Assembly (NCBI RefSeq): GCF_900105125.1
Contig: NZ_LT629750.1
Coordinates: forward strand, 5,731,001 to 5,795,000
Source of the DNA: Bradyrhizobium canariense
Lineage (GTDB): Bacteria; Pseudomonadota; Alphaproteobacteria; Rhizobiales; Xanthobacteraceae
DNA: 64,000 nt
Reading direction: 5' to 3'
Below, piece after piece: positions 1-64,000 of this stretch. Positions within the stretch are counted from its first letter, which is position 1, and each line of letters begins with the position of its first letter. The notes beneath the pieces are model-generated. The model saw nothing but the letters and a program-made list of their open reading frames with translations, did not search any database and was not told where the DNA came from. A program made the position numbers and the translations under genes.

Positions 1-506
1 AGCAATCCGTCGAATTCGGGATCCAGCGCGGCGGCCAGAAGGTCGTCGCCACGGTTCTCTACCTCAGCGATGTCCATTCACTGGGGCTCAATGTTGCGCA
101 AGGGCTCCAGTTCACGGAATCGTTCTACTGGGATTTAAACGATGGAACGCGCGCCTGGGCCAAGCGCTTCGCCCCGCGCAATAACGGCAGGTATCCGACC
201 GCCATGCAGGCTGGCGTTTATGGCGCCACGCTTCATTATCTGAAGGCCATAGATCAACTCGGTGCGTCCGGCGACGGCAAGGCCGTGGTGGAGGAAATGA
301 AGAAGCTGCCGACGGACGATCCGCTTTTCGGCAAGGGCTCCATTCGCGCCGACGGCCGCAAACTGCACAATATGTACTTGTTCGAGGTCAAGAAGCCGGA
401 CGAATCCAAATATCCCTGGGATTACTACAAGCTGGTCAAGACGATTCCGCCGGCCGAAGCCTGGCGACCCCTTGAAGAAGGCGGCTGCGATTTTCTCAAA
501 TCATGA
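1..506 (+). CDS. ABC transporter substrate-binding protein, LivK type (3' part)
   Basis: This is the C-terminal part of a periplasmic binding protein; the start lies before the window. The reading frame is open from base 3. The visible 167 residues include a Tyr/Trp-rich ligand-lobe stretch (ESFYWDLNDGTRAWAKRF) and the AGVYGATLHYLKAI helix typical of branched-chain amino-acid/amide receptors (Peripla_BP_6). It should capture a small ligand for a LivHMGF-type transporter whose other genes are not in the window. The stop overlaps the start of the SDR gene by four bases (ATGA), so the two are probably translated together. The ligand cannot be told from this fragment; many Bradyrhizobium paralogues serve aromatic acids. 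Confidence 0.85.
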   Translation, partial: QSVEFGIQRGGQKVVATVLYLSDVHSLGLNVAQGLQFTESFYWDLNDGTRAWAKRFAPRNNGRYPTAMQAGVYGATLHYLKAIDQLGASGDGKAVVEEMKKLPTDDPLFGKGSIRADGRKLHNMYLFEVKKPDESKYPWDYYKLVKTIPPAEAWRPLEEGGCDFLKS

Positions 507-1267
507 AAGTGATGATCGAGACAGATCGGCCGGTGGCGTTGGTCACCGGCGGCGGAGGAGATTTGGGCCGCGCCATCGCGCTTCGGTTGGCGCGAACCTG
601 TGCAGCCGTCGCGATCGTCGACATCGACGAACGTTCCGCCGATGCGACCGCAAGGCTGGTAGAGGCCGCCGGCTGCAAGTCGGTGGCCATCCGCGCGGAC
701 GTCTCAAGCCCGCACGAGACGGCGGCCTTCGTCGATGCTGTTGAAGGCACGCTCGGGCCGATCGGCATTTTCGCCAATAATGCCGGGATCGAGGGCGTCG
801 TAGCGCCGCTGCATGAATACCCGGATGAAATCTTTGACCGGTTGCTTGCAGTCAACGTGAAGGGCGTCTTCCTCGGGCTGAAACATGTGCTGGCGAAGAT
901 GACGCCCCGCGGACGGGGCGCGATCGTCAATACCGCGTCGACATCGGCGATCCGCGGTCGTGCCGGACTTGCCGGCTATGTCGCGTCCAAACATGCCGTG
1001 CTGGGGCTAACGCGGACGGCGGCGCTGGAGGTGGTGGGGACGCGAATTCGGGTGAACGCGGTGCTTCCGGGGCCGATCGAATCCCGGATGATCCGGAATC
1101 TGGACGATCAGGCCGGCCGCAACGCGTCGGGCCTTCGCAGATCAGGCTCGGCCCGATATGGCAAGCCGGAAAACATCGCCGATGTCGTCGCATTCCTTGC
1201 CTCCGACGATGCATCGCATGTCAACGGAGCGGCCTGGGTGGTGGACGCGGGTATGACGGTTCCGTAG
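503..1267 (+). CDS. SDR family NAD(P)-dependent oxidoreductase
   Basis: A 254-residue classical short-chain dehydrogenase, the usual length. The cofactor motif TGGGGDLG is at residues 15-22, NNAG at 92-95, a catalytic Ser near 146-148, and YVASK (Tyr159, Lys163) completes the triad. Asp40 after the second beta strand (IVDID) suggests NAD(H) preference. The C-terminus (VNGAAWVVDAGMTVP) is the standard FabG-like ending. The start codon overlaps the stop of the binding-protein gene, so it is the last gene of that uptake operon and probably oxidises or reduces the imported compound or a product of it. Substrate unknown. The next gene, an IclR regulator, points the other way and may control this operon or the one after it. 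Confidence 0.9.
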   Translation: MKVMIETDRPVALVTGGGGDLGRAIALRLARTCAAVAIVDIDERSADATARLVEAAGCKSVAIRADVSSPHETAAFVDAVEGTLGPIGIFANNAGIEGVVAPLHEYPDEIFDRLLAVNVKGVFLGLKHVLAKMTPRGRGAIVNTASTSAIRGRAGLAGYVASKHAVLGLTRTAALEVVGTRIRVNAVLPGPIESRMIRNLDDQAGRNASGLRRSGSARYGKPENIADVVAFLASDDASHVNGAAWVVDAGMTVP

Positions 1268-1281
1268 AGCGACGCCGCGGC

Positions 1282-2061
1282 TCAGCCGATCACGCCGGCG
1301 CCGATTTTTTCCGAGACGATTTTCGCAGCGTTACGAAGCTCGCTCGCGATGCTGGCGGCTTCTGTGGCGGGAATCCTGTCTTGCCGAACCAGCGGCACGG
1401 TCAAGGCCGCGACCGCGCGCCCGGATGCCTCGGTGATCGGGCAGCTGTAAGCGAGAATCCGCGTATAGCCGTCGTCGTTGGAAAAATTCCCGCCCTCGGA
1501 AGATATCCGGTCCAGCGCCGCCAGCGCCTTCTTGCCGCTGATGCGGTCATAATCGGCGATGACATCGGCTAGCTCCTGTCGCCGGCTTTCGAGCTGGAAT
1601 GCGGCCAGCACTTTCGCCGACGCGTATTGCTGAGTGAGGGGAAAAACCGCGCCTACCTTGACCGACCAGCCCATCAGCCATTCCGGTTCGATGCGCGCGA
1701 TCACCATGAATTGTTCGCCATGCAAAACCGTGAGATGGCACGACAGTTGGACGCGGCCGGCCAGCTGCTCCATGACCGGAAGCGCCGCCTGCAACAGCCT
1801 TTCGGTCGGCGGAAATTGCGAGGCGATCCGGAATAATTTCAGCGTCAGCGTATATTCCGCCGTGGCCGGATCGCGGGTGACGTAGCCGCGCCGCTCCAGG
1901 GCGACCAGCATCCGGAATATCTCGCTGACCGAGCGACCGACGCGCTCGGCAAGCTGCTTCTGGCTCAGGCCGTGCGATTCCGCGGCCAGCGCTTCGAGCA
2001 GGTCGAGCCCTTTCTCCAGCGCCGGAGCTCCCGGCTGGACTGCCTTCTTCGCCTTCTTCAT
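1282..2061 (-). CDS. IclR family transcriptional regulator
   Basis: A 259-residue regulator. The N-terminal winged helix-turn-helix (about residues 10-75) contains ALEKGLDLLEAL and SVSEIFRMLVALERRGYV, followed by the IclR effector-binding domain (FPLTQQYASAKVLAAF, then YTRILAYSCPI near the C-terminus). The start was placed at the ATG at 2061; an upstream extension to a non-ATG codon at 2130 is possible but gives a sequence unlike the family. It is divergent from the FAD oxidoreductase/ABC operon and convergent with the SDR gene. IclR proteins usually control adjacent catabolic operons in response to a small acid, so regulation of the operon at 2270-6471 is the simplest guess. Confidence 0.9.
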   Translation of the reverse strand: MKKAKKAVQPGAPALEKGLDLLEALAAESHGLSQKQLAERVGRSVSEIFRMLVALERRGYVTRDPATAEYTLTLKLFRIASQFPPTERLLQAALPVMEQLAGRVQLSCHLTVLHGEQFMVIARIEPEWLMGWSVKVGAVFPLTQQYASAKVLAAFQLESRRQELADVIADYDRISGKKALAALDRISSEGGNFSNDDGYTRILAYSCPITEASGRAVAALTVPLVRQDRIPATEAASIASELRNAAKIVSEKIGAGVIG

Positions 2062-2269
2062 GTGCTGGCCATTTTCCCCCAAATCCTGACAGAACGTCTG
2101 AACGACGCGCTGCCCTGATGCAACCGACAAAGCAGATCATTGTGGATGTACGCGATCCCCCAAGCGACGAAAAGTTGCCTGCATGGAATGCGGAATTGTT
2201 ACCGAAGGAATAGCCGGCCGATCACGGCTCAGCCCTTTGGCCCGATAGCAAAACCTGTTAGCCCAAGGC

Positions 2270-3667
2270 ATGATGTTTGGCCAACCGTCCGGGAACTGTA
2301 TTTTGTCCTCCCAAACCATCGAAGAGCCGGCGCGGCAAATTCCGCTCTATGGCGAATATGAAGTGGCCGTGCTTGGCGGCGGGCCCGCGGGCATCGCGGC
2401 CAGCGTCGCCGCGGCGCGTGCAGGCAAGCGCACGCTGCTGATCGAGCGCTACGGCTTCCTCGGCGGCATGGGCACCGCGGCGGGGGTGACGAATTTTTGC
2501 GGGTTGCATGCCAATGTCCATGGCGAGATGCATCGCGTCGTGCAGGGCGTGGCTTCCGACCTGCTCGCGCGCATCGATCATCTGGGCGGGTTGAATGCGC
2601 CGCATCTGATCCTCGGCAAGATCCTGGCGCAGGCCTATGACACCGCGGCCTACAAGATCGCGGCCGATGATCTGCTCGCGCATCACAAGGTCGATATCCT
2701 CTTTCATGCGCTCGGCGCCGGCGTGGTGATGCATGACAAGAGCCGCATCAATGCGCTGATGGTCGAGACCAAGGCGGGCCGCCAGGCGGTGCGCGCCGGC
2801 ATCTTCATCGATTGCTCCGGCGACGGCGATCTCGCGGCCTGGGCCGGGGCGCCGTTCGAGGTCGGCGACAATGCCGGCAGCATGCTCTATCCCTCGATGA
2901 TGTTCCGTTTGAACGGCATCGATCCGGACAAGGCCGGCGAAGCCTGGCGGACCATCCCGGCGCTGATGGAGCAGGCGGAAGCGGCGGGTACGCATCATTT
3001 CCCGCGCAAGGCCGCGATCGTGCGGCCGCAGCGCTCGCAGATCGAATGGCGGGTGAACTTCACCCAGCTCGCGCGCAAGGACGGCACCGCGATCAACGGC
3101 CTCGAACCCGATGATTTGACGCGCGGCGAAATCGACGGCCGCCAGCAGGCGATCCGCGCGTTTGAATTTCTGCGCACGGTGCCGGGATTCGAGAAATCCT
3201 ACATCGTCGACCTGCCGCCGCAGCTCGGCATCCGCGAAACACGGCGCGTGGTCGGCGGCTATATGCTCAGCGGTGACGACGTGCTCGGCTGCGCCTCGTT
3301 TGACGACTCGATCGGCGTCAATGGCTGGCCGATGGAATCCCATGTCGCGGGCGACGTGATCTTCAAGTTTCCGCCGATCCCGGAATCGCGCGGCTTCAAC
3401 GAATTGCCGTATCGCATGCTGATCCCAGAAGGCATCGACAATCTCCTGGTCGCCGGCCGTTGTGCCTCGATGACCCATGAGGGTCAATCGGCGGCACGCG
3501 TGTCCGGCGCCTGCTTTGCGATGGGCGAGGCCGCTGGTCTTGCGGCGTCCTTGGCACTGGATGGCAATGCGACGCCGCGCGATATCGCGGTCGACAAACT
3601 GCAGAACGAATTGAAACAACAGGGCGCCTTTATCGGGCTCGATCAAAGCGTGCCCGTTGGGTTTTAG
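2270..3667 (+). CDS. FAD-dependent oxidoreductase (FAD_oxidored family)
   Basis: A 465-residue flavoprotein. The dinucleotide-binding motif VLGGGPAGIAAS is at residues 34-45, followed by LLIERYGFLGGMGTAAGV, the signature of the FAD_oxidored family (PF12831). The C-terminal part has the second FAD contact (NLLVAGRCASMTHEGQSAARVSG). No signal peptide is seen, so it is cytoplasmic. It is first in an apparent operon with a binding protein, ATPase and permease, which suggests it processes the imported molecule. The substrate is not predictable. Two ATG codons sit in tandem at the start (2270, 2273) without an obvious strong Shine-Dalgarno sequence. The gap to the next gene is only 10 bp. Confidence 0.85.
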   Translation: MMFGQPSGNCILSSQTIEEPARQIPLYGEYEVAVLGGGPAGIAASVAAARAGKRTLLIERYGFLGGMGTAAGVTNFCGLHANVHGEMHRVVQGVASDLLARIDHLGGLNAPHLILGKILAQAYDTAAYKIAADDLLAHHKVDILFHALGAGVVMHDKSRINALMVETKAGRQAVRAGIFIDCSGDGDLAAWAGAPFEVGDNAGSMLYPSMMFRLNGIDPDKAGEAWRTIPALMEQAEAAGTHHFPRKAAIVRPQRSQIEWRVNFTQLARKDGTAINGLEPDDLTRGEIDGRQQAIRAFEFLRTVPGFEKSYIVDLPPQLGIRETRRVVGGYMLSGDDVLGCASFDDSIGVNGWPMESHVAGDVIFKFPPIPESRGFNELPYRMLIPEGIDNLLVAGRCASMTHEGQSAARVSGACFAMGEAAGLAASLALDGNATPRDIAVDKLQNELKQQGAFIGLDQSVPVGF

Positions 3668-3677
3668 GGGCTGATTC

Positions 3678-4865
3678 ATGAATTTGAAATCGTTGCGGAT
3701 GATGTGTGCCACCTCTCCCATAGGGAGAGGTCGGATCGCATCGTATGCGATCCGGGTGAGGGATTACGGCCCAACGATAGACCTCAACCCCTCACCCCAA
3801 CCCTCTCCCAACGGGAGAGGGAGCGTTCAGTCGTTGCTGAGACATCGCAGCTTTAAAGCGCATCCCGGAGTTGCAAGGCTGATGTTGACGGGCCTGCTGG
3901 CGCTGACGACGATGGGTATCGCGCGCGCCGACGACCTGCTGAAAGCGAAAGTCGGTGTGCTGCGGCTGTCATCCTCGGCGCCAGTGTTCATCGCGCAGGA
4001 CAAGGGCTATTTCCGCGACGCCGGCCTCGATGTCGAGCTGAAATTCTTCGATGCCGCGCAGCCGATCGCGGTCGCAACCGCCTCGGGCGACGTCGATTTC
4101 GGCGTCACCGCGTTCACGGCCGGGCTTTATAATCTCGCCGGCAAGGGCGTGTTGAAGGTGATCGGCGGCATGAGCCGCGAGAAGGCGGGCTTTCCCCTGA
4201 TCGGCTATTTCGCCAGCAATAACGCCTATGCCGCAGGTCTCAAGACGCCGAAGGATCTCGCCGGCAAGCGTATCGCTGTCACGCAGGTCGGTTCGAGCTT
4301 CCACTATTCGCTCGGCCTGCTCGCCGACAAATACGGTTTCAAGCTCGGTGACGTAAAGGTGCTGCCGATGCAGTCGCTGTCGAATGCCGCCGCGGCGTTG
4401 AAGGGCGAGACCGTCGATGCGGCGCTGTTGCCGGTCTCGACCGCGCGCAAACTGATGGATGACAATGGCGCGAAACTGCTGGGCTGGGTCGGCGATGAAA
4501 CGCCATGGCAGCTCGGTGCGGTGTTCGCGTCGCCGAAAGCGCTCGCCAACAAGGCGCTGGTCACAAAACTTCTCGGCGCGCTGGAGCGTGCCGACCGCGA
4601 ATATCACGACGTGATCCTGGCTGCCGTTACCGACGGCAAGGCGCCGATCAATGACAAGACCAAACCGCTTCTCGAAATCATCGCCAAATACACCAACCTG
4701 CCGGTCGAGCAGGTGGTCGGTAATTGCGCCTATATCGATCCCGACGGCAAACTCGACGTCAAGAATGTCGCCAACCAGATCGGCTGGCTGCAGGAGCAGG
4801 GCTTTGTCGACAAGGGATTTACGGCGGATGCGATCATCGCCAAGGACTATGTGAAGCCGGATTGA
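3678..4865 (+). CDS. ABC transporter substrate-binding protein, NMT1/SsuA type, with in-frame palindromic insertion near the N-terminus
   Basis: A binding protein of the NrtA/SsuA/ThiY class (PFIAQDKGYF-like segment, here PVFIAQDKGYFRDAGLDVEL; later GKRIAVTQVGSSFHYSLGL). The native start is inferred at ATG 3678, with AGGGG seven bases upstream. About 47 codons (bases 3691-3837) come from an inserted palindromic element. Removing one TCGTTGC copy and the element between the copies restores a normal signal peptide (MNLKSLLRHRSFKAHP, then GVARLMLTGLLALTTMGIARA). Other possible starts are TTG 3834, preceded at 10 nt by GGGAGAGGGAG from the element, and ATG 3882, which lacks a charged n-region. 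It is followed after 3 bp by the ATPase gene. Product: periplasmic receptor for an unknown small organic anion, amine or sulfonate. Confidence 0.85.
   Translation: MNLKSLRMMCATSPIGRGRIASYAIRVRDYGPTIDLNPSPQPSPNGRGSVQSLLRHRSFKAHPGVARLMLTGLLALTTMGIARADDLLKAKVGVLRLSSSAPVFIAQDKGYFRDAGLDVELKFFDAAQPIAVATASGDVDFGVTAFTAGLYNLAGKGVLKVIGGMSREKAGFPLIGYFASNNAYAAGLKTPKDLAGKRIAVTQVGSSFHYSLGLLADKYGFKLGDVKVLPMQSLSNAAAALKGETVDAALLPVSTARKLMDDNGAKLLGWVGDETPWQLGAVFASPKALANKALVTKLLGALERADREYHDVILAAVTDGKAPINDKTKPLLEIIAKYTNLPVEQVVGNCAYIDPDGKLDVKNVANQIGWLQEQGFVDKGFTADAIIAKDYVKPD
3690..3837. repeat. Palindromic repeat element inserted in frame in a coding region, flanked by TCGTTGC direct repeats
   Basis: Three perfect small hairpins lie here, each with 9-bp arms and a 3-nt loop: ACCTCTCCC/GGGAGAGGT (3711-3731), GGATCGCAT/ATGCGATCC (3733-3753) and CCCTCTCCC/GGGAGAGGG (3801-3821). 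The block is bounded by TCGTTGC at 3690-3696 and 3831-3837. The distance between the two copies is 141 bp, exactly 47 codons, and the frame stays open. This fits insertion of a 134-bp element with a 7-bp target duplication. I recall similar CCTCTCCC-rich elements between genes in Bradyrhizobium; here one sits inside a gene. Confidence 0.75.
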
Positions 4866-4868
4866 GTC

Positions 4869-5642
4869 ATGGACCTGATCGCCAACCATATCAGCCATCG
4901 CTTCGGCGCGCTCGACGTGCTGGACGACGTGTCGTTCACGGTTGGTGCTGGCGAAGTGGTCGCGATCGTCGGGCCGTCCGGCTGCGGCAAGAGCACGCTG
5001 CTGTCGATCCTCGGCGGCCTGTTGCGACCGAGCGCGGGCGTGGCGGAATTGCGCGGCGCGCCGCCGCCGGGCAGCCTCAACCCGCTGACCTTCGTGTTCC
5101 AGGATTTTGCGCTGCTGCCGTGGGCCACGGTCGAAGAGAATGTCGAATTTCCGCTGCTGCATTCCGGTCTCGGCACAGCCGAGCGCCTCGGGGTCGTCGA
5201 CGATGCCCTGAAGCGCACGGGTCTCTCCGATTTCCGCGCCACGTACCCCAAGCAATTGTCAGGCGGCATGCGCCAGCGCGTCGGCATCGCGCGGGCGCTT
5301 GCGGTGCGGCCTGCAATCCTGCTGATGGACGAGCCGCTGTCGGCGCTGGATTCGCAGACCCGTGAATTGCTGATGGAGGATTTTGTTCGCCTGCTCGCCG
5401 ATGGCGCGATGAGCGCGGTCTATGTGACGCATAATCTGGAGGAAGCGGTCCGGCTCGCCGATCGCATCGTGGTGCTGTCGCGGCGGCCCGGCCGTGTCCG
5501 CGAGGTCGTCACCATTCCCATGACGCGTGGCGAGCGTGGTGACGTCAATGCGCGCGGCCAGTTGCTCGCGTTGCAAAACCAATTGTGGTCGCTGATCCGC
5601 ACCGAGGCGATCGATGCTGAGCGGGAGGTCCAGCATGCTTGA
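4869..5642 (+). CDS. ABC transporter ATP-binding protein, NrtD/SsuB type
   Basis: A 257-residue ATPase with Walker A GPSGCGKST (about residues 36-44), Q-loop FVFQDFALLPWATV, signature LSGGMRQRVGIARAL, Walker B ILLMDEPLSALD and switch His in YVTHNLEEA. The LPWATVEENV segment is typical of the nitrate/sulfonate/bicarbonate/taurine subfamily. It powers uptake together with the binding protein before it (3-bp gap) and the permease after it, whose start overlaps this stop by 8 bp. Confidence 0.95.
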   Translation: MDLIANHISHRFGALDVLDDVSFTVGAGEVVAIVGPSGCGKSTLLSILGGLLRPSAGVAELRGAPPPGSLNPLTFVFQDFALLPWATVEENVEFPLLHSGLGTAERLGVVDDALKRTGLSDFRATYPKQLSGGMRQRVGIARALAVRPAILLMDEPLSALDSQTRELLMEDFVRLLADGAMSAVYVTHNLEEAVRLADRIVVLSRRPGRVREVVTIPMTRGERGDVNARGQLLALQNQLWSLIRTEAIDAEREVQHA

Positions 5643-6471
5643 CCGCTCGAACCGGCGGGATGATCCGCCGCAGACCAATTCAACCACTGAAACACGACCC
5701 GTCGCGTTTCGCGGCGCGGGCTTTGCCCCGAAAGCGGGTCGCCGCGCCGGCTGGATCGCGCTGGCGCTGGTGATCGCGTTCTGGCAACTGGCCGGCAGTG
5801 CCGGCTGGGTCAATCCGCTGTTCCTGCCGGCGCCATGGGCGATCGCGCGCGCGATCTATCAGCTCGCGATATCGGGCGCGCTTTGGCAGCATCTGTCGTA
5901 TTCGATCATGCGGATCGGCGCGGGATGGATCCTCGGCACCGTCGCCGGCGTCATCGTCGGATTCGCGATCGGTCTTTCAGGCCTCGCCCGCGGCATCGGC
6001 ATCACCTTTATCTCGGCACTGTTTCCGATTCCGAAGATCGCGCTGTTGCCGCTGCTGATCCTGTGGCTCGGCATCGGCGAAGAGCCGAAGATCGCCACCA
6101 TCGCGCTCGGCGTATTCTTCTCCACCGCGATTTCGGTCTACAGCGGCGTCGATGCGGTGCCGCGCAACCTGATCCAGATGGCACAGAGCTTCAACGTGCC
6201 GTTTCACGCCATCGTGCGCCGGGTGATCTGGCCGGGGGCGCTGCCCTCGATCCTTGCGGGATTCCGCATTACCGCATCGATCGCGCTCTTGCTGGTGGTG
6301 AGTGCCGAGATGATCGGCGCCGAGTTCGGCATCGGCGCCTTCGTGCTGCAGGCCGGCAATCTGATGCAGACCGATCAGCTATTGGCCGGCGTCGTGATCC
6401 TGTCGCTGTTCGGGTTGGCGGTGGGCAAATTGATCAACTGGCTGGAAACGCGCCTGCTGCACTGGCGCTAG
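5635..6471 (+). CDS. ABC transporter permease, SsuC/NrtB type
   Basis: A 278-residue inner-membrane permease with about six hydrophobic segments and the conserved cytoplasmic EAA-type loop (residues PRNLIQMAQSFNVPFHAIV, followed by PGALPSILAGFR). The C-terminal GAEFGIGAFVLQAGNL segment is characteristic of BPD_transp_1 permeases of the nitrate/sulfonate family. I chose ATG 5635, which follows GGGAGG at good spacing and overlaps the ATPase stop; an upstream codon at 5614 is possible. Last gene of the FAD oxidoreductase/ABC operon. Confidence 0.92.
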   Translation: MLDRSNRRDDPPQTNSTTETRPVAFRGAGFAPKAGRRAGWIALALVIAFWQLAGSAGWVNPLFLPAPWAIARAIYQLAISGALWQHLSYSIMRIGAGWILGTVAGVIVGFAIGLSGLARGIGITFISALFPIPKIALLPLLILWLGIGEEPKIATIALGVFFSTAISVYSGVDAVPRNLIQMAQSFNVPFHAIVRRVIWPGALPSILAGFRITASIALLLVVSAEMIGAEFGIGAFVLQAGNLMQTDQLLAGVVILSLFGLAVGKLINWLETRLLHWR

Positions 6472-6545
6472 AGTTCGGCTGGAATGCCGTTCGGGAATCG
6501 AGCATGAGCGAGCGCAACGCTTCGCCGTTTGTCTATCCGCTGAGA

Positions 6546-7079
6546 TCATTGCGGCTCGTGTCGCCAAATGGAATAGGCGACAGTGCCGTTGCCCGACGCA
6601 CTCGCAGGCACCGAATAGGTCAAGGTACCGTCTTTGAAAGTGTAATCGCGCACCTGTTGCGCCCCCTCCCAATTGGGATAAGAGGCCGTATCGATGTTGA
6701 ACGTCAGTCTGCCCTTCGCCGGGTCGACGACGACATGTCCGGTATGGGTGCTCGAACCCAAAACCGCCTCACGGTATTCCTGCGGTGTGCCGCGTGTCTT
6801 GTCACCGGAGGCAAATTTTGCTCTTCCGGGACGGAAAATCTGTAATGAATAGCGTCCAGTCTTATCGATCATCAGCAGACCGTTTGGATGCTCGCCGTAG
6901 TTCGTGGTGCGCGTGCCGTCAGCGAGGACTTCATAGGCTGAAGTCATGACCCAGGTCCCTTCCAGCGAAAGCGGTTGTGCTTCGGTAGCCATCGCACATG
7001 CGCCGGTCAGTACCTGGGGCAAGGCGATAAGAGACATGCGCACCAGTGACGAAATGGTATGAACGGGAGATTTTTTCAT
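6546..7079 (-). CDS. Lipocalin-like domain protein, exported
   Basis: A 177-residue protein with an N-terminal signal sequence (MKKSPVHTISSLVRMSLIAL) ending near LTGACAMATEA; the Cys makes a lipoprotein conceivable, but the lipobox is not canonical. The mature part opens with LEGTWVMTSAYEVLADGT and continues with GLLMIDKTGRYSLQIFRP, the pattern of the lipocalin-like family (PF13924). Such proteins form a small beta-barrel of unknown ligand. It is divergent from a LysR gene across 142 bp holding a perfect inverted repeat, so it is the likely target of that regulator. Confidence 0.75.
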   Translation of the reverse strand: MKKSPVHTISSLVRMSLIALPQVLTGACAMATEAQPLSLEGTWVMTSAYEVLADGTRTTNYGEHPNGLLMIDKTGRYSLQIFRPGRAKFASGDKTRGTPQEYREAVLGSSTHTGHVVVDPAKGRLTFNIDTASYPNWEGAQQVRDYTFKDGTLTYSVPASASGNGTVAYSIWRHEPQ

Positions 7080-7164
7080 TATCGTCTCTTTTCTTCAGAA
7101 GCTGGATTGCGGCTCTGATTAATCGTTTCGTTTTTGGATGGAAAACGATAAAAATGCCTGCGTC

Positions 7165-7185
7165 TTGGTGAGCCGGGGTCACCAA
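7165..7185. promoter_or_regulatory. Candidate LysR operator between divergent genes
   Basis: A perfect inverted repeat TTGGTGA - 7 nt - TCACCAA sits in the divergent region, 37 bp upstream of the LysR start and 86 bp upstream of the lipocalin gene. Position and symmetry suit a LysR-type recognition site. Not proven. Confidence 0.5.
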
Positions 7186-7221
7186 TCAAACCCGATATCA
7201 ACGTTGTCCCGGTGACTGGCG

Positions 7222-8106
7222 ATGGCCCTTCCGTCCCTTCGCAATCTTCAGGTCTTTGAGGTTGCCGCGCGTCATCCCACGCTCCGCGCCGCTGCGGATG
7301 CATTGTTCCTGACCCACGGTGCCGTGAGCCGCCAGATACGTGCTTTGGAAGCCGAGCTGGGTGTTGCGCTGTTTACCCGCACCAAGCGCGGGATGGTGCT
7401 CACCCCGCAAGGCCAACAGTTGCAGGCGACAGTCGCGGAAGCATTGAAGTTGATGTCTGACGCCGCTGTGACACTCGGCCGAGACGCGACGAATTCGTCG
7501 GCACGCCTGACGGTCACGGTTCTTCCTTCATTCGCGACCCGTTGGCTGTTGCCGCGTCTGTCGGATTTCCAGTCTCGACATCCCGACATCGCAGTGGAAT
7601 TGATCTCGGTGATGGCGCCACTCGACCTCACGAAGAAGAAAATCCACCTCGGAATCCGCAATGGCGAAGGCAAGTGGGCCGGAGTCACATCGGAACGGCT
7701 GGCCCAAGAGAAACTGTTTCCCGTTGCGGCGAAGAATGGCATCGTTGGTTACGACAGACTGCCTCATTCCGCGCAGGAATTGCTCGAATATCCGCTGCTG
7801 AATCCTTACGACGACTGGCAGCGTTGGTTCGGCCGCGCGGGCGTGACCGCCCGCTTACCCCTTGCCGGGAAGACGTTCGACGATGCTAATCTGCTGCTTC
7901 AGGCCGCTGAGGCAGGCGAGGGCGTTGCTTTGGGGCGAAAGTGGCTGGTCGCCGATGCCCTGGACAAAGGAACCCTGGTTCGCCTGTCGGGACCGATGAT
8001 CACCTCGCTGCGCTCTTATTATTTGATCTATCCGGAAAACCAGCCGCTGTCGCCCCATGCGGAAGCTTTTGCCATCTGGATACGAGAGAGGATGAACGAC
8101 GGATAG
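7222..8106 (+). CDS. LysR family transcriptional regulator, GcvA-like
   Basis: A 294-residue regulator. The N-terminal helix-turn-helix begins LPSLRNLQVFEVAARHPTLR and includes HGAVSRQIRALEAELGVALF. The PSLRNLQVFE opening and the effector domain with PSFATRWLLPRLSDFQSRHP are typical of the GcvA subgroup. It is transcribed away from the lipocalin-like gene and likely controls it and itself through the inverted repeat at 7165-7185. The effector is unknown. Followed by a dispersed repeat and then the gentisate dioxygenase gene in the opposite direction. Confidence 0.92.
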   Translation: MALPSLRNLQVFEVAARHPTLRAAADALFLTHGAVSRQIRALEAELGVALFTRTKRGMVLTPQGQQLQATVAEALKLMSDAAVTLGRDATNSSARLTVTVLPSFATRWLLPRLSDFQSRHPDIAVELISVMAPLDLTKKKIHLGIRNGEGKWAGVTSERLAQEKLFPVAAKNGIVGYDRLPHSAQELLEYPLLNPYDDWQRWFGRAGVTARLPLAGKTFDDANLLLQAAEAGEGVALGRKWLVADALDKGTLVRLSGPMITSLRSYYLIYPENQPLSPHAEAFAIWIRERMNDG

Positions 8107-8215
8107 TGGTGAGCGCCCATCGGACAACTGGACGCAGGATGGTCAACGCTTTCGGGTGGCGCTCGCCGGACCTGGAAAAGCGGTCTGGAGCGTGATCCAC
8201 GATTGAGTTGTTTTC

Positions 8216-8330
8216 ATCATTGCGAGCCAACGGGCGGGCCGCAAAGCGCCGCCCGATGACAGGCGCCGCGAGGCAATCCAGAGCCACAAAAGAGCACTGG
8301 ATTGCTTCGTCGCTTCTCCTCGCAATGACG
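8216..8330. repeat. Dispersed palindromic repeat (TCATTGCGAG type)
   Basis: A 115-bp imperfect palindrome. The outer arms TCATTGCGAG (8217-8226) and CTCGCAATGA (8319-8328) pair, and inside GAGGCAATCCAG pairs with CTGGATTGCTTC. It fills the gap between convergent genes and may act as a terminator. It resembles a common Bradyrhizobium intergenic repeat (recalled, not searched). Confidence 0.7.
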
Positions 8331-8340
8331 GTTCGACAGT

Positions 8341-9381
8341 CTATGCGTTGCCGCGGTCCTCGCGGAACAGATCGAGCTTCTGCTGCACCGGGCGGTCGGA
8401 GAAACTGAACACCACGGAATCCTCGTCGGCCTCGTGGGTGACCCACTGCCAGCTCGGCACCACGAACAGGTCACGTGAGCCCCATTCGAAAGTCTGCTCG
8501 CCGACCCGCGTGCGTCCGCGGCCTTCGATCGCCGCGAATACGGTGGCGTCGGTCGAACGATAGCGCGCGGTCTTGAAACCCTTCGGCAGCAGCTGGATGA
8601 AGGTGCCGATGGTCGGCATCGCGAAGTCGCCGGTCTCGGGATTGGAGAATTTCAGCTTCAGCCCGTGACAGGCGTCCCATTCGTTGCGCGCCTTGGCATG
8701 CTCCAGCGCCTCGCGCGTGTAGCTGTAGGGATAGTTGAAGATCGGCGAGGTCTTGGAGACACGCTTCTGGTCGATCGGCAGCAGATTGTGGCCGTAGCGG
8801 GCAAAGCTGTCGCCGGCGGGGCGGGTAATCTTTTGCTGATCCTCGTTCGATCCTTCCGCGAACGACGCATCGAAAAACTGCACCATCGGAATATCGAGTC
8901 CGTCCAGCCAGAACATCGGCTCCGATGTCTGGTTGCTGTGGTCGTGCCAGGTCATCGACGGTGTGATCACGAAATCGCCCGGCTCCATTGCCGTGCGCTC
9001 CCCGTCGACGGCGGTAAACGCGCCCTTGCCTTCGAGCACGAAGCGCAAAGCCGATTGACTATGACGGTGCGCCGGCGCGACGTCGCCGGGGATCACCATC
9101 TGCACGCCGGCAAACAATGACGTGGTGATTTTCGATTGCCCGCGCAGCCCCGGGTTTTCCAGCACCAGCACCCGCCGCTCCGCTTCCTTGGCGGTGATCA
9201 GCTTGCCGGCTTCCGTCATGTAGTCGCGGATCGCGTCGAACTTCCACAGATGCGGCCGGCAGGCGCTCTTCGGTTCGGGCGTGATGAGATCGCCCATCAC
9301 GTTCCACAGCGCGGAGAGATTTTCGCCGTCGATCTTCTTGTAAAATGCCTCGCGTTCCGGCGTCTTCAGCACGGCTTCCAT
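8341..9381 (-). CDS. gtdA: Gentisate 1,2-dioxygenase
   Basis: A 346-residue bicupin ring-cleavage dioxygenase that opens gentisate to maleylpyruvate using Fe(II) and O2. The N-terminal cupin has the metal ligands in APAHRHSQSALRFVLEG (His105, His107) and TWHDHSN (His146, His148); the second cupin follows with EGRGRTRVGEQTFEWG and VPSWQWVTHEA. Length and both cupins match bacterial gentisate dioxygenases. It is divergent from the isomerase gene, and its promoter region carries the 21-bp site at 9414-9434 that recurs before the aryl-CoA hydroxylase. A fumarylpyruvate hydrolase, needed to finish the pathway, is not in this window. Confidence 0.93.
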   Translation of the reverse strand: MEAVLKTPEREAFYKKIDGENLSALWNVMGDLITPEPKSACRPHLWKFDAIRDYMTEAGKLITAKEAERRVLVLENPGLRGQSKITTSLFAGVQMVIPGDVAPAHRHSQSALRFVLEGKGAFTAVDGERTAMEPGDFVITPSMTWHDHSNQTSEPMFWLDGLDIPMVQFFDASFAEGSNEDQQKITRPAGDSFARYGHNLLPIDQKRVSKTSPIFNYPYSYTREALEHAKARNEWDACHGLKLKFSNPETGDFAMPTIGTFIQLLPKGFKTARYRSTDATVFAAIEGRGRTRVGEQTFEWGSRDLFVVPSWQWVTHEADEDSVVFSFSDRPVQQKLDLFREDRGNA

Positions 9382-9413
9382 GGCAGCCTCCCGTCGTTCT
9401 TGTTGCTTGGACT

Positions 9414-9434
9414 AATTGACAGCATACTTACAAA
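9414..9434 (+). promoter_or_regulatory. Candidate operator/promoter shared by the gentisate genes, copy 1
   Basis: The site reads AATTGACAG-CATACT-TACAAA and matches the site at 14703-14723 (other strand) at 17 of 21 positions. It lies 33 bp upstream of the dioxygenase start and about 57 bp upstream of the isomerase start. The CATACT block could be a -10 element for the isomerase operon, so a regulator bound here would cover the promoter. The nearby MarR protein is the obvious candidate. Confidence 0.55.
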
Positions 9435-9490
9435 GTGGATAGCGTCAACGCCGCAATACCGGCAAACAAGAAGAATTGAGGGAGGTTACG

Positions 9491-10123
9491 ATGAAGCTGC
9501 ACGGCTATTTCCGCAGCAGCGCGTCCTACCGGGTCAGAATCGCATTGAACCTGAAGGGCTTGGGCGCGGAGCACTTGGCCCATCATCTTCGCAAGGGCGA
9601 ACAATGCGCGCCCGCTTATCTCGCGATCAATCCGCAGGGGCTGGTCCCGACGCTCGAGAGCGATCAGGGCGCGATCCTCACCCAGTCGCTGGCGATCATC
9701 GAATGGCTCGACGAAATCCATCCCGAGCCGCCGCTGCTGCCGAAGGATCCGCTGCGCCGCGCCAAGGTTCGCGCCTTTGCGATGGCGCTCGCCTGCGACA
9801 CCCATCCGGTGCAGAATCTGAAAGTCCTGGCGCGGCTGCGCCAGCTCGGCCTGCCCGAGGAACAGGTGACGGAATGGGCGGCCTGGGCCAACCGCGAGGG
9901 CCTCGCCGCCTGCGAAACGCTGATCGCAAACGAGGCCGGCCCGTTCTGTTTTGGCGCGGCGCCGACGATCGCCGATCTGTGCCTGGTGCCGCAGCTCGCC
10001 AACGCCCGCCGCTTCGGCGTCGATGTCGCGGCCTATCCAAAATTGCTGAAAGCGGAAGCGGCGGCGAAAGCGGTGAAGGCGTTCGCGGACGCCGCACCGG
10101 ACCGGCAACCCGATGCCGAATAA
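9491..10123 (+). CDS. maiA: Maleylpyruvate/maleylacetoacetate isomerase (zeta-class GST)
   Basis: A 210-residue glutathione S-transferase of the zeta class. The N-terminal thioredoxin-like domain begins LHGYFRSSASYRVRIALNLK, which contains the SSxSYRVRIAL active-site motif; NPQGLVPTLE and the Ile/Ser of QSLAIIEWLDE bind glutathione. In this setting it should isomerise maleylpyruvate, the gentisate dioxygenase product, to fumarylpyruvate, though maleylacetoacetate in tyrosine breakdown is the alternative. ATG 9491 follows GGGAGGTT at proper spacing. Its end overlaps the marR start by 11 bp, giving an operon maiA-marR-hydroxylase. Confidence 0.9.
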   Translation: MKLHGYFRSSASYRVRIALNLKGLGAEHLAHHLRKGEQCAPAYLAINPQGLVPTLESDQGAILTQSLAIIEWLDEIHPEPPLLPKDPLRRAKVRAFAMALACDTHPVQNLKVLARLRQLGLPEEQVTEWAAWANREGLAACETLIANEAGPFCFGAAPTIADLCLVPQLANARRFGVDVAAYPKLLKAEAAAKAVKAFADAAPDRQPDAE

Positions 10124-10622
10124 GACCGACCCGATCACGATGGACGCGGTCTATACCGCGCCGGGCTATCTGTTTCGCCGCATGCAGCAGATTGCGGTCG
10201 CGATTTTCGTCGAGGAGTGCAAGGCCCACGACCTGACGCCGGTGCAATATGCGGCGCTGGTTGCGATCCGCACCCACCCCGGCATCGATGCCACCCGGCT
10301 TTCCGCCGTGATCGCTTTCGATCGCTCGACATTAGGCAGCGTGATCGAACGGCTGGAGGCGAAAAATCTTATCGAGCGAAAGCCGGCCACTGAGGACAAG
10401 CGCGTCAAGCTGCTTTATCTCACCAGGTCAGGCGCGACCTTGCTGCGCAATATCATGCCGTCGGTTGATCGGGCGCAGGCGCGCATGCTGCAGCCGCTGA
10501 AGCCCGAGGATCGCAAAACCTTGCTGGCCTTGATGACGCAACTGGTCGACCTCAACAACGAAGCCTCGCGGGTGCCGTTGCGCGCGGAAGACGCGCTTGA
10601 ACATTTCAGGAAATCAAGCTGA
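10113..10622 (+). CDS. MarR family transcriptional regulator
   Basis: A 169-residue MarR-type winged-helix protein. The core DLTPVQYAALVAIRTHPGID, followed by LSAVIAFDRSTLGSVIERLE and the wing residues EDKRVKLLYLT, is standard. It overlaps maiA by 11 bp upstream, and its stop overlaps the next ATG by one base (TGATG), so it is translated with the pathway enzymes. MarR proteins usually repress local catabolic genes until an aromatic ligand binds; gentisate, 3-hydroxybenzoate or an aryl-CoA are plausible ligands. The paired sites at 9414-9434 and 14703-14723 are its likely targets. Confidence 0.92.
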   Translation: MPNKTDPITMDAVYTAPGYLFRRMQQIAVAIFVEECKAHDLTPVQYAALVAIRTHPGIDATRLSAVIAFDRSTLGSVIERLEAKNLIERKPATEDKRVKLLYLTRSGATLLRNIMPSVDRAQARMLQPLKPEDRKTLLALMTQLVDLNNEASRVPLRAEDALEHFRKSS

Positions 10623-11818
10623 TGGGATCGGGAGCAGGCGCACGCCCGGTGCTGATCGTAGGGGGCGGCATCGGCGGCCTCGCGGCGGCGCTGGGGCTGG
10701 CGCAAAAGGGCATCCGTTCCATCCTGCTGGAGAAGGCTGCCGCGCTCGGCGAGATCGGCGCCGGCATCCAGCTCGGTCCCAATGCGTTCCATGCCTTCGA
10801 CTATCTCGGCGTCGGCGAGGCCGCGCGCGGCATGGCCGTCTATATCGATCAGCTCCGGTTGATGGATGCCCTGACCGCCGAGGAGATTACCCATGTCGAT
10901 CTGCGCGACGCCTTCCGCGCGCGCTTCGGTAACCCTTATGCGGTGGTGCATCGCGGCGACCTGCACGGCGTCTTTCTCAAGGCCTGCCGGGATCACGAGC
11001 TGATCGATCTGCGCGTCAGCAGCGAGGTGGTTGGCTACGGCCAGGACGGATCATCGGTGACGGCGCGGCTTGCCTCGGGCGAGCGCGTCACCGGTGCGCT
11101 TCTGATCGGCGCGGACGGATTGTGGTCCAGTATCCGCAAGCAGGTCACCGCAGACGGGCCGCCGCGAGTCTCCGGCCACACCACCTATCGCTCGGTGATC
11201 CCGACCGAGGAGATGCCGGAAGATCTGCGCTGGAACGCGGCGACGCTGTGGGCCGGGCCGAAATGCCACATCGTGCATTATCCGCTGTCGGGCTGGAAGG
11301 TGTTCAACCTCGTCGTCACCTATCACAACGATGCGCCGGAGCCGGTGGCCGGCAAGCCGGTTTCCGACGAAGAGGTCATGCAGGGCTTTCGGCACGTTCA
11401 CGAGCGCGCCAGGGACATCATTCGCCACGGCAAGAACTGGCGGCTGTGGGTGCTGTGCGACCGCGATCCGGTCGAGCGCTGGATCGACGGCCGCGTCGCG
11501 CTGCTCGGCGATGCCGCGCACCCGATGCTGCAATATTTCGCGCAAGGCGCCTGTCAGGCGATGGAAGACGCGGTGTGCCTGTCGCACATGCTGGGGTCCT
11601 ATCCGGACGACCACGCCAGAGCGCTTGAACAGTATCGCGCGCAGCGCTTCCCGCGCACCGCGCGCGTGCAACTGCTGTCCCGCGCCATCGGCGAACACAT
11701 CTACCATCCCGCCGGCGAACACGCCCGCCTCCGCAACGCCATCATGAGCGCGAAAACGTCGGAGGATTATTACAGGGATCTCGCCTGGCTCTACGGCGGG
11801 ACGGGATTGGGGGAGTAA
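10622..11818 (+). CDS. FAD-dependent 3-hydroxybenzoate 6-hydroxylase
   Basis: A 398-residue group A flavoprotein monooxygenase. It has GGGIGG at residues 14-19, the DG motif in LLIGADGLWSSIRKQV, and the second FAD motif VALLGDAAHPMLQYFAQGAC near residue 296. The QYFAQGACQAMEDA segment is typical of 3-hydroxybenzoate 6-monooxygenase and salicylate hydroxylase. Next to gentisate dioxygenase and maleylpyruvate isomerase, the para-hydroxylation of 3-hydroxybenzoate to gentisate is the best call; salicylate 1-hydroxylase (giving catechol) is the main alternative and fits the neighbours less well. It is the third gene of the maiA operon and is followed by a dispersed repeat. Confidence 0.82.
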   Translation: MGSGAGARPVLIVGGGIGGLAAALGLAQKGIRSILLEKAAALGEIGAGIQLGPNAFHAFDYLGVGEAARGMAVYIDQLRLMDALTAEEITHVDLRDAFRARFGNPYAVVHRGDLHGVFLKACRDHELIDLRVSSEVVGYGQDGSSVTARLASGERVTGALLIGADGLWSSIRKQVTADGPPRVSGHTTYRSVIPTEEMPEDLRWNAATLWAGPKCHIVHYPLSGWKVFNLVVTYHNDAPEPVAGKPVSDEEVMQGFRHVHERARDIIRHGKNWRLWVLCDRDPVERWIDGRVALLGDAAHPMLQYFAQGACQAMEDAVCLSHMLGSYPDDHARALEQYRAQRFPRTARVQLLSRAIGEHIYHPAGEHARLRNAIMSAKTSEDYYRDLAWLYGGTGLGE

Positions 11819-11823
11819 CGTTT

Positions 11824-11914
11824 CGTCATGCCCCGGCCTTGCGCCGGGCATCCGCGTCTTATGGGTGTTGCAACAATAAAAACGTGGATGGCCGGGACGA
11901 GCCCGGCCATGACG
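11824..11914. repeat. Dispersed palindromic repeat (GTCATGCCCCGGC type)
   Basis: An approximately 90-bp imperfect palindrome between convergent genes. The outer arms CGTCATG and CATGACG pair, the inner GCCGGGCATCC pairs with GGATGGCCGGG, and the loop is AT-rich. It could end transcription for both neighbours. It resembles a very common intergenic repeat of Bradyrhizobium (recalled, not searched). Confidence 0.7.
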
Positions 11915-11925
11915 GAGGGCGCGTC

Positions 11926-13551
11926 CTAAACCCTCATCAACGCCTGACGGTCGATCTTGCCGGTGCCGGTTTTCGGCAACTCGTCGATGAAGGTGATCTC
12001 GCGCGGATATTTGTAAGGCAATAGTTTTGCCTTGACGTAGTCCTGCAGCATCTTGGTCGCTTCCGCTGCATCGAAGGCGCTGCTGTTCATCACCACCACG
12101 GCTTTCAGCGTCATGCGGCGGTCGGGCAGTTCGGCGGCGAACACCGCGCATTCGCGGATGTCGGGGTGCTCGATCAGGCAAAGCTCGACCTCGAGTGGAT
12201 AGACCCACTGGCCGGAGATCTTGATCAGGTCATCGGCGCGGCCGCGGAAGAAATGAAAGCCGTCGCTGTCGCGAACGAAACGGTCGCCGGTGTAGATCCA
12301 CCCGTCGTCGCGGATCGTCTCGGCCGATTTGTCCGGCCGGTTCCAGTACAGCGGCGTATTGGAATCGCCGCGAACCCACAGGATGCCTTCCTCGTTGTCG
12401 CCGACCTCGCGGCCGTCCTTGTCCTTCAACAGGATTTCATAGCCGGGCACCCGAAGCCCGGCGGCGCCGAGTTTTTTCCGCTCGGGCCGGTTGGAGAGAT
12501 AGATGTGCAGCGCCTCCGTGGACCCCAGTCCCTCGACGATCTCAAGGCCAGTCAGCGCCTTCCAGCCGTTGAAAACCTCGACCGAAAGCACCTCAGCGGC
12601 TGACAGCGCCAGCCGCAGCGACGAAAAATCCGTGCTTGTTGCACCGTCAGCCTTGGTCAGCGCGGTGTAGAGCGTCGGCAATCCGAAAAATGCGGTCGGC
12701 CGAAAGCGCTCGATCGCCCCAAAGATCGCGGCAGGCTTCGGCTGGCCCGGCAGCAGCAGCGTCGCGGCGCCGACCGAGAACGGGAAGGTGATCGAGTTGC
12801 CAAAACCATAGGCGAAGAAGATCTTCGGCACGGAAAAGCAGATGTCACCGGCTTTAAGCTTCAACACGTTGCGCGCAAACGCCGCTTCGCTATAGGCCAT
12901 GTCGTGCTGGAGGTGGACGATGCCCTTGGGCCGTCCGGTCGAGCCCGACGAATACATCCAGAACGCCATCTCGTTGCGATGAGTATCGGCTTCTGCGAGA
13001 TCCGTGGAGAAACCCTGCAGCCATTGTGCTGTAATGACAGTGTCTGGCACTGCATGATTGGCTGCGGGGCCATTAGTGACGACAAGCGTGCGCAAGGACG
13101 TGTCCTTGCGCGCCACCGCATCGAAGCGCGGGCAAAATTCCGCATCCGTGACCGCGACGGAGGCGCCCGAGTCCGACAGATAGAATTGCAGCAGGTCGGA
13201 TGGCGTCAGCGTATTGATCAGGAGTGGTACGTAGCCCGCGCGCACCGCGCCGAAAAACGCCGCTGGATAGGCCGGTGTATCGTCGAGGAACATCAGGATG
13301 CGGTCGCCGCGCCTGAGGCCCAGCGACTGAAAACCGTGTCCCCAGCGCGACGCGTCCGCGCAAAGCTCGGCATAGCTGCGCGAGCCGGCCGGTCCGGTCA
13401 GCGCGAGCCGGTCCCCACGGCCGTGCGCTAGATTGTCGAACAGGATGCGGCTGGCGTTGTACGCTTGCGGGATCGCAAAGCCGATCTCGCGCGAGCCGGA
13501 ATTGTCTGTTGGCACCTGATCGAAAATCTGGTTTTTCATGCTTGTGGTCAT
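11926..13551 (-). CDS. Aryl-CoA ligase, benzoate-CoA ligase family
   Basis: A 541-residue acyl-adenylate-forming enzyme. The P-loop is YSSGSTGRPKGIVH near residue 198, the adenine motif is VEGLGSTEALHIYLSN, the hinge region GWIYTGDRFVRDSDGFHFFRGRADD, and the catalytic Lys is in LPKTGTGKIDRQAL at the C-terminus. The NASRILFDNL opening and the LGSTEALHIYLSN block are typical of benzoate/4-hydroxybenzoate-CoA ligases. It should activate an aromatic acid (salicylate, anthranilate or benzoate) to its CoA thioester. Its start overlaps the stop of the upstream hydroxylase gene by four bases, so the two act together; substrate activation before ring hydroxylation is likely. Confidence 0.85.
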   Translation of the reverse strand: MTTSMKNQIFDQVPTDNSGSREIGFAIPQAYNASRILFDNLAHGRGDRLALTGPAGSRSYAELCADASRWGHGFQSLGLRRGDRILMFLDDTPAYPAAFFGAVRAGYVPLLINTLTPSDLLQFYLSDSGASVAVTDAEFCPRFDAVARKDTSLRTLVVTNGPAANHAVPDTVITAQWLQGFSTDLAEADTHRNEMAFWMYSSGSTGRPKGIVHLQHDMAYSEAAFARNVLKLKAGDICFSVPKIFFAYGFGNSITFPFSVGAATLLLPGQPKPAAIFGAIERFRPTAFFGLPTLYTALTKADGATSTDFSSLRLALSAAEVLSVEVFNGWKALTGLEIVEGLGSTEALHIYLSNRPERKKLGAAGLRVPGYEILLKDKDGREVGDNEEGILWVRGDSNTPLYWNRPDKSAETIRDDGWIYTGDRFVRDSDGFHFFRGRADDLIKISGQWVYPLEVELCLIEHPDIRECAVFAAELPDRRMTLKAVVVMNSSAFDAAEATKMLQDYVKAKLLPYKYPREITFIDELPKTGTGKIDRQALMRV

Positions 13552-14687
13552 GCGTGAGTTGGCCCCTTCCTCGACGCCTCGTAGCGCGCCATGAATTCCG
13601 GCGACATCGCGCGCAGACGCGCATCGTCGATCCGGCCGGAGCGGGTGATGTAGCTATAGGCGAAGTCCATCAGGTCGAGTTTCATATGTTCGGGAAAATG
13701 TTCGTACCAATCGGCGCTGGTGCGCGCTGCCGTCACCAGTTTTTTCACGATCGGCTTGCGTCCGGCCTCATAGCGCGCGAGTCTTGCGAGAATATCGCCG
13801 TCTGTCTCCAGCGCCCTGGTCAGCGCGATCGCGTCCTCGATCGCGAGCCGCGTGCCCGAACCGATCGAGAAATGCGCCGAATGCAGCGCGTCGCCGATCA
13901 ACGCAATATTTTGGTGCGACCAGTGTTCGTTCCAGATCCACGGAAAATTGCGCCATACCGACTTGTTCGAGATCAGCTCATGTCCGGCGAGTGTGGAAGC
14001 AAATACCTGCTGGCAAATCGCCTGCGATTCCTCGATGGTCTTGTCGGCAAAGCCGTAAGCTTGCCAGGTCGCCATATCGCATTCGACCAGGAAGGTGCTC
14101 ATCGCGGATGAATATCTGTAGTGATGGGCGTTGAACGACCCGAGTTCGGTTTTCACAAAAGTCTGCGACAAGGTCTCGAAGCGCTGGGTCGTGCCATACC
14201 AGGCGAACTTGTTGGTCGAATGCGAGACCGATGCTCCGAACTGGTTTTCAAACGTGCGGCGGACCAGCGAATTAAGGCCATCCGCGGCCACGATCAGATC
14301 GTAGCCCGTCAACCGATCCAGCGATTGGATCAGTGTGTCGTATCGCAGTGTGACGCCGACGGCGCGGGCGCGGTGCTGCAGAATCGTCAACAGCTCGAGC
14401 CGGCCGATCGAGGAAAAGCCGACGCCGTCGATCTCGACGCTTTCGCTGCGCAGATTCAGCGTGATGTTTTTCCAGCTCTCCATCCGCGGCGCGATGGCGT
14501 CGACCGTGTCGGGATCATCGGCGCGCAGGAATTCAAGCGCCTGTTCGGAGAACACCACGCCAAAGCCCCAGGTGGCGTCGGCGGCATTCTGCTCGAACAA
14601 ATCGATATGGGCGTCAGGGTGCTGCTTCTTCCACAGATAAGCAAAGTAGAGGCCGCCGGGGCCTCCGCCGATCACGGCGATACGCAC
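13548..14687 (-). CDS. FAD monooxygenase resembling aryl-CoA 5-hydroxylase (salicylyl-CoA/anthraniloyl-CoA type)
   Basis: A 379-residue flavoprotein monooxygenase beginning RIAVIGGGPGGLYFAYLWKK (GGGPGG at 7-12), with the DG motif LIVAADGLNSLVRRTF and the second FAD motif IALIGDALHSAHFSIGSGTR. The HFSIGSGTRLAIEDA block and WGFGVVFSEQAL are what I recognise from salicylyl-CoA 5-hydroxylase and the N-terminal half of 2-aminobenzoyl-CoA monooxygenase/reductase; the reductase half is absent. Start is GTG 14687 with a strong GGGGAGGAAG 4 nt upstream. It is coupled to the aryl-CoA ligase by ATGA overlap. With salicylyl-CoA as substrate the product would be gentisyl-CoA, feeding the gentisate genes next door; a thioesterase would still be needed. 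Confidence 0.75.
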   Translation of the reverse strand: MRIAVIGGGPGGLYFAYLWKKQHPDAHIDLFEQNAADATWGFGVVFSEQALEFLRADDPDTVDAIAPRMESWKNITLNLRSESVEIDGVGFSSIGRLELLTILQHRARAVGVTLRYDTLIQSLDRLTGYDLIVAADGLNSLVRRTFENQFGASVSHSTNKFAWYGTTQRFETLSQTFVKTELGSFNAHHYRYSSAMSTFLVECDMATWQAYGFADKTIEESQAICQQVFASTLAGHELISNKSVWRNFPWIWNEHWSHQNIALIGDALHSAHFSIGSGTRLAIEDAIALTRALETDGDILARLARYEAGRKPIVKKLVTAARTSADWYEHFPEHMKLDLMDFAYSYITRSGRIDDARLRAMSPEFMARYEASRKGPTHA

Positions 14688-14702
14688 GATCTTCCTCCCC
14701 GA

Positions 14703-14723
14703 TTTGGCAGTATACTGACAATT
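14703..14723 (-). promoter_or_regulatory. Candidate operator/promoter shared by the gentisate genes, copy 2
   Basis: Read on the minus strand: AATTGTCAG-TATACT-GCCAAA, 17 of 21 identical to the site at 9414-9434 and in the same orientation relative to the downstream gene. The core CAGTATACTG is palindromic. It ends 16 bp before the hydroxylase GTG; TATACT could serve as the -10 element. This links the aryl-CoA genes to the gentisate genes in one regulon. Confidence 0.55.
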
Positions 14724-14851
14724 GGGATCCAGACTATTCGTTGCGCGATTTCGGCGCTACCGAAAAAGCTCCGAAGACCTGCGTGACTCATCAGCAGCGG
14801 CGCAGCCACGCGCCGCTCACCCGCACCGAGTGACAGGAACGCGCGTGAAGC

Positions 14852-15712
14852 CTATCGCGCCGCAAACGGGGCCAGAACGTCCCGGCAAGCCGGCGACAGC
14901 GAGGCGGCCTGCTCGGCCAGGCAGTGCGCGATCCGGCCGCCGCCCGGTTCAACGCCGGGACAAAGCGCGCGAACGTCGCCGCCGCAGGCCGACCGCAACA
15001 CAAACAGCACCTCGCGCGGGCGCATCGGCCGCAGCACCAGCGGCGCTGCCGCGGGAGCCGCGTCGGGGCCGGCGGTCGCCGCTGCGGCCGGAGCAGTGTC
15101 GCCTGCCGCTGATGTTGCAGCGCCGCCGCCAGCCGCGTTGACGGCCTGCTGGCAACTCGCCGAAAGTTTTGACTTGTTCTTCTCCAGGCAATTCAGTGCG
15201 GCGGCGCCGCCCGTCGGCACGCCGGCGCAGGTTCGCTGATAGTCGGAGCGGCAGGCGCTGCGTATGGCAGCAACCTGCGCGCTGCTAGGCTTTTTCGCCG
15301 GCGCGCTGGCAGCCGCTTTATCGCTTGCCGTTTCAGTTGTCCTTTCCGTCGTCTTGGCGGCGGTCGCGGTGGGTGCTTCGGCGGCCGGCTTGGCTGCCGG
15401 TTCAGCCGGCGCTGACTCAGTCTTGGGCTCGGTCTTCGTATCGGCCTTGGGTTCAGCCGCCGCCTCGACGGCGTGAACCGCGCTCTGGCAGCCCGGCGCG
15501 AGGCTCGACATGTTTTTCTGCAGGCATTGCAGCGCCGCCGCGCCACCTGGCGGGACGCTCGCGCAATGCGCTTCATAATCCGAGCGGCACTGGGCGCGAA
15601 TGGCGCTGCGTTGTGCGTCGGTGACCTGAGAAACTGCCGGTGTCGCGGTTGCAAATGTGGTGGCCGTTATCAGCGCCCAGAGCGCCGCCGCAGTTTTCGA
15701 CCTGTCGATCAT
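14852..15712 (-). CDS. Exported protein with three Cys-rich repeats
   Basis: A 286-residue protein with a signal peptide (MIDRSKTAAALWALITATTF, cleavage near TPAVSQ). Three copies of a roughly 40-residue motif follow, two near residues 37-78 and 143-184 and a third at the C-terminus. Each has the pattern C-R/G-x-D-Y/V-x-x-x-C-x-x-V-P/E-x-G-G followed by a further C-L and C pair. This resembles the Cys-rich GLG1/FGFR repeat (PF00839) found in proteobacterial secreted proteins. A long Ala/Glu/Lys/Thr-rich linker separates the first two repeats. The four conserved Cys per repeat suggest two disulfides in the periplasm. Start ATG 15712 is preceded by AAAGGA. Function unknown. Confidence 0.72.
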   Translation of the reverse strand: MIDRSKTAAALWALITATTFATATPAVSQVTDAQRSAIRAQCRSDYEAHCASVPPGGAAALQCLQKNMSSLAPGCQSAVHAVEAAAEPKADTKTEPKTESAPAEPAAKPAAEAPTATAAKTTERTTETASDKAAASAPAKKPSSAQVAAIRSACRSDYQRTCAGVPTGGAAALNCLEKNKSKLSASCQQAVNAAGGGAATSAAGDTAPAAAATAGPDAAPAAAPLVLRPMRPREVLFVLRSACGGDVRALCPGVEPGGGRIAHCLAEQAASLSPACRDVLAPFAAR

Positions 15713-15876
15713 TTGAATAATCCTTTGTTGTCGCTGGAGCTGCTTCAACCCAATTAAAACTTGAAAAGCCTGTAAGAAAAATCCTTGTGACCCGCATCAT
15801 TTTCGCCTTCGGGTTCCACCGCAAGAAAATTGTTGCGGCTGATGCGGATCACAAACGCCCTCTTGAACGCAGAGCG

Positions 15877-16878
15877 TCACACCTTGATCATCCGCTTGCC
15901 GCGGTTTTCACCCGCAAGCAAGCCGATCAGGGCCCTCGGCGTATTCTCTAGGCCGTTGATGACGTCCTCTTGAACCCTGAGTTTGCCGGAAGCGACCCAT
16001 GATTGCAGGTCGGACAATGCTTCGCCGCGCTGATCCATGAAGTCCATCACGATGAAGCCTTGCATGATGAGGCGCTTCACCACGATCAAGCCGGGCACGC
16101 CGCGTGGGCCGGTGGCCGATGGCGCGCCGTCATATTGCGAAATGGCGCCGCAGCAGGCGATGCGGCCGCGATTGTTCATCTGCGCCAGACAGGCTTCGAG
16201 TATGTCGCCGCCGACATTGTCGAAATAGACATCGATGCCTTTTGGCGCAGCGGCCCTCAGCGCCTTGAACGTGGCGCCGTCCTTGTAATCGACCGCGGCA
16301 TCGAAGCCGAGTTCGGAAGTCAGCCAGTGGCATTTGTCTTTGCCGCCGGCGATACCGATGACGCGGCATCCTTTGATCCCAGCGATCTGGCCAACGAGCG
16401 ATCCGACGGAACCTGCCGCGGCCGAGACCACGACGGTCTCCCCTTCCTTTGGCTTTCCGACATGGAGCAGCCCGAAATAAGCGGTGAGACCGGCGATGCC
16501 GTACACGCTAAGCAGATGCGTCATCGGTTCGACCTTCGGCATCTTGGTCAAATGCCTGGCGGAGATGGCAGCGTAGTCCTGCCAACCGGTATCGCCGAAC
16601 ACAAGATCGCCCGGCGCAAGTCCCGGTGCTTTCGACGATATGACTTCGGCGATGCCGCCGCCGGCCATCACCGTGTTGGCTTCGACGGCGGCGCGATAGG
16701 TCGCGCCGTGCATCCAGGCGCGGTTGGCGGCGTCGAGTGAAATATAACGCACCCGCACCAAGGCTTCGCCGTCTGCAGGTTCCGGGATGGCGCCTTCAGA
16801 CATCTTGAAATGTTCTGGCGCGAGTTTTCCTGTCGGCTTCTCGACCAGCAGGACCTGTCGATTGATGTTGTCGTTCAT
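15877..16878 (-). CDS. NADPH-dependent MDR-family oxidoreductase (zinc-independent)
   Basis: A 333-residue medium-chain reductase of the leukotriene B4 dehydrogenase/curcumin reductase group. The cofactor site is VVVSAAAGSVGSLVGQIAGI, followed by GCRVIGIAGGKDKC; the substrate half has YFDNVGGDILEACLAQMNNR and GRIACCGAISQYD, which are characteristic. No catalytic or structural zinc Cys cluster is present, as expected. Such enzymes reduce the C=C bond of conjugated ketones or enals. ATG 16878 is chosen over longer non-ATG extensions because the family starts MNDNINRQVLLVEKPTG-like. Single gene; divergent from the symporter operon at 17116. Confidence 0.88.
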   Translation of the reverse strand: MNDNINRQVLLVEKPTGKLAPEHFKMSEGAIPEPADGEALVRVRYISLDAANRAWMHGATYRAAVEANTVMAGGGIAEVISSKAPGLAPGDLVFGDTGWQDYAAISARHLTKMPKVEPMTHLLSVYGIAGLTAYFGLLHVGKPKEGETVVVSAAAGSVGSLVGQIAGIKGCRVIGIAGGKDKCHWLTSELGFDAAVDYKDGATFKALRAAAPKGIDVYFDNVGGDILEACLAQMNNRGRIACCGAISQYDGAPSATGPRGVPGLIVVKRLIMQGFIVMDFMDQRGEALSDLQSWVASGKLRVQEDVINGLENTPRALIGLLAGENRGKRMIKV

Positions 16879-17115
16879 CGCGTTCCCCCGGTGTGTCGTT
16901 GTTTGATGCAGAGGAGCGCACATAAGACGCTCAGACTGCACACATTGTGCGCTACGCGACGCTAGTCCCCGCAAGCTGTTTTCACAACGGGAACATTTGC
17001 AGGTGGACTGGCATGCCAGCGTGGCGCGCACCCGCGTGACGCATTTATGAAGTTTGTTGCGCCCGGTTGAAAATCTGCCAAACTCTCAACCGCTGGGAAC
17101 TTAGGGGGGTAGGAC

Positions 17116-18411
17116 ATGTCCAACAGGTTTACGCAGTACATCCTGATCGCGATGGTGCTTGGCGTCGTGATGGGCGCGCTGATTTTTAATTACATGCCCG
17201 ACACACGGGCTGACATCGCGGCCGACGTAAACCTGATAGCGATGCTGTTCCTGCGGCTGATCAAGATGATCATCGCGCCGCTGGTGTTTGCGACGCTGGT
17301 CGGCGGCATCGCCCATATGGGCAGCGGCGCCAGGCTCGGGCGCATCTTCGCAAAGACCATGGGCTGGTTCGTCAGCGCCTCCTTCGTGTCGCTGCTGCTG
17401 GGGCTGGTGATGGTCAATCTGCTGCAGCCCGGAGCTAATTTTCCCGGCACCCTGCCGGACAAGGCGCAATCGACCGGCCTGCCGACCTCGGCGTTCTCGA
17501 TCGAGAAATTCCTGACCCATTTGATCCCGACCTCGATCGCGGACGCGATGGCGCAGAACGAAATCCTGCAGATCGTGGTATTCGCGGTGTTCTTCTCGGT
17601 CGCGCTCGGCGCGCTGCCGGAGCGTTCCAAGCAATTGCTTTCGCTGATCGATGACCTCGGCCACGTCATGCTGAAGGTGACGAGCTATGTGATGAATTTC
17701 GCGCCGATCGCGGTCTGGGCGGCGATCACGGCGACGGTGGCGAAGAACGGTCTTGCCGTATTGTGGAAGCTCGTCGTCTTCATGGGCGGCTTCTACCTGT
17801 CGCTGATGATCCTGTGGGGCATCCTCGTCCTGGTCGGCTTCGTGGCGATCGGGCCGAGATACAGCCATTTGCTGCGGCTGATCCGCGAACCGCTGATGAT
17901 CGCGTTCTCGACGGCGAGTTCGGAAGCGGCCTATCCCAAGACGCTCGAAGGCCTCAATCGCTTCGGCGCATCGTCGCGCATATCGAGTTTCGTGCTGCCG
18001 CTCGGCTATTCCTTCAATCTCGACGGCACGATGATGTACTGCACGTTTGCCAGCATCTTCATCGCGCAGTCCTATCACATCGAGATGTCGCTCGGGACGC
18101 AGTTCGCGATGCTGGCGACGCTGATGATCACCTCGAAAGGTGTCGCCGGCGTTCCCCGCGCATCGCTGGTGGTGATTGCCTCGACACTGGGTCAGTTCGG
18201 CATTCCCGAGGCGGGCCTGTTGATGATCATGGGCATCGATACCTTCCTCGACATGGGCCGCAGCGCCACCAATGTGATCGGCAACTCGCTTGCCACCGCC
18301 GTCGTGGCGAAGTGGGAAGGCGAGCTGGCGCCCGAGCATGCGCTCGGGCCCGATGACGTGGTGCCGCCAACGATGATTCCCGGCGAGATCCCCGCAATGG
18401 CCGGCCATTGA
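17116..18411 (+). CDS. Dicarboxylate/amino acid:cation symporter (DAACS family)
   Basis: A 431-residue secondary transporter with about eight membrane segments and two re-entrant loops. Diagnostic motifs are the Ser-rich loop STASSEAAYPKTLEGLNRFG, the GYSFNLDGTMMYCTFASIF helix, TSKGVAGVPRASLVV and GIDTFLDMGRSATNVIGNS. It imports a C4-dicarboxylate or acidic amino acid with Na+ or H+. GGGGGGT 5 nt before ATG 17116 is a good ribosome site. It is followed after 12 bp by a periplasmic binding-protein gene, an unusual partner for a symporter that does not normally need one. Confidence 0.92.
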   Translation: MSNRFTQYILIAMVLGVVMGALIFNYMPDTRADIAADVNLIAMLFLRLIKMIIAPLVFATLVGGIAHMGSGARLGRIFAKTMGWFVSASFVSLLLGLVMVNLLQPGANFPGTLPDKAQSTGLPTSAFSIEKFLTHLIPTSIADAMAQNEILQIVVFAVFFSVALGALPERSKQLLSLIDDLGHVMLKVTSYVMNFAPIAVWAAITATVAKNGLAVLWKLVVFMGGFYLSLMILWGILVLVGFVAIGPRYSHLLRLIREPLMIAFSTASSEAAYPKTLEGLNRFGASSRISSFVLPLGYSFNLDGTMMYCTFASIFIAQSYHIEMSLGTQFAMLATLMITSKGVAGVPRASLVVIASTLGQFGIPEAGLLMIMGIDTFLDMGRSATNVIGNSLATAVVAKWEGELAPEHALGPDDVVPPTMIPGEIPAMAGH

Positions 18412-18423
18412 GGGGAGCGATGC

Positions 18424-19347
18424 ATGCGCCAGATGTGGAGGAGATCGTCCTTGGCCGGCGGCCTATTGTTGGCCGCGTGTCTGCTGACAACGGCAGCGGG
18501 AGCCCAGACCGACGGTGAAGGGCTAAGCCCGACGCTCGCCAATATCAAGAATACGCATGTCGTGCATCTCGGTTATCGCGAGAGCTCGCCGCCGTTCTCG
18601 TTTCTCGACCAGGCCAACCGGCCGATCGGATACAGCCTCGAACTTTGCGAGGCGGTTGTCGACGAAATCGGTGTCGAGGTCGATGATCCCGGCCTGAAGA
18701 TAGAATATGTCAAGGTGACATCGGACGACCGCATCCCGGCGGTGCTGCAAGGCAAGGTCGATCTCGAATGCGGATCGACCACGGCCAATGCGGAGCGTGC
18801 CAAACAGGTCGCGTTCTCGCCCCTGATGTTCGTGGCCGGCACCAAGCTGATGGTGCCGAAGGCGTCGGGGATTTCCGGAGCGGCGGATTTGAAGGGCAAG
18901 ACCGTGGTGGTGACCAAAGGCACCACCAACGAGCAGGCCATACATGCCGTCGACAAGAAGCTCGGGCTTGGTCTCAACATCGTGGTGTCGCCGGATCACG
19001 AGCAATCCTATCAGATGCTCGCAGACGGAAAGGCCGATGCGTTCGCGACCGACGATATCCTGCTCTACGGGCTGATCGCGCGGCACAAGTCGCAGGACAA
19101 GTTCCGTGTCACCGGCGACTATCTGTCGTACGACCCCTATGGCATCATGTTCCGCAAGGGCGAGCCCCAGCTTACAGCCGTGGTGGAACGGACCTTCCGC
19201 AAGCTCGGCACCAATCACGACCTGATCCCGCTTTACAACAAATGGTTCGTCGCGCGGCTGCCGACCGGCGAGAAGATGAACGTCGCGATCTCGCCGCAGC
19301 TCGAGGACGCCTTCAAGGTGCTCGACGACAGCGAGGGTGCGAACTGA
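18424..19347 (+). CDS. Amino-acid ABC-type substrate-binding protein (GltI-like)
   Basis: A 307-residue family 3 solute-binding protein. Signal peptide about residues 1-27 (SSLAGGLLLAACLLTTAAGA). The mature chain has HLGYRESSPPFSFLDQANRP and GYSLELCEAVVDEI, then ECGSTTANAERAKQVAFS, the pattern of glutamate/aspartate receptors such as GltI. No ABC permease or ATPase gene follows; the partner in the operon is the DAACS symporter 12 bp upstream. It may be an orphan receptor that works with a transporter elsewhere, or it may raise local ligand concentration. Confidence 0.9.
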   Translation: MRQMWRRSSLAGGLLLAACLLTTAAGAQTDGEGLSPTLANIKNTHVVHLGYRESSPPFSFLDQANRPIGYSLELCEAVVDEIGVEVDDPGLKIEYVKVTSDDRIPAVLQGKVDLECGSTTANAERAKQVAFSPLMFVAGTKLMVPKASGISGAADLKGKTVVVTKGTTNEQAIHAVDKKLGLGLNIVVSPDHEQSYQMLADGKADAFATDDILLYGLIARHKSQDKFRVTGDYLSYDPYGIMFRKGEPQLTAVVERTFRKLGTNHDLIPLYNKWFVARLPTGEKMNVAISPQLEDAFKVLDDSEGAN

Positions 19348-19542
19348 ACCCGGGCTTTCCTTGCGATCGGCGCGCTTCGTCGACCTCACCGGTCTGATTG
19401 GCGCTGGCCAGGATCCCGGCGAGTCAGATAAAGCAACGTCGTTCGCGCCGCCCGGCGTCACGCGGCGATCCGCCGCTGGTGGGGTGTTGTGGAAAGCGGC
19501 GGCCTTCCGCCGGAGGCGTTTCCGATCATCGAAGGCGAGGGA

Positions 19543-21825
19543 ATGACGACGGTCTCTTTGACGGTATCGGAAGTCTTCGATATCGCCCTGAAATCCTATT
19601 ACGCCGGAAAGCTGGCCGAAGCGGAACAGCTCTGCCTCAAAATACTGTCGGCCGACCCCGATTCCGCTGCAACACTGAACCTGCTTGCGGTCATCAACAC
19701 CTCGCTCGGCCGACACGACGCGGCGCTTGCCAATTACGACCGTGCGCTGTTGCTGCGGCCGGACTTTATCCAGGCGCTCAACAACCGTGGCGCCGTGCTG
19801 AAGGCGCTGGGGCGATACGATGAAGCGCTGGAAAATTATGACCGCGCGCGTGCCGTGCAGCCCGATCACGTCGAGGTGCTCAACAATCGCGCGGGCGTCC
19901 TGCAGGAACTTGGCCGCTACGACGAGGCGCTGGAGGGCTATGACCGTGCGCTGGTGCTCCGGCCGGACTATCCCGAAGCCCTCAATAATCGCGGCGTCAC
20001 CTTGCAGGCGCTGGGACGCCATGCAGCCGCGTTAACGAGTTACGGCGCCGCGCTCGCTCTGCGTCCTGATTTTGTCGAGGCGCTGGTCAATCGCGGTATC
20101 TCTCACTATGAGCTGAAGCAATTCCGCGAGGCGGTCGAAAGCTATGACCGCGCCATCGCCCTGCGGCCGGACCATGCCGATGCGCTGAGCAATCGTGGCA
20201 ACGCACTGGATGAACTGGGACGGCGTGAAGAGGCGTTGGCCAGCTACAACGGTGCACTCAATCTGCAGCCGCATCACGCTGAAGTGCTCTATAACCGCGG
20301 CACCGTTCTGCACAAGCTCGGGCGGTTCGACGAGGCGCTGGCGAGTTACGATGCCGCGCTGACCTTGCGTCTGGATTATCCCGAAGCGCTCGTTGGCCGG
20401 GGTGCCACGCTGCAGGATCAAAAGCAATTCGATGAGGCACTGAAGAGCTACGACCGCGCCATCGCCGTGAGACCGGATTATGCCCAAGCTCTGGTCAATC
20501 GCGGCGCCACGCTGCATGATCTGGGGCGATCCGACGAGGCGCTGCAGAGCTTCGAGCGTGCGCTTGCCTCGGAGCCGGATAATGTCGAGGCGCTCACCAA
20601 TCGCGGCGTCGCCATGCATGACCTGGCGCGATATGACGAGGCGCTGACAAGCCAGGAGCGTGCGCTTGCCGCGCGGCCGGACGATGCGGCCGCGCTGAAC
20701 AACCGTGGCGTCACCTTGCATAAGCTTCGGCGGCTCGAGGAGGCGCTGGCGAGCCACGACACGGCGGTTGCCTCGCGCCCGGATTACGCCGAGGCGTTCG
20801 CCAATCGCGGCGTCACGCTGTACGATCTGAAGCGGTTCGATGAGGCGTTGGCGAGTTACGATCGGGCGATTGCGCTGCGCCCGGATTATGCCGACGCGCA
20901 TTTTCTCAAGAGCCTGTCGAGCCTCGTCACCGGCGATTTCGAGCGTGGCTGGATCGAATATGAGTGGCGCCACAAAGCTCCGACCGCGCGACTCGCGGAG
21001 CGTGATTTCACGCAGCCGCGCTGGCTTGGAGAGGACGATATCGCCGGCAAGACGATCCTGCTCCACAGCGAACAGGGATTTGGCGACACCATTCAATTCT
21101 GCCGTTACGTGCCGCTGGTCGCGGCGCGCGGCGCGCATGTCATCATGGAAGTCGAAGAGCCGCTTTGCGAACTGATGGCGGGTCTCGCCGGCACAACGCA
21201 AATTATCGCCAAGGGCGATCCTCTCCCGGATTTCGACTGCCAATGCTCTTTTCCCAGCCTGCCGCTGGCCTTCAGGTCCCGGCTGGAAACGATTCCTGCG
21301 CGCACGCCCTATCTGAGCTTGCCAGCGCAGGCCCTGGAATATTGGAGTGGGTTGATCGGGCCCAAACGTCGCACACGTATCGGGCTCGCCTGGGCGGGCA
21401 ATACGAAACATGTCAGGGATCGGGAGCGGTCGATGAGGCTGCGCGATCTGCTGCCGCTGTTGGATATCGACGCCACCTTTGTGAGTTTGCAAAAGGAGGT
21501 TCGCCCCGGCGATGTCGAGACGCTGGAGAACTACGACATCCTGCAATTCGGCGAAGAGCTTGGCGATTTTTCCGATACGGCGGCGCTCATCTCGCAACTC
21601 GATCTCGTCATATCCGTTGACACCAGCGTCGCGCATCTCGCCGGCGCTCTGCAAAAGCCGGTATGGATTTTGGTGACGCATGCTCCCGATTGGCGCTGGC
21701 TGCTCGACCGCGACGACAGCCCCTGGTATCCGACCGCGCGTTTGTTTCGCCAGAGCGACAGCCGCGCGTGGGATGGCGTGATTGCGCAGGTGCGCAATGC
21801 ACTGCTCGAATTTACCGCCGGTTAA
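19543..21825 (+). CDS. TPR-repeat protein with C-terminal GT9/GT41-like glycosyltransferase domain
   Basis: A 760-residue protein. Residues 1 to about 470 are some 13 consecutive 34-residue TPR units of the form ALxNRGxxLxxLGRxDEALxSYDRA, each ending RPD. The C-terminal part (about 490-760) is a GT-B-like transferase half: GKTILLHSEQGFGDTIQFCRY, RTRIGLAWAGNTKHVRDRERS, FVSLQKEVR and VISVDTSVAHLAGALQKPVW. This architecture recalls TPR-containing protein O-glycosyltransferases, including FlmG, the flagellin glycosyltransferase of Caulobacter. ATG 19543 follows GAGGGA; a longer form from 19489 is less likely. A Ser-rich 72-residue gene follows after 45 bp. Repeat number is by eye. Confidence 0.82.
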   Translation: MTTVSLTVSEVFDIALKSYYAGKLAEAEQLCLKILSADPDSAATLNLLAVINTSLGRHDAALANYDRALLLRPDFIQALNNRGAVLKALGRYDEALENYDRARAVQPDHVEVLNNRAGVLQELGRYDEALEGYDRALVLRPDYPEALNNRGVTLQALGRHAAALTSYGAALALRPDFVEALVNRGISHYELKQFREAVESYDRAIALRPDHADALSNRGNALDELGRREEALASYNGALNLQPHHAEVLYNRGTVLHKLGRFDEALASYDAALTLRLDYPEALVGRGATLQDQKQFDEALKSYDRAIAVRPDYAQALVNRGATLHDLGRSDEALQSFERALASEPDNVEALTNRGVAMHDLARYDEALTSQERALAARPDDAAALNNRGVTLHKLRRLEEALASHDTAVASRPDYAEAFANRGVTLYDLKRFDEALASYDRAIALRPDYADAHFLKSLSSLVTGDFERGWIEYEWRHKAPTARLAERDFTQPRWLGEDDIAGKTILLHSEQGFGDTIQFCRYVPLVAARGAHVIMEVEEPLCELMAGLAGTTQIIAKGDPLPDFDCQCSFPSLPLAFRSRLETIPARTPYLSLPAQALEYWSGLIGPKRRTRIGLAWAGNTKHVRDRERSMRLRDLLPLLDIDATFVSLQKEVRPGDVETLENYDILQFGEELGDFSDTAALISQLDLVISVDTSVAHLAGALQKPVWILVTHAPDWRWLLDRDDSPWYPTARLFRQSDSRAWDGVIAQVRNALLEFTAG

Positions 21826-21870
21826 CCATAAGATCGTATCAGGTTAACGAAAGCTGCTTTGGAGGACGTC

Positions 21871-22089
21871 ATGGTCTCGGCTGTCAGTAATAACCCAAGC
21901 GTATTGCCGCCGTCGCAGGCGCAATCGCAATCCAAGTCCTCGTCGTCCGCAGGGGCGTCATTCCAGCAAGCCGTCAGCCAGTATCTCCAGAACACGACGA
22001 GCGGGGCCGGCGGCGCGTCAAGTGCCGCGAATCCATCGCAATCGCTGGGCAGCGATCTGATGTCGTCCTTGCTGCAAATGCAGTCGTAG
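21871..22089 (+). CDS. Small Ser-rich protein of unknown function
   Basis: A 72-residue protein; 21 residues are Ser, with many Gln and Ala and a single Lys. No signal peptide or membrane segment. It ends SLGSDLMSSLLQMQS, an amphipathic stretch after a low-complexity middle. ATG 21871 is preceded by GGAGG at 5 nt spacing, which supports a real gene. It follows the TPR-glycosyltransferase gene on the same strand and could be its acceptor substrate, but that is only a guess from composition and position. A perfect hairpin at 22098-22120 lies just after its stop. Confidence 0.6.
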   Translation: MVSAVSNNPSVLPPSQAQSQSKSSSSAGASFQQAVSQYLQNTTSGAGGASSAANPSQSLGSDLMSSLLQMQS

Positions 22090-22097
22090 AGCCGCTT

Positions 22098-22120
22098 CGG
22101 TTCTGATCGAATCAGAACCG
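22098..22120. terminator. Hairpin between convergent genes (CGGTTCTGAT repeat)
   Basis: Perfect 10-bp arms CGGTTCTGAT and ATCAGAACCG around a 3-nt loop, nine bases after the stop of the Ser-rich gene. The same hairpin occurs at 46419-46441, so it is a dispersed repeat used here in a terminator position. No T-run follows. Confidence 0.55.
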
Positions 22121-22157
22121 GGCTCTCTACTTTCGGCTTGACCCGCTCGAAGCGCCT

Positions 22158-22409
22158 TCAGGGCTTGATGTGAAGTGCCGATTTGGTGGCGTTGACGGCG
22201 TTGTTGAAGGCCGCCTTGGTCTGGCCCGTCAACGTATTCGCCTCGTAAGTCGGCCCAGCCACGAAACCCGTCTGGGGCTTGCCGGTAATCGTCGACTGCA
22301 CCTTGGACAGCGTATCGGCGAAGCTTTTCTTGGTCGCATTGGCTACTTTGCCGAGGTCGGCCGAGATAGTGGCGGATACGGATGACGTGATGGACGATAT
22401 GTCGGTCAT
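22158..22409 (-). CDS. Small Ser/Thr/Lys-rich protein of unknown function
   Basis: An 83-residue protein starting TDISSITSSVSATISADLGK and ending NATKSALHIKP. The Lys-rich, Ser/Thr/Ala-rich sequence is predicted helical, with no signal peptide, Cys or Trp. ATG 22409 has GGGAGC upstream. It is convergent with the Ser-rich gene at 21871, which has a similar composition, and lies downstream of the Mur-ligase gene on the same strand, with a dispersed repeat between. Possibly a secreted or structural small protein; no family recognised. Confidence 0.55.
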   Translation of the reverse strand: MTDISSITSSVSATISADLGKVANATKKSFADTLSKVQSTITGKPQTGFVAGPTYEANTLTGQTKAAFNNAVNATKSALHIKP

Positions 22410-22512
22410 GCGATGCTCCCTGGCCGTAGGAACATCGGAATTTATGGTTAAAAATTCGTTAACGCCGCACCGGGCTGTCGGCTTGGAGACCGATTTTCCT
22501 GCCTTTCTGTTT

Positions 22513-22579
22513 GGGCATGATCTTTTCCGAAAACCGGTTTCCACGTTGCGCTGACGCGGCGCCCGGCGTCGGGATCATG
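22513..22579. repeat. Dispersed repeat (GGGCATGATCTTTTCCGAAAA type)
   Basis: Contains GGGCATGATC, TTTTCCGAAAACCGGTTTCC and ends GGGATCATG, so the ends CATGATC and GATCATG pair. It sits just after the Mur-ligase stop. This type is, from memory, among the commonest intergenic repeats in Bradyrhizobium. Confidence 0.65.
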
Positions 22580-22582
22580 TCC

Positions 22583-23902
22583 CTAGAAGAAATTCAGGTC
22601 CTGGGCGCGACCGCCTCGCGCAACCGTCGCATATTCGATCGCCAGGAATAGTCCGCCGGCGACGTATATCTTTCCATGCTGCGCCGCTGCGAGCGCGCGG
22701 CTGAGGTCAACGGCGTCTTCGATCGTTGCAGCGGTGTGAACGGTGGCTTGCGGATTGGCCTTGCGCGCCGCGACGGCGATGTTTTCGGCGCCCGCGCCCT
22801 TGTGATGCGCGGCCGTGCAAATGATCGTGTCGAATGACGGCGCCAGCGCAGCCACGATCTCATAGGCCTTCTTGTCGAAGGAAACGCCGAGCACCAGGAT
22901 CCAGCCATCCGCGCCATGCGTGGCCTTCAGACTCGCGAGCGATTGCCTGATGCCGTCGGGCGTGTGGCCGACGTCTATGATGGTGAGCGGAGCTTGCGAA
23001 ATCGCTTCGAGGCGTGCGGCCCAGCGAGTGTCGCGCAGGCCGGATCGTATCGCGGCTTCGATCCCCGCGGACGTTTCCTGGGGCCGCGCCTTGCGCAGCC
23101 AGAGCAGGAACAGCGTGACGGCGATCGCGGCATTGTTGAACTGGAACTTGCCCGACAGGCTCATTTCGAGGTTACGAAGATCGTAACCCGCGAACCGGTA
23201 GTCGAACTTCTGTCCTGTCGTCGAGACGGATTCGCGGTCAATCCCGATCTCGTCGCGGACGAACAGGGAGGCGACCTGGCGATATCGATTGTACTCGAGG
23301 AGATGCGGTCGCAGGCTCAGACAATTCTCGCCATAGACAAGGGTGCCGCCCGATGCGCAGGCGTCGCTCTTGTCGGAGACGATCAGCTCCAGCGAATGAC
23401 CGAGCAACTCGACATGCTCGTAATCGACCGAGGTCACACAGGTGAAGCGTGCGCCGACCAGACGTACCGGATCGTAGCGGCCTCCGATGCCGGCCTCGAA
23501 CACGGCGAAATCGCATTTTTTCTCCTGAAAATACCGGCAGGCCAGCGCGAACATGGCTTCGAAGCTTCCGAACCGTTCGCCTCGCCGCCGCGAAATGTCG
23601 CCGATGGCGGCTTCGATCACGGCTGTCAGGCGCGGCAGATCGGCATCGTCAACAGGTGCGCCGTCGACCTGAAACCTTTCATTGAAGCGATAGAGATGCG
23701 GCGAGGTGAAGAGGCCGGTTCGTAGACCATAGGCCTGGCCGATGCCGGCGCAGAACGCTGCGGTGCTTCCCTTGCCGTTGGAGCCGGTCACGACGACCGA
23801 GACGCGCCGAAGCCATTCACGGTCCACCGCGATGGCATCGAGCAGCTCGGCCATTCGCGCCAGGCAAACACCGTCACCATATTTAGGCAGGTCAAACACC
23901 AA
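22583..23902 (-). CDS. Mur-ligase family protein, FolC-like, partner of the ATP-grasp protein
   Basis: A 439-residue ATP-dependent amide ligase. The P-loop VVTGSNGKGSTAAFCAGIG is at residues 38-56, followed by GLFTSPHLYRFNERFQVDG and FEAGIGGRYDPVRLVGA, as in folylpolyglutamate/dihydrofolate synthase. The C-terminal Rossmann domain has IDVGHTPDGIRQSLASL (FolC usually has HNP here) and LGVSFDKKAYEIVAAL. The start is TTG 23902 or GTG 23899, overlapping the stop of the ATP-grasp gene by 11 or 8 bp. Ligase type and partner recall cyanophycin synthetase, in which an ATP-grasp and a Mur domain are fused in the same order. It may add amino acids to a peptide or polyamide; ordinary folate polyglutamylation is possible but less fitting. 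Confidence 0.8.
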   Translation of the reverse strand: MVFDLPKYGDGVCLARMAELLDAIAVDREWLRRVSVVVTGSNGKGSTAAFCAGIGQAYGLRTGLFTSPHLYRFNERFQVDGAPVDDADLPRLTAVIEAAIGDISRRRGERFGSFEAMFALACRYFQEKKCDFAVFEAGIGGRYDPVRLVGARFTCVTSVDYEHVELLGHSLELIVSDKSDACASGGTLVYGENCLSLRPHLLEYNRYRQVASLFVRDEIGIDRESVSTTGQKFDYRFAGYDLRNLEMSLSGKFQFNNAAIAVTLFLLWLRKARPQETSAGIEAAIRSGLRDTRWAARLEAISQAPLTIIDVGHTPDGIRQSLASLKATHGADGWILVLGVSFDKKAYEIVAALAPSFDTIICTAAHHKGAGAENIAVAARKANPQATVHTAATIEDAVDLSRALAAAQHGKIYVAGGLFLAIEYATVARGGRAQDLNFF

Positions 23903-24899
23903 GTAATCCCATCGCGGAAAAAGTGTGATGCCAGATTTTCAGGATCAGATCGGGGCGCGCGCGCTCCTCCAATAGCCGGATCGACGGGTTCGAGTTCACC
24001 TCGATCACCGCCGTCGCTTCCGCGTCTCCCGAAATACTCGTAAACAGATCCACCGCGGCGACGCGAAGCCCGAGCGCGCGGACGGCTTTCTTTGCCAGGG
24101 TCGATGCCGCATCGGAGCGGAGCTCCTCGAGAACCATCGTTCCCCCGGCGCTCAGATTCATCCGTCCGGGGATTTCCCAGCGCTCGCCTTCGGCCAGGAC
24201 GAGATCAAGCGATCCGTCGCGCTCCGCACTTACGAAAGCCGGCGAAAGTCCGCGGGCCTGCAACGCCATGTTATGCTCTATCAAGAGATCGCGGATCGGC
24301 CGCACGCCGTCGCCCAGCACGGAAGGTGGATATTTGCGGGCCGAATAGACCACGTCGTCGTCGAGCAGGAAAATCCGGTACTCGAGCCCGGACACCAGCG
24401 GTTGGATCAATATCGAATCGTAATAGCGCGAGACCTCGCGGATATATCGAACCAGCGCGGCTTCGCCGTCGACGGCCTGCGCAAAATCTCCGCGCGATCC
24501 CGTCAGCGGTTTGACGAATGCTATTGCGCCGAGCTTTGCAAAATATCCCAGTGCATCATCGATCTCATGTCCTTTGACGCGATGGGCGCGATGTCTTTCA
24601 TGCAGGAAAAAATATTCACCGCCGAGCGTGCGAACGCCAGCGCGTTGAAGAACGATATTGGTGAAGTATTTGTCCGAGGCCAGCGTCGCCGCCGTGGCAT
24701 TGTTTTGCGGATACCACGAGCATCGCCCGGCGCCGAAATAAACGCTTTTGGTCTTGGAAGCGACGCTGAAGACAAGCCCCGTTCCGCCGTCGATGTCTTC
24801 AAATGCCAGCCCGAATTCGGAGCAGGCATATTCGGCATAGACCGTTTGGTCCGGATAGGAGCCCGCCTGTCCCGATCGAATTTTTGCCAGGCTCTGCAT
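23892..24899 (-). CDS. ATP-grasp ligase of the cyanophycin-synthetase type
   Basis: A 335-residue ATP-grasp enzyme. Key blocks: IAFVKPLTGSRGDFA (about 126-140, nucleotide-binding loop), ILIQPLVSGLEYRIFLLD (163-180), SVLGDGVRPIRDLL (193-206), MNLSAGGTMVLEE (247-259) and the metal-binding AVIEVNSNPSIRLLEE (297-312). The VLGDGVxxIRDL and NLSxGGT blocks match the ATP-grasp part of cyanophycin synthetase CphA and of GshF rather than RimK. The CphA N-terminal domain and the fused Mur domain are missing; the Mur function is encoded by the overlapping next gene. First gene of the pair, divergent from fpr across 283 bp with no other feature noted. Expected to form an acyl phosphate and an amide bond; substrates unknown. 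Confidence 0.82.
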   Translation of the reverse strand: MQSLAKIRSGQAGSYPDQTVYAEYACSEFGLAFEDIDGGTGLVFSVASKTKSVYFGAGRCSWYPQNNATAATLASDKYFTNIVLQRAGVRTLGGEYFFLHERHRAHRVKGHEIDDALGYFAKLGAIAFVKPLTGSRGDFAQAVDGEAALVRYIREVSRYYDSILIQPLVSGLEYRIFLLDDDVVYSARKYPPSVLGDGVRPIRDLLIEHNMALQARGLSPAFVSAERDGSLDLVLAEGERWEIPGRMNLSAGGTMVLEELRSDAASTLAKKAVRALGLRVAAVDLFTSISGDAEATAVIEVNSNPSIRLLEERARPDLILKIWHHTFSAMGLLGV

Positions 24900-25182
24900 T
24901 CGAGTTGAACTTTATATCTGGGTTAATATGGGGTGGAAATTTATTGCCGTAACGACACCGATTTCAGCAAGTTAATTGCGCCGCGAGGGGCTTTGTCGAA
25001 CCATTCTACAAATAAATCGACCGCGATTTAGAGTCCTCAATTGCGCGTCAGCGCAGATTGACTATCTCTGAAATCGGCGTACGCCACATGCGAAATAGCC
25101 CGTTGTTTCAGCGGTTTTCGTCTCCTCGAAGACCGAACAACGCAATTGTTCTACATCAAGCCAATCGGAAAAACCAAAACAC

Positions 25183-25956
25183 ATGAGCGCGTTCTATAGA
25201 GAGAAAGTTCTTTCTGTCCGGCACTGGACCGATACGCTTTTCAGCTTCACCGCCACCCGGGATTCCGGCTTCCGATTCCAAAACGGACAATTCGCGATGA
25301 TCGGCCTCGAGGTCGAGGGCCGGCCGCTGCTACGCGCCTACAGCATGGCGAGCGCCAACCATGAAGAGGAGCTGGAATTTTTCAGCATCAAGGTCGCCGA
25401 TGGGCCGCTGACGTCCAAGCTGCAGAAGATCAAGGAAGGCGACACCATCCTGGTCGGACGCAAGGCCACCGGTACGCTGATCGCGGACAATCTGATTCCG
25501 GGCGAACGCCTGTTGTTGCTGTCGACCGGTACCGGTCTGGCGCCGTTCGCGAGCCTGATCAAGGACCCGGACGTGTACGATCGGTTTGAAACCATTGTGC
25601 TGGTTCACGGCTGCCGGCAGGTGTCCGAACTCGCTTACGGCGAGGAACTGGTGGCGAGGCTGCGGGACGATGAATTGTTCGGGCCGTTGCTGGCCGAGAA
25701 GCTTCTGTATTATCCGACCGTCACCCGTGAGCCGTTCCGCAACCGCGGCCGTATCACTGACCTGATCACATCAGGTCAATTGTTCGACGATATCGGCCAG
25801 CCGCCGCTGGATATTGCGACCGACCGGATCATGATGTGTGGCAGCCCCGGCATGCTGGTCGAATTGCGCGAGATGTTTGAAGCGCGAAGCTTCCTCGAAG
25901 GCAGCGGCAGCGAGGCCGGCCATTTCGTCATTGAGAAGGCGTTCGTCGAACGCTGA
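25183..25956 (+). CDS. fpr: Ferredoxin-NADP+ reductase
   Basis: A 257-residue plant-type flavoprotein reductase of the bacterial Fpr subclass. FAD is bound by RPLLRAYSMAS (the RxYS motif), the isoalloxazine region follows with FFSIKVADGPLTSKL, and NADP by LLLLSTGTGLAPFASLIKD and RIMMCGSPGMLVE. The C-terminus (GHFVIEKAFVER) fits the subclass with an extension after the terminal aromatic position. It exchanges electrons between NADPH and ferredoxin/flavodoxin and often takes part in oxidative-stress or iron-sulfur metabolism. Single gene with its own promoter region. Confidence 0.95.
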   Translation: MSAFYREKVLSVRHWTDTLFSFTATRDSGFRFQNGQFAMIGLEVEGRPLLRAYSMASANHEEELEFFSIKVADGPLTSKLQKIKEGDTILVGRKATGTLIADNLIPGERLLLLSTGTGLAPFASLIKDPDVYDRFETIVLVHGCRQVSELAYGEELVARLRDDELFGPLLAEKLLYYPTVTREPFRNRGRITDLITSGQLFDDIGQPPLDIATDRIMMCGSPGMLVELREMFEARSFLEGSGSEAGHFVIEKAFVER

Positions 25957-26074
25957 ATTCAGCCTTCCCGGTTCACAACCAATGTTGATAGTGCGGGCTG
26001 GTTACGGCCTGCTATAAGCCCAGCCGAACGTCGCGTGGCTCAATGGCGCGTCGATAGAGGGAGCGACTGGGGTC

Positions 26075-26947
26075 TTGTCAGCATTTGATGATGCCGGATC
26101 GGCGAAAACAGCCCTTGTTCTCGCAGGCGGGGGCAGCTTTGGCGCCATTCAGGTGGGCATGATGCATTCGCTCGCCGCTCACGGAATTTCGGCCGATATG
26201 GTGGTCGGCTCCAGCGTCGGCGCGCTGAACGGTGCTTACTACGCCGGTGATCCCACCCTGAAAGGCGTGCTGCAGCTGGAAACCATCTGGCGCGGATTGC
26301 AACGGCAAGACGTTTTCCCGGTCACGTGGCGGACGCTGCTGGGCTTTCTCTGGCGCAGGGATTTCCTGATCCCGCATGACGGGATCGCGAAGCTGATCGA
26401 CGATCATCTGCCCTACCGCAATCTGCAGGATGCAAAGCTTCCGGTTCATATCGTGGCGACCGACATGCTCTCCGGTGACAGCGTGGTGCTGTCGGAGGGC
26501 CCGGCCACCCAAGCGATCGTCGCCTCGACCGCGATCCCCGGCGCCTTCGCCCCGGTCCCCTACAAGGATTTCTACCTGGTTGACGGCGCGATCTCGAGCA
26601 ACACGCCGATCAAGATCGCAGTGGCGAAAGGTGCGCGGCGGCTGATCATCTTGCCCACCGGCCACGCCTGCGCGGCCCACGCGCCTCCGGTCGGCGCGGT
26701 CGCGAATGCGCTGCAGGCGCTGACGCTGCTGATCGCGCGGCAATTGGTCAGCGAACTGGAAGAACTCGGCCCGGATATCGAGCATTTCGTGGTGCCGCCG
26801 TTATGTCCGTTGGTGGGGTCGCCTTACGACTTTTCGCGCACCGCCGAGCATATCGAGCGCGCCATCCAGAGCACCGATGCGTGGCTGGCGCGAGGCGGCC
26901 TGCAACGCAGCGGGATTCCCGACGAACTGCGCCCGCACAGCCACTGA
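26075..26947 (+). CDS. Patatin-like phospholipase family protein
   Basis: A 290-residue patatin-domain hydrolase. The oxyanion loop is LAGGGSFGAIQVGM (residues 16-29), the nucleophile elbow GSSVGALNG carries Ser47, and the catalytic Asp is in LVDGAISSNTPI near residue 170. This Ser-Asp dyad hydrolyses ester bonds in lipids. The start is TTG 26075, since no in-frame ATG precedes the conserved domain; GAGGGAG lies about 14 nt upstream. No signal peptide, so it acts in the cytoplasm or at the inner membrane face. Single gene; a weak 7-bp hairpin (GCCGGTC/GACCGGC, 27055-27082) follows. Confidence 0.9.
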   Translation: MSAFDDAGSAKTALVLAGGGSFGAIQVGMMHSLAAHGISADMVVGSSVGALNGAYYAGDPTLKGVLQLETIWRGLQRQDVFPVTWRTLLGFLWRRDFLIPHDGIAKLIDDHLPYRNLQDAKLPVHIVATDMLSGDSVVLSEGPATQAIVASTAIPGAFAPVPYKDFYLVDGAISSNTPIKIAVAKGARRLIILPTGHACAAHAPPVGAVANALQALTLLIARQLVSELEELGPDIEHFVVPPLCPLVGSPYDFSRTAEHIERAIQSTDAWLARGGLQRSGIPDELRPHSH

Positions 26948-27171
26948 CCGTTCAAGCCCGGTCGATCTCACGTTGCACTGCAAAAACTGGTGCGGCGAGA
27001 CGTCGCTCGCCCCCGTGGTGATTGATCCTGCCAGGCTGGATTCGATAGCCTGATGCCGGTCGCTGTCATATCGCTGACCGGCACGCCCGATATCGTGTAC
27101 AGGTTGTCTGGTGTTTTGGATTAGGCTTGAGGCCGGCAAGAATAATACGGCAGAATCTGCCAGAGGGTCCC

Positions 27172-28797
27172 ATGGAAACGTTGCTGCTTCCGTTCTCTCC
27201 ACGCTTCATCGTTCTCACGATTTGCGGCGTCGTTACGGTGCTGCTGCTTGGGATCGCGCTCGCCGATCACAAGGTTTTCGATCTGGTCCTGATCCCGCTT
27301 GTTATCTTCGCCGCGCTCACTGTGCTCGGTTTTCGCGACCTCATGCAAAAGGGGCACGCGGTCCTGCGGAACTATCCGATCTCGGCGCATATCCGCTTTC
27401 TGCTGGAAGAGATCAGGCCGGAGATGCGGCAGTATTTCTTCGAGAGCGAAAAGGACGGCATGCCGTTCAGCCGCGACACCCGCGCGGTGGTTTATCAGCG
27501 CGCCAAGATGGTGCTCGACAAGCGGCCGTTCGGTACGCAGGAAGATGTCTACCGCGATGGCTATGAATGGATGCACCATTCGGTGGCGCCGAAGCCTCGT
27601 GTCTCCTCGGAGTTTCGCATCACGATCGGTGGTCCGGATTGCGCCAAACCGTATTCGGCCTCGGTCTTCAACATCTCGGCGATGAGCTTTGGCGCGCTCA
27701 GCCCCAACGCAGTGCGCGCGCTGAACGCCGGGGCCAAAAAAGGCGGCTTCGCGCATGACACCGGCGAAGGCGGCGTCAGTCCCTATCATCGCGAGAATGG
27801 CGGCGACCTGATCTGGGAAATCGGCTCCGGATATTTCGGCTGCCGCAATCGCGACGGCTCGTTCAATCCGGACGAGTTCGCCCGCGTCGCCACCGACGAC
27901 CAGATCAAGATGGTCGAACTCAAGATCAGCCAGGGCGCCAAGCCCGGACATGGCGGGGTGCTGCCGGCCGCCAAGGTCTCCGAGGAGATATCGAGGATCA
28001 GAGGCGTGGCGATGAACGAGGACTGCATCTCGCCGGCCTCGCACCGGGCATTTTCGACGCCGCTGGAGATGATGGCCTTTATCGACGAGATGCGGCGGCT
28101 GTCCGGCGGCAAGCCGGCCGGCTTCAAGCTCTGCATCGGCCATCCCTGGGAGTTTCTGGCGATCTGCAAGGCCATGCTGCAGACCGGGATCTATCCGGAC
28201 TTCATCGTGGTCGACGGCAATGAAGGCGGCACTGGCGCCGCTCCGCTCGAATTCATGGACCATCTGGGCATGCCGATGCGCGAGGGCGTCAATTTCGTCC
28301 ATAACGCCCTGATCGGCATCAATGCGCGCGATCGCATCAAGATCGGCGCCTCCGGAAAGATAGCCACCGCTTTCGACATGGCGCGCGCCATGGCGATCGG
28401 CGCCGACTGGTGCAATTCGGCACGCGGCTTCATGTTTTCGCTGGGCTGTATCCAGTCGCTGAGCTGCCACACCGACCGATGCCCGACCGGCGTGACCACG
28501 CAAGACCCGTCGCGCAACCGCGCGCTGGTGGTGCCGCACAAGATCGAACGGGTTTACAATTATCATCACGCCACGCTGCATGCGCTGAGCGAGCTGATCG
28601 CCGCTGCGGGGCTTGAACATCCGCAGCAAATCCGGTCGATCCATTTCTCGCAACGGACCTCCACGACTTCGGTGCAGTCCTTCGCTCAGCTCTATCCGTC
28701 ACTTCGCCCGGGCGAACTGATCGACGGCACCAGCGATCCGCGCTTTCGCGAAGCCTGGGCGATGGCGCGCGCGGACTCGTTCTCGCCGGCGGGGTGA
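27172..28797 (+). CDS. FMN-binding glutamate synthase family protein, membrane-anchored
   Basis: A 541-residue protein with two N-terminal membrane segments (about 8-50) followed by the synthase domain of glutamate synthase. FMN-barrel motifs include ISAMSFGALSPNAVRALNAG, AKPGHGGVLPAAKV and VVDGNEGGTGAAPLEF. Cys residues in GCIQSLSCHTDRCPTG fit the 3Fe-4S site. The glutaminase domain is absent, as in the archaeal-type GltB-like proteins widespread in proteobacteria, whose real reaction is not established. ATG 27172 follows AGAGGG. Stands alone, with a dispersed repeat right after its stop. Confidence 0.88.
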   Translation: METLLLPFSPRFIVLTICGVVTVLLLGIALADHKVFDLVLIPLVIFAALTVLGFRDLMQKGHAVLRNYPISAHIRFLLEEIRPEMRQYFFESEKDGMPFSRDTRAVVYQRAKMVLDKRPFGTQEDVYRDGYEWMHHSVAPKPRVSSEFRITIGGPDCAKPYSASVFNISAMSFGALSPNAVRALNAGAKKGGFAHDTGEGGVSPYHRENGGDLIWEIGSGYFGCRNRDGSFNPDEFARVATDDQIKMVELKISQGAKPGHGGVLPAAKVSEEISRIRGVAMNEDCISPASHRAFSTPLEMMAFIDEMRRLSGGKPAGFKLCIGHPWEFLAICKAMLQTGIYPDFIVVDGNEGGTGAAPLEFMDHLGMPMREGVNFVHNALIGINARDRIKIGASGKIATAFDMARAMAIGADWCNSARGFMFSLGCIQSLSCHTDRCPTGVTTQDPSRNRALVVPHKIERVYNYHHATLHALSELIAAAGLEHPQQIRSIHFSQRTSTTSVQSFAQLYPSLRPGELIDGTSDPRFREAWAMARADSFSPAG

Positions 28798-28798
28798 T

Positions 28799-28893
28799 CG
28801 TCATTCCGGGGCGCGCGTTAGCGCGAACCCGGAATCTAGCGCATGTAATCTCGGGATTCCGGGTTCGACGCTTTGCGCCGCCCCCGAATGACG
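28799..28893. repeat. Dispersed palindromic repeat (GTCATTCCGGGG type)
   Basis: An imperfect palindrome of about 95 bp between convergent genes: CGTCATTCCGGGG pairs with CCCCCGAATGACG, and GAACCCGGAATC pairs with GGATTCCGGGTTC-like inner arms. Position suits transcription termination. Resembles a common Bradyrhizobium intergenic repeat (recalled). Confidence 0.7.
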
Positions 28894-28910
28894 ATGCAAA
28901 TAGTCCGGCG

Positions 28911-30221
28911 CTAATGCGGGTTTTCGAGGCTGAACAGTTCCGACTGCTCGTCATAGGCGAACAGCTCGGCATAGCGTGCCCACGACACGATCGTCTTCAG
29001 TGTTTCGTCCGCATAGTCTTCCGACATGTAGTCTTCAAGCTCGTTGCGGAAGCGCGCCGCCGGTGCCGTGTGGGAAGGCCGCTCATCGAGCACGCGGCGG
29101 ATCAGGCCCATGACAGGCACATAGTTGATCAGATGCTCGGCAAACAGCTTTTTGCGGGCATCGGTCTCGAGATGGGCAAACCGCTTGCCGGCATCGGTCA
29201 GCATCAGATCGCCTTCGCTTAACTGGGCAAATCGCAGCAATTGAAGCGCCTCGCCGAGATGGAATATCTCGTCGGCCTCGAGTTGCAGGCTGCCGGCCAG
29301 AACCGGCAAATCGGCGTGCCCGTTATACGGCTCGCCGGCCAGCGTCTCGATCAGGCCGGACAGCACGTTGGAAGAGATGTGATTGAGGATCATGCCCACG
29401 CCGGTGCCGTGAATACCCTCGGCGGCAGGCGTCTTGGGCTCGGCGCGCTGCGTCATGCGGGCGTAGATGCTGTCGACGAGCTGGCGGAATGTCGGGTCGA
29501 GACGATTGCGCGGATGCGGCAGGTCGACCTTGATCTCGACCGCCACGCGTCCGGGATTGGATGAGAACACCAGAATGCGGTCGCACATCAGCACCGCTTC
29601 CTCGATGTTATGCGTCACCATCAGGACCGACTTGATCGGCAGCCGGCCTTCGGTCCACAGATCGATCAGGTCGGTGCGGAGCGTCTCGGCGGTCAGCACG
29701 TCGAGCGCCGAAAACGGCTCGTCCATCAACAGCAGGTCGGGATGGACGACCAGCGCCCGCGCAAATCCGACGCGCTGGCGCATGCCGCCCGACAATTCCT
29801 TGGGGTAGGCGGATTCGAAACCGTCGAGACCGATCAGGTCGATCGCCGCGAGCGCGCGGGTGCGGCGTTCGGCGCTGTCGATCCCCAGCGCTTCCAGCCC
29901 GAGTTCGACGTTTTGCAGGACGGTCAGCCACGGAAACAGCGCGAAGGACTGAAACACCATGGAAACGCCGTTCGGCGGACCCTTGATCGCCTCGCCGCGG
30001 CATGTTGCGTCGCCCGAGGATGGCGCGATCAGGCCGGCGATGATGCGCAGCAGGGTCGATTTGCCCGATCCGGAGCGGCCGAGCAGGCCGACGATTTCGC
30101 CGGAGTGAATCGTCAGATCGACCTTTTCGAGCACCAGAAGATCCTCGCCGCTTCCTTTCGGAAACGACCGGCAGACGCCGCGAATATCGATAAGGCTGGT
30201 CGCTTTGGTTTGATCGAGCAT
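28911..30221 (-). CDS. ABC transporter ATP-binding protein with AAA-associated C-terminal domain
   Basis: A 436-residue ATPase. The nucleotide-binding domain (1-245) has GRSGSGKST, VFQSFALFPWLTV, LSGGMRQRVGFARAL, LLLMDEPFSALD and THNIEEA. Residues from about 290 to 420 (MILNHISSNVLSGLIETLAG onward, then FAHLETDARKKLFAEHL) form the AAA-associated C-terminal domain PF09821, typical of a nitrate/sulfonate-like ABC subgroup. ATG 30221 follows AAGGGA, 16 bp after the permease gene stop. No binding-protein gene is adjacent, so the system may use an unlinked receptor. Confidence 0.9.
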   Translation of the reverse strand: MLDQTKATSLIDIRGVCRSFPKGSGEDLLVLEKVDLTIHSGEIVGLLGRSGSGKSTLLRIIAGLIAPSSGDATCRGEAIKGPPNGVSMVFQSFALFPWLTVLQNVELGLEALGIDSAERRTRALAAIDLIGLDGFESAYPKELSGGMRQRVGFARALVVHPDLLLMDEPFSALDVLTAETLRTDLIDLWTEGRLPIKSVLMVTHNIEEAVLMCDRILVFSSNPGRVAVEIKVDLPHPRNRLDPTFRQLVDSIYARMTQRAEPKTPAAEGIHGTGVGMILNHISSNVLSGLIETLAGEPYNGHADLPVLAGSLQLEADEIFHLGEALQLLRFAQLSEGDLMLTDAGKRFAHLETDARKKLFAEHLINYVPVMGLIRRVLDERPSHTAPAARFRNELEDYMSEDYADETLKTIVSWARYAELFAYDEQSELFSLENPH

Positions 30222-30237
30222 GCGTTTCCCTTGAGAA

Positions 30238-31974
30238 TCAGCCGAGACGAAGACGGCGCTCACCGAAGGCGTACAGCGGTCGCCAGAGCAGGCGGTTGAA
30301 GAGCGTCACCAGAATACACATCACGACGATGCCGAGAACGACGCGAGGGAAATCACCGGCTTCGGTCGCTGTTGCTATATAAGCGCCGAGCCCGGTGGCC
30401 GTCAGGTGGGTATCACCCCAGCTCGCAACTTCCGCAACGATGGAGGCGTTCCACGAGCCGCCCGACGCGGTGATCGCGCCGGTGATGTAGTAGGGAAAAA
30501 TGCCGGGAAGGATGACTTTTACCCACCAGCGCCAGCCCTTCAAGTGGAAGCTGCCGGCGGCTTCACGAAGGTCGCTCGGGAAAGCGCTGGCGCCGGCAAT
30601 GACATTGAACAGGATGTACCACTGGGTTCCCAGAATCATCAGCGGGCTGAGCCAGACATTCGCATTCAGGCCGTAGCGAACGATAACCACCACGAAAACC
30701 GGGAAGGCGAGATTCGCGGGAAACGCCGCCAGAAATTGCGCGAGCGGCTGTATCAGCTCGGCGAGTTTCGGCCGCAGCCCAATCCAGACGCCGACCGGCA
30801 CCCATATCAGTGAGGCCAGCGCAATCAAGACGATGACGCGGGCCAGCGTGATCAAGCCGTACCCGAATGCGCCGACTACGTCCGACAGGCTCAAGGTCGT
30901 CGAGAGATACGCATAAGCTCTCCAGCCGGCATAGGCTGTGCTGGCGACGACCAATGCAAGCCACAGCGCATCGACCAGGCGCGAGGGCTCGCTCTGTTTG
31001 CTCGATGCGGCCAGCACTCGGCCGGGAAGCGTGATGTGCAGATTGGAGATGATCCTGTTCAGTGCGGTGAATGGCAAGGACAGCGCCCGCAGCGCGCGCG
31101 TGCGGCGAAACAGATCGAGCATCCAGGATGTCGGCGCGCTGCTGGATGCCGTCTGTTCGAACCGGAATTTATCGGCCCAGGCCACGACGGGGCGAAACAG
31201 CAACTGGTCATAGACGATGATGACGAGCAGCATGGTCAGGATCGCATAGCCGATGGCGGGCAGGTCGCGCTTTTGAATGGCCAATGCGACGTAAGAGCCG
31301 ACGCCGGGCAATGTCACCGTGGTGTTGCCGACCGTGATCGCCTCCGACGCCACCACGAAGAACCAGCCGCCCGACATCGACATCATCGTGTTCCAGATCA
31401 GGCCCGGCATGGCGAAGGGCACGTCGAGCCGCCAGAAACGCTGCCATCCGCTGAGGTGGAAGCTTTGCGTCGCCTCTTCCAGATCCTTCGGCACATTGCG
31501 CATCGACTGGTACATGCTGAACGTCATGTTCCAGGCCTGGCTGGTGAAGATCGCGAACACGCAGGCAAGCTCGGCGCCGAACACGCGGCCGGGAAACAGG
31601 TTCATGAAGAAGACGACCGTAAAGGTCAGAAAGCCCAGGATCGGCACCGACTGCAGGATATCGAGCAGCGGGATCAGCACCATTTCGGCACGCCGGCTCT
31701 TGGCGGCAAAGGCGGCGTAAATGAAAGTGAAGATGATGGAGCAGGCGATCGCCAGCAGCATGCGCAGCGTGGTGCGCAGTGCATAGAGCGGAAGGTTGCC
31801 TGGATCGAGTGACACCGGCGCGACGTCGAGCGCCGACAGCGGCGCCGTGGTCTGCTCGCCGCCATAGACGATCAGCACCATGGCGCCGGTTACAAGTATC
31901 AGCGCCACGACGTCCCAGATGTTGGGCTGCAACGCCTGTCCCAGTGCGACCGGGCGCATATCCTGAACCGCCAT
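30238..31974 (-). CDS. ABC transporter permease with two fused BPD_transp_1 domains
   Basis: A 578-residue inner-membrane protein with around 12 hydrophobic segments. It is two permease units in one chain. Unit one carries DLEEATQSFHLSGWQRFWRL and VPFAMPGLIWNTMMSMSGGW; unit two carries DLREAAGSFHLKGWRWWVKV and ILPGIFPYYITGAITASGGS. Both EAA loops include the A-x-S-F-H-L-x-G-W core, so the fusion arose by duplication and one chain can replace the usual permease dimer. It forms a two-gene operon with the ATPase that follows. A dispersed repeat lies between it and the porin gene upstream on the same strand. Confidence 0.9.
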   Translation of the reverse strand: MAVQDMRPVALGQALQPNIWDVVALILVTGAMVLIVYGGEQTTAPLSALDVAPVSLDPGNLPLYALRTTLRMLLAIACSIIFTFIYAAFAAKSRRAEMVLIPLLDILQSVPILGFLTFTVVFFMNLFPGRVFGAELACVFAIFTSQAWNMTFSMYQSMRNVPKDLEEATQSFHLSGWQRFWRLDVPFAMPGLIWNTMMSMSGGWFFVVASEAITVGNTTVTLPGVGSYVALAIQKRDLPAIGYAILTMLLVIIVYDQLLFRPVVAWADKFRFEQTASSSAPTSWMLDLFRRTRALRALSLPFTALNRIISNLHITLPGRVLAASSKQSEPSRLVDALWLALVVASTAYAGWRAYAYLSTTLSLSDVVGAFGYGLITLARVIVLIALASLIWVPVGVWIGLRPKLAELIQPLAQFLAAFPANLAFPVFVVVIVRYGLNANVWLSPLMILGTQWYILFNVIAGASAFPSDLREAAGSFHLKGWRWWVKVILPGIFPYYITGAITASGGSWNASIVAEVASWGDTHLTATGLGAYIATATEAGDFPRVVLGIVVMCILVTLFNRLLWRPLYAFGERRLRLG

Positions 31975-31981
31975 TAATCGC

Positions 31982-32050
31982 CGCCTCTAACCTTTATTTT
32001 GACGCGTTTTCTTCACGCGAACCGGGGCCCACTTCGCTCGAAAACGCTTT
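31982..32050. repeat. Dispersed repeat (TTTTGACGCGTTTTCTTCACGCG type), copy A
   Basis: Shares CTCTAACCTTT, GACGCGTTT, CTTCACGCGAACCGG and CCACTTCGCTCGAAAACGCT with 46442-46511, and appears inverted and diverged at 59921-59983. It directly abuts, and by two bases overlaps, the 3' end of the porin gene. The GGTTCTGAT hairpin found with copy B is missing here. Confidence 0.7.
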
Positions 32051-34049
32051 AGAATTCGCCGTGGAAACGGGCCGAGAACACCGAGACAGGTCCACGGTCG
32101 GCGTTATAGGCGGGATTTGTGATGAGTTGATAGTCAGCGGTAACCGTCAGATTCTTGTCGACCGCATAGGCGTAGTAGGTCTCGAGGATCTGCTCGGGAC
32201 GATAGTTGAGCTGGCCGTCGCCGATCAAGAGGCCGAGGCCGCCGGCCGCGAGGAAGTCGCGATGTGCATCGGACAGTCCGTTGATCGCGCCGCCGATACC
32301 GATGGTGTCGTTCGGGCGTCCCCAGTAGCTGCCCTTGATCGACAGGCCCCCTGAAAGGCTGCGGTCGATATCGGTGAATGACAGGATTTCGGTCTGGCCG
32401 TCATTCCAGCTGGCGCGCGCGAACATGCCGACGTCCTTGACGATCTGCTGTTCGGCGTTGAGATAAAATCCGTATTTGAGGTTGTCGTGCCGGATGCTCG
32501 CCATGACCGTGTTGATGTCGAGCGAGGGATCCGCATCTTCAATCGCCAGCGCCTGGCGGTAATTGCCGGTATTGCCGCTGTTGGCAAATGCGCCAAGCCG
32601 CAGCTTGCCGGGCTGATCGAAGATGGTGTGGCGTTCCTCGAATTCGACCACGGTGCCGCCGGTCTTGTAGGTCAGCACGTCGCTGTTGGGAGCGGTCGGC
32701 ACCTCGAAGGCTCCGGCGCGTATCGCCCAGTCCTTGCGATTGAGCTCGACGATCGCGCCGCGCGTATAGCCGGGCAAATCGGCCGGGAAATCATAAGCGG
32801 CCGACGACCACATCGCCCAGTTCATGAAATCGGCGCGAGGATCGTGGGCGTAACTGTTGTTGTCGAAGAAGTCGCCGACCGCAAAGCGGCCGACAATCAG
32901 CGTGACCCGGTCGATGTCGCGTTTGCCCGCGAGTTGATTGGGTCCATCCTGGACCTCTTCCTGTTCGCCGCCGAGACCGAAGGTCTGTTTCAGATAATAG
33001 CGCTGCGCCCGGTATTTCGGCTCGGCGGCGCCGGCCTTTTGCGCCTCCCCGTTGGGAAAGCCGGCGACGCCGAGTGTGCCGCCGATGCCGAACCCCTGCG
33101 CCAGTTCGGGGTTGAAGTAGAACTCGCCGCCCTGCCAAAGCCGCACGCCGAGAAAGGCGGTCGTGGTCCAGGTTTCCTGCACCTGGCCGCCGCCGGGGAG
33201 GCTGTTGGCGCCGGCATAGGGCGAGCGGAAGGCAGGATAGGCCTGCGGAAGAAACGTCGTTTGCGCGTGGACATTCCAGTCGTCCGATTCCGGAAGCGCA
33301 GGCTTGACGTTGGCCGAAGCCTGCGCCGTCCACACCGGATTATCGTCAAAGCGATAGTTCAGTCCGAGCTTGAAAAGGTGAACGCTGGGATCGACGTTGA
33401 CGCTGGGCAGTCCGAAGCTGCTGAGGTCGTAGGTCCGGCGCGCCAGATCGATGTAGTCATATTCGAGTTTGGCGCTCCAATTGCCGCCCACGGCAAACTC
33501 GACACCGGCGCCTGCGGTCCAGCCGGTCTGGATCTGTCCAGGTGCTGCGAAGATGCTTCCCGGGGCATCGTTGAGGTTGACATGACTGTGTCCCCAGGCA
33601 AAGCCGCCGGTCACATACGGCATCCAATTTCCGAACGCGTATCCGACGCGGCCGCGCACCGTGCTGACGTAGTCGAGCGACGTGTCGAACGGCCCAGGCG
33701 CAAGACGCGGGGCATCGAGCGGACTGGCGAACGACGCATCCGCCTCGACGCCGAGCACGACATGATTCGCCAACTGCCTGTTGTAGCCGGCCTCGTAACC
33801 GCCGATCAGGCCGGTAATGCTGGGCGGAAAGACCACGCCTTGTTCGGGGATCGGATTGGTGCCGGGTCCCAGGCTGCCACCGCCATAGCCGACATGGCCT
33901 CCGATGTAGAAGCCGGTCCAGTCGTACACGGTCTGGTACGCGGGCGCCTTGAGCGCCATGTCCGCCGCGATGGCAGGTTGTGCCAGCGTGAGCATGCCGA
34001 GCCCAATGCCCGCAAATCTGCACTCCCAGGTTCGGCTGCAGCGGTTCAT
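32049..34049 (-). CDS. Outer-membrane protein: RopB/Omp25-type barrel fused to an OprB-type carbohydrate porin
   Basis: A 666-residue protein with a signal peptide (FAGIGLGMLTLAQPAIAA). Residues about 45-230 form a small beta-barrel of the Omp25/RopB kind (VYDWTGFYIGGHVGYGGGSL, GLIGGYEAGYNRQL, GRVGYAFGNWMPYVTGG, KLEYDYIDL). From about 245 to the end is an OprB-type porin domain (TTAFLGVRLWQGGEFYFNPE, GRFAVGDFFDNNSYAHDPR, KGSYWGRPNDTIGIG, LETYYAYAVDKNL) ending with a terminal Phe (ARFHGEF). The second part should be a sugar-permeable pore. Two barrels in one chain is uncommon. ATG 34049 is chosen; a longer non-ATG start adds an unlikely N-terminus. Confidence 0.85.
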   Translation of the reverse strand: MNRCSRTWECRFAGIGLGMLTLAQPAIAADMALKAPAYQTVYDWTGFYIGGHVGYGGGSLGPGTNPIPEQGVVFPPSITGLIGGYEAGYNRQLANHVVLGVEADASFASPLDAPRLAPGPFDTSLDYVSTVRGRVGYAFGNWMPYVTGGFAWGHSHVNLNDAPGSIFAAPGQIQTGWTAGAGVEFAVGGNWSAKLEYDYIDLARRTYDLSSFGLPSVNVDPSVHLFKLGLNYRFDDNPVWTAQASANVKPALPESDDWNVHAQTTFLPQAYPAFRSPYAGANSLPGGGQVQETWTTTAFLGVRLWQGGEFYFNPELAQGFGIGGTLGVAGFPNGEAQKAGAAEPKYRAQRYYLKQTFGLGGEQEEVQDGPNQLAGKRDIDRVTLIVGRFAVGDFFDNNSYAHDPRADFMNWAMWSSAAYDFPADLPGYTRGAIVELNRKDWAIRAGAFEVPTAPNSDVLTYKTGGTVVEFEERHTIFDQPGKLRLGAFANSGNTGNYRQALAIEDADPSLDINTVMASIRHDNLKYGFYLNAEQQIVKDVGMFARASWNDGQTEILSFTDIDRSLSGGLSIKGSYWGRPNDTIGIGGAINGLSDAHRDFLAAGGLGLLIGDGQLNYRPEQILETYYAYAVDKNLTVTADYQLITNPAYNADRGPVSVFSARFHGEF

Positions 34050-34374
34050 CGGGCGAAATTTTCCAGCGCGAACATTTCGGCAATCTCTTTTGTCATCACT
34101 GATTTGCCGTCGTGCTGCCACCAAGAAATCGAGCGAACGATTTCACCGCGCCGGTCGATGCCTTCTCCAACGGCGAAAAGCCGAATCAAACGGAAAACGC
34201 ATTCATCCCAAGCCCTTGAACCACAAGCAAAACGTTATTGCAAGTAATTCGCAATTGCAAGTAAGGATGAAGGTGCCGCTGATTTGTTGGCATTGTTCTG
34301 TGACAGACATGCAACACAGAATACCCCGGTGAGATGTCAGGCGATTCCTAGCAAAAGCGGTGATGCCAAAAGAT
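34050..34374. other. Upstream region of the porin gene
   Basis: No gene seen. It holds two direct copies of TTGCAAGTAA at 34238-34247 and 34255-34264, 17 bp apart, in an AT-richer stretch about 190 bp before the porin start. Such spaced copies could be binding sites for a regulator of the porin. Confidence 0.35.
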
Positions 34375-34404
34375 GACCCGCCCGGGGGGACAGCCGGGCG
34401 GGTC
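34375..34404 (-). terminator. Hairpin terminator after the creatininase gene
   Basis: A perfect 11-bp stem, GACCCGCCCGG (34375-34385) and CCGGGCGGGTC (34394-34404), with an 8-nt loop. On the minus strand the stem is followed by ATCTTTT, a short T-run. It lies 146 bp beyond the creatininase stop and before the porin promoter region. The bases between 34405 and 34549 hold no gene that I recognise. Confidence 0.65.
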
Positions 34405-34549
34405 AGGTGCGGAACGGGTGGATGAGGCGCCGTTGTTACCCGCACGCTCCGTTGGTCGGAGCGATTTTGAAGCGGGTTCGATCACGGCCCGGTGACTGCC
34501 GAGCCGTGTGTGACGTTCTCACTGTAACGGCCGGTGACGTGCGCGAGTG

Positions 34550-35365
34550 TCAGCCCTGCGGACGATCCGAAAGTATTTCAGGATCAAACTTGTCGATGTC
34601 GGCGAGCAATTCGCAGAACGCGGTTGCGCCGTGATCGAGCAGTCGCTCGCCTTTCTCGGCCGACGCCAGTGTCGCATCGCCGACGGCGCCGCCGGGATGG
34701 AGGTCTTGCGCCTGCCACGCGAACGGAGCCGGGCGATGCGCTGAGAGCCAGCGATAGTCCTTTTCCATCGCGATCGCCGAGGAGCGGAAATCGGCGATCT
34801 TTTCCTTGCGCACATGCTGCTGATATCGCGCCAGCATGATCGAGGTCTCGACCGCGCCGCCATGAACGCCATGGCGCAATTCTTCCTCCGAGAACATTCC
34901 CTCCGGCGCGCCAAAACGCGACCATCCTGTGGTAACCGCGAGAAGCCCGTATTCCGCGCGCAGATCCTGCGCGACCAGGGTCATGGCCGCGCTGTTGCCG
35001 CCATGGCTGGTGACCATCACAAGCTTCTTGATGCCGGCGCGCGCGACGCTCGCCCCGAGCGCCATCCATGTCTGCAGCGCGGTCTCGGTCGGCAGCGTCA
35101 GCGTGCCCGGATAGTCGATATGTTCGGTCGAAATCCCGACCGGCTGAAGCGGCATGAATGTCACGGGCATCGTATCCGGCAGCAGCTCGCGCACCCGTCC
35201 AAGGTAGGCCTGCGCGATCATGACGTCGGTGCCGACAGGCAGATGCGGGCCGTGCTGCTCGGTCGCCGCCAACGGCAACACCGCAATCCATCGCGCTGCG
35301 GCCGTCCCGGAAATGTCGGGCCAGTGAATGTCGGTCCAATCGCGGGGAGGAGCCATTGAAGTCAT
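34550..35365 (-). CDS. Creatininase family protein
   Basis: A 271-residue amidohydrolase-type protein. Metal ligands are seen in ATEQHGPHLPVGTD (Glu, His and Asp), VTSHGGNSAAMT (His) and GGAVETSIMLA (Glu), the PF02633 pattern. Relatives include creatinine amidohydrolase and mycofactocin protein MftE, and many members act on cyclic amides or formamidopyrimidines. ATG 35365 fits; the second ATG (35356) is also possible. It is divergent from an ABC operon (122 bp between starts) and may act on the compound that operon imports. Confidence 0.88.
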   Translation of the reverse strand: MTSMAPPRDWTDIHWPDISGTAAARWIAVLPLAATEQHGPHLPVGTDVMIAQAYLGRVRELLPDTMPVTFMPLQPVGISTEHIDYPGTLTLPTETALQTWMALGASVARAGIKKLVMVTSHGGNSAAMTLVAQDLRAEYGLLAVTTGWSRFGAPEGMFSEEELRHGVHGGAVETSIMLARYQQHVRKEKIADFRSSAIAMEKDYRWLSAHRPAPFAWQAQDLHPGGAVGDATLASAEKGERLLDHGATAFCELLADIDKFDPEILSDRPQG

Positions 35366-35487
35366 CGTGCAAAACGTTTCTTTGGGCCAATTTGCAAGGT
35401 AGTTTGTCCGTTCCCGCAAGGGGCTGTACCAGCGTCCAGACCAGCGTTACCCCTATCATGAGCTAGAATGATCAACGGAGTCCAACC

Positions 35488-36507
35488 ATGAACCCGGCTC
35501 TTTTGCCGCGAGCGTTAACGGCTGGCCTGCTGGCCCTCGCCCTGGCCATCACGTCCGCGGGCGCGCAAACGCTGGACAAGGTCTCGTTCGGAACCAACTG
35601 GGTGCCGGAGCCGGAACAGGGCGGATTTTTCCAGGCGGTGGCCGACGGGACCTACAAGCAATACGGGCTCGACGTCACGATCGTGCCGGGCGGCCCGAAC
35701 GACAACAATCGCATTCTGCTGATCGCCGGCAAGCTCGACTTCTTCCTGAGCGCGAACACGTTGCAGTCGTTCGATGCCGTCACCAACAAAGTCCCCGTGG
35801 TCCAGATCGCCTCCATGTTCCAGAAGGATCCGCAGGTCTTTCTGACCCATCCGGAATCCAAGGTCACCAAACTCGAGGATCTCAAACCGCTGACGCTGTT
35901 CGTGTCCAAGGAGGGGATTGCGACCTACTATCAATGGCTGAAATCCGAATACGGATTCAGCGAGGAGAAAGTCAAACCCTATACCTTCAATTCGCAGCCG
36001 TTCATCGCCGACAAGCAGAGCGCGATGCAGGGCTATGTCACCTCGGAGCCGTTCGCGATCGAACAAGCCGCAGCCTTCAAACCGGGGGTGATTCTGCTGG
36101 CGGATAATGGCTTCAACTCTTATTCAACCCTGATCGAAACGCGCCGCGACCTGATCGACAAAAAGCCGGATCTGGTTCAGCGTTTTGTCGACGCCTCGAT
36201 TATCGGTTGGTACCATTATATCTACGGCGACAATTCGCCTGGCAACGCGATGATCAAGAAGCTCAACCCTGAAATGACGGACGAGTTGCTGGCCTATTCC
36301 GTCGCCAAGATGAAGGAATACGGAATTGTCGATTCCGGCGATGCATTGCAGGACGGCATCGGCGCGATGAATGACACGCGGGTCGCGAGCTTTTTCGAAA
36401 AGATGGTGCGCGCCGGCGTCGTGCGCAGCGACATCGACTACCGCAAGGGTTACACGCTTCGCTTCACCAACAAGGGCGTCGGACTCGATCTGCGGCCAAA
36501 GAACTAG
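35488..36507 (+). CDS. ABC transporter substrate-binding protein, NMT1/THI5 type
   Basis: A 339-residue binding protein with a signal peptide (ALTAGLLALALAITSAGA, cleavage after AGA/Q). The mature part starts LDKVSFGTNWVPEPEQGGFF and contains FLSANTLQSFDAVTNKVPVV and EGYGLDV-like YKQYGLDVTIVPGGPNDN, the NMT1/THI5 pattern of pyrimidine or sulfonate receptors. GGAGTCC precedes ATG 35488. First gene of the operon; 7 bp separate it from the ATPase gene. Confidence 0.92.
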   Translation: MNPALLPRALTAGLLALALAITSAGAQTLDKVSFGTNWVPEPEQGGFFQAVADGTYKQYGLDVTIVPGGPNDNNRILLIAGKLDFFLSANTLQSFDAVTNKVPVVQIASMFQKDPQVFLTHPESKVTKLEDLKPLTLFVSKEGIATYYQWLKSEYGFSEEKVKPYTFNSQPFIADKQSAMQGYVTSEPFAIEQAAAFKPGVILLADNGFNSYSTLIETRRDLIDKKPDLVQRFVDASIIGWYHYIYGDNSPGNAMIKKLNPEMTDELLAYSVAKMKEYGIVDSGDALQDGIGAMNDTRVASFFEKMVRAGVVRSDIDYRKGYTLRFTNKGVGLDLRPKN

Positions 36508-36514
36508 CGACGCA

Positions 36515-37330
36515 ATGGCCGATCCCGCCGCTTTGTCTGAAATCGACGTTGGCCCGGCCGGCCTTGCCGTCAGCCTGCGCGACGTGACCAAGGTCTATGA
36601 CAATGGCGTAGCGGCGTTGGGGCCGCTGGATCTTGACGTGCGAACCGGCGAATTCGTGTCCCTGCTCGGACCGTCAGGTTGCGGCAAGTCGACGGCGCTT
36701 CGCCTGATCGCGGGTCTTAATGCGCCGACGTCAGGCACCGTCCGCGTTTCACATCGCGCCGGCCGGGCGCGTGCCGGGCAGACCATCGGCTTTGTGTTTC
36801 AGGAGCCGACGCTGATGCCGTGGGCCAATGTCAGTGAGAACGTGCGGTTGCCGCTGAAACTGGCGCATGTGCCCGTTGCCGAGGCGAACGCGCGCATCGG
36901 TGAGGCGCTGGCGCAGGTCGGGCTTGCGGAATTTGCCGGCGCTTATCCTCGCGAATTATCGGGGGGCATGAAGATGCGGGTCTCGCTGGCGCGTGCGCTG
37001 GTTACCGATCCGGATATTCTCTTGATGGATGAACCGTTCGCGGCCCTCGACGAGATCACCCGCTTTCGGCTCAACAATGATCTGCTCTCGCTGTGGCGCA
37101 ATCTGCGCAAGACCGTCGTCTTCGTCACGCATTCGGTGTTCGAGTCGGTGTATTTGTCGCAACGCGTGATCGTGATGAGTTCGCGGCCCGGGCGCATCAG
37201 CGCCGAATTCCGCATCGACGCTCCCGAACCGCGTGGCGAGGATTTTCGCACATCGGCCGATTATGCCGGTTATTGCCGTACGGTCTCCAACGCGCTGGCG
37301 CCGCTGTATCAGGGGCAGCCCGGCCTATGA
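36515..37330 (+). CDS. ABC transporter ATP-binding protein
   Basis: A 271-residue ATPase: Walker A GPSGCGKSTA, Q-loop FVFQEPTLMPWANVSENV, signature LSGGMKMRVSLARAL, Walker B ILLMDEPFAALD and switch THSVFESVYL. Its LMPWANV segment marks the nitrate/sulfonate/taurine/thiamine-precursor group. It lies between the binding-protein and permease genes; its stop overlaps the permease start by four bases (ATGA). ATG 36515 was preferred over longer in-frame extensions that run into the previous gene. Confidence 0.94.
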   Translation: MADPAALSEIDVGPAGLAVSLRDVTKVYDNGVAALGPLDLDVRTGEFVSLLGPSGCGKSTALRLIAGLNAPTSGTVRVSHRAGRARAGQTIGFVFQEPTLMPWANVSENVRLPLKLAHVPVAEANARIGEALAQVGLAEFAGAYPRELSGGMKMRVSLARALVTDPDILLMDEPFAALDEITRFRLNNDLLSLWRNLRKTVVFVTHSVFESVYLSQRVIVMSSRPGRISAEFRIDAPEPRGEDFRTSADYAGYCRTVSNALAPLYQGQPGL

Positions 37331-38163
37331 GCTCCTTGCAGATACCGCCATTGTCTGCCGGACAGGCTGCGCCGGGCGGCCGTTTTCCGGGCTTGGTCCG
37401 GGTGCTGCTTCCGGTGGTCGTGCTCGCGGCGGGCGTCGTGGCATGGGGCCTCGTGGTCCGCATCAACAACATTCCGCCCTACGTGCTCCCCGGACCGTCG
37501 GCGGTTTTCCGGACGCTGGTCAATGACTGGCCGGTGCTGTCGCTATCGCTTCTCACCACGTTACGGACGACGCTCGAGGGGTTCATCGCCGCCGCCGTCG
37601 GCGGCATTGCATTGGCGCTATTGTTCAATCAGTCGAAATGGCTGGAATATTCGCTGTTTCCCTATGCGGTGATCCTGCAGGTCACGCCGGTCATCGCCAT
37701 TGCGCCGCTGCTCCTGATCTACCTTCCGCAACAGACCGCGGTCATCGTCTGCGCCTGGATCGTCGGATTCTTTCCGGTGCTGTCCAACACCACGCTTGGC
37801 CTCAATTCCGTGGATCGCAACCTGGCCGGCCTGTTTCAGCTCTATGGCGCGTCGCGGCTGCAGACCCTGCGATATCTCAAATTGCCGGCGGCGCTGCCGT
37901 TCATCCTGGGCGGCCTGCGGATTGCGGGCGGGCTGTCGTTGATCGGCGCCGTGGTCGCAGAGATCGCGGCGGGTTCGGCGGGCGCGGGGTCGGGACTGGC
38001 CTATCGAATTGCGGAATCCGGCTATCGTCTCAACATTGCCAGAATGTTCGCAGCCTTACTGTTGCTCTCTGCCGCTGGAATTGTCATTTATGGGCTGCTG
38101 GCGCTAATTTCGCACCTGATATTGCGGCGCTGGCATGAGAGCGCGCTTGGAAAGGAAAACTGA
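37327..38163 (+). CDS. ABC transporter permease
   Basis: A 278-residue permease with about six membrane segments; PPYVLPGPSAVFRTLVNDW near residue 50 and FQLYGASRLQTLRYLKLPAA, LPFILGGLRIAGGLSLIGAV in the second half are typical BPD_transp_1 motifs of the sulfonate/pyrimidine-precursor class. Start overlaps the ATPase stop, and its own stop overlaps the start of the dehydrogenase gene by one base (TGATG), so all are translated as one operon. Confidence 0.92.
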   Translation: MSSLQIPPLSAGQAAPGGRFPGLVRVLLPVVVLAAGVVAWGLVVRINNIPPYVLPGPSAVFRTLVNDWPVLSLSLLTTLRTTLEGFIAAAVGGIALALLFNQSKWLEYSLFPYAVILQVTPVIAIAPLLLIYLPQQTAVIVCAWIVGFFPVLSNTTLGLNSVDRNLAGLFQLYGASRLQTLRYLKLPAALPFILGGLRIAGGLSLIGAVVAEIAAGSAGAGSGLAYRIAESGYRLNIARMFAALLLLSAAGIVIYGLLALISHLILRRWHESALGKEN

Positions 38164-39158
38164 TGGGGAACAACTCCTCCGAGAAGATCGATTTGCTGAT
38201 TTACGGGCCGAGCAAGCCGATCGTCGATAACGGCTTTTCCGATCAGTTCATCCTGCATCGCTTTGAAACCATCGGTGATCTGGAACGGCTCAGTCCCGAG
38301 GCCGCCGGGAAAATCCGCGGTGCCGCGATCACCTATAATTCGGTGCGGGGTGACAGCAAGACGCTGGCGCGCTTTCCCAAGCTCGAGATCGTTTCGAGCT
38401 TCGGCGTCGGCTACGATCACATCGATGCCAATTACGCGCGCGACAACAACATCATGGTCACCAACACGCCTGATGTCCTGACCGAGGAAGTCGCCGATAT
38501 CGCGATGGGGCTTTTGATCGCGACCGTGCGCGAATTCATCAAGGCCGACCGCTATCTGCGGTCCGGTCTGTGGACCACGCAGAATTTTCCGCTGAGCGTC
38601 GGCTCGCTGCGCGACCGCAAGGTGGGGATGGTCGGCATGGGCCGGATTGGGCAAGCGATCGCTCGCCGGCTCGATGCGTCGCTGGTGCCCGTCGTCTACC
38701 ACACCCGCAATCCCGCGCCCGGCCTGTCCTACAAGCACTATCCCGATCTGATCGAGATGGCGAAGGCGGTCGATACGCTGGTCGTCATCGTGCCGGGCGG
38801 CGCAAGCACCACAAAAATGATCAACGCCGAGGTCATGAAGGCGCTCGGCCCGCGCGGGGTGATCATCAATGTCGCGCGCGGCACCGTCGTCGACGAGCAG
38901 GCGCTGATTGCAGCGCTCAAGTCGGGGACCATTCTGGCCGCGGGCCTCGACGTGTTCGAAAAAGAGCCGAATGTGCCGGACGAATTGAAGGCCATGCAGA
39001 ACGTCGTTCTGCTGCCGCATATCGGCTCGGCCTCGGTGGTGACCCGCAACGCCATGGATCAGCTGGTGGTCGACAATCTGAAGACCTGGTTCGCCGGAAA
39101 GCCGCCGCTGACGCCGGTTGCGGAAACTCCGGCCAAGACTCCTGCCAAGAGCCACTGA
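38163..39158 (+). CDS. D-isomer-specific 2-hydroxyacid dehydrogenase (GhrB/hydroxypyruvate reductase type)
   Basis: A 331-residue NAD(P)-dependent dehydrogenase. The nucleotide fold has GMVGMGRIGQAIARRLDA, and catalysis depends on Arg in INVARGTVVDEQALI, Glu in FEKEPNVPDEL and His in VLLPHIGSASVVTRNAM. HTRNPAPGL after the second strand suggests NADP preference. It reduces glyoxylate/hydroxypyruvate or a related 2-oxoacid. Translated with the ABC transporter before it, it probably serves the breakdown of the imported compound. The C-terminus ends in a Pro/Lys-rich tail. Stop overlaps the next ATG by one base. Confidence 0.92.
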   Translation: MGNNSSEKIDLLIYGPSKPIVDNGFSDQFILHRFETIGDLERLSPEAAGKIRGAAITYNSVRGDSKTLARFPKLEIVSSFGVGYDHIDANYARDNNIMVTNTPDVLTEEVADIAMGLLIATVREFIKADRYLRSGLWTTQNFPLSVGSLRDRKVGMVGMGRIGQAIARRLDASLVPVVYHTRNPAPGLSYKHYPDLIEMAKAVDTLVVIVPGGASTTKMINAEVMKALGPRGVIINVARGTVVDEQALIAALKSGTILAAGLDVFEKEPNVPDELKAMQNVVLLPHIGSASVVTRNAMDQLVVDNLKTWFAGKPPLTPVAETPAKTPAKSH

Positions 39159-39865
39159 TGACGGGCCGTCGCGCCGGAATGGTGGTTGCCGCCGTGTGGG
39201 CGGCGATTGCCTGCGGGGCGCCGGCGCGGTCGCAGGATGTCAGCACCTTGAAAAAGGACATGATCGGCCAGTGGGAGCTCGCGACCACCGACCGCAGCAA
39301 GACCTGCGTCGTCACGTTGAAGAACGATTCCACGGCGCAGGGGACGCTTAAGCTTGAACTGGAGCCGGGCTGCGCGGCGGCGCTGCCGTTCACCAAGGAT
39401 ATCACTGCCTGGAGCATCAAGGGACTGGGCGACATCGTGCGGCTACAGGACGCTGCGGGACAGCCGGTGGTCGACTTCACCGAAGTCGAAACCGGGATCT
39501 TCGAGGGCATGCGGACCGGCGAGGGCATCTATATCCTGCAAAATCTCGCGGCCGCCCGCTCGCTGGCAAAATCCATGGATCAGATGATCGGCGACTGGGC
39601 CATGGTGCGCGGCAATGGCCAATCGATCTGCGGCCTGACGCTGACCAATAACGAGGCGAACGCGGACAATTTCCAGGTGTTCCTGAAGCCCAAATGTGAT
39701 CCTGCAGTCACCGCGTTTGCGCCGACGCAATGGCGGCTCGATCACGGTCAGATCGTTCTGATGTCGGAGAGCGGCGAAACCTGGCAGTTCGAGGCCGACG
39801 ACAACGCACAGTGGCGCAAGGTCCCCGACAGCGCCGATCCGCTGATCCTGCTCCGGCAGGAATGA
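39158..39865 (+). CDS. Exported two-domain AprI/Inh-type protein
   Basis: A 235-residue protein with a signal peptide (MVVAAVWAAIACGAPARSQ). Two similar halves follow: one starts MIGQWELATTDRSKTCVVTL, the other MIGDWAMVRGNGQSICGLTL, and both contain the W..H/S..I/V pattern of the AprI/Inh beta-barrel (PF02974). Inh proteins inhibit secreted metalloproteases of the serralysin type; here no protease gene is nearby. The gene overlaps the dehydrogenase stop by one base, so it is the fifth gene of the operon. A role as an inhibitor is not shown; a periplasmic binding role is equally open. Confidence 0.75.
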   Translation: MTGRRAGMVVAAVWAAIACGAPARSQDVSTLKKDMIGQWELATTDRSKTCVVTLKNDSTAQGTLKLELEPGCAAALPFTKDITAWSIKGLGDIVRLQDAAGQPVVDFTEVETGIFEGMRTGEGIYILQNLAAARSLAKSMDQMIGDWAMVRGNGQSICGLTLTNNEANADNFQVFLKPKCDPAVTAFAPTQWRLDHGQIVLMSESGETWQFEADDNAQWRKVPDSADPLILLRQE

Positions 39866-40014
39866 CGGCTGATTGATCAGGTTTTTCAGCCGGTAAGGCC
39901 TACAGTTTTTTTCGTGCCGGTGTCGATCCGCATGAGGCTCGTTCGTCGACCTATCAGCGAGATAGTTTTGCACGGCTCGGCGCCGGCGGCTCGCCTTTAA
40001 GGAGGAGTTTTCAG

Positions 40015-40368
40015 ATGCGCTTCATGTATATCGTCAAGCACCCCGGCCCTTCCGCGACTCCCACACCTGAACTCATGGAGGCGATGCACAAGCTGGCCGA
40101 CCGCGAGACCAAGGCCGGCCGCATGCTCGACAGCGGCGGGCTGATGCCGGTCGAGACCGGCGCCCAGGTGCGCATCGCCGGCGGCAAGCTTAGCGTGATC
40201 GATGGTCCCTTCGTGGAAACCAAGGAGATTGTCGGCGGCTACGCGATCTTCGAACTCCGCGACAAGCAAGAGGCCGTCGCGATGGCGAAGGAATTCATGC
40301 AACTGCATTTGGACCATCTGCCGGGCTGGGAAGGGACATGCGAGCTGCGCGCGTTTGCCGGTCCTTGA
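40015..40368 (+). CDS. YCII/DGPF-domain protein
   Basis: A 117-residue protein of the YCII-related family with the DGPF motif in SVIDGPFVETKEIVGGYAIF. GGAGGAG eight bases before ATG 40015 is a strong ribosome site. DGPF proteins are encoded next to ECF42 sigma factors, as here (16 bp apart). Their activity is unknown; the fold is ferredoxin-like. Sixteen bases separate it from the sigma factor gene. Confidence 0.92.
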   Translation: MRFMYIVKHPGPSATPTPELMEAMHKLADRETKAGRMLDSGGLMPVETGAQVRIAGGKLSVIDGPFVETKEIVGGYAIFELRDKQEAVAMAKEFMQLHLDHLPGWEGTCELRAFAGP

Positions 40369-40384
40369 GATCCGGCTCAGCCCG

Positions 40385-41671
40385 ATGCAGCCGGCGGCGA
40401 TGACGGCTGCCGAAATCCACCACACCATTCTTGCGGTCTGGCGGGTCGAGCAGCCACGTCTGATCACCAGCCTTTCGCGGATGCTGCGGGATGTCCCGCT
40501 GGCGGAAGATCTGACGCAGGAAGCCCTGGTCGCAGCGCTCGAACATTGGCCCGCGACCGGTATTCCGGAAAAGCCTGGCGCGTGGCTGATGGCGACGGCC
40601 AAGCGCCGGGCGCTGGATCATTTGCGCCGCGGCCGGATGCTGGCTCACAAGCACGAGATGGTCGCGCGGGACATGGAGCAGCAAGAGCAGGCCATGCCCG
40701 ACCTGGATTCCGCCTTGGATGACGATATCGGCGATGAGATGCTTCGTCTCGTCTTCACCGCCTGTCACCCGCGCCTGTCGCGGGAGGCCCGTGTGGCGCT
40801 GGCGTTGCGGATGATCTGCGGCCTGACCACCGAGGAGATTGCGCGCGCTTTCCTGGCGCCGGAGGCGACGATCGCCCAGCGCATCTTGCGCGCCAAGCGG
40901 ACGCTGTCTGAATCGGGACTGGCCTACGAGACGCCGCGCGGCGAAGAACTTTCCGAGCGCCTCGCCTCGGTGCTGGAGGTCATCTACCTGATTTTCAACG
41001 AAGGCTATACCGCCGCACGCGGCGAGGATTGGCTGCGTCCGCAGCTCTGCAATGAAGCCCTGCGTATGGGCCGCGTGATCACCTCCATCGCAGCGCAGGA
41101 GCCGGAAGCGCAAGGGCTGCTCGCATTGATGGAGCTGAACGCTTCGCGCCATGCCGCGCGCACCGATGCTGCGGGCGAGCCTGTCCTGATGCGCGACCAG
41201 AATCGCGCGCTGTGGGACCAGCTTCAGATCCGGCGGGGCATGCAGGCGCTGCGGCGGGCATGCGAGCTTGGCGGGGTCGGTGGATTCTACGCCCTGCAAG
41301 CGGCGATCGTTGCCTGTCATGCCCAGGCGAGCACGCCTGACGACACCGACTGGCCGCGCATATCGGAACTCTATGCCGAGCTCGCAACGCTCGTGCGTTC
41401 GCCCGTGATCGAACTCAACCGCGCAGTGGCCGTCGGCATGGCCGAGGGCGCAGAGGCGGGGCTTGCGATCGTCGACGGCCTCGCGCACGAGCCCGCGCTG
41501 AAGGCGTATCATTTGCTGCCGAGCGTTCGCGGCGATCTGCTGCACAGGCTCGGTCGTTACGACGAAGCGCAGGCCGCTTTTGAAGCCGCAGCGGCGCTGG
41601 CGGGCAACGCTCGCGAACGTAACTTGCTCAAGCGTCGCGCTGCGGAAGCGGCCGGCGCGACGAAGTCATGA
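40385..41671 (+). CDS. ECF sigma factor of the ECF42 type with C-terminal TPR-like extension
   Basis: A 428-residue sigma factor. Region 2 is ILAVWRVEQPRLITSLSRML through EDLTQEALVAALEHWP and MATAKRRALDHLRRGRM; region 4 is LRMICGLTTEEIARAFLAPE and TIAQRILRAKR. A long C-terminal extension (about 190-428) with VIYLIFNEGYTA, ELNRAVAVGMAEGAEAGLA and LHRLGRYDEAQAAFEAAAAL is TPR-like. This layout plus the DGPF partner defines ECF42, which has no dedicated anti-sigma gene; the C-terminal domain is thought to do that job. It should direct RNA polymerase to DGPF-type genes. Confidence 0.9.
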   Translation: MQPAAMTAAEIHHTILAVWRVEQPRLITSLSRMLRDVPLAEDLTQEALVAALEHWPATGIPEKPGAWLMATAKRRALDHLRRGRMLAHKHEMVARDMEQQEQAMPDLDSALDDDIGDEMLRLVFTACHPRLSREARVALALRMICGLTTEEIARAFLAPEATIAQRILRAKRTLSESGLAYETPRGEELSERLASVLEVIYLIFNEGYTAARGEDWLRPQLCNEALRMGRVITSIAAQEPEAQGLLALMELNASRHAARTDAAGEPVLMRDQNRALWDQLQIRRGMQALRRACELGGVGGFYALQAAIVACHAQASTPDDTDWPRISELYAELATLVRSPVIELNRAVAVGMAEGAEAGLAIVDGLAHEPALKAYHLLPSVRGDLLHRLGRYDEAQAAFEAAAALAGNARERNLLKRRAAEAAGATKS

Positions 41672-41832
41672 TAATCAAGTGCGGGCGATCCGAGCGCCGG
41701 CCGGAATAGTCGTCACGTCCGGCTGAAGACTCCTAGCAAGCCGCCAATGATCTTCTGTCCGCGTTCTCATCACGACCGCCGCGTGCGTTCCCCTGTTCGG
41801 CCGTCGCTGGCGAGGCCGAACAAGGTGAGCCG

Positions 41833-42055
41833 TCAAATTCCAAAGCCGAAAAGCTTTGCGGAATTTTCGACCAGGATCGTTCGCCGTTCGGTTTCGTCGG
41901 GAGCATACCGGTACAGCAGTTCGAACAAGTCGGCATCGTTGGGAGGCTGGACCACCGAGGCCGGATGCGGCCAGTCACTGGCCCAGACGCATCGATCAGG
42001 AGCGGCCTCGATATACGCGCGGGCCCGCGGCGGGAGAGTGAAGTGGGCGAACTTC
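41833..42055 (-). pseudogene. C-terminal remnant of an amidohydrolase gene
   Basis: In a region without a complete gene, one minus-strand frame reads AYIEAAPDRCVWASDWPHP, then VVQPPNDADLFELLYRYAPD and ILVENSAKLFGFG before a stop. This is the C-terminal signature of TIM-barrel amidohydrolases (PF04909, 2-pyrone-4,6-dicarboxylate or sulfomuconolactone hydrolase-like; SDWPHP carries the metal-binding Asp). The frame is closed by a TAG at about 42056, with only 73 residues left and no start, so the rest of the gene is gone. The remaining stretch 41672-42295 shows no other gene. Confidence 0.75.
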
Positions 42056-42301
42056 TAAAAACCACGGTCCGCTCGATCGAAAAGGTCTTGAATCAGGACC
42101 ATTGAAGCTCGCTTTGAGGCATCCGCCGGTAGCGGAATCGACCGGTTGTTAGTTCGGCCGCTTCAGATGTTGATTCACATCTGATTCATCCTGATTGTTA
42201 GAACACGATTCAATTTTTCCGTTCATGATCGCCGTGCTTGCTGCGCGGTTTTGTTGTGATCGGCGCTGCAACTTGCCTCGCTTTAAATCGGAATTGTGAG
42301 C

Positions 42302-42796
42302 ATGGCGATCGCGGGTCCAGCGCATTACGCAGACGACTGCTGCGAATCTGCAAAGACGCGGCTGTGGATGCTCGGCCTGGCGTCATTCGCCCCCAGGCTT
42401 CTGACCATCTCTGTCGTTTTCTCCGCGATGACAGTCGCCGGGTGCGCGCGCAATCCGGATCACCGTGAATTTAATCTGGTTCAGCACGAGGTCAGGGCTG
42501 CTCCCGTCCGCGCACCCGCCCGTGCTCTTAGGCACGCTGAACCACGTCATTATGCTGAGCTGCGAATCCGCCGACCCGATCCGGCGCTGCTCACGCCACA
42601 GCCGGCGCCCAACTGCGAGTTCAAGAGAACCGACGTTAGTGCTGTGGACCCGAATGAATGGGCTCGTTTGAAAATCGATTACGAACGGCAATGTTACCAA
42701 GATGCCGAGAAGCTTGCACGCGACCGCCTAAAACTGCTCCAGGCGTCGAGCACATGCGAGATTGAACCCGCTCAACATCCGCGATCGGCCCGGTAA
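42302..42796 (+). CDS. Small probable lipoprotein of unknown function
   Basis: A 164-residue protein. A hydrophobic segment (LLTISVVFSAMTVAGCARN) ends in a lipobox-like VAGC, so it may be lipidated and held in the outer or inner membrane. If so, translation may begin at a later ATG (42368), which gives a shorter n-region. The mature part is Arg/Pro/Ala-rich (VRAAPVRAPARALRHAEPRH) and carries Cys near the end (NCEFKRTDV, YERQCYQDAEKLARDRLKLL). No family recognised. Convergent or linked partners are absent. Confidence 0.5.
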   Translation: MAIAGPAHYADDCCESAKTRLWMLGLASFAPRLLTISVVFSAMTVAGCARNPDHREFNLVQHEVRAAPVRAPARALRHAEPRHYAELRIRRPDPALLTPQPAPNCEFKRTDVSAVDPNEWARLKIDYERQCYQDAEKLARDRLKLLQASSTCEIEPAQHPRSAR

Positions 42797-43012
42797 CAAT
42801 CAGCACGGCTACGACTTGCGGCTGATTGATGGGCGCGCATCGCGGCCCGTGTCTCCTCGATGACACCGGTGTGGCAGCAGTCCTCAATTCTGTCCTCTTT
42901 TTGCCATACTCAATCACCACCCTTTTTAAGTAGTAAGGTTTCATTTGATTGTATTAGGCCTGTCAATTGCCGGCCCCAAAGACGAGAGCGAATTGCTGAG
43001 GAGTAGTAGTAG

Positions 43013-43040
43013 TTGCGTGAGTAATAATTGCGTGAGTAAT
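43013..43040 (+). repeat. Duplicated 13-bp block in the leader of the J-domain gene
   Basis: TTGCGTGAGTAAT occurs at 43013-43025 and 43028-43040, period 15, directly before ATG 43042, and follows an AGT trinucleotide run (43002-43013). The nearest GAGGAG lies about 38 bases from the start, too far for a standard ribosome site, so the duplication may have altered initiation. Confidence 0.6.
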
Positions 43041-43041
43041 T

Positions 43042-43878
43042 ATGAGGACCCTTTACGGTTTACTCGATGCACTTCCAGACGACGACGCTGAAAGCCTCAG
43101 AGCTGCATTCCGCAAAGCCGCTAAAGCAAACCACCCTGACAACAACCCCGGCGATCCGGATGCCCCACTAAGGTTCAGGCGAATCGTCCGCGCGAATGCC
43201 ATCCTCAGCGATGAGCGGCAGCGGGCGACCTATGACCGGTTGCTGGCAGTCGCACGCCGGGAGCAACGTCTGAAGTTCGCGGTCGCGGGTACTGTTTTCT
43301 CGGTCGTGTTGATCGGGGGATACCTGCTGTTCGGATATGTATCGAAGGCATCCCTCATCATTCCGGCACAAGTAGTCGAGGTATCTGCACGCGAACCAGC
43401 GTCGGTAGCCGCTGCAATATCGCCGCAGCCATCCGGTACGATCGGCCTGGGGCGCCCGCGCAACGAGCTTGATGATATCGGAGCCGCTAACAAGCCGGAG
43501 AATCCCGAGGCCGTCAAAGAGGCGGCGGCACCAAGCGCTGCTGCGCCTGCGGAGAATATCGACAGCGCTCCGGCGATTGCCAATGTTCCCGCGGAGCGCG
43601 ACGTCGGGGTGAAGGATGCTAGATACTATCGAGAGCGGGGCATCTCGAACTATCGCAGTGGTGATATATACGTCGCGCTCGTCGACTTCGATATGGCGAT
43701 CGATCTCAATCCGAACTTTGCGGATGCCTATATCGACCGCGGCGTCATCTTCTATCGTATGGGCGACTTCAAGCGCGCATTTGCCGACATTGCCCAAGCC
43801 AAGCGCATCGATGACTTGAACCGAAGCCAGACTCCACTGGCTGAGTCACAACAAATATCATCGTCGGGCAAGAATTGA
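43042..43878 (+). CDS. Membrane protein with J-domain and C-terminal TPR
   Basis: A 278-residue protein. The N-terminal 70 residues are a J-domain: TLYGLLDALPDDDAESLRAA, then KANHPDNNPGDPDA with the HPD tripeptide, and ILSDERQRATYDRLL. A single membrane helix follows (about 78-101, FAVAGTVFSVVLIGGYLLFG), then a Pro/Ala-rich stretch and a TPR pair (YYRERGISNYRSGDIYVALV, DFDMAIDLNPNFADAYIDRG). The HPD motif should stimulate DnaK ATPase at the cytoplasmic face, with the TPR domain across the membrane. Stands alone. Confidence 0.8.
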   Translation: MRTLYGLLDALPDDDAESLRAAFRKAAKANHPDNNPGDPDAPLRFRRIVRANAILSDERQRATYDRLLAVARREQRLKFAVAGTVFSVVLIGGYLLFGYVSKASLIIPAQVVEVSAREPASVAAAISPQPSGTIGLGRPRNELDDIGAANKPENPEAVKEAAAPSAAAPAENIDSAPAIANVPAERDVGVKDARYYRERGISNYRSGDIYVALVDFDMAIDLNPNFADAYIDRGVIFYRMGDFKRAFADIAQAKRIDDLNRSQTPLAESQQISSSGKN

Positions 43879-43976
43879 GTTTGGCTGCATGCCGGTCACG
43901 GCACCGAGCGCGGTAGACAAATTTTCGCGAACCGAGGGACTACGTGGTCCGCTCCGGGCATGCAAACTTCGCCAAT

Positions 43977-44690
43977 TTATATCAGCCTTAGCCCCTTCAA
44001 ACTCGCATGTCCGTTCTTGCCGACGATGATGTGATCGTGCACCGAGATTCCCAAGGGTTGTGCGATCGCGACGATCGCCTTGGTCATCTGGATATCCGCT
44101 TGCGAGGGCGTCGGATCGCCGGACGGATGGTTGTGCACCAGGATGATTGCGGTTGCGGATAATTCCAGCGCCCGCTTGATCACCTCGCGCGGGTAGACCG
44201 GCGTGTGATCGACGGTGCCGACCTGCTGCACTTCGTCCGCGATCAGCTGATTGCGCTTGTCGAGAAACAGGATGCGGAACTGCTCCTTGTCGGCAAACGC
44301 CATGCTGGTCCGGCAATAGTCGATCACGTCGTTCCAGGACGACAAGGCCGTGCGCTGCTGCACCTGGCCCTTGGCGACCCGGGTCGCGGCCGCCGCGATC
44401 AGTTTGATCTGGGTAATGGACGCATCGCCAACTCCCTCGACTTCCCGCAGCCGCGCTTCCGGCGCGTGGATCACTTCGGCGAACGAGCCGAATTTCTTGA
44501 GCAGCGATTTGGCCAGCGGCTTGGTGTCGCGACGGGGCAGGGCGGCGAACAGCGCCATCTCCAGCAGCTCATAGTCGCTCAGCGCATCGGGACCAGCGCC
44601 GTGAAAGCGCTCCCGCAGCCGTTCGCGATGGCCGTGATAATGCGGCTTCTCGGAAGGCGGTGTTTCCTGGTCATCGCTCTTGCTGGGCAT
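43977..44690 (-). CDS. radC: RadC family JAB-domain protein
   Basis: A 237-residue protein with N-terminal helix-hairpin-helix-like part ([37 protein letters not shown]) and a C-terminal JAB/MPN domain carrying the JAMM metal site in [21 protein letters not shown]. Long annotated as DNA-repair RadC, though a repair role is disputed. ATG 44690 is preferred; a longer non-ATG start is unlikely. In related Rhizobiales radC follows map directly; here an MFS gene on the other strand lies between them. Confidence 0.92.
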
Positions 44691-45202
44691 CGGCGCCAAC
44701 CATGCCGTGCCGGTTGGCTTTTGCAACTGGGAAGTGCGGCATGGCGGGGCGGGCCGCACGCGTGACGCCGCCCTGTTTCCGGGCCAGATCAACCCTCGCT
44801 GACAGATATGTGATGGTTGGCGAGACCTCGCTTTTTCCGGACCTGCTTGCCTTCCATCTCGAATCCATTAGTTAGTGGGTGGCTGCAGCGGTCGCGGTCG
44901 GCGGCGCGTTGAACGCGCGATCCCTGATCGTGACGCGGCAGCGTTTGAGCGGCAGCCTCGCCGAGAACGAGCGCACTCATTGCCGGCCTGGTCCGTCAAC
45001 GTCACACAGATAAATCCATCCCAAGGCAGGTCAACCGGATAGCGCCGCGCACACGGTGGTGTTCGGCGAACAGCATGTGCGTGGTCGGAAAAAAGCGGGA
45101 CGCCCCCGCCTGATCCGTCCGCCGTCATCACCATCGCGATGAAATTTCGCGCCTGACTTGTTGCTCATTGCTGAAATGGGCAATCCCGAGATGGAGACCT
45201 CA
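44691..45202. other. Divergent intergenic region between radC and MFS genes
   Basis: About 510 bp without a convincing gene. An 88-codon open frame on the minus strand (44868-45134) has no recognisable family, an Arg/Pro-rich sequence and no ribosome site, and looks like chance. No repeat of the dispersed families is present. The region should contain the two divergent promoters. Confidence 0.4.
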
Positions 45203-46402
45203 GTGACCACGATCGCTTCGGATATGCCGCGCCGGCCCGAGATACTCACGGGTTGGCTGACCCTGCTGCTTGCCGTGTCCTGCGGGCTGATTGTTGCCAA
45301 TCTCTATTACGCGCAGCCGCTCATTGGTCCGATCGGTGCGGATCTGGGGCTGTCGCCGCAAGTGGCCGGCCTGATCGTGACCGTGACCCAGCTCGGCTAC
45401 GGGGCAGGCCTGATGCTGATCGTGCCGCTCGGCGATCTCGTCGAGAACCGGCGGCTGGTGCTTGCCGCGACGAGCCTTGGCGCGCTGGCGTTGCTGGGAG
45501 CCGCATTCTCGAGCCATCCGCTGCCGTTCCTTGTCGCCGGGCTGTTCACCGGGGTCGGCTCGGTCGCGGTGCAGATCCTGATCCCCTACGCCGGGCATCT
45601 GGCGCCTCCAGCCACCCGCGGCCGTGCGGTCGGCAATGTCACTTCCGGGCTGCTGATTGGCGTGATGCTGTCGCGCCCCTCGGCAAGCTTCATCACCGCG
45701 TTGTCGTCATGGCACGTGGTGTATTTCGTGTCGGCCGGCATCATGGTGGTGCTGGTCCTCGTGCTGTGGCAGACGCTGCCGCCGCGTGTGCCGACGGCGC
45801 GGCTCGGCTACGGCCAATTGCTGGCTTCGATGGTGCACATCGCGCGGACCAACGTGCCGCTGCGGCGCCGCGCGTTCTATCAGGCCTGTCTGTTCGGTGC
45901 TTTCAGCCTGTTTTGGACCACGACGCCGTTGCTGCTGGCTGGACCCGCATTCCATCTCTCGCAAATCGGCATCGCCATATTCGCGCTGGTCGGTGCCGCG
46001 GGCGCCATTTCCGCCCCGCTCGCCGGTCGCGTCGCGGACCGGGGATGGACACGGCCGGCGACCGCGATCGCGATGCTGCTTACCGCGGGAGGCTTTGCGC
46101 TGACGCGGCTGGTCGATTTCGGTTCGACCCTCTCGATGGTGGTACTCGCGGCCGCCGCGATCGCGATCGATTTCGGGGTGCAGGCGAATGTGGTGCTCGG
46201 CTATCGCACGTTGTTCGCGCTCGGGGCCGAATCCCGCAGCCGCCTGAACGGGCTCTACATGACGACGTTCTTCCTCGCCGGCGCCGCCGGCTCGGCCATC
46301 GGCGGATGGGCCTACGCCAATGGCGGCTGGACGCTGGTCTCATGGATCGGGATCGGGTTGCCGCTCGCGGCATTGATCTACCTCGCGACCGAGGCCGAAT
46401 AG
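45203..46402 (+). CDS. MFS transporter
   Basis: A major-facilitator protein of about 399 residues with 12 membrane segments. Helix 1 is LLLAVSCGLIVANLYYAQPL, followed by the loop motif GYGAGLMLIVPLGDLVENRR (motif A position), and helix 4-5 PYAGHLAPPATRGRAVGNVT. The NLYYAQPL signature belongs to the AraJ/YnfM-like exporters. The start is uncertain: GTG 45203 has GGAG seven bases upstream; ATG 45191 and 45176 are in frame without such a site. Substrate unknown; drug or sugar efflux is usual for this group. Confidence 0.9.
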   Translation: MTTIASDMPRRPEILTGWLTLLLAVSCGLIVANLYYAQPLIGPIGADLGLSPQVAGLIVTVTQLGYGAGLMLIVPLGDLVENRRLVLAATSLGALALLGAAFSSHPLPFLVAGLFTGVGSVAVQILIPYAGHLAPPATRGRAVGNVTSGLLIGVMLSRPSASFITALSSWHVVYFVSAGIMVVLVLVLWQTLPPRVPTARLGYGQLLASMVHIARTNVPLRRRAFYQACLFGAFSLFWTTTPLLLAGPAFHLSQIGIAIFALVGAAGAISAPLAGRVADRGWTRPATAIAMLLTAGGFALTRLVDFGSTLSMVVLAAAAIAIDFGVQANVVLGYRTLFALGAESRSRLNGLYMTTFFLAGAAGSAIGGWAYANGGWTLVSWIGIGLPLAALIYLATEAE

Positions 46403-46418
46403 CGCGCCAGGGCCTTTT

Positions 46419-46511
46419 CGGTTCTGATTGAATCAGAACCGAGGCTCTAACCTTTGATTTGACGCGTTTGCTTCACGCGAACCGGCGTCCACTTCGCTCG
46501 AAAACGCTCTG
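46419..46511. repeat. Dispersed repeat, copy B, with leading hairpin
   Basis: The hairpin CGGTTCTGAT/ATCAGAACCG (46419-46441, loop TGA) is followed by CTCTAACCTTTGATTTGACG, then CTTCACGCGAACCGG and CCACTTCGCTCGAAAACGCT, matching copy A at 31982-32050. It lies between convergent MFS and map genes, a good terminator position. Confidence 0.75.
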
Positions 46512-46537
46512 GTCCAGCGCTCGGAGGGGCGATCAGA

Positions 46538-47362
46538 TCAGGCCGCCACCGGCGGTCTTTCGCCGTGGCGCCGCGAGAGCGTGAAGATCTCGACGCCAGT
46601 CGCGGTCACGCCGACCGAATGCTCGAACTGCGCCGACAGCGAACGGTCGCGCGTCACCGCAGTCCAGCCGTCGGACAGGATCTTCACATGCGGCTTGCCG
46701 AGATTGATCATCGGCTCGATGGTGAAGAACATGCCGGGCTTTAGCGCCACGCCCTCGCCGGGCCGGCCGATATGGATGATGTTCGGCTCGTCATGGAACA
46801 TGCGTCCCAAGCCGTGGCCGCAGAAATCGCGCACCACGCTCATGCCCTGCGGCTCGACAAAACTTTGGATGGCGTAGCCGATATCGCCTGTGGTGGCGCC
46901 GGGCTTCACCGCAGCGATGCCGCGCATCATGGCCTCATACGTCACCTCGATCAGCCGTTCGGCTTTGCGGGCGATCGGGCCGATCGTATACATCCGGCTG
47001 GAATCGCCATACCAGCCGTCGACGATGAAGGTGACGTCGATGTTGACGATATCGCCCTCCTTCAGCGCCCGATCGCCGGGCATGCCGTGACAGACCACAT
47101 GGTTGATCGAGGTGCAGGTCGAATAGCGATAGCCGCGGTACATCAGGGTCGCGGGATAGGCGCCATGGCTGAAGGCGAAATCGCGGACGAAATCGTCGAT
47201 CCGCGACGTCGGTACCCCCGGCCTCACGATGTCGGTGAGTTCGTCGAGGCATTTCGCCACCAGTGCACCGGCCTTGCGCATGCCGGCGAACCCGCTCGGC
47301 CCGTGCAGCTTGATCTGCCCGGTCTTGCGCAGGGAGGTATCGGTGGCTTCGACGTAACTCAT
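46538..47362 (-). CDS. map: Type I methionine aminopeptidase
   Basis: A 274-residue pitta-bread metallopeptidase that removes the initiator Met from nascent proteins. Five metal ligands are visible: Asp in VNIDVTFIVDGWYGDSSRMY (two Asp), His in FCGHGLGRMFHDEPNI, Glu in FFTIEPMINLGKP and Glu in SAQFEHSVGVT. The substrate His is in SINHVVCHGMPG. A typical type Ia enzyme, essential in bacteria. Start ATG 47362. Separated from the MscS gene upstream by 195 bp, in which no gene is seen. Confidence 0.96.
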   Translation of the reverse strand: MSYVEATDTSLRKTGQIKLHGPSGFAGMRKAGALVAKCLDELTDIVRPGVPTSRIDDFVRDFAFSHGAYPATLMYRGYRYSTCTSINHVVCHGMPGDRALKEGDIVNIDVTFIVDGWYGDSSRMYTIGPIARKAERLIEVTYEAMMRGIAAVKPGATTGDIGYAIQSFVEPQGMSVVRDFCGHGLGRMFHDEPNIIHIGRPGEGVALKPGMFFTIEPMINLGKPHVKILSDGWTAVTRDRSLSAQFEHSVGVTATGVEIFTLSRRHGERPPVAA

Positions 47363-47557
47363 GGGCGGGTCATATTTCGGTGGGTGGACTGTGGTGGGTG
47401 ATTTATGACCCTAATTTAATGATCAGAGCGATCAGCGCAAGCCAAGGTTGGCGCCGGGCTGATTGGTTGTCTTGGTATAATTTGGTGGAACCGAGGCGCG
47501 TTCTTGATCGTATTTGGCCGTATCGTGTGCCGAATCCGGCGGCGAGCGGTCCAGGCG

Positions 47558-48871
47558 TCAGTTCGAAACCTCTACCATGGTGGTCTCGACCGGCAGCGCG
47601 CCGCCACGAACGCGAAGCTCGCGCACCGGATAGGGCACGCGGATGCCTTCGCGCTTGAACGCCTCCCATAGCGCCAGCATGACGTCGCTCTTCACATTGT
47701 CCATTCCGTCGGGGTCGGCGATCCAGAAGATCAGGGAAAACTTCATGCCGGCCTCGGCGAATTCCGTCAGGATACAGCCCGGCGGCTTGCCCTTGATCGC
47801 GCGTGGCGATGCGGCGGCGATATCCGCGGCCAGTTTGCAGACCACCCGCGGATCGGCATCGTAATTGGCGCCGAAATTGACCTTCACCAGCGTGTTCTTG
47901 TCGGTATAGGTCCAGTTGGTGACCTTCTGCGTCACCAGGTCTTCGTTCGGGATCAGGAATTCCCGGCCATCGCCGGCAGCGACCGAAATATAGCGCGTCT
48001 TCATCGCGCTGATGCGCCCCGAGCTGTCGCCGATGGTGACGAGGTCGCCCGGCTTCACCGATTTGTCCACCAGCAGGATGATGCCGCTGATGAAATTGGC
48101 GATGATCTTCTGCAGGCCGAAGCCGATGCCGACGCCGGCAGCGCCCGAGAAGATCGCCAGCGCCGAGAGATTGATGCCGACCGCGCTCATGGTCGCCGCG
48201 ACGGCAAAGACCATCAGCGCGAGGCGAATGATCTTGATCAGCAACACCTGGATCGAAGGCGTCAGATCCCCGGACCGCGTGATCCGGCTCTCCGCGAAGT
48301 TGCTGGCGACATTGGTCAGCCACAACGCCACCGACAGCAACACGCCGAGCTTGATCAGCACCAGCGGCGTCAGCCGCAGACCGCCGAACTCGATGGAGAC
48401 GGAGTCGAGCGCATCGATGGTCGGGCCAAGTTCGCCGATGATGCTCAGCGCCGCCACCAGCCATGCCGACAGCGACACCAGGCGGACGATGAATTCGTTG
48501 CGAATGACCGATGTCACGAGGCGAATAACCAGCCACGCCAGCGCGAGTTTGGCGAAGACCGCCAGCAAATAGCTGCGGCTCGGCCAGGTCGATGCCTGCA
48601 TGATCATGCGCGCCACCCGCATCAGCACCGCGAACACGGCGGTCGAGGAGTAGTCGACCAACACGCGTACGATCATCCGCAGCGGCGCCGGCCACCCCAT
48701 CGCCAGCGTGGTCATGTCGGTGCGTGCGCGAATGGTCGATCCGGCCGCGAATGCGATTCCGGCGCCGGCCAGCACCAGGCCAATCTGCAGATAAAACCAT
48801 GGCGAGGTGACTTCCGCGCCGACCGAGCGCGCGGCGGAATGCAGCAAATCGAGGATGTCGTTGATGTCCAT
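47558..48871 (-). CDS. Mechanosensitive ion channel, MscS family
   Basis: A 437-residue channel protein with about four extra N-terminal membrane helices before the pore helix. The pore/TM3 region is LSALAIFSGAAGVGIGFGLQ, followed by KIIANFISGIILLVDKSVKPGD and the beta domain VTIGDSSGRISAMKTRYISV and IPNEDLVTQKVTNWT. These blocks are diagnostic of MscS. It releases solutes during hypo-osmotic shock. ATG 48871 is used; the longer frame to 48940 lacks similarity. Divergent from the cation/proton antiporter gene. Confidence 0.93.
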   Translation of the reverse strand: MDINDILDLLHSAARSVGAEVTSPWFYLQIGLVLAGAGIAFAAGSTIRARTDMTTLAMGWPAPLRMIVRVLVDYSSTAVFAVLMRVARMIMQASTWPSRSYLLAVFAKLALAWLVIRLVTSVIRNEFIVRLVSLSAWLVAALSIIGELGPTIDALDSVSIEFGGLRLTPLVLIKLGVLLSVALWLTNVASNFAESRITRSGDLTPSIQVLLIKIIRLALMVFAVAATMSAVGINLSALAIFSGAAGVGIGFGLQKIIANFISGIILLVDKSVKPGDLVTIGDSSGRISAMKTRYISVAAGDGREFLIPNEDLVTQKVTNWTYTDKNTLVKVNFGANYDADPRVVCKLAADIAAASPRAIKGKPPGCILTEFAEAGMKFSLIFWIADPDGMDNVKSDVMLALWEAFKREGIRVPYPVRELRVRGGALPVETTMVEVSN

Positions 48872-49094
48872 CGTCAAGTCTCGTCCGGAGGATCGCGCGC
48901 GGATAAATTTGATTCGAATATCCGGCAGATTCCCACACAAGCGACATCGACGCCATCGTTACGAGAGCTTGGCTTTGGCCAGTTAAAGTGGGTCTATGGG
49001 CACATTGTCGCCGCCAGCACAAATGGCCTTGGCGTCGCAGTGTGGCGACGATAAGGATGCAAATGCAGGTATTTGCAGGTGATTTGGCAGGCTC

Positions 49095-50888
49095 ATGGCA
49101 TCTCTCGACGCGGTTAGTCTGACAATCCTTCTCGGCGCCGTTCTGGTGATGGCCGGCATCCTGTCGAGCCTGCTCGCCTTGCGGTTCGGCGCGCCCTTGC
49201 TGCTGGTGTTCTTGCTGATCGGCATGGTGGCCGGCGATTCCGGCCCGGGCCGGCTTAGTTTCGACGACGTCCGCACCACCTATCTGGTCGGCTCGGTGGC
49301 GCTGGCGCTGATTCTGTTCGATGGCGGTTTAAAAACGCGGTTCCAAAGCATCCGCGCGGTGTTGGCGCCATCGATGGTGCTGGCGACGGTCGGCGTGCTG
49401 CTGACGGCCTTGATCACGGCGCCGGTCGCCAAATATGCGCTTGATCTGAACTGGATCGAGGCGCTGCTGGTGGGAGCCGTGGTGGCGTCGACGGACGCGG
49501 CGGCGGTGTTCCTGCTGGTGCATGCGCAGGGCCTGCGGCTGCGGCCGCGCGTCGGCGCGACGCTGGAGGTCGAATCCGGCACCAACGATCCGTTCGCGGT
49601 GTTTCTCACGCTGATGCTGGTCGAGCTGATTTCAAGCGGCGCCAGTTCGTTCTGGCATGTCGCGCTTGAATTTGGCCGCGAGGCCATGTTCGGCGCCATT
49701 GTCGGCGTGATCGGCGGCCGGCTCGTGGTGCTGGCGCTCAATCGGGTGGCGCTGCCGCAGGGCCTGCATGCGCCGTTCGTCGCCACCGCGGCCCTGGTGA
49801 TTTTCGGCAGCGCGCAGATCGCGCACGCCTCGGGCTTTCTCGCGGTCTATCTCGCCGGCATCATCATCGGCAACAGACCTACCCGCGCGCATAATTCGGT
49901 GGTCACGTTTCTCGATGCCGCGACCTGGCTGGCGCAGATCGTGATGTTCGTCCTGCTCGGCCTTCTGGTCTCGCCGCAGCGGTTGGTGAGCAGCGCCGTG
50001 CCGGCGGTGATCGTCGCGCTATCGCTGATGCTGGTGGCGCGGCCGATTGCGGTATTTTTCTGCCTGGCGCCGTTTCGCTTCAACTGGCGGGAAAAGATCT
50101 TCATCGCCTGGACCGGCTTGCGCGGCGCGGTGGCGATCTTTCTGGCGTCGATCCCGATGCTGGTCGGGCTGTCGAAGGCGTATCTCTATTTCGACGTCGC
50201 CTTTGTCGTCGTCATCATCTCGCTGCTGCTGCAGGGCTGGACGCTGGCGGCAGCAGCGCGCCGTCTTCACGTGGCGCTGCCGCGCTCGGACCGTGGGCCG
50301 CGGCGTGTCGAGCTCGATCTGCCCGGCCAACTCGAGCAGCAACTGGTCGGCTATTCAGTCCGTCCCAAAAGCCTGTTTTTCCGGCGCGGGCTGATCCCCT
50401 CCTGGTCGAAGCCGACGCTGGTCATTCGCGACCAGCGCATTCTCTCGCCCGCCGAAGCCGATCCCGTCGCCGCCGGCGACTATATCTATCTGCTGGCGCC
50501 GCCGGAAAAGGCCGAGGCGCTCGACCGCTTCTTCGTCGACATGGCGCCGAGCAGCGCGCCCGATCCGCATCTGCTCGGCGATTTCATGGTGTCGGGCGAG
50601 CACACGCTGGGTGAACTGGCCGAGATCTATGGCGTGACCGTGGATACGGAGCAGTCCAAGCTCACACTCTCGGATTATTTCGACGTCCATCTCGATCACG
50701 CGCCGAAGGAAGGCGCGACGCTGGCGCTCGACTCCATCGTCCTGGTGGCGCGCAATCTCAGCGGCGGCAGGGTCAACGTCGTCGGCCTTCGTCTGCCGGA
50801 AGAGGAAGAGGAGGCCGGGCATCTGACGCGGATGGCGTCGCTCAAGCGCAAGCTGTCGGAGATATGGTCGTCGGTGGCGGGAACTTAG
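49095..50888 (+). CDS. Potassium/proton antiporter, CPA1 NhaP2/CvrA type
   Basis: A 597-residue antiporter. Residues 1-390 form the 12-13 helix Na_H_exchanger domain, with LFDGGLKTRF, VASTDAAAVFLLVHAQGLRL, LEVESGTNDPFAVFLTLMLV (the ND pair) and WTGLRGAVAIFLASIPML. The cytoplasmic part has a TrkA-C-like segment (RDQRILSPAEADPVAAGDYI) and a CorC/HlyC-like C-terminal domain (GATLALDSIVLVARNLSGG). This order is that of K+/H+ antiporter NhaP2/CvrA. It exchanges K+ for H+ and so shares an osmotic/ion role with the divergent MscS gene. Confidence 0.93.
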   Translation: MASLDAVSLTILLGAVLVMAGILSSLLALRFGAPLLLVFLLIGMVAGDSGPGRLSFDDVRTTYLVGSVALALILFDGGLKTRFQSIRAVLAPSMVLATVGVLLTALITAPVAKYALDLNWIEALLVGAVVASTDAAAVFLLVHAQGLRLRPRVGATLEVESGTNDPFAVFLTLMLVELISSGASSFWHVALEFGREAMFGAIVGVIGGRLVVLALNRVALPQGLHAPFVATAALVIFGSAQIAHASGFLAVYLAGIIIGNRPTRAHNSVVTFLDAATWLAQIVMFVLLGLLVSPQRLVSSAVPAVIVALSLMLVARPIAVFFCLAPFRFNWREKIFIAWTGLRGAVAIFLASIPMLVGLSKAYLYFDVAFVVVIISLLLQGWTLAAAARRLHVALPRSDRGPRRVELDLPGQLEQQLVGYSVRPKSLFFRRGLIPSWSKPTLVIRDQRILSPAEADPVAAGDYIYLLAPPEKAEALDRFFVDMAPSSAPDPHLLGDFMVSGEHTLGELAEIYGVTVDTEQSKLTLSDYFDVHLDHAPKEGATLALDSIVLVARNLSGGRVNVVGLRLPEEEEEAGHLTRMASLKRKLSEIWSSVAGT

Positions 50889-50986
50889 CGCGCTATGTCT
50901 GCTGTTGAGGAATGGCCGGACTATCCTTAGTCTAGCCGAAAGGTCGATGAACGGCCTCGCGGTGGAAACGCAGGAGAAATATAACC

Positions 50987-51916
50987 ATGCCCGGCTCGCT
51001 GGATGACCAACTTGGCTTTGCACCTGACTACGATTCCCCAATCCCCTATATGCAGCGGACCCGCGATTATTACACCGCGATCGGCTACACCACGCCCTAC
51101 CGCTGGGCGCATTATGTCGACGCCCCGTTCCAGCCGCTGAAAAAGCCGCTTTCACAATCGCGCGTGACGATCGTCACCACCGCCGCTCCCTATGATCCGG
51201 CGAAGGGCGATCAGGGCCCGGGTGCCGCGTATAACGGCGGCGCCAAGTTCTACAAGGTTTATGACGGCGACACCTCGAAGCCGCACGATTTGCGGATCTC
51301 GCATATCGGCTACGACCGCAAGCACACGTCGGCGACCGACAGCGGCACCTGGTTTCCGCTGCCGCAGCTCCTGAAGGCGGCAGCTTCGGGGCGGGTCCGC
51401 GAAGTCGCGCCGCGCTTCTTCGGCGCGCCGACCAATCGCAGTCACCGCGTCACCATCGACGTCGATGCCCCGGAAATCCTGGCCTGCTGCCTTGCCGACA
51501 AGGTCGATGTCGCCGTGCTGGTGCCGAATTGTCCGGTGTGCCACCAGACTTCCGCCCTCGTTGCCCGTCACCTCGAAGCCAATGGCATTCCCACGGTGGT
51601 GATGGGATGCGCCAAGGACATCATCGAGCACGCTTCCGTGCCGCGCTTCCTGTTCAGCGATTTCCCGCTCGGTAACTCCGCCGGCAAGCCGCATGATATC
51701 GAGTCGCAGACGCTGACGCTTGAACAGGCGCTGGGTCTGCTGGAGCACGCCTCCGGCGCACGCACCACGATGCAGTCGCCGCTGCGCTGGAGCGAGGATG
51801 CTTCCTGGAAGCTCGACTACAACAACATCGCGCAGATGAGCCCGGAAGAACTGGCGCGGCGCCGCGCCGAATTCGACAAGCAGAAAGAAATCGCGCGGGG
51901 CAACAGAGCCGCCTGA
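50987..51916 (+). CDS. GrdB-like protein (glycine/sarcosine/betaine reductase selenoprotein B family) without selenocysteine
   Basis: A 309-residue protein I place, with moderate confidence, in the GRDB family (PF07355): the segment KVDVAVLVPNCPVCHQTSAL matches the redox region, but with Cys182 and Cys185 and no UGA codon, so it is not a selenoprotein. Other blocks are GDTSKPHDLRISHIGYDRKH and GIPTVVMGCAKDIIEHASVP. The start has GGAGAAATATAACC upstream. The CaiB-type CoA-transferase gene follows after 59 bp on the same strand. Reductases of this kind act on amine or thiol substrates in anaerobes; the reaction of the aerobic relatives is unknown. Confidence 0.6.
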   Translation: MPGSLDDQLGFAPDYDSPIPYMQRTRDYYTAIGYTTPYRWAHYVDAPFQPLKKPLSQSRVTIVTTAAPYDPAKGDQGPGAAYNGGAKFYKVYDGDTSKPHDLRISHIGYDRKHTSATDSGTWFPLPQLLKAAASGRVREVAPRFFGAPTNRSHRVTIDVDAPEILACCLADKVDVAVLVPNCPVCHQTSALVARHLEANGIPTVVMGCAKDIIEHASVPRFLFSDFPLGNSAGKPHDIESQTLTLEQALGLLEHASGARTTMQSPLRWSEDASWKLDYNNIAQMSPEELARRRAEFDKQKEIARGNRAA

Positions 51917-51975
51917 CGCGCCATCAAACAACAGGAAACAAAAAACAAGAATAATGCCATCAGGAGGATAGCCGC

Positions 51976-53169
51976 GTGACCCGACCGTTCGAAGGCGTGA
52001 AGATTCTCGACTTCACGCAGGTGCTGGCTGGCCCCTATGCGAGCTACCAGCTCGCATTGCTTGGTGCCGACGTCATCAAGGTGGAGCGGCGCGAAGGTGA
52101 GGACATGCGCCGCACTCCGTTGAGCCGCGAATGGGCGGATCGCGGTCTCGCTCCTGGCTGGCAGGCGATCAACGGCAACAAACGCAGCCTGACGCTCGAT
52201 CTGCAGAAGCCGGAGGCGATCACCATCGTCAGGCAGCTCGCGGCCCAGGCCGACGTGGTGATGGAAAATTTCCGTCCCGGCGTGATGGACAAGCTTGGAA
52301 TAGGTTATGCGGCACTCTCGGCGGTTAACCCGAGGCTGATCTATTGCGCGATCTCGGGCTTTGGCCAGACCGGTCCGGAGCGTCTCGGCGCGGGCTATGA
52401 CGGCAAGATCCAGGCGATGTCGGGCATCATGGCGATCACAGGCCACGAGGAGACCGGGCCAACGCGCGCCGGCTTCGCGGTCTGCGACGTGCTGTCCGGC
52501 GCCACCGCGGCGTTCGGCGTATCGAGCGCGCTGTTCCAGCGCACCCACACCGGCAAGGGGCAGATGGTCGACGTCTCCATGCTCGAGGCGACGCTGGCGT
52601 TCCTGTCGGGGCAGGTCGCCGATTACGCCGTGGCCGGCCATCGTCAGCAATTGTCCGGCAATCAGGCCGTGAGCCGCAGGCCAACCGCCAACCTGTTTCG
52701 GGCGGGCGAAGGCTATTTGTTGCTCGCCGTGAACAGCGAAAAGCAATACCGGTCGCTGATGACCGCGCTCGGACGCGCCGACGCGCTGGAAGATCCGCGC
52801 TTTGCCGATTGGTTCGCGCGGCAGGAAAATGAGCCAGCGCTGCGCGCCATCATCGAGGAAGCGCTGTCGAGAAAGGATCCGCGCGAGTGGGAGAAGATCC
52901 TCGAGGCGGCAGGCGCACCTTGCGCCAGCATCTGGAAGGTCGAGGAGGTGATCGATCACCCGCAGATAGCGGCACGCCGCGCCGTGCAGGAGATCGATAC
53001 GCCCTATGGCCGCCTGCGCTTTGCCGGCAGCGGCTTCCAGCTTGCGCATGGCGGCGGCAGGCTCGATCGCATGGCGCCCGAACTCAGCGCCCATACCGAC
53101 GAGGTGCTGATCTCGCTCGGCTACGATACAAACGCGATCGCGGATTTGCGCGCGCGTGAAATCGTCTGA
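51976..53169 (+). CDS. CaiB/BaiF-type (family III) CoA-transferase
   Basis: A 397-residue CoA-transferase. It begins GVKILDFTQVLAGPYASYQL with the class motif, then ADVIKVERREGEDMR, NGNKRSLTLDLQKPEA and MENFRPGVMDKLGIGY. The catalytic Asp is in the GYDGKIQAMSGIMAITG block (about residue 138), and AMLEATLAF-like VSMLEATLAFLSGQV follows. It moves CoA between carboxylic acids without free acyl-AMP. GTG 51976 has AGGAGGATA upstream. It is linked to the GrdB-like gene; together they may activate and reduce or cleave an unknown acid. Confidence 0.93.
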   Translation: MTRPFEGVKILDFTQVLAGPYASYQLALLGADVIKVERREGEDMRRTPLSREWADRGLAPGWQAINGNKRSLTLDLQKPEAITIVRQLAAQADVVMENFRPGVMDKLGIGYAALSAVNPRLIYCAISGFGQTGPERLGAGYDGKIQAMSGIMAITGHEETGPTRAGFAVCDVLSGATAAFGVSSALFQRTHTGKGQMVDVSMLEATLAFLSGQVADYAVAGHRQQLSGNQAVSRRPTANLFRAGEGYLLLAVNSEKQYRSLMTALGRADALEDPRFADWFARQENEPALRAIIEEALSRKDPREWEKILEAAGAPCASIWKVEEVIDHPQIAARRAVQEIDTPYGRLRFAGSGFQLAHGGGRLDRMAPELSAHTDEVLISLGYDTNAIADLRAREIV

Positions 53170-53239
53170 GCAGAGACGGCGCTCCGGCTTCTTTCCTCGG
53201 GATGATTTTGCCGCTGTCGCAAATCGCGACGTTGGATAT

Positions 53240-54442
53240 TCATATCAGTTGCGACAGGGTGCCGGCGCTGGCCAAGAGCACCACCACGATCCACGGGGCC
53301 ACTTTCCAAACGGTGAGGAGCAGGAAGCCCGCGAGCGCGAGCGCAAAATCGCGCGGTGCCAGGACCGCACTGGTCCAGACCGGGTTATAGAGGGCCGCAG
53401 CGAGAATGCCGACCACGGCTGCGTTGGCGCCGCGCATCGCGGCCTGAGCGGCGGGGCGCGTCCGCATCGCATCCCAGAACGGTAAGCTGCCATAAACGAG
53501 CAGCATGCCCGGGAGGAGAAGCGCGACGAGCGCAATGGCCGCACCAGCAACGCCATTTGGCGCAGGCCCGATTACTGCGCCGAGATAGGCCGCGAATGTG
53601 AAGAGCGGCCCCGGTACCGCTTGCGCCAGTCCATAGCCTGCGAGGAAGGCCTCGTTGGTGACCCATCCCGGCGACACCACCTGAGCCTGAAGCAGAGGCA
53701 GCACGACATGGCCGCCACCAAAGACCAGCGCGCCCGATCGGTAGAACGCGTCGAACAAGGCGAGCCCTTGAGAATGGGTCGCGGTGGCGACGACCGGCGG
53801 GATCAGGAGAAACGCCGTGAAGAGAATCAGCGCGACGGCACCACCCCGCCGGGTGACCGGAAAATTCAGATGCCCGGAAACCGGCGCGACGTCTGCCCGG
53901 CAGAACCAAAGGCCGGCGCATGCCCCGAGCGCGATCGCTGCGATCTGCCCGAACGATCCGGCGATGAAGACAACGATCGCGATCGCGGCAAGTGCGATTG
54001 CCGCGCGGGCGCGATCGGGGGTGAGGGTTCGCGACATGCCCCAGATGGCCTGTGCGACGACCGCGACAGCGACGAGCTTGAGGCCATGCAGGAAACCTTC
54101 GGCAACGGGTCCTGTGAATGCGGCTGCGCTCATCGCAAAGCCGAACAGGATCAGGGCCGATGGCATGGTGAAGGCGAACCACGCAGCCAGGCCGCCCAGA
54201 AGGCCATTGCCCCTGAGAACACCGAGGGAAAAGCCGACCTGGCTGGAGGCTGGTCCCGGCAGAAACTGACAGAGCGCGACCAGATCACCATAGGCGGTCT
54301 CGTCGAGCCATTGGCGCCGTACCACCAGTTCATCCCGGAAGTAGCCGAGATGGGCGATGGGGCCGCCGAAAGATGTCAGGCCCAGCTTCAAGAATGCGGT
54401 AAAGACCTCGCTCAGGCGGCCCTTGGGAGCATCGTCGTTCAT
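53240..54442 (-). CDS. chrA: Chromate efflux transporter ChrA
   Basis: A 400-residue inner-membrane protein of the CHR family with two homologous halves. Half one has FLKLGLTSFGGPIAHLGYFR, ALCQFLPGPASSQVGFSLG; half two has FYRSGALVFGGGHVVLPLLQ and GYGLAQAVPGPLFTFAAYLG. The repeated GGP/GGGH and P-G-P segments are diagnostic. It exports chromate (CrO4 2-). It lies 22 bp after the padR gene on the same strand, so the two form an operon. The start is ATG 54442. Confidence 0.93.
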   Translation of the reverse strand: MNDDAPKGRLSEVFTAFLKLGLTSFGGPIAHLGYFRDELVVRRQWLDETAYGDLVALCQFLPGPASSQVGFSLGVLRGNGLLGGLAAWFAFTMPSALILFGFAMSAAAFTGPVAEGFLHGLKLVAVAVVAQAIWGMSRTLTPDRARAAIALAAIAIVVFIAGSFGQIAAIALGACAGLWFCRADVAPVSGHLNFPVTRRGGAVALILFTAFLLIPPVVATATHSQGLALFDAFYRSGALVFGGGHVVLPLLQAQVVSPGWVTNEAFLAGYGLAQAVPGPLFTFAAYLGAVIGPAPNGVAGAAIALVALLLPGMLLVYGSLPFWDAMRTRPAAQAAMRGANAAVVGILAAALYNPVWTSAVLAPRDFALALAGFLLLTVWKVAPWIVVVLLASAGTLSQLI

Positions 54443-54464
54443 ACGTGGGCACCGGCCATCAGCC

Positions 54465-54767
54465 TCATCGCCTCATCGCTTCGCCGGTGAACTCCCGAAC
54501 CCGGACCTTCGCCAAAGTGAGCCCTTGTTTGCCCAGTCTGGTTGCCTTGTAGAGTTTTCGCCCGACGCGCCCTTCGCGCTGCACGCGCGAAGTCAGATAG
54601 CCCTTCCGTTCCATCGCGTGAAGCATCGGATACAGAGTTCCCGGGCTGAGCCGATAGCCGTGCCGCGCCAACTCGTCGATCATCCACTGGCCATAGATTT
54701 CCTGCTCTGCCGCATGATGCAGGATATGCAGCCGGATAAAGCCGGTGAGCAGATCGTTGAACTTCAT
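54465..54767 (-). CDS. PadR family transcriptional regulator
   Basis: A 100-residue winged-helix protein. The recognition core is YGQWMIDELARHGYRLSPGT and LYPMLHAMERKGYLTSRVQR, followed by KLYKATRLGKQGL. The short form without a long C-terminal domain is PadR-s1-like. It is followed by chrA, a pairing found in several chromate loci, so it probably represses chrA until chromate or an oxidative signal is present. A perfect palindrome lies 27 bp upstream of its start (54794-54812), a likely operator. Confidence 0.92.
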   Translation of the reverse strand: MKFNDLLTGFIRLHILHHAAEQEIYGQWMIDELARHGYRLSPGTLYPMLHAMERKGYLTSRVQREGRVGRKLYKATRLGKQGLTLAKVRVREFTGEAMRR

Positions 54768-54793
54768 TGCCCGGATTCATGCGATTGGGCCTG

Positions 54794-54812
54794 GATATCG
54801 ATAAACGATATC
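54794..54812. promoter_or_regulatory. Candidate PadR operator upstream of padR-chrA
   Basis: A perfect inverted repeat GATATCG - ATAAA - CGATATC, 27 bp before the padR start and 209 bp before the multicopper oxidase start. Size and symmetry suit a dimeric winged-helix regulator. It could control both divergent units. Confidence 0.5.
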
Positions 54813-55020
54813 GGGAACCGATACTGAAGCCAAGCGTTTCCGGGCATGGCGTAAACTCGAGGGAGACCTTGATGGCTTCGGTATCCGACAGTACGGACGA
54901 ACCACAACGGCGCGCGTTGGTCTGTTCTGATGAAAATCCCCGTTTATGACAGCGTTCGGTCCAGACTATCGCATTCCACAGTGCGGCTGGTCGGCTTGGT
55001 CCGTCGCGCGGAGGCTTCTC

Positions 55021-56523
55021 ATGACGATTGATCGCCGCCGGTTGCTGCAAGCTTGGGGAGTTACAGCACTCTCGGCGACGCTCCCGAAATTGGTCCGTGC
55101 CCAGTCTTCCGGTAGCCCGTCCGTATTGCCCCAAGGCGCATCCCAAGGCGCGTCTCAAGGCGCAGCAGATCAGACGATCCGGATTGGCAATGGGCTGGTT
55201 GAATTGGCGCCGGATCGCATCATTTCCACCACCATTTATAACGGGCAGTTTCCCGGGCCGCTGCTGCGCTTCAAGGAGGGCCAGCAGGTCGTCGTCGATA
55301 TCCACAACGACACCGATACGCCGGAGCAGTTGCATTGGCATGGGCAGACCGTACCGGTCGACGTGGACGGAGCCTCAGAAGAGGGGACACCGTTCATTCC
55401 GGCCCGCGGTATGCGCCGCATCAGCTTTACGCCGGGGCCTGCGGGACTGCGTTTCTATCACACGCATCTCACGCCCGACGCTGATCTGTCCGCCGGACAA
55501 TATGGCGGGCAAGTAGGGACCGTTTACATCGAGCCGAAGCAAGAGCCCGGTCGCTACGATCGCGAAGTGTTTCTGATGCTCAAGGAATTCCAGCCGGCGC
55601 TTAGTCGCGGCGGCGATATGGCGATGGACTTTCTGGCTCCCGCAACTCGAGTCAAGACTCTCGAAGAGGCGGGCGAGTCCGCGATGAGCGCTTCGTTGGC
55701 CAAGGGAATGCCGCACGGTTTCGAGGTCGGTTATGGCCTGTTCTCCATCAATGGCCGCATGTTGGGTCACGGCGATCCTATTCGCGTCAAGGCCGGGGAA
55801 CGTGTCCTGTTTCACATCGTCAATGGCAGCGCGACCGAAATCCGCAGCCTGGCTTTACCGGGGCACAGCTTTGAGGTGATCGCGTTGGACGGCAATCCCG
55901 TCCCGACATCGGCGCAAGTGCCGGTCCTGTGGCTAGGGACCGCGGAACGTATATCGGCGGTCGTGGAGATGAATCATCCCGGGGTATGGGTAATGGGCGA
56001 TTTGGCGGACGACGATCGCTCGAGGGGCATGGGTATCGTCATCGAATATGCCGGCAAAACCGGAAAGCCAAAATGGAGCAAGCCGGCTCCGTTCAAATGG
56101 GATTACACGCGCTTCGGAAAATCTGGCCATAACGCGCAAGCGCCAGATGAAACCATCGAGATGACCTTCACCAAGAACAACGCCGCCGACCAAGGCTTCA
56201 ACGAATGGCGCATCAACGACGTGGCGTTCTCGATGGACAAAATGGAGCCGATGTTTCGTCTGCGCCAGGGGAAGCGCTATCGGCTACGCATGAGCAATGC
56301 CAGCGACGATATACATCCGGTCCATCTGCACCGTCACAGTTTCGAACTGATCCGGATTGCAGGCAAAACCACCGGTGGGATCATGAAGGATGTCGTCATG
56401 CTGGGCGGCTATCAGCAAGCGGAAGTCGACTTTGTGGCGGACAATCCCGGCCGAACCCTGTTTCACTGTCATCAGCAGTTGCATATGGACTTCGGTTTTA
56501 TGGCGCTGTTCGATTACGTTTAG
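55021..56523 (+). CDS. Multicopper oxidase, Tat-exported
   Basis: A 500-residue three-domain laccase-like protein. The N-terminus has a Tat-type signal (DRRRLLQAWGVTALSATLPK, twin Arg). Copper ligands are visible in all four motifs: LHWHGQTVPVD, RFYHTHLTPD, HPVHLHRHSFELIRI and LFHCHQQLHMDFGFM. The His-rich type 2/3 sites are complete, and the type 1 axial position is in the HMDFGFM part. It oxidises phenols or metals, including Cu(I), in the periplasm using O2. ATG 55021 has GGAGG upstream. A short GCATCCCAAGGC-type tandem (55138-55167) encodes QGAS repeats after the signal. Confidence 0.92.
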   Translation: MTIDRRRLLQAWGVTALSATLPKLVRAQSSGSPSVLPQGASQGASQGAADQTIRIGNGLVELAPDRIISTTIYNGQFPGPLLRFKEGQQVVVDIHNDTDTPEQLHWHGQTVPVDVDGASEEGTPFIPARGMRRISFTPGPAGLRFYHTHLTPDADLSAGQYGGQVGTVYIEPKQEPGRYDREVFLMLKEFQPALSRGGDMAMDFLAPATRVKTLEEAGESAMSASLAKGMPHGFEVGYGLFSINGRMLGHGDPIRVKAGERVLFHIVNGSATEIRSLALPGHSFEVIALDGNPVPTSAQVPVLWLGTAERISAVVEMNHPGVWVMGDLADDDRSRGMGIVIEYAGKTGKPKWSKPAPFKWDYTRFGKSGHNAQAPDETIEMTFTKNNAADQGFNEWRINDVAFSMDKMEPMFRLRQGKRYRLRMSNASDDIHPVHLHRHSFELIRIAGKTTGGIMKDVVMLGGYQQAEVDFVADNPGRTLFHCHQQLHMDFGFMALFDYV

Positions 56524-56564
56524 TGCAAGCCTGCTCAAGCTTGGCCCCTGCGCCACCCAGGATA

Positions 56565-57245
56565 TCAATCCGGCGAGCGGACGACCGGCAAAACCTTGAC
56601 GCCGCCGAACGCGGTGATGCGCCCGCCGCGGAGCATCACGATCTGCGTCGCCAACTGGCGCAATTCTGCGGCGTCATGGCTGACATAGACCATGGGAATT
56701 CCGGCCTCGTCGCGCAACCGCACCAGATAGGGCAGAATTTCCAGTTTCCGCCCCTCGTCCAAAGCGCCCAGCGGCTCGTCCAGCAGCAGCAATCTTGGCT
56801 TCGACAGCAGCGCGCGCCCAAAGGCAACCCGCTGGCGTTCGCCGCCCGAGAGCTGCCCTGGACGGCGGTTCAAGAGGCTACCGATATCAAGCAAGTCGAC
56901 GACGCGCGTCCGTTGCGCGGGATCGTCGGCCAGACGATTCATGCGCCGGCCGTAGTCGAGATTGTGGCTCACGTCGAGATGCGGGAACAGCCGCGCATCC
57001 TGGAACACATAGCCGATGCGCCGGCGATGCGGCGGGACGTGGATGCGCGCGGCCGTGTCGTCGAGCGTCTCGCCGTCGATGGCGATGGTGCCGCGGTCCG
57101 GCCGCACCAATCCCGCGATGATGTTGATCAGCGAGGTCTTGCCGGCGCCCGATGCGCCGAACAGCCCGGTGACCCGGCCTTCGCTCGTGAACGAGGCCTC
57201 CAGCAGGAATTCGCCGTGCTGCTTTGAAACGTCGACGCGCAGCAT
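56565..57245 (-). CDS. modC: Molybdate ABC transporter ATP-binding protein, short form lacking the Mop domain
   Basis: A 226-residue ATPase: FGASGAGKTSLINIIAG (Walker A), VFQDARLFPHLDVSHNLDYG (Q-loop), LSGGERQRVAFGRALL (signature), LLLLDEPLGALD (Walker B) and YVSHDAAELRQLA (switch His). The DARLFPHLDV and LDYGRR segments mark ModC. The usual C-terminal molybdenum-binding TOBE/Mop domain (residues about 290-350) is missing; a free Mop protein is encoded at the head of this operon instead. Last gene; start ATG 57245, with a 2-bp gap after modB. An out-of-frame extension further upstream runs over modB and is not coding. Confidence 0.94.
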   Translation of the reverse strand: MLRVDVSKQHGEFLLEASFTSEGRVTGLFGASGAGKTSLINIIAGLVRPDRGTIAIDGETLDDTAARIHVPPHRRRIGYVFQDARLFPHLDVSHNLDYGRRMNRLADDPAQRTRVVDLLDIGSLLNRRPGQLSGGERQRVAFGRALLSKPRLLLLDEPLGALDEGRKLEILPYLVRLRDEAGIPMVYVSHDAAELRQLATQIVMLRGGRITAFGGVKVLPVVRSPD

Positions 57246-57247
57246 CG

Positions 57248-57943
57248 TCAATTTCCGTGCAGGCGCCGCAAAGCGCGTCGCGAGAACCATTCGGACGCAA
57301 CCAGCGCCCCTGTTGCGAGCACAATCGAAACCGCCACCAGCCGCAGCGCCGCCGCATCGCCATCCGGTGTCTGGGTCAGCGAATAGATCGCCGATGAAAT
57401 GGTCTGGGTCTCGCCCGGAATATTCGACACGAAAGTAATGGTCGCGCCGAATTCGCCGATCGCCTTGGCAAAGCCAAGCACCATGCCGGCCAGCACGCCT
57501 GGCAGCGCCAGCGGCAAAGTGACGGTCAGGAACACACGCCAGGGCGCCGCGCCCAGCGTGGCCGCCGCCTGTTCCAGCTTTCGATCCACCGCCTCGATCG
57601 ATAGCCGCATCGGCCGCACCAGCAACGGAAACGACATGATTCCGCAGGCAAGCGCCGCACCGGTCCAGCGAAATGCGAAGACGATGCCGAGATGATCGGC
57701 GAGCCATGCGCCGACCAGGCCGCGCCGGCCGAATGTCAGCAGCAGCAGATAGCCGGTGACCACCGGCGGCAGCACCAGCGGCAAATAGATCAGTGCATCG
57801 AGGAGCGCCTTGCCCCAGAAATCACGCCGTGCCAGCAGCCATGCCACGCCAATTCCGAGCGGGGTTGCGACCAGCGTCGCAACCGTGGCAACCCGCAGCG
57901 AAAGCTGGATCGCCGTCCACTCCGTCGGCGAAATATCGAACAC
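57248..57943 (-). CDS. modB: Molybdate ABC transporter permease
   Basis: A 231-residue permease with five to six membrane segments. The start region SPTEWTAIQLSLRVATVATL and the loop EQAAATLGAAPWRVFLTVTL with ALPGVLAGMVLGFAKAIGEFG are diagnostic of ModB. The start is GTG 57943, which falls inside the outer base of the large hairpin 57942-58017, and no good ribosome site is seen in front of it. A 168-bp gap separates it from modA, so its translation may depend on how these hairpins fold. Confidence 0.94.
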   Translation of the reverse strand: MFDISPTEWTAIQLSLRVATVATLVATPLGIGVAWLLARRDFWGKALLDALIYLPLVLPPVVTGYLLLLTFGRRGLVGAWLADHLGIVFAFRWTGAALACGIMSFPLLVRPMRLSIEAVDRKLEQAAATLGAAPWRVFLTVTLPLALPGVLAGMVLGFAKAIGEFGATITFVSNIPGETQTISSAIYSLTQTPDGDAAALRLVAVSIVLATGALVASEWFSRRALRRLHGN

Positions 57944-58017
57944 TAGCGCCCGTTTCCGAAGTTCGTATGCAATCGCGGTTCCTCTGTTACGAACTTCGGA
58001 AACAAAAGGGCGCTAGT
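57942..58017. repeat. Large bulged hairpin over the modB start codon
   Basis: Left arm 57942-57967 and right arm 57988-58017. ACTAGCGCCC pairs with GGGCGCTAGT, and GTTTCCGAAGTTCGTA pairs with TACGAACTTCGGAAAC; four extra bases (AAAA) in the right arm form a bulge. Loop 20 nt. Shares the GAAGTTC/GAACTTC core with the hairpin at 58037-58104. Confidence 0.8.
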
Positions 58018-58036
58018 AAAAGTCAATACTTCCAGA

Positions 58037-58104
58037 GCCGCTAATCGATTTGAAGTTCCTGACCGGGCTATCGGCGACCACCGCAGGAACTTCAAATCGG
58101 CGGC
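58037..58104. repeat. Second bulged hairpin between modA and modB
   Basis: Arms CGATTTGAAGTTCCTG (58046-58061) and CAGGAACTTCAAATCG (58084-58099) are perfect; GCCGC and GCGGC extend the stem, with TAAT bulged on one side. Loop 22 nt. The 3' base touches the modA stop region. Confidence 0.8.
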
Positions 58105-58111
58105 ACTGGTG

Positions 58112-58897
58112 TTAGGTCGTAGGGCTGACGAGGAAGGTAAAACCATATTTCTCGAAGATCGCTTTCGCCGCCGACGTCTTCAGGAACGCAAGGTAAGCGG
58201 GTGCATCGGGCTTCGCGGTCGAGGTCGCCGCGACCGGATAGATGATCGGCGGATGTGAATCGGCCGGGAAGGTGCCGACGATCTTCACGCCGGGTTCGAC
58301 CTTCGCATCGGTCGAATAGACGATACCGAGCACGGCTTCGCCGCGCGCCACCAGCGCCAGCGCGGCGCGCACGCTCTCGGCCATCGCGAATTTCGGCGCG
58401 GCGGCTTGCCACGCTCCGAGTTTTTCCAGCGCGGCCTGCGCGTATTTGCCGACCGGCACCGATTTCACGTCGCCGGTCGCGATCTTGCCGTCGCCGGCAA
58501 GCTTGGCGAGATCGAATCCCGGCCCGATCGTCACATTGTCGATCTTGGAATCCTTCGGTGCGATCAGCACGATGCTGTTGCCGAGCAGATTGACCCGCGT
58601 CGGCTCATTGATGTTTTTCTTAGCCGTCGCATAGTCCATCCAGTCGGTATCGGCGGACACGAAAACATCGGCCGGCGCACCTTGTTCGATCTGCTTGGCG
58701 AGCGTCGAGCTTGCGGCATAACTGGCGACGATCTTGACGCCGGTCTTCGCGGTATAGGCGGCATCGACATCATCGAGCGCATTCTTCATCGAAGCCGCGG
58801 CGAATATTGTGAGGCTTTTGTCCTCGGCAGAGGCGGGCGAGAAGGCTGATCCAAACAGGATCGTGAAGGCTAAGAATAATCCGGCGAGACGATGCAT
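58112..58897 (-). CDS. modA: Molybdate-binding periplasmic protein
   Basis: A 261-residue binding protein with a signal peptide (LAGLFLAFTILFGSAFSPASA). Mature start DKSLTIFAAASMKNALDDVD; then SYAASSTLAKQIEQGAPADVF (Ser and oxyanion contacts), FVSADTDWMDYA, and NSIVLIAPKDS are typical of ModA. It binds molybdate or tungstate. ATG 58897 follows GGAGCG. Third gene of the mod operon, which here runs mop, unknown protein, modA, modB, modC; molybdate demand would come from nitrogenase, nitrate reductase or xanthine-oxidase-type enzymes. Confidence 0.95.
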   Translation of the reverse strand: MHRLAGLFLAFTILFGSAFSPASAEDKSLTIFAAASMKNALDDVDAAYTAKTGVKIVASYAASSTLAKQIEQGAPADVFVSADTDWMDYATAKKNINEPTRVNLLGNSIVLIAPKDSKIDNVTIGPGFDLAKLAGDGKIATGDVKSVPVGKYAQAALEKLGAWQAAAPKFAMAESVRAALALVARGEAVLGIVYSTDAKVEPGVKIVGTFPADSHPPIIYPVAATSTAKPDAPAYLAFLKTSAAKAIFEKYGFTFLVSPTT

Positions 58898-59074
58898 TGG
58901 GGCGCTCCGTGCGTGTTCGCGGCGCATGGCGCGCGCAAATCGGGCGTGAGGAATCGGTTCGAGGTGACAGGCGGAAGCGCCGTTCCGTCAATCCCGCCGG
59001 CTTACGGCCGATCGGGATATCGCTGGCAAAAACAATAACAGGCTGAATATGCGGGGGTAAAGGCGACCTTTTGT

Positions 59075-59581
59075 CTATTCGGACGGCAGGATCGCCACCG
59101 ACAGGGCATTCTCCCTGGCACCGCTGATTTCCAGCACGAACGGGCTTGCCGAAATCTCGTATTTCATGGTCTTGCGAATGCCGTCGCAATCGGTCGCGCC
59201 GCTAAAACCCTTTGGCTTCAGGGCATGTCCGTCCTGGACCACATCGATCCAGGCGCCCGCGGACAGGCTGATGGTGTAGATGCCGGACTTCGGTGCGTTT
59301 TTGAAGCTCGCAAACCCGGCGAAAGTGCCTTCCTTCGGTGCGCGCTCGGGCGGCGTGGGAAGCTTGGCGTCGGCAGGCGCGACCAGTGCAAGCGTAATTC
59401 CCGTCGTCGGTGGCGTCGCGAGTTCGCCGCCGGATACGAGCTTCACCCGATCCGGCGCCGTCAGTGCGGCGCGCTCCCGCTCGATCGGCCATTTGAACTT
59501 GTCGCAGCCGCTTGGCTCTTCCGCCGCCAACGCGGAAGCCGTTCCGAGCAAGACAAAGGCGATGAGCAGAGCTATGCGCAT
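59075..59581 (-). CDS. Secreted protein of unknown function in the mod operon
   Basis: A 168-residue protein with a signal peptide (RIALLIAFVLLGTASALA). It then has CDKFKWPIERERAALTAPDR, GITLALVAPADAKLPTPPER and a beta-rich second half (SGIYTISLSAGAWIDVVQDG, then GATDCDGIRKTMKYEIS). Two Cys in the mature part. No family recognised, though it resembles small periplasmic proteins of about 170 residues in relatives. ATG 59581 is just after the mop stop (2 bp gap), and modA lies 177 bp downstream on the same strand. A link to molybdate, for example capture or delivery, is only positional. Confidence 0.65.
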   Translation of the reverse strand: MRIALLIAFVLLGTASALAAEEPSGCDKFKWPIERERAALTAPDRVKLVSGGELATPPTTGITLALVAPADAKLPTPPERAPKEGTFAGFASFKNAPKSGIYTISLSAGAWIDVVQDGHALKPKGFSGATDCDGIRKTMKYEISASPFVLEISGARENALSVAILPSE

Positions 59582-59583
59582 GA

Positions 59584-59793
59584 TCAATCCACCGCAATCA
59601 TCACGTCGGAGGCCTTCACCACGACGGTCACGTGACCCTTGGCCTTGATGCCCAATTCATCGACCGCCTCGTTGGTGATCGAGGACGTCACGATCTGGCC
59701 GCCTCCGATATCGACGCGGACATGCGAGGTGGTCGCGCCCTTTTTCACGTCGACGACGGTGCCCTTGATCTGGTTGCGTGCACTGATGCGCAT
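59584..59793 (-). CDS. mop: Stand-alone molybdenum-pterin-binding Mop/TOBE protein
   Basis: A 69-residue molbindin: SARNQIKGTVVDVKKGATTS, then VRVDIGGGQIVTSSITNEAV and GHVTVVVKASDVMIAVD is the Mop fold, which forms a hexamer that stores or buffers molybdate. First gene of the mod operon, where ModC lacks its own Mop domain. ATG 59793. The region before it (59794-60026) holds a dispersed repeat. Confidence 0.93.
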   Translation of the reverse strand: MRISARNQIKGTVVDVKKGATTSHVRVDIGGGQIVTSSITNEAVDELGIKAKGHVTVVVKASDVMIAVD

Positions 59794-59920
59794 GGTGGAT
59801 TCTTCAAGGTTTATCCCGGCATGACGCCAATCGTAAACGGCATAGCGGGAAGGAGATGAGATCAGCAGCCCTGATCCGCGGCCTCGCCAGCGCTTACGGC
59901 GCGGCGACGCCGGACAATAT

Positions 59921-59983
59921 AGCGTTTTCGGACAAAGTGGATACCCGCTTCGCGCAAAGAAAACATGTCAAAACGAAAGTTAA
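59921..59983. repeat. Dispersed repeat, inverted diverged copy C
   Basis: The plus strand reads AGCGTTTTCGGACAAAGTGG, then CTTCGCG and AAGAAAAC, GTCAAAACGAAAG. This is the reverse of the family at 31982-32050 and 46442-46511 with several changes. It lies between the convergent mepA end and the mop start region. Confidence 0.6.
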
Positions 59984-60026
59984 CCGCGTTTTCGAGCCCC
60001 ATGAAAATCCATGTGGCGCCGCCGTT

Positions 60027-60971
60027 TTATTGCTTCGCATCCGGCGCGGCCAACACCTGACGGCAATCGGCCGGCATTTTCGCCAGGGTCATCGGGTGGC
60101 TCGGCTTTGCCGGCTCCTCCGGCGGCTTCGGGTGAAGCACTCCATCGCTGAACCAGTAGGCGAGGTCCGAGGCGCTGCAGCCTTCTCCCTCCTGCGGCGG
60201 CTGAGATTTACATTCCGTGGCACCGGCGGGACATGTGATGCGGATATGGAAGTGATAGTCGTGGCCCCACCACGGTCGCACCTTGGACAGCCAGCTCCGA
60301 TCGCCCTTGGCCTCGCGGCACAGTGCTTTCTTGATCGCGGCGTTGACGAAGATGCGCTGCACCCGCGGCTCCTGCGCGGCATCGCGGATTACGGCGAGAT
60401 GGCCTGGTGTCCAGACCTTCGGGTCGATGTCGAGCCGGTCGGGACGCACCATCATGACCGCGGACATTTCCTCGCGTTCCTCGCGCGACAATCGACGGTC
60501 CGGCATCGGCGTCAGCCAGACGTCCGCATCGAGTCCGATCTGATGGCTTCCATGGCCGCTGATCATCGGACCACCGCGCGGCTGCGCCATGTCGCCGACC
60601 AATATTCCGGGCCAGCCCGCGTCCTTGTGGGCTTTGGCCGACAACCGCTCCAGCAGTGCAATCATGTCGGGATGCGCCCAGTTGCGATTGCGCGACAACC
60701 GCATCACCTGCCAGGTATCGCCATTGATCGGCAGTCTATCTGCGCCGGCAATGCAGCCATTGGCGTAGAAGCCGATCACGCGCGGTGAGCCCGCCGTGGG
60801 CAGCAATTTGCGGCCGAACAATTCCTTGGCGGCGAGCTTGGGATCGTTGGGATTGGCAAGCGGCGGCAGCGGCTTTGGATCGACGGTGCCCTTGTCCTGC
60901 GCCAGCGCTGCGGTGACACCTCCTGGAGCCGCGGCCAGCAGCAGGAGCATGAAAATCAAGCGCAGATACAT
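60027..60971 (-). CDS. mepA: Penicillin-insensitive murein endopeptidase
   Basis: A 314-residue LAS-type zinc peptidase with a signal peptide (LRLIFMLLLLAAAPGGVTAA). Catalytic region: GGPMISGHGSHQIGLDADVW (His and Asp), then WWGHDYHFHIRITCPAG (His), which carry the zinc ligands of the MepA family. It cuts the D-Ala-meso-diaminopimelate crosslink of peptidoglycan in the periplasm, insensitive to penicillin. ATG 60971 fits the signal peptide; longer frames upstream are not coding. Stands alone. Confidence 0.93.
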   Translation of the reverse strand: MYLRLIFMLLLLAAAPGGVTAALAQDKGTVDPKPLPPLANPNDPKLAAKELFGRKLLPTAGSPRVIGFYANGCIAGADRLPINGDTWQVMRLSRNRNWAHPDMIALLERLSAKAHKDAGWPGILVGDMAQPRGGPMISGHGSHQIGLDADVWLTPMPDRRLSREEREEMSAVMMVRPDRLDIDPKVWTPGHLAVIRDAAQEPRVQRIFVNAAIKKALCREAKGDRSWLSKVRPWWGHDYHFHIRITCPAGATECKSQPPQEGEGCSASDLAYWFSDGVLHPKPPEEPAKPSHPMTLAKMPADCRQVLAAPDAKQ

Positions 60972-61509
60972 CCGGTCCCTCGACGGTGCAGGGGCAATAT
61001 GAATTAGCCCCCGCGAACAACGCGCGCCAGTCGCAATTGCTTGATCTCCACCGCTATGCGTGCCGCAGGCGATAGGGTGACGCAAGATTGGCTGGGCTGT
61101 TGCCGCGAGCATGCAACCCGCGATCTTGGTAAAATCCGGGATAATTCGGATAAGCGGACGAAGACGATTCCGCCAGGTTCGATCAGCCGAAGTTGCTGCT
61201 TTAACCACTCGATAACCTTGCCGGTCACTGGCGTAATTTCGTGCGTATCGGTGGCATTTCGGGCATCGCGTATACAATCCGCATGTCCGTCAGATATTTG
61301 TCATGGAACGCAGCTGATTTTGCTTCACTTGTTCGCGGACGCCGCCATTCGCGGCGTGCCGAACGGCCTTTGTCGCGCTGACGTCTGGTTTTCGCCCTCC
61401 AAACAGGCAGCCGAAACGCCGTCATCGAACAGGCTACCGGCAAGAGATACCATTTTTTCAGACACTTATCGGAGAACACCACCCGCAGAAGGCGAGTGGG
61501 GCGTAAGCA
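60972..61509. other. Intergenic region without a recognised gene
   Basis: About 538 bp between divergent mepA and the EAL-protein gene. A 74-codon frame on the minus strand (61004-61228, GTG start; VIEWLKQQLRLIEPGGIVFV near its N-terminus) uses several TTA, CTA and ATA codons rare in neighbours, and I do not recognise it. I cannot exclude a small gene. Otherwise nothing is seen. Confidence 0.35.
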
Positions 61510-63759
61510 ATGCCGAGAATTCGGCCCAAGACATCCAAGAGCAAGACATCCAGGAAACCAAAGCGCGCGGCGATGGTCCGCGGCGGCGGCAGGCCGGTGA
61601 AACCTGGTCCGAAACTCCGTGGCAGCAGCCGGGACGTTTCCGCCGGCAGCAGCGAAATTGCGCGCACGCGCATGGAGGCTGAAGCTGCGATCGCGGAGGC
61701 GCGAAAATCGCACGAGCGGCTGCGCGAGGCGATCGACATCCTGCCGCAAGGCATCGTGTTTCTCGACGCCGATGGGCGCTACATTCTCTGGAACAAGAAA
61801 TATTCCGAGATCTATAGCCGCAGTTCGGACCTGTTCGAACACGGCGCGCGGCTGCAGGACACCATCCGCGTCGGCGTTGAGCGCGGCGACTATCCCGCCG
61901 CGATCGGCCGCGAAGAGGAATGGATCGCCGAGCGGATCGCCAGGCTTTATCAGCCCGGCGAACGTCATGAGCAGACCCTGGCGGACGGCCGCTGCATCCT
62001 GATCGAGGAGCGGCTGACCGAGGATGGCGGCATCATCGGCCTGCGCGTCGACATTACCGAACTGAAGCAGCGCGAGGCCTCGTTCCGCCTGCTGTTCGAC
62101 AGTAATCCGGTTCCGATGATCCTGTGCGCGCTCAACGATGAGCGCATCCTTGGCGTCAACGACGCCGCGATCGAACATTACGGCTACAGCCGCGCGGAAT
62201 TCGAAAAGCTCACCATCCGCAGCATTCAGGCCTTCGAATCCGAACCGCCCTGGGCCGGCGACCATTCGACCGACGAATTGACGGCGCGGACCTGGAAGCA
62301 TGTCAGGGCCGACGGAACACTGATCGATCTTGCGATCTATTCGCGCCAATTGGTCTATGCCGACCAGCCCGCGGTGCTGCTGGCACTGATGGACATCACC
62401 GAGCGAAAGCGCGCCGAGGCCCGGCTCGCCTTCATGGCGCAACATGACGGGTTGACGGGCTTGCCGAACCGCAACGTGCTGCGCCAGCACATGGACGAGA
62501 TGCTGGTTCACACCCGGCGCACCTCCGATAAAGCAGCCGTGCTGGTGCTCGGCCTCGACAATTTCAAGGCGATCAACGACACGCTTGGCCACGGCATCGG
62601 CGACAAGTTGCTGCGCGGCGTCGCCAAGCGACTGCGCTCCACGCTGCGCGAGGAGGACATGGTCGCCCGCCTCAACTCGGACGAATTTGCGATCGTTCAG
62701 AGCGGGCTGGCACGGCCGGAAGATGCCGTTTTGCTGGCGAGGCGGTTGCTGGAGGCGATCAGCGAGCCCTATCTGCTGGACGACCATTCCGTCGTGATCG
62801 GCGCCAGCATCGGCATCGCCATGGCGCCCAGCGACGGCGAGGAGTCCGAAAAGCTGCTGAAACATGCGGCGATGGCGCTGTCTCGTGCCAAGAACGACTC
62901 GCGCGGCACGTTCAGCTTTTTCGAGGCCGAAATGGACGCGCGCGCCCAGAGCCGCCGCAAGATCGAGATCGACCTGCGCGAGGCCATCCAGGGCGATATG
63001 CTGCGTCCGTATTATCAGCCGCTGGTTGATCTTTCGACCGGGCGGATTACCGGCTTCGAGGCGCTGGTGCGCTGGCCGCATCCCGAGCGCGGCATGATCT
63101 CGCCGGCCGAATTCATCCCGGTCGCCGAAGAGACCGGCCTGATCAATGCGCTTGGCGGCCAGATGCTGCACCGCGCCTGTACGGACGCCGCGCGCTGGCC
63201 CGACGACGTCCGCGTCGCCGTCAATCTGTCGCCGTTGCAATTTCGCACCGGCAATCTGCTGTCGCTGGTGATGGAGGCGCTGAAACAGTCCGGCCTGCCG
63301 GCAAGGCGGCTGGAGCTGGAGATCACCGAAACGCTGTTGCTGGAAAAAAGCAGCCAGGTGTTGGCCACCTTGCATGCGCTGCGCGCCCTCGGCGTGCGCA
63401 TTTCGATGGACGATTTCGGTACCGGCTATTCAAGCCTCAGCTATCTCCGAAGCTTTCCCTTCGACAAGATCAAGATCGACCAGTCCTTTGTGCGCGACCT
63501 CGGCACCAATCGCGAGGCGCAGGCGATCGTGCGTGCGATCATCAGCCTCGGCGCGGGCCTCGGCGTCACCATCACCGCCGAAGGCGTCGAGACCGAAAGC
63601 GAATTGAGCTGCCTGCGCGCCGAGGGCTGCCAGGAGGGGCAGGGCTTCCTGTTCAGCCGCGCGCGGCCCAATGCCGAGATCGTCGGACTATTGCAAGCAC
63701 AAAGCGGCGCGGATTCCGCCGCGCCGGAAGATACGGCAAAGGCCGCGCTCGTCGCTTGA
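61510..63759 (+). CDS. PAS-PAS-GGDEF-EAL protein, likely cyclic-di-GMP phosphodiesterase
   Basis: A 749-residue regulator. Lys/Arg-rich N-terminus (1-40), two PAS domains (about 70-190 and 195-305, the second ending ALMDITERKRAEARLAFMAQ), a GGDEF-like domain (about 310-475) and an EAL domain (about 485-735). The GGDEF signature reads LNSDEFAIV, so Asn-Ser replaces the two Gly and cyclase activity is doubtful. The EAL domain is intact: EALVRWPHP, NLSPLQFR, LEITETLLL, DDFGTGYSSLSYLR and KIDQSFVRDL. It should hydrolyse c-di-GMP, with PAS-sensed control; the GGDEF remnant may bind GTP. No membrane segment, so cytoplasmic. Confidence 0.93.
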   Translation: MPRIRPKTSKSKTSRKPKRAAMVRGGGRPVKPGPKLRGSSRDVSAGSSEIARTRMEAEAAIAEARKSHERLREAIDILPQGIVFLDADGRYILWNKKYSEIYSRSSDLFEHGARLQDTIRVGVERGDYPAAIGREEEWIAERIARLYQPGERHEQTLADGRCILIEERLTEDGGIIGLRVDITELKQREASFRLLFDSNPVPMILCALNDERILGVNDAAIEHYGYSRAEFEKLTIRSIQAFESEPPWAGDHSTDELTARTWKHVRADGTLIDLAIYSRQLVYADQPAVLLALMDITERKRAEARLAFMAQHDGLTGLPNRNVLRQHMDEMLVHTRRTSDKAAVLVLGLDNFKAINDTLGHGIGDKLLRGVAKRLRSTLREEDMVARLNSDEFAIVQSGLARPEDAVLLARRLLEAISEPYLLDDHSVVIGASIGIAMAPSDGEESEKLLKHAAMALSRAKNDSRGTFSFFEAEMDARAQSRRKIEIDLREAIQGDMLRPYYQPLVDLSTGRITGFEALVRWPHPERGMISPAEFIPVAEETGLINALGGQMLHRACTDAARWPDDVRVAVNLSPLQFRTGNLLSLVMEALKQSGLPARRLELEITETLLLEKSSQVLATLHALRALGVRISMDDFGTGYSSLSYLRSFPFDKIKIDQSFVRDLGTNREAQAIVRAIISLGAGLGVTITAEGVETESELSCLRAEGCQEGQGFLFSRARPNAEIVGLLQAQSGADSAAPEDTAKAALVA

Positions 63760-63770
63760 CGGTGCGATGG

Positions 63771-64000
63771 TCATTTGCGGCGTGCGGCTTTGCGCTTGGT
63801 CAGGTGATAAGTCAGCGCCAGCGCCACGCAATGCTGTAATGCCGGTTTTGGAACGTCGTCGTTGACGTCAAGGATGATGCTGCGGTTGCCGCCATAGCTG
63901 AACTCGGTCGGATACAGCTCGCGGAAGGTTGCGACCAGATCGGTCTGGCAATGGAAAAAGAGCGCGTATTGGCCGGTGGCGGATTTCACCCGGTCGATTC
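63771..64000 (-). CDS. DUF1801-like protein (3' part; gene runs off the window)
   Basis: The visible 76 residues are the C-terminus, reading QYALFFHCQTDLVATFRELY, YPTEFSYGGNRSIILDVNDD, then CVALALTYHLTKRKAARRK. The frame is open to the window edge, so the start is outside. The pattern (FHCQTDLVATFR, NRSIIL) resembles DUF1801/YdhG-type small proteins of unknown function. Convergent with the EAL-protein gene; 8 bp separate the ends. Confidence 0.6.
   Translation of the reverse strand, partial: IDRVKSATGQYALFFHCQTDLVATFRELYPTEFSYGGNRSIILDVNDDVPKPALQHCVALALTYHLTKRKAARRK

Follow-up and report, generated by a model that had tools for sequence, protein, structure and literature searches.

The window analysed here, a 64,000-nucleotide stretch of the Bradyrhizobium canariense genome (contig NZ_LT629750.1), contains on its forward strand a 395-aa ORF for a NitT/TauT-type ABC substrate-binding protein (SBP; NMT1, PF09084), which is open from ATG 3678 and spans 3678..4865. 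It is preceded on the same strand by the gene of an FAD-dependent oxidoreductase (2270..3667; Pfam match PF12831), whose stop codon TAG occupies 3665-3667, and is followed by an ABC ATPase gene and then a permease-like ORF, both of which are open; the Pfam assignments extend as far as the ATPase gene. No sigma-70-like promoter, the promoter type covered by the search, and no intrinsic terminator was found at the locus.

Close to its beginning, the binding-protein ORF reads through a block of hairpins, in agreement with an earlier first-pass annotation that the gene had been kept open. The same annotation had described three hairpins with 9-bp arms, all of which are present within a base or two of the positions given there. 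According to sequence and fold, hairpin 1 (ACCTCTCCC-ATA-GGGAGAGGT, 3711..3731) and hairpin 3 (CCCTCTCCC-AAC-GGGAGAGGG, 3801..3821) have perfect 9-bp arms, but the middle one, hairpin 2 (CGGATCGCAT-CGT-ATGCGATCCG, 3732..3754), has perfect 10-bp arms. None of 200 shuffles folded as well as the block, either as DNA (143 nt; z -7.3) or as RNA (233 nt; z -4.75).

The block is a dispersed repeat. With 3690-3837 as query, BLAST returned 60 matches at E <= 10 within the genome itself (7.84 Mb, one contig), of which some are partial and some run in the opposite sense, as expected of a palindrome. A core at 3710..3821 (forward strand), apparently an inverted pair of triplex-type motifs, was delimited by aligning the copies and profiling their conservation. 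Among the aligned copies, conservation sets in abruptly at about 3709-3710 (TCACCTCTCCC) and reaches roughly 25-40 nt beyond 3821; past the last hairpin the copies continue AGCGCACTNCCGTTGC..CATCGA, and some extend to AATGCTTCAATC. This right tail (AGC..CGTTGC..CATCG..GCTT; 3822..3857, forward strand), which was also traced by alignment with three related genomes, G173, G177 and G031, decays towards an approximate far end and now encodes SVQSLLRHRSF(K), a basic n-region.

The core resembles the PIT/TM motif of E. coli (TMECO; PMC4666352, citing Hoyne et al.). In E. coli, intrastrand-triplex repeats are reported to occur as type A, with the linker TTA, and type B, with the linker CCG, and five cases of inverted A+B pairs are described (PMC4666352). 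In the window, the reverse strand of 3789..3820 is an exact match to a type-A-like pattern, CCTCTCCC-GTT-GGGAGAGGG-TTG-GGGTGAGGG, and a slightly shortened form of this pattern (CCTCTCCC-loop-GGGAGAGGG-TTN-GGGTGAGGG) has 8 exact matches in the genome and 0 in a backward control. The right motif is thus A-like, and the left motif is B-like only if its linker is allowed to be expanded by hairpin 2. Judged by these patterns, the element appears to be an inverted PIT/TM-type pair whose left linker has gained an additional hairpin.

The first-pass annotation had interpreted the block as a recent palindromic insertion into signal-peptide codons, bounded by the two copies of TCGTTGC that would represent a 7-bp target duplication. 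The two copies exist, at 3690..3696 and 3831..3837 (forward strand), and their spacing of 141 bp is confirmed; a plausible signal peptide remains without the block, and the upstream ATG lies about where relatives with a short spacer start the gene. The copies do not bound the repeat, however, since the right one lies within its conserved tail and the left one 12-13 nt beyond its conserved edge. Register counts point the same way. They used 62 unique full-length copies from the retrieved loci, 58 of them elsewhere than this locus, and scored agreement with TCGTTGC at five or more of the seven positions: 32 of 58 copies agreed in the right register versus 7 of 58 in a control register, and 14 of 58 in the left register versus 16 of 58 in its control. 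One other copy (L216) had suggested that the left TCGTTGC might also be part of the repeat, a proposal that we dropped as its register does no better than control. Exact 7-mers common to both flanks are not rare: they occur in 6 of 58 other copies, and mispaired flanks yield a mean of 3.6, with 70 of 500 shuffles as high. Because the right copy belongs to the repeat and the left copy does not, the pair is no target duplication, a feature that would also mark a MITE. A single TCGTTGC had been anticipated in relatives, but the 250 nt preceding the mature region contain none at any of 109 orthologue loci, these loci being two overlapping sets in which some genomes are counted twice.

Further evidence comes from the spacer between the oxidoreductase and binding-protein genes (FAD-SBP spacer) in related genomes. 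A search with window positions 3560-4200 matched 260 of 265 genomes of the genus at 1e-20, and among the matches listed, G031, G177 and G173 alone align through the repeat. Similarly, three of 80 named loci carry it in the spacer, namely L129 (Bradyrhizobium sp. dw_411), L091 (MAG AP_2) and L169 (MAG LY.8), which we judged to be the same three genomes. In all three, the repeat sits intergenically at the same site and is followed by an intact Shine-Dalgarno (SD) sequence and ATG (GGAGAAACTGG-ATG in G031, CGGAGGAAACCTG-ATG in G177 and GAGAGGAAACTGG-ATG in G173) that closely resemble the GGAGGAAACNGG-ATG of relatives with an empty site; in the window, it lies inside the ORF if ATG 3678 is the start. 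In addition, an in-frame ATG lies 30-35 residues ahead of the anchor motif in 29 of 29 other loci, where the script took an ATG wherever one was present, which bears out the short signal peptide that had been expected of orthologues. As three relatives keep their SD-ATG after the repeat and all 29 offer an ATG, we conclude from these comparisons that the repeat was ancestrally intergenic at this locus. A recent insertion into signal-peptide codons, which conflicts with the same repeat upstream of a retained SD-ATG in these three genomes, appears highly improbable.

The spacer also harbours other palindromic repeats in further relatives, one type (GTCCCTGCG..CGCAGGGAC) at L035/L209, L207 and L208 and yet another (GTCCCGGC..GCCGGGAC) at L033, and it contains a diverged triplex-like pair (CACCTCTCCTGC..GGAGAGGGGG) at L058 (genome G006), which is sister to G031 in the tree. 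Repeats thus seem to have landed in this short spacer more than once.

What distinguishes the window from the three relatives is the DNA that follows the repeat. Between the last GGGAGAGGG and the mature anchor it has 129 nt versus 168, 175 and 174, so that the distance from repeat to mature protein is reduced by 39-46 bp and the native ATG is missing; by comparison with the same relatives, the absent stretch held the native SD, the ATG and the first codons. A native part of the signal peptide (KAHPGVARLMLTGLLALTTMGIARA; 3855..3929, forward strand) is retained, as is evident from the relatives and from P0001 and P0003 (MKLWRRARPGYA..). At this junction the window reads ..SLLRHRSFKAHPGVARLMLTGLL.., and its nearest neighbours in the protein tree (P0001, P0002, P0003, P0005 and P0007, at best 96% across the mature part) have MKLWRRARPGYA[WR]L... 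The alignment indicates that native sequence persists from about K60/A61 onwards, that the preceding SLLRHRSF is repeat tail, and that the segment earlier taken as the native n-region is repeat DNA. The signal peptide MNLKSLLRHRSF that the first-pass annotation had restored by removing the block is accordingly not ancestral, its LLRHRSF being translated repeat tail. By eye, the retained signal peptide is likely cut before DD.

These data are compatible with a model that we consider probable as a whole, in which an old intergenic PIT/TM-type repeat became coding when the adjacent gene lost its native start and came to be translated through the repeat. In the starting state, the repeat would have lain between the oxidoreductase and the binding-protein gene. 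The native SD, ATG and first codons would then have been lost via a deletion or a recombination joint, and the open frame would have permitted translation through the repeat, with ATG 3678 as the likeliest start. With either of the two starts considered below, the repeat tail (..LLRHRSF) would supply a basic n-region ahead of the native hydrophobic core; cleavage by signal peptidase would then take off every repeat-encoded residue and leave the mature protein unchanged. The binding-protein frame is open back through the repeat in G031 and G173 despite their native ATG, and is closed by a stop in G177; with the frame already open, a single step that removed the start could join the repeat to the gene. 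The locus looks like former spacer DNA that has become coding, not like an element newly inserted.

The start loss is deduced from relatives at 84-86% DNA identity, and a recombination joint in place of a deletion is possible, because locus L092, within the window's own clade, has an empty site and the closest proteins are known as protein only. Ranks by DNA identity differ between the two neighbouring genes: G173 is first of 79 for the FAD gene (85.8%) and 10th of 80 for the SBP gene, G031 is 18th and 23rd, and G177 is 13th and 67th, respectively, differences that hint weakly at recombination at the repeat. The flanks of triplex-type repeats in E. coli are reported to vary much more than controls (PMC4666352), and this instability was counted in favour of the start-loss account.

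That the frame is open through the repeat is not remarkable in itself. The binding-protein ORF is one case among 29 own-genome loci that were taken for copies in genes (two overlapping loci dropped), 16 of them with a full-length copy. Read in three frames each, these 16 copies are open in 15 of 48 readings and 14 copies in the relative G173 in 11 of 42, and the open frames are spread over all three; likewise, a length divisible by three, as between the two TCGTTGC copies, is a 1-in-3 event by chance. Frame openness of about one in three, which moreover pre-existed in two relatives, gives no sign of selection. ORFs of at least 80 aa span 8 of the 16 full-length copies, the binding-protein ORF included. 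A Pfam scan of one ORF each at six of the seven other spanned copies (L007 left out) gave no match, and these six spanning ORFs look mechanical, so that among the 16 copies a recognisable gene was found only at the binding-protein locus, with the ORF of L007 outside the scan. Among predicted proteins, the repeat lies at the N-termini of P0123 and P0124 (predicted Zn/Mn transport substrate-binding proteins) and of P0125 (a short-chain dehydrogenase), possibly through over-extended gene calls. P0122, a predicted protein of 285 aa, is made up of about three tandem copies of the repeat translation and is probably not a real protein. Elsewhere in the window, at 8000-8474, ORFs reading RRSDEAIQ / HCEEKRRSN give the impression of translations of another dispersed repeat.

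Two environmental orthologues appear to share the arrangement. The predicted N-termini of P0110 (396 aa) and P0121 (413 aa) run MNLNS..-repeat-..ARLALA, with no Met near the core, and these two are the only exceptions among 120 proteins with the anchor motif, the other 118 having 24-43 residues before it; the protein search behind this comparison listed 120 of 3698 matches. Both are known as predicted proteins whose starts are the choice of a gene caller, P0121 was sought with P0110's own N-terminus, and searching at the protein level is biased towards in-frame cases. For most of the repeat, the frame used in P0110 and P0121 is not that of the window. In a tree of 44 mature proteins, the window shares a 98/98 clade with 19 native-start rows; at least two changes of fusion state, gains or losses, are forced by the starred forks, although recombination may mix histories. 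A single fusion event for all three was considered in view of a common tail signature (..[AS]F.., by eye) and set aside, as the tree needs at least two changes; one gain plus a loss, or recombination, is possible. A search of the 265 genus genomes for the DNA behind P0121 gave no complete match (best 87%), and none of 54 candidate proteins matched window residues 1-80 at E <= 10. We tentatively raise the further idea that a triplex-prone and deletion-prone repeat upstream of a secreted protein's gene replaced the start and n-region more than once in this orthologue, and that repeats of this class recurrently give exported proteins new N-termini that are hidden by cleavage.

Three start codons are candidates in the window, all on the forward strand, and they can be compared with the ATG starts of 29 relatives, whose SD energies average -9.4 kcal/mol (range -14.7 to -5.6). 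ATG 3678..3680 lies 10 nt after the upstream stop and has an SD energy of -6.9; TTG 3834..3836 reaches -9.2 through the arm of hairpin 3; and starting at ATG 3882..3884 (-6.4) would shorten the signal peptide to 16 residues and deprive it of a basic n-region. On the N-termini of P0110 and P0121, ATG 3678 is narrowly favoured as the start used, although its SD is weaker than the relatives' mean and its 84-residue leader would be unusually long. As the first-pass annotation had noticed, the last hairpin arm could indeed act as an SD for TTG 3834, with an energy close to the relatives' mean, and initiation there would yield MLRHRSFKAHPGVARLML.., a signal peptide of normal length, with Leu kept at this position in P0110 (by eye). 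The repeat would then be a 5' UTR that provides the SD, and hairpin 3 could tune initiation by hiding it. Against this speak the burial of the SD in a perfect 9-bp hairpin stem, the long spacing of 11 nt, the ATG offered by 29 of 29 relatives and the Ser that P0121 has at the aligned position (by eye); this Ser, together with the lack of a Met near the core in both orthologues, favours initiation upstream of or within the repeat. Use of TTG 3834 with the hairpin arm as SD seems to us a possible but doubtful alternative, and its regulatory version, with hairpin 3 tuning initiation, slightly more doubtful still.

The loss of the native SD and ATG could also mean that the gene is no longer properly expressed and its product no longer exported, so that decay has begun and the open frame is coincidental. 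Frame openness at the chance level, pre-existing in G031 and G173, and the absence of a sigma-70-like site in the promoter search fit such decay. The mature region, however, is intact, its end branch is short (0.015 versus a tree median of 0.032), and of the few private changes of the window, four are synonymous and one is non-synonymous, where the N:S opportunity is 3.0 (binomial about 0.016). Summed over the remaining 100 rows, there are 104 synonymous and 102 non-synonymous changes, from which the window is not clearly different. The mature protein looks constrained, subject to the small number of five private changes. With the ATPase and permease-like ORFs open downstream and a similar arrangement in P0110 and P0121, incipient decay appears unlikely.

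Discussion

Taken together, the analysis points to a known kind of intergenic repeat whose coding fate is unusual and apparently repeated. It outlines a route from an intergenic palindromic repeat to protein that proceeds by the loss of the adjacent gene's own start, with no jump into the gene, and signal peptides may be an easy site for such fusions because the repeat-encoded part is cut off. Furthermore, it links the instability reported around E. coli triplex-type repeats to a possible coding consequence in another bacterial class, at a locus that is compact and testable. A literature search, judged by titles and the beginnings of abstracts, found no report of repeat-derived signal peptides.

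Several known systems share features with the element. Like REP/REPIN sequences, it consists of short inverted palindromes in many copies, but by eye neither strand of 3701-3860 contains a GTAG or CGTC tag. Mobilisation by a RAYT was considered and found no support, since the only Y1_Tnp-family match of the genome (L171, G000:C1:3794590-3794916; 24.5 bits) has no repeat copy in its 3.3-kb locus. Br-REP1 and Br-REP2 of Bradyrhizobium japonicum, as given in PMC5082802, are stem-loop repeats of the same genus whose consensus sequences differ. The left half of the element, made up of two hairpins and GGGTGAGG, can be aligned with the full 56-position model of Rfam whalefall-1 (RF01762), a putative metagenome RNA (PMC2864571), with a score of 33.2 bits at 3709-3763, under the gathering cut-off of 37. 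Seven further matches below the cut-off lie in seven of 17 other loci (L062, L068, L175, L176, L178, L181 and L003). An RNA gene was rejected with whalefall-1 as the sole match, below cut-off; conversely, whalefall-1 may itself be a triplex-type DNA repeat.

In-frame palindromic elements have been reported before in Rickettsia (PMC10969869, PMC3733652), and the first-pass annotation had drawn this parallel. Both cases involve a palindromic repeat of about 100-150 bp read in frame inside a gene. Compared with the Rickettsia elements as described in PMC10969869, the window repeat is not seen in many genes (a recognisable one was found for 1 of 16 full-length own copies), has no fixed frame, as the different reading in P0110 and P0121 demonstrates, and lies outside the gene in three relatives. 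The analogy fails on these points, and the mechanisms of the Rickettsia cases and of the fusion proposed here differ.

The closest likeness is to PIT/TM, with which the element shares the CCCTCTCCC-loop-GGGAGAGGG-linker-GGGTGAGGG core and the dispersal, and also the inverted pairs if the hairpin-expanded left linker is allowed. A BLAST search of E. coli with 3705-3830 at E <= 10 gave matches in 4846 of 5426 genomes, the eight listed reaching E values of 8e-3 to 3e-2 and 81-83% identity over about 3780-3830, and no E. coli record had a place covering 80% of the query. For E. coli, PMC4666352 reports a stable triplex in vitro and in vivo data that lend no support to its stable formation. The window element differs from PIT/TM in its linker, TTG in place of the TTA of type A, in the extra hairpin in the linker of its left motif, and in its repeat tail of 25-40 nt. 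Furthermore, E. coli PIT/TM copies are reported to be always intergenic (PMC4666352), whereas the copy in the window lies within a reading frame.
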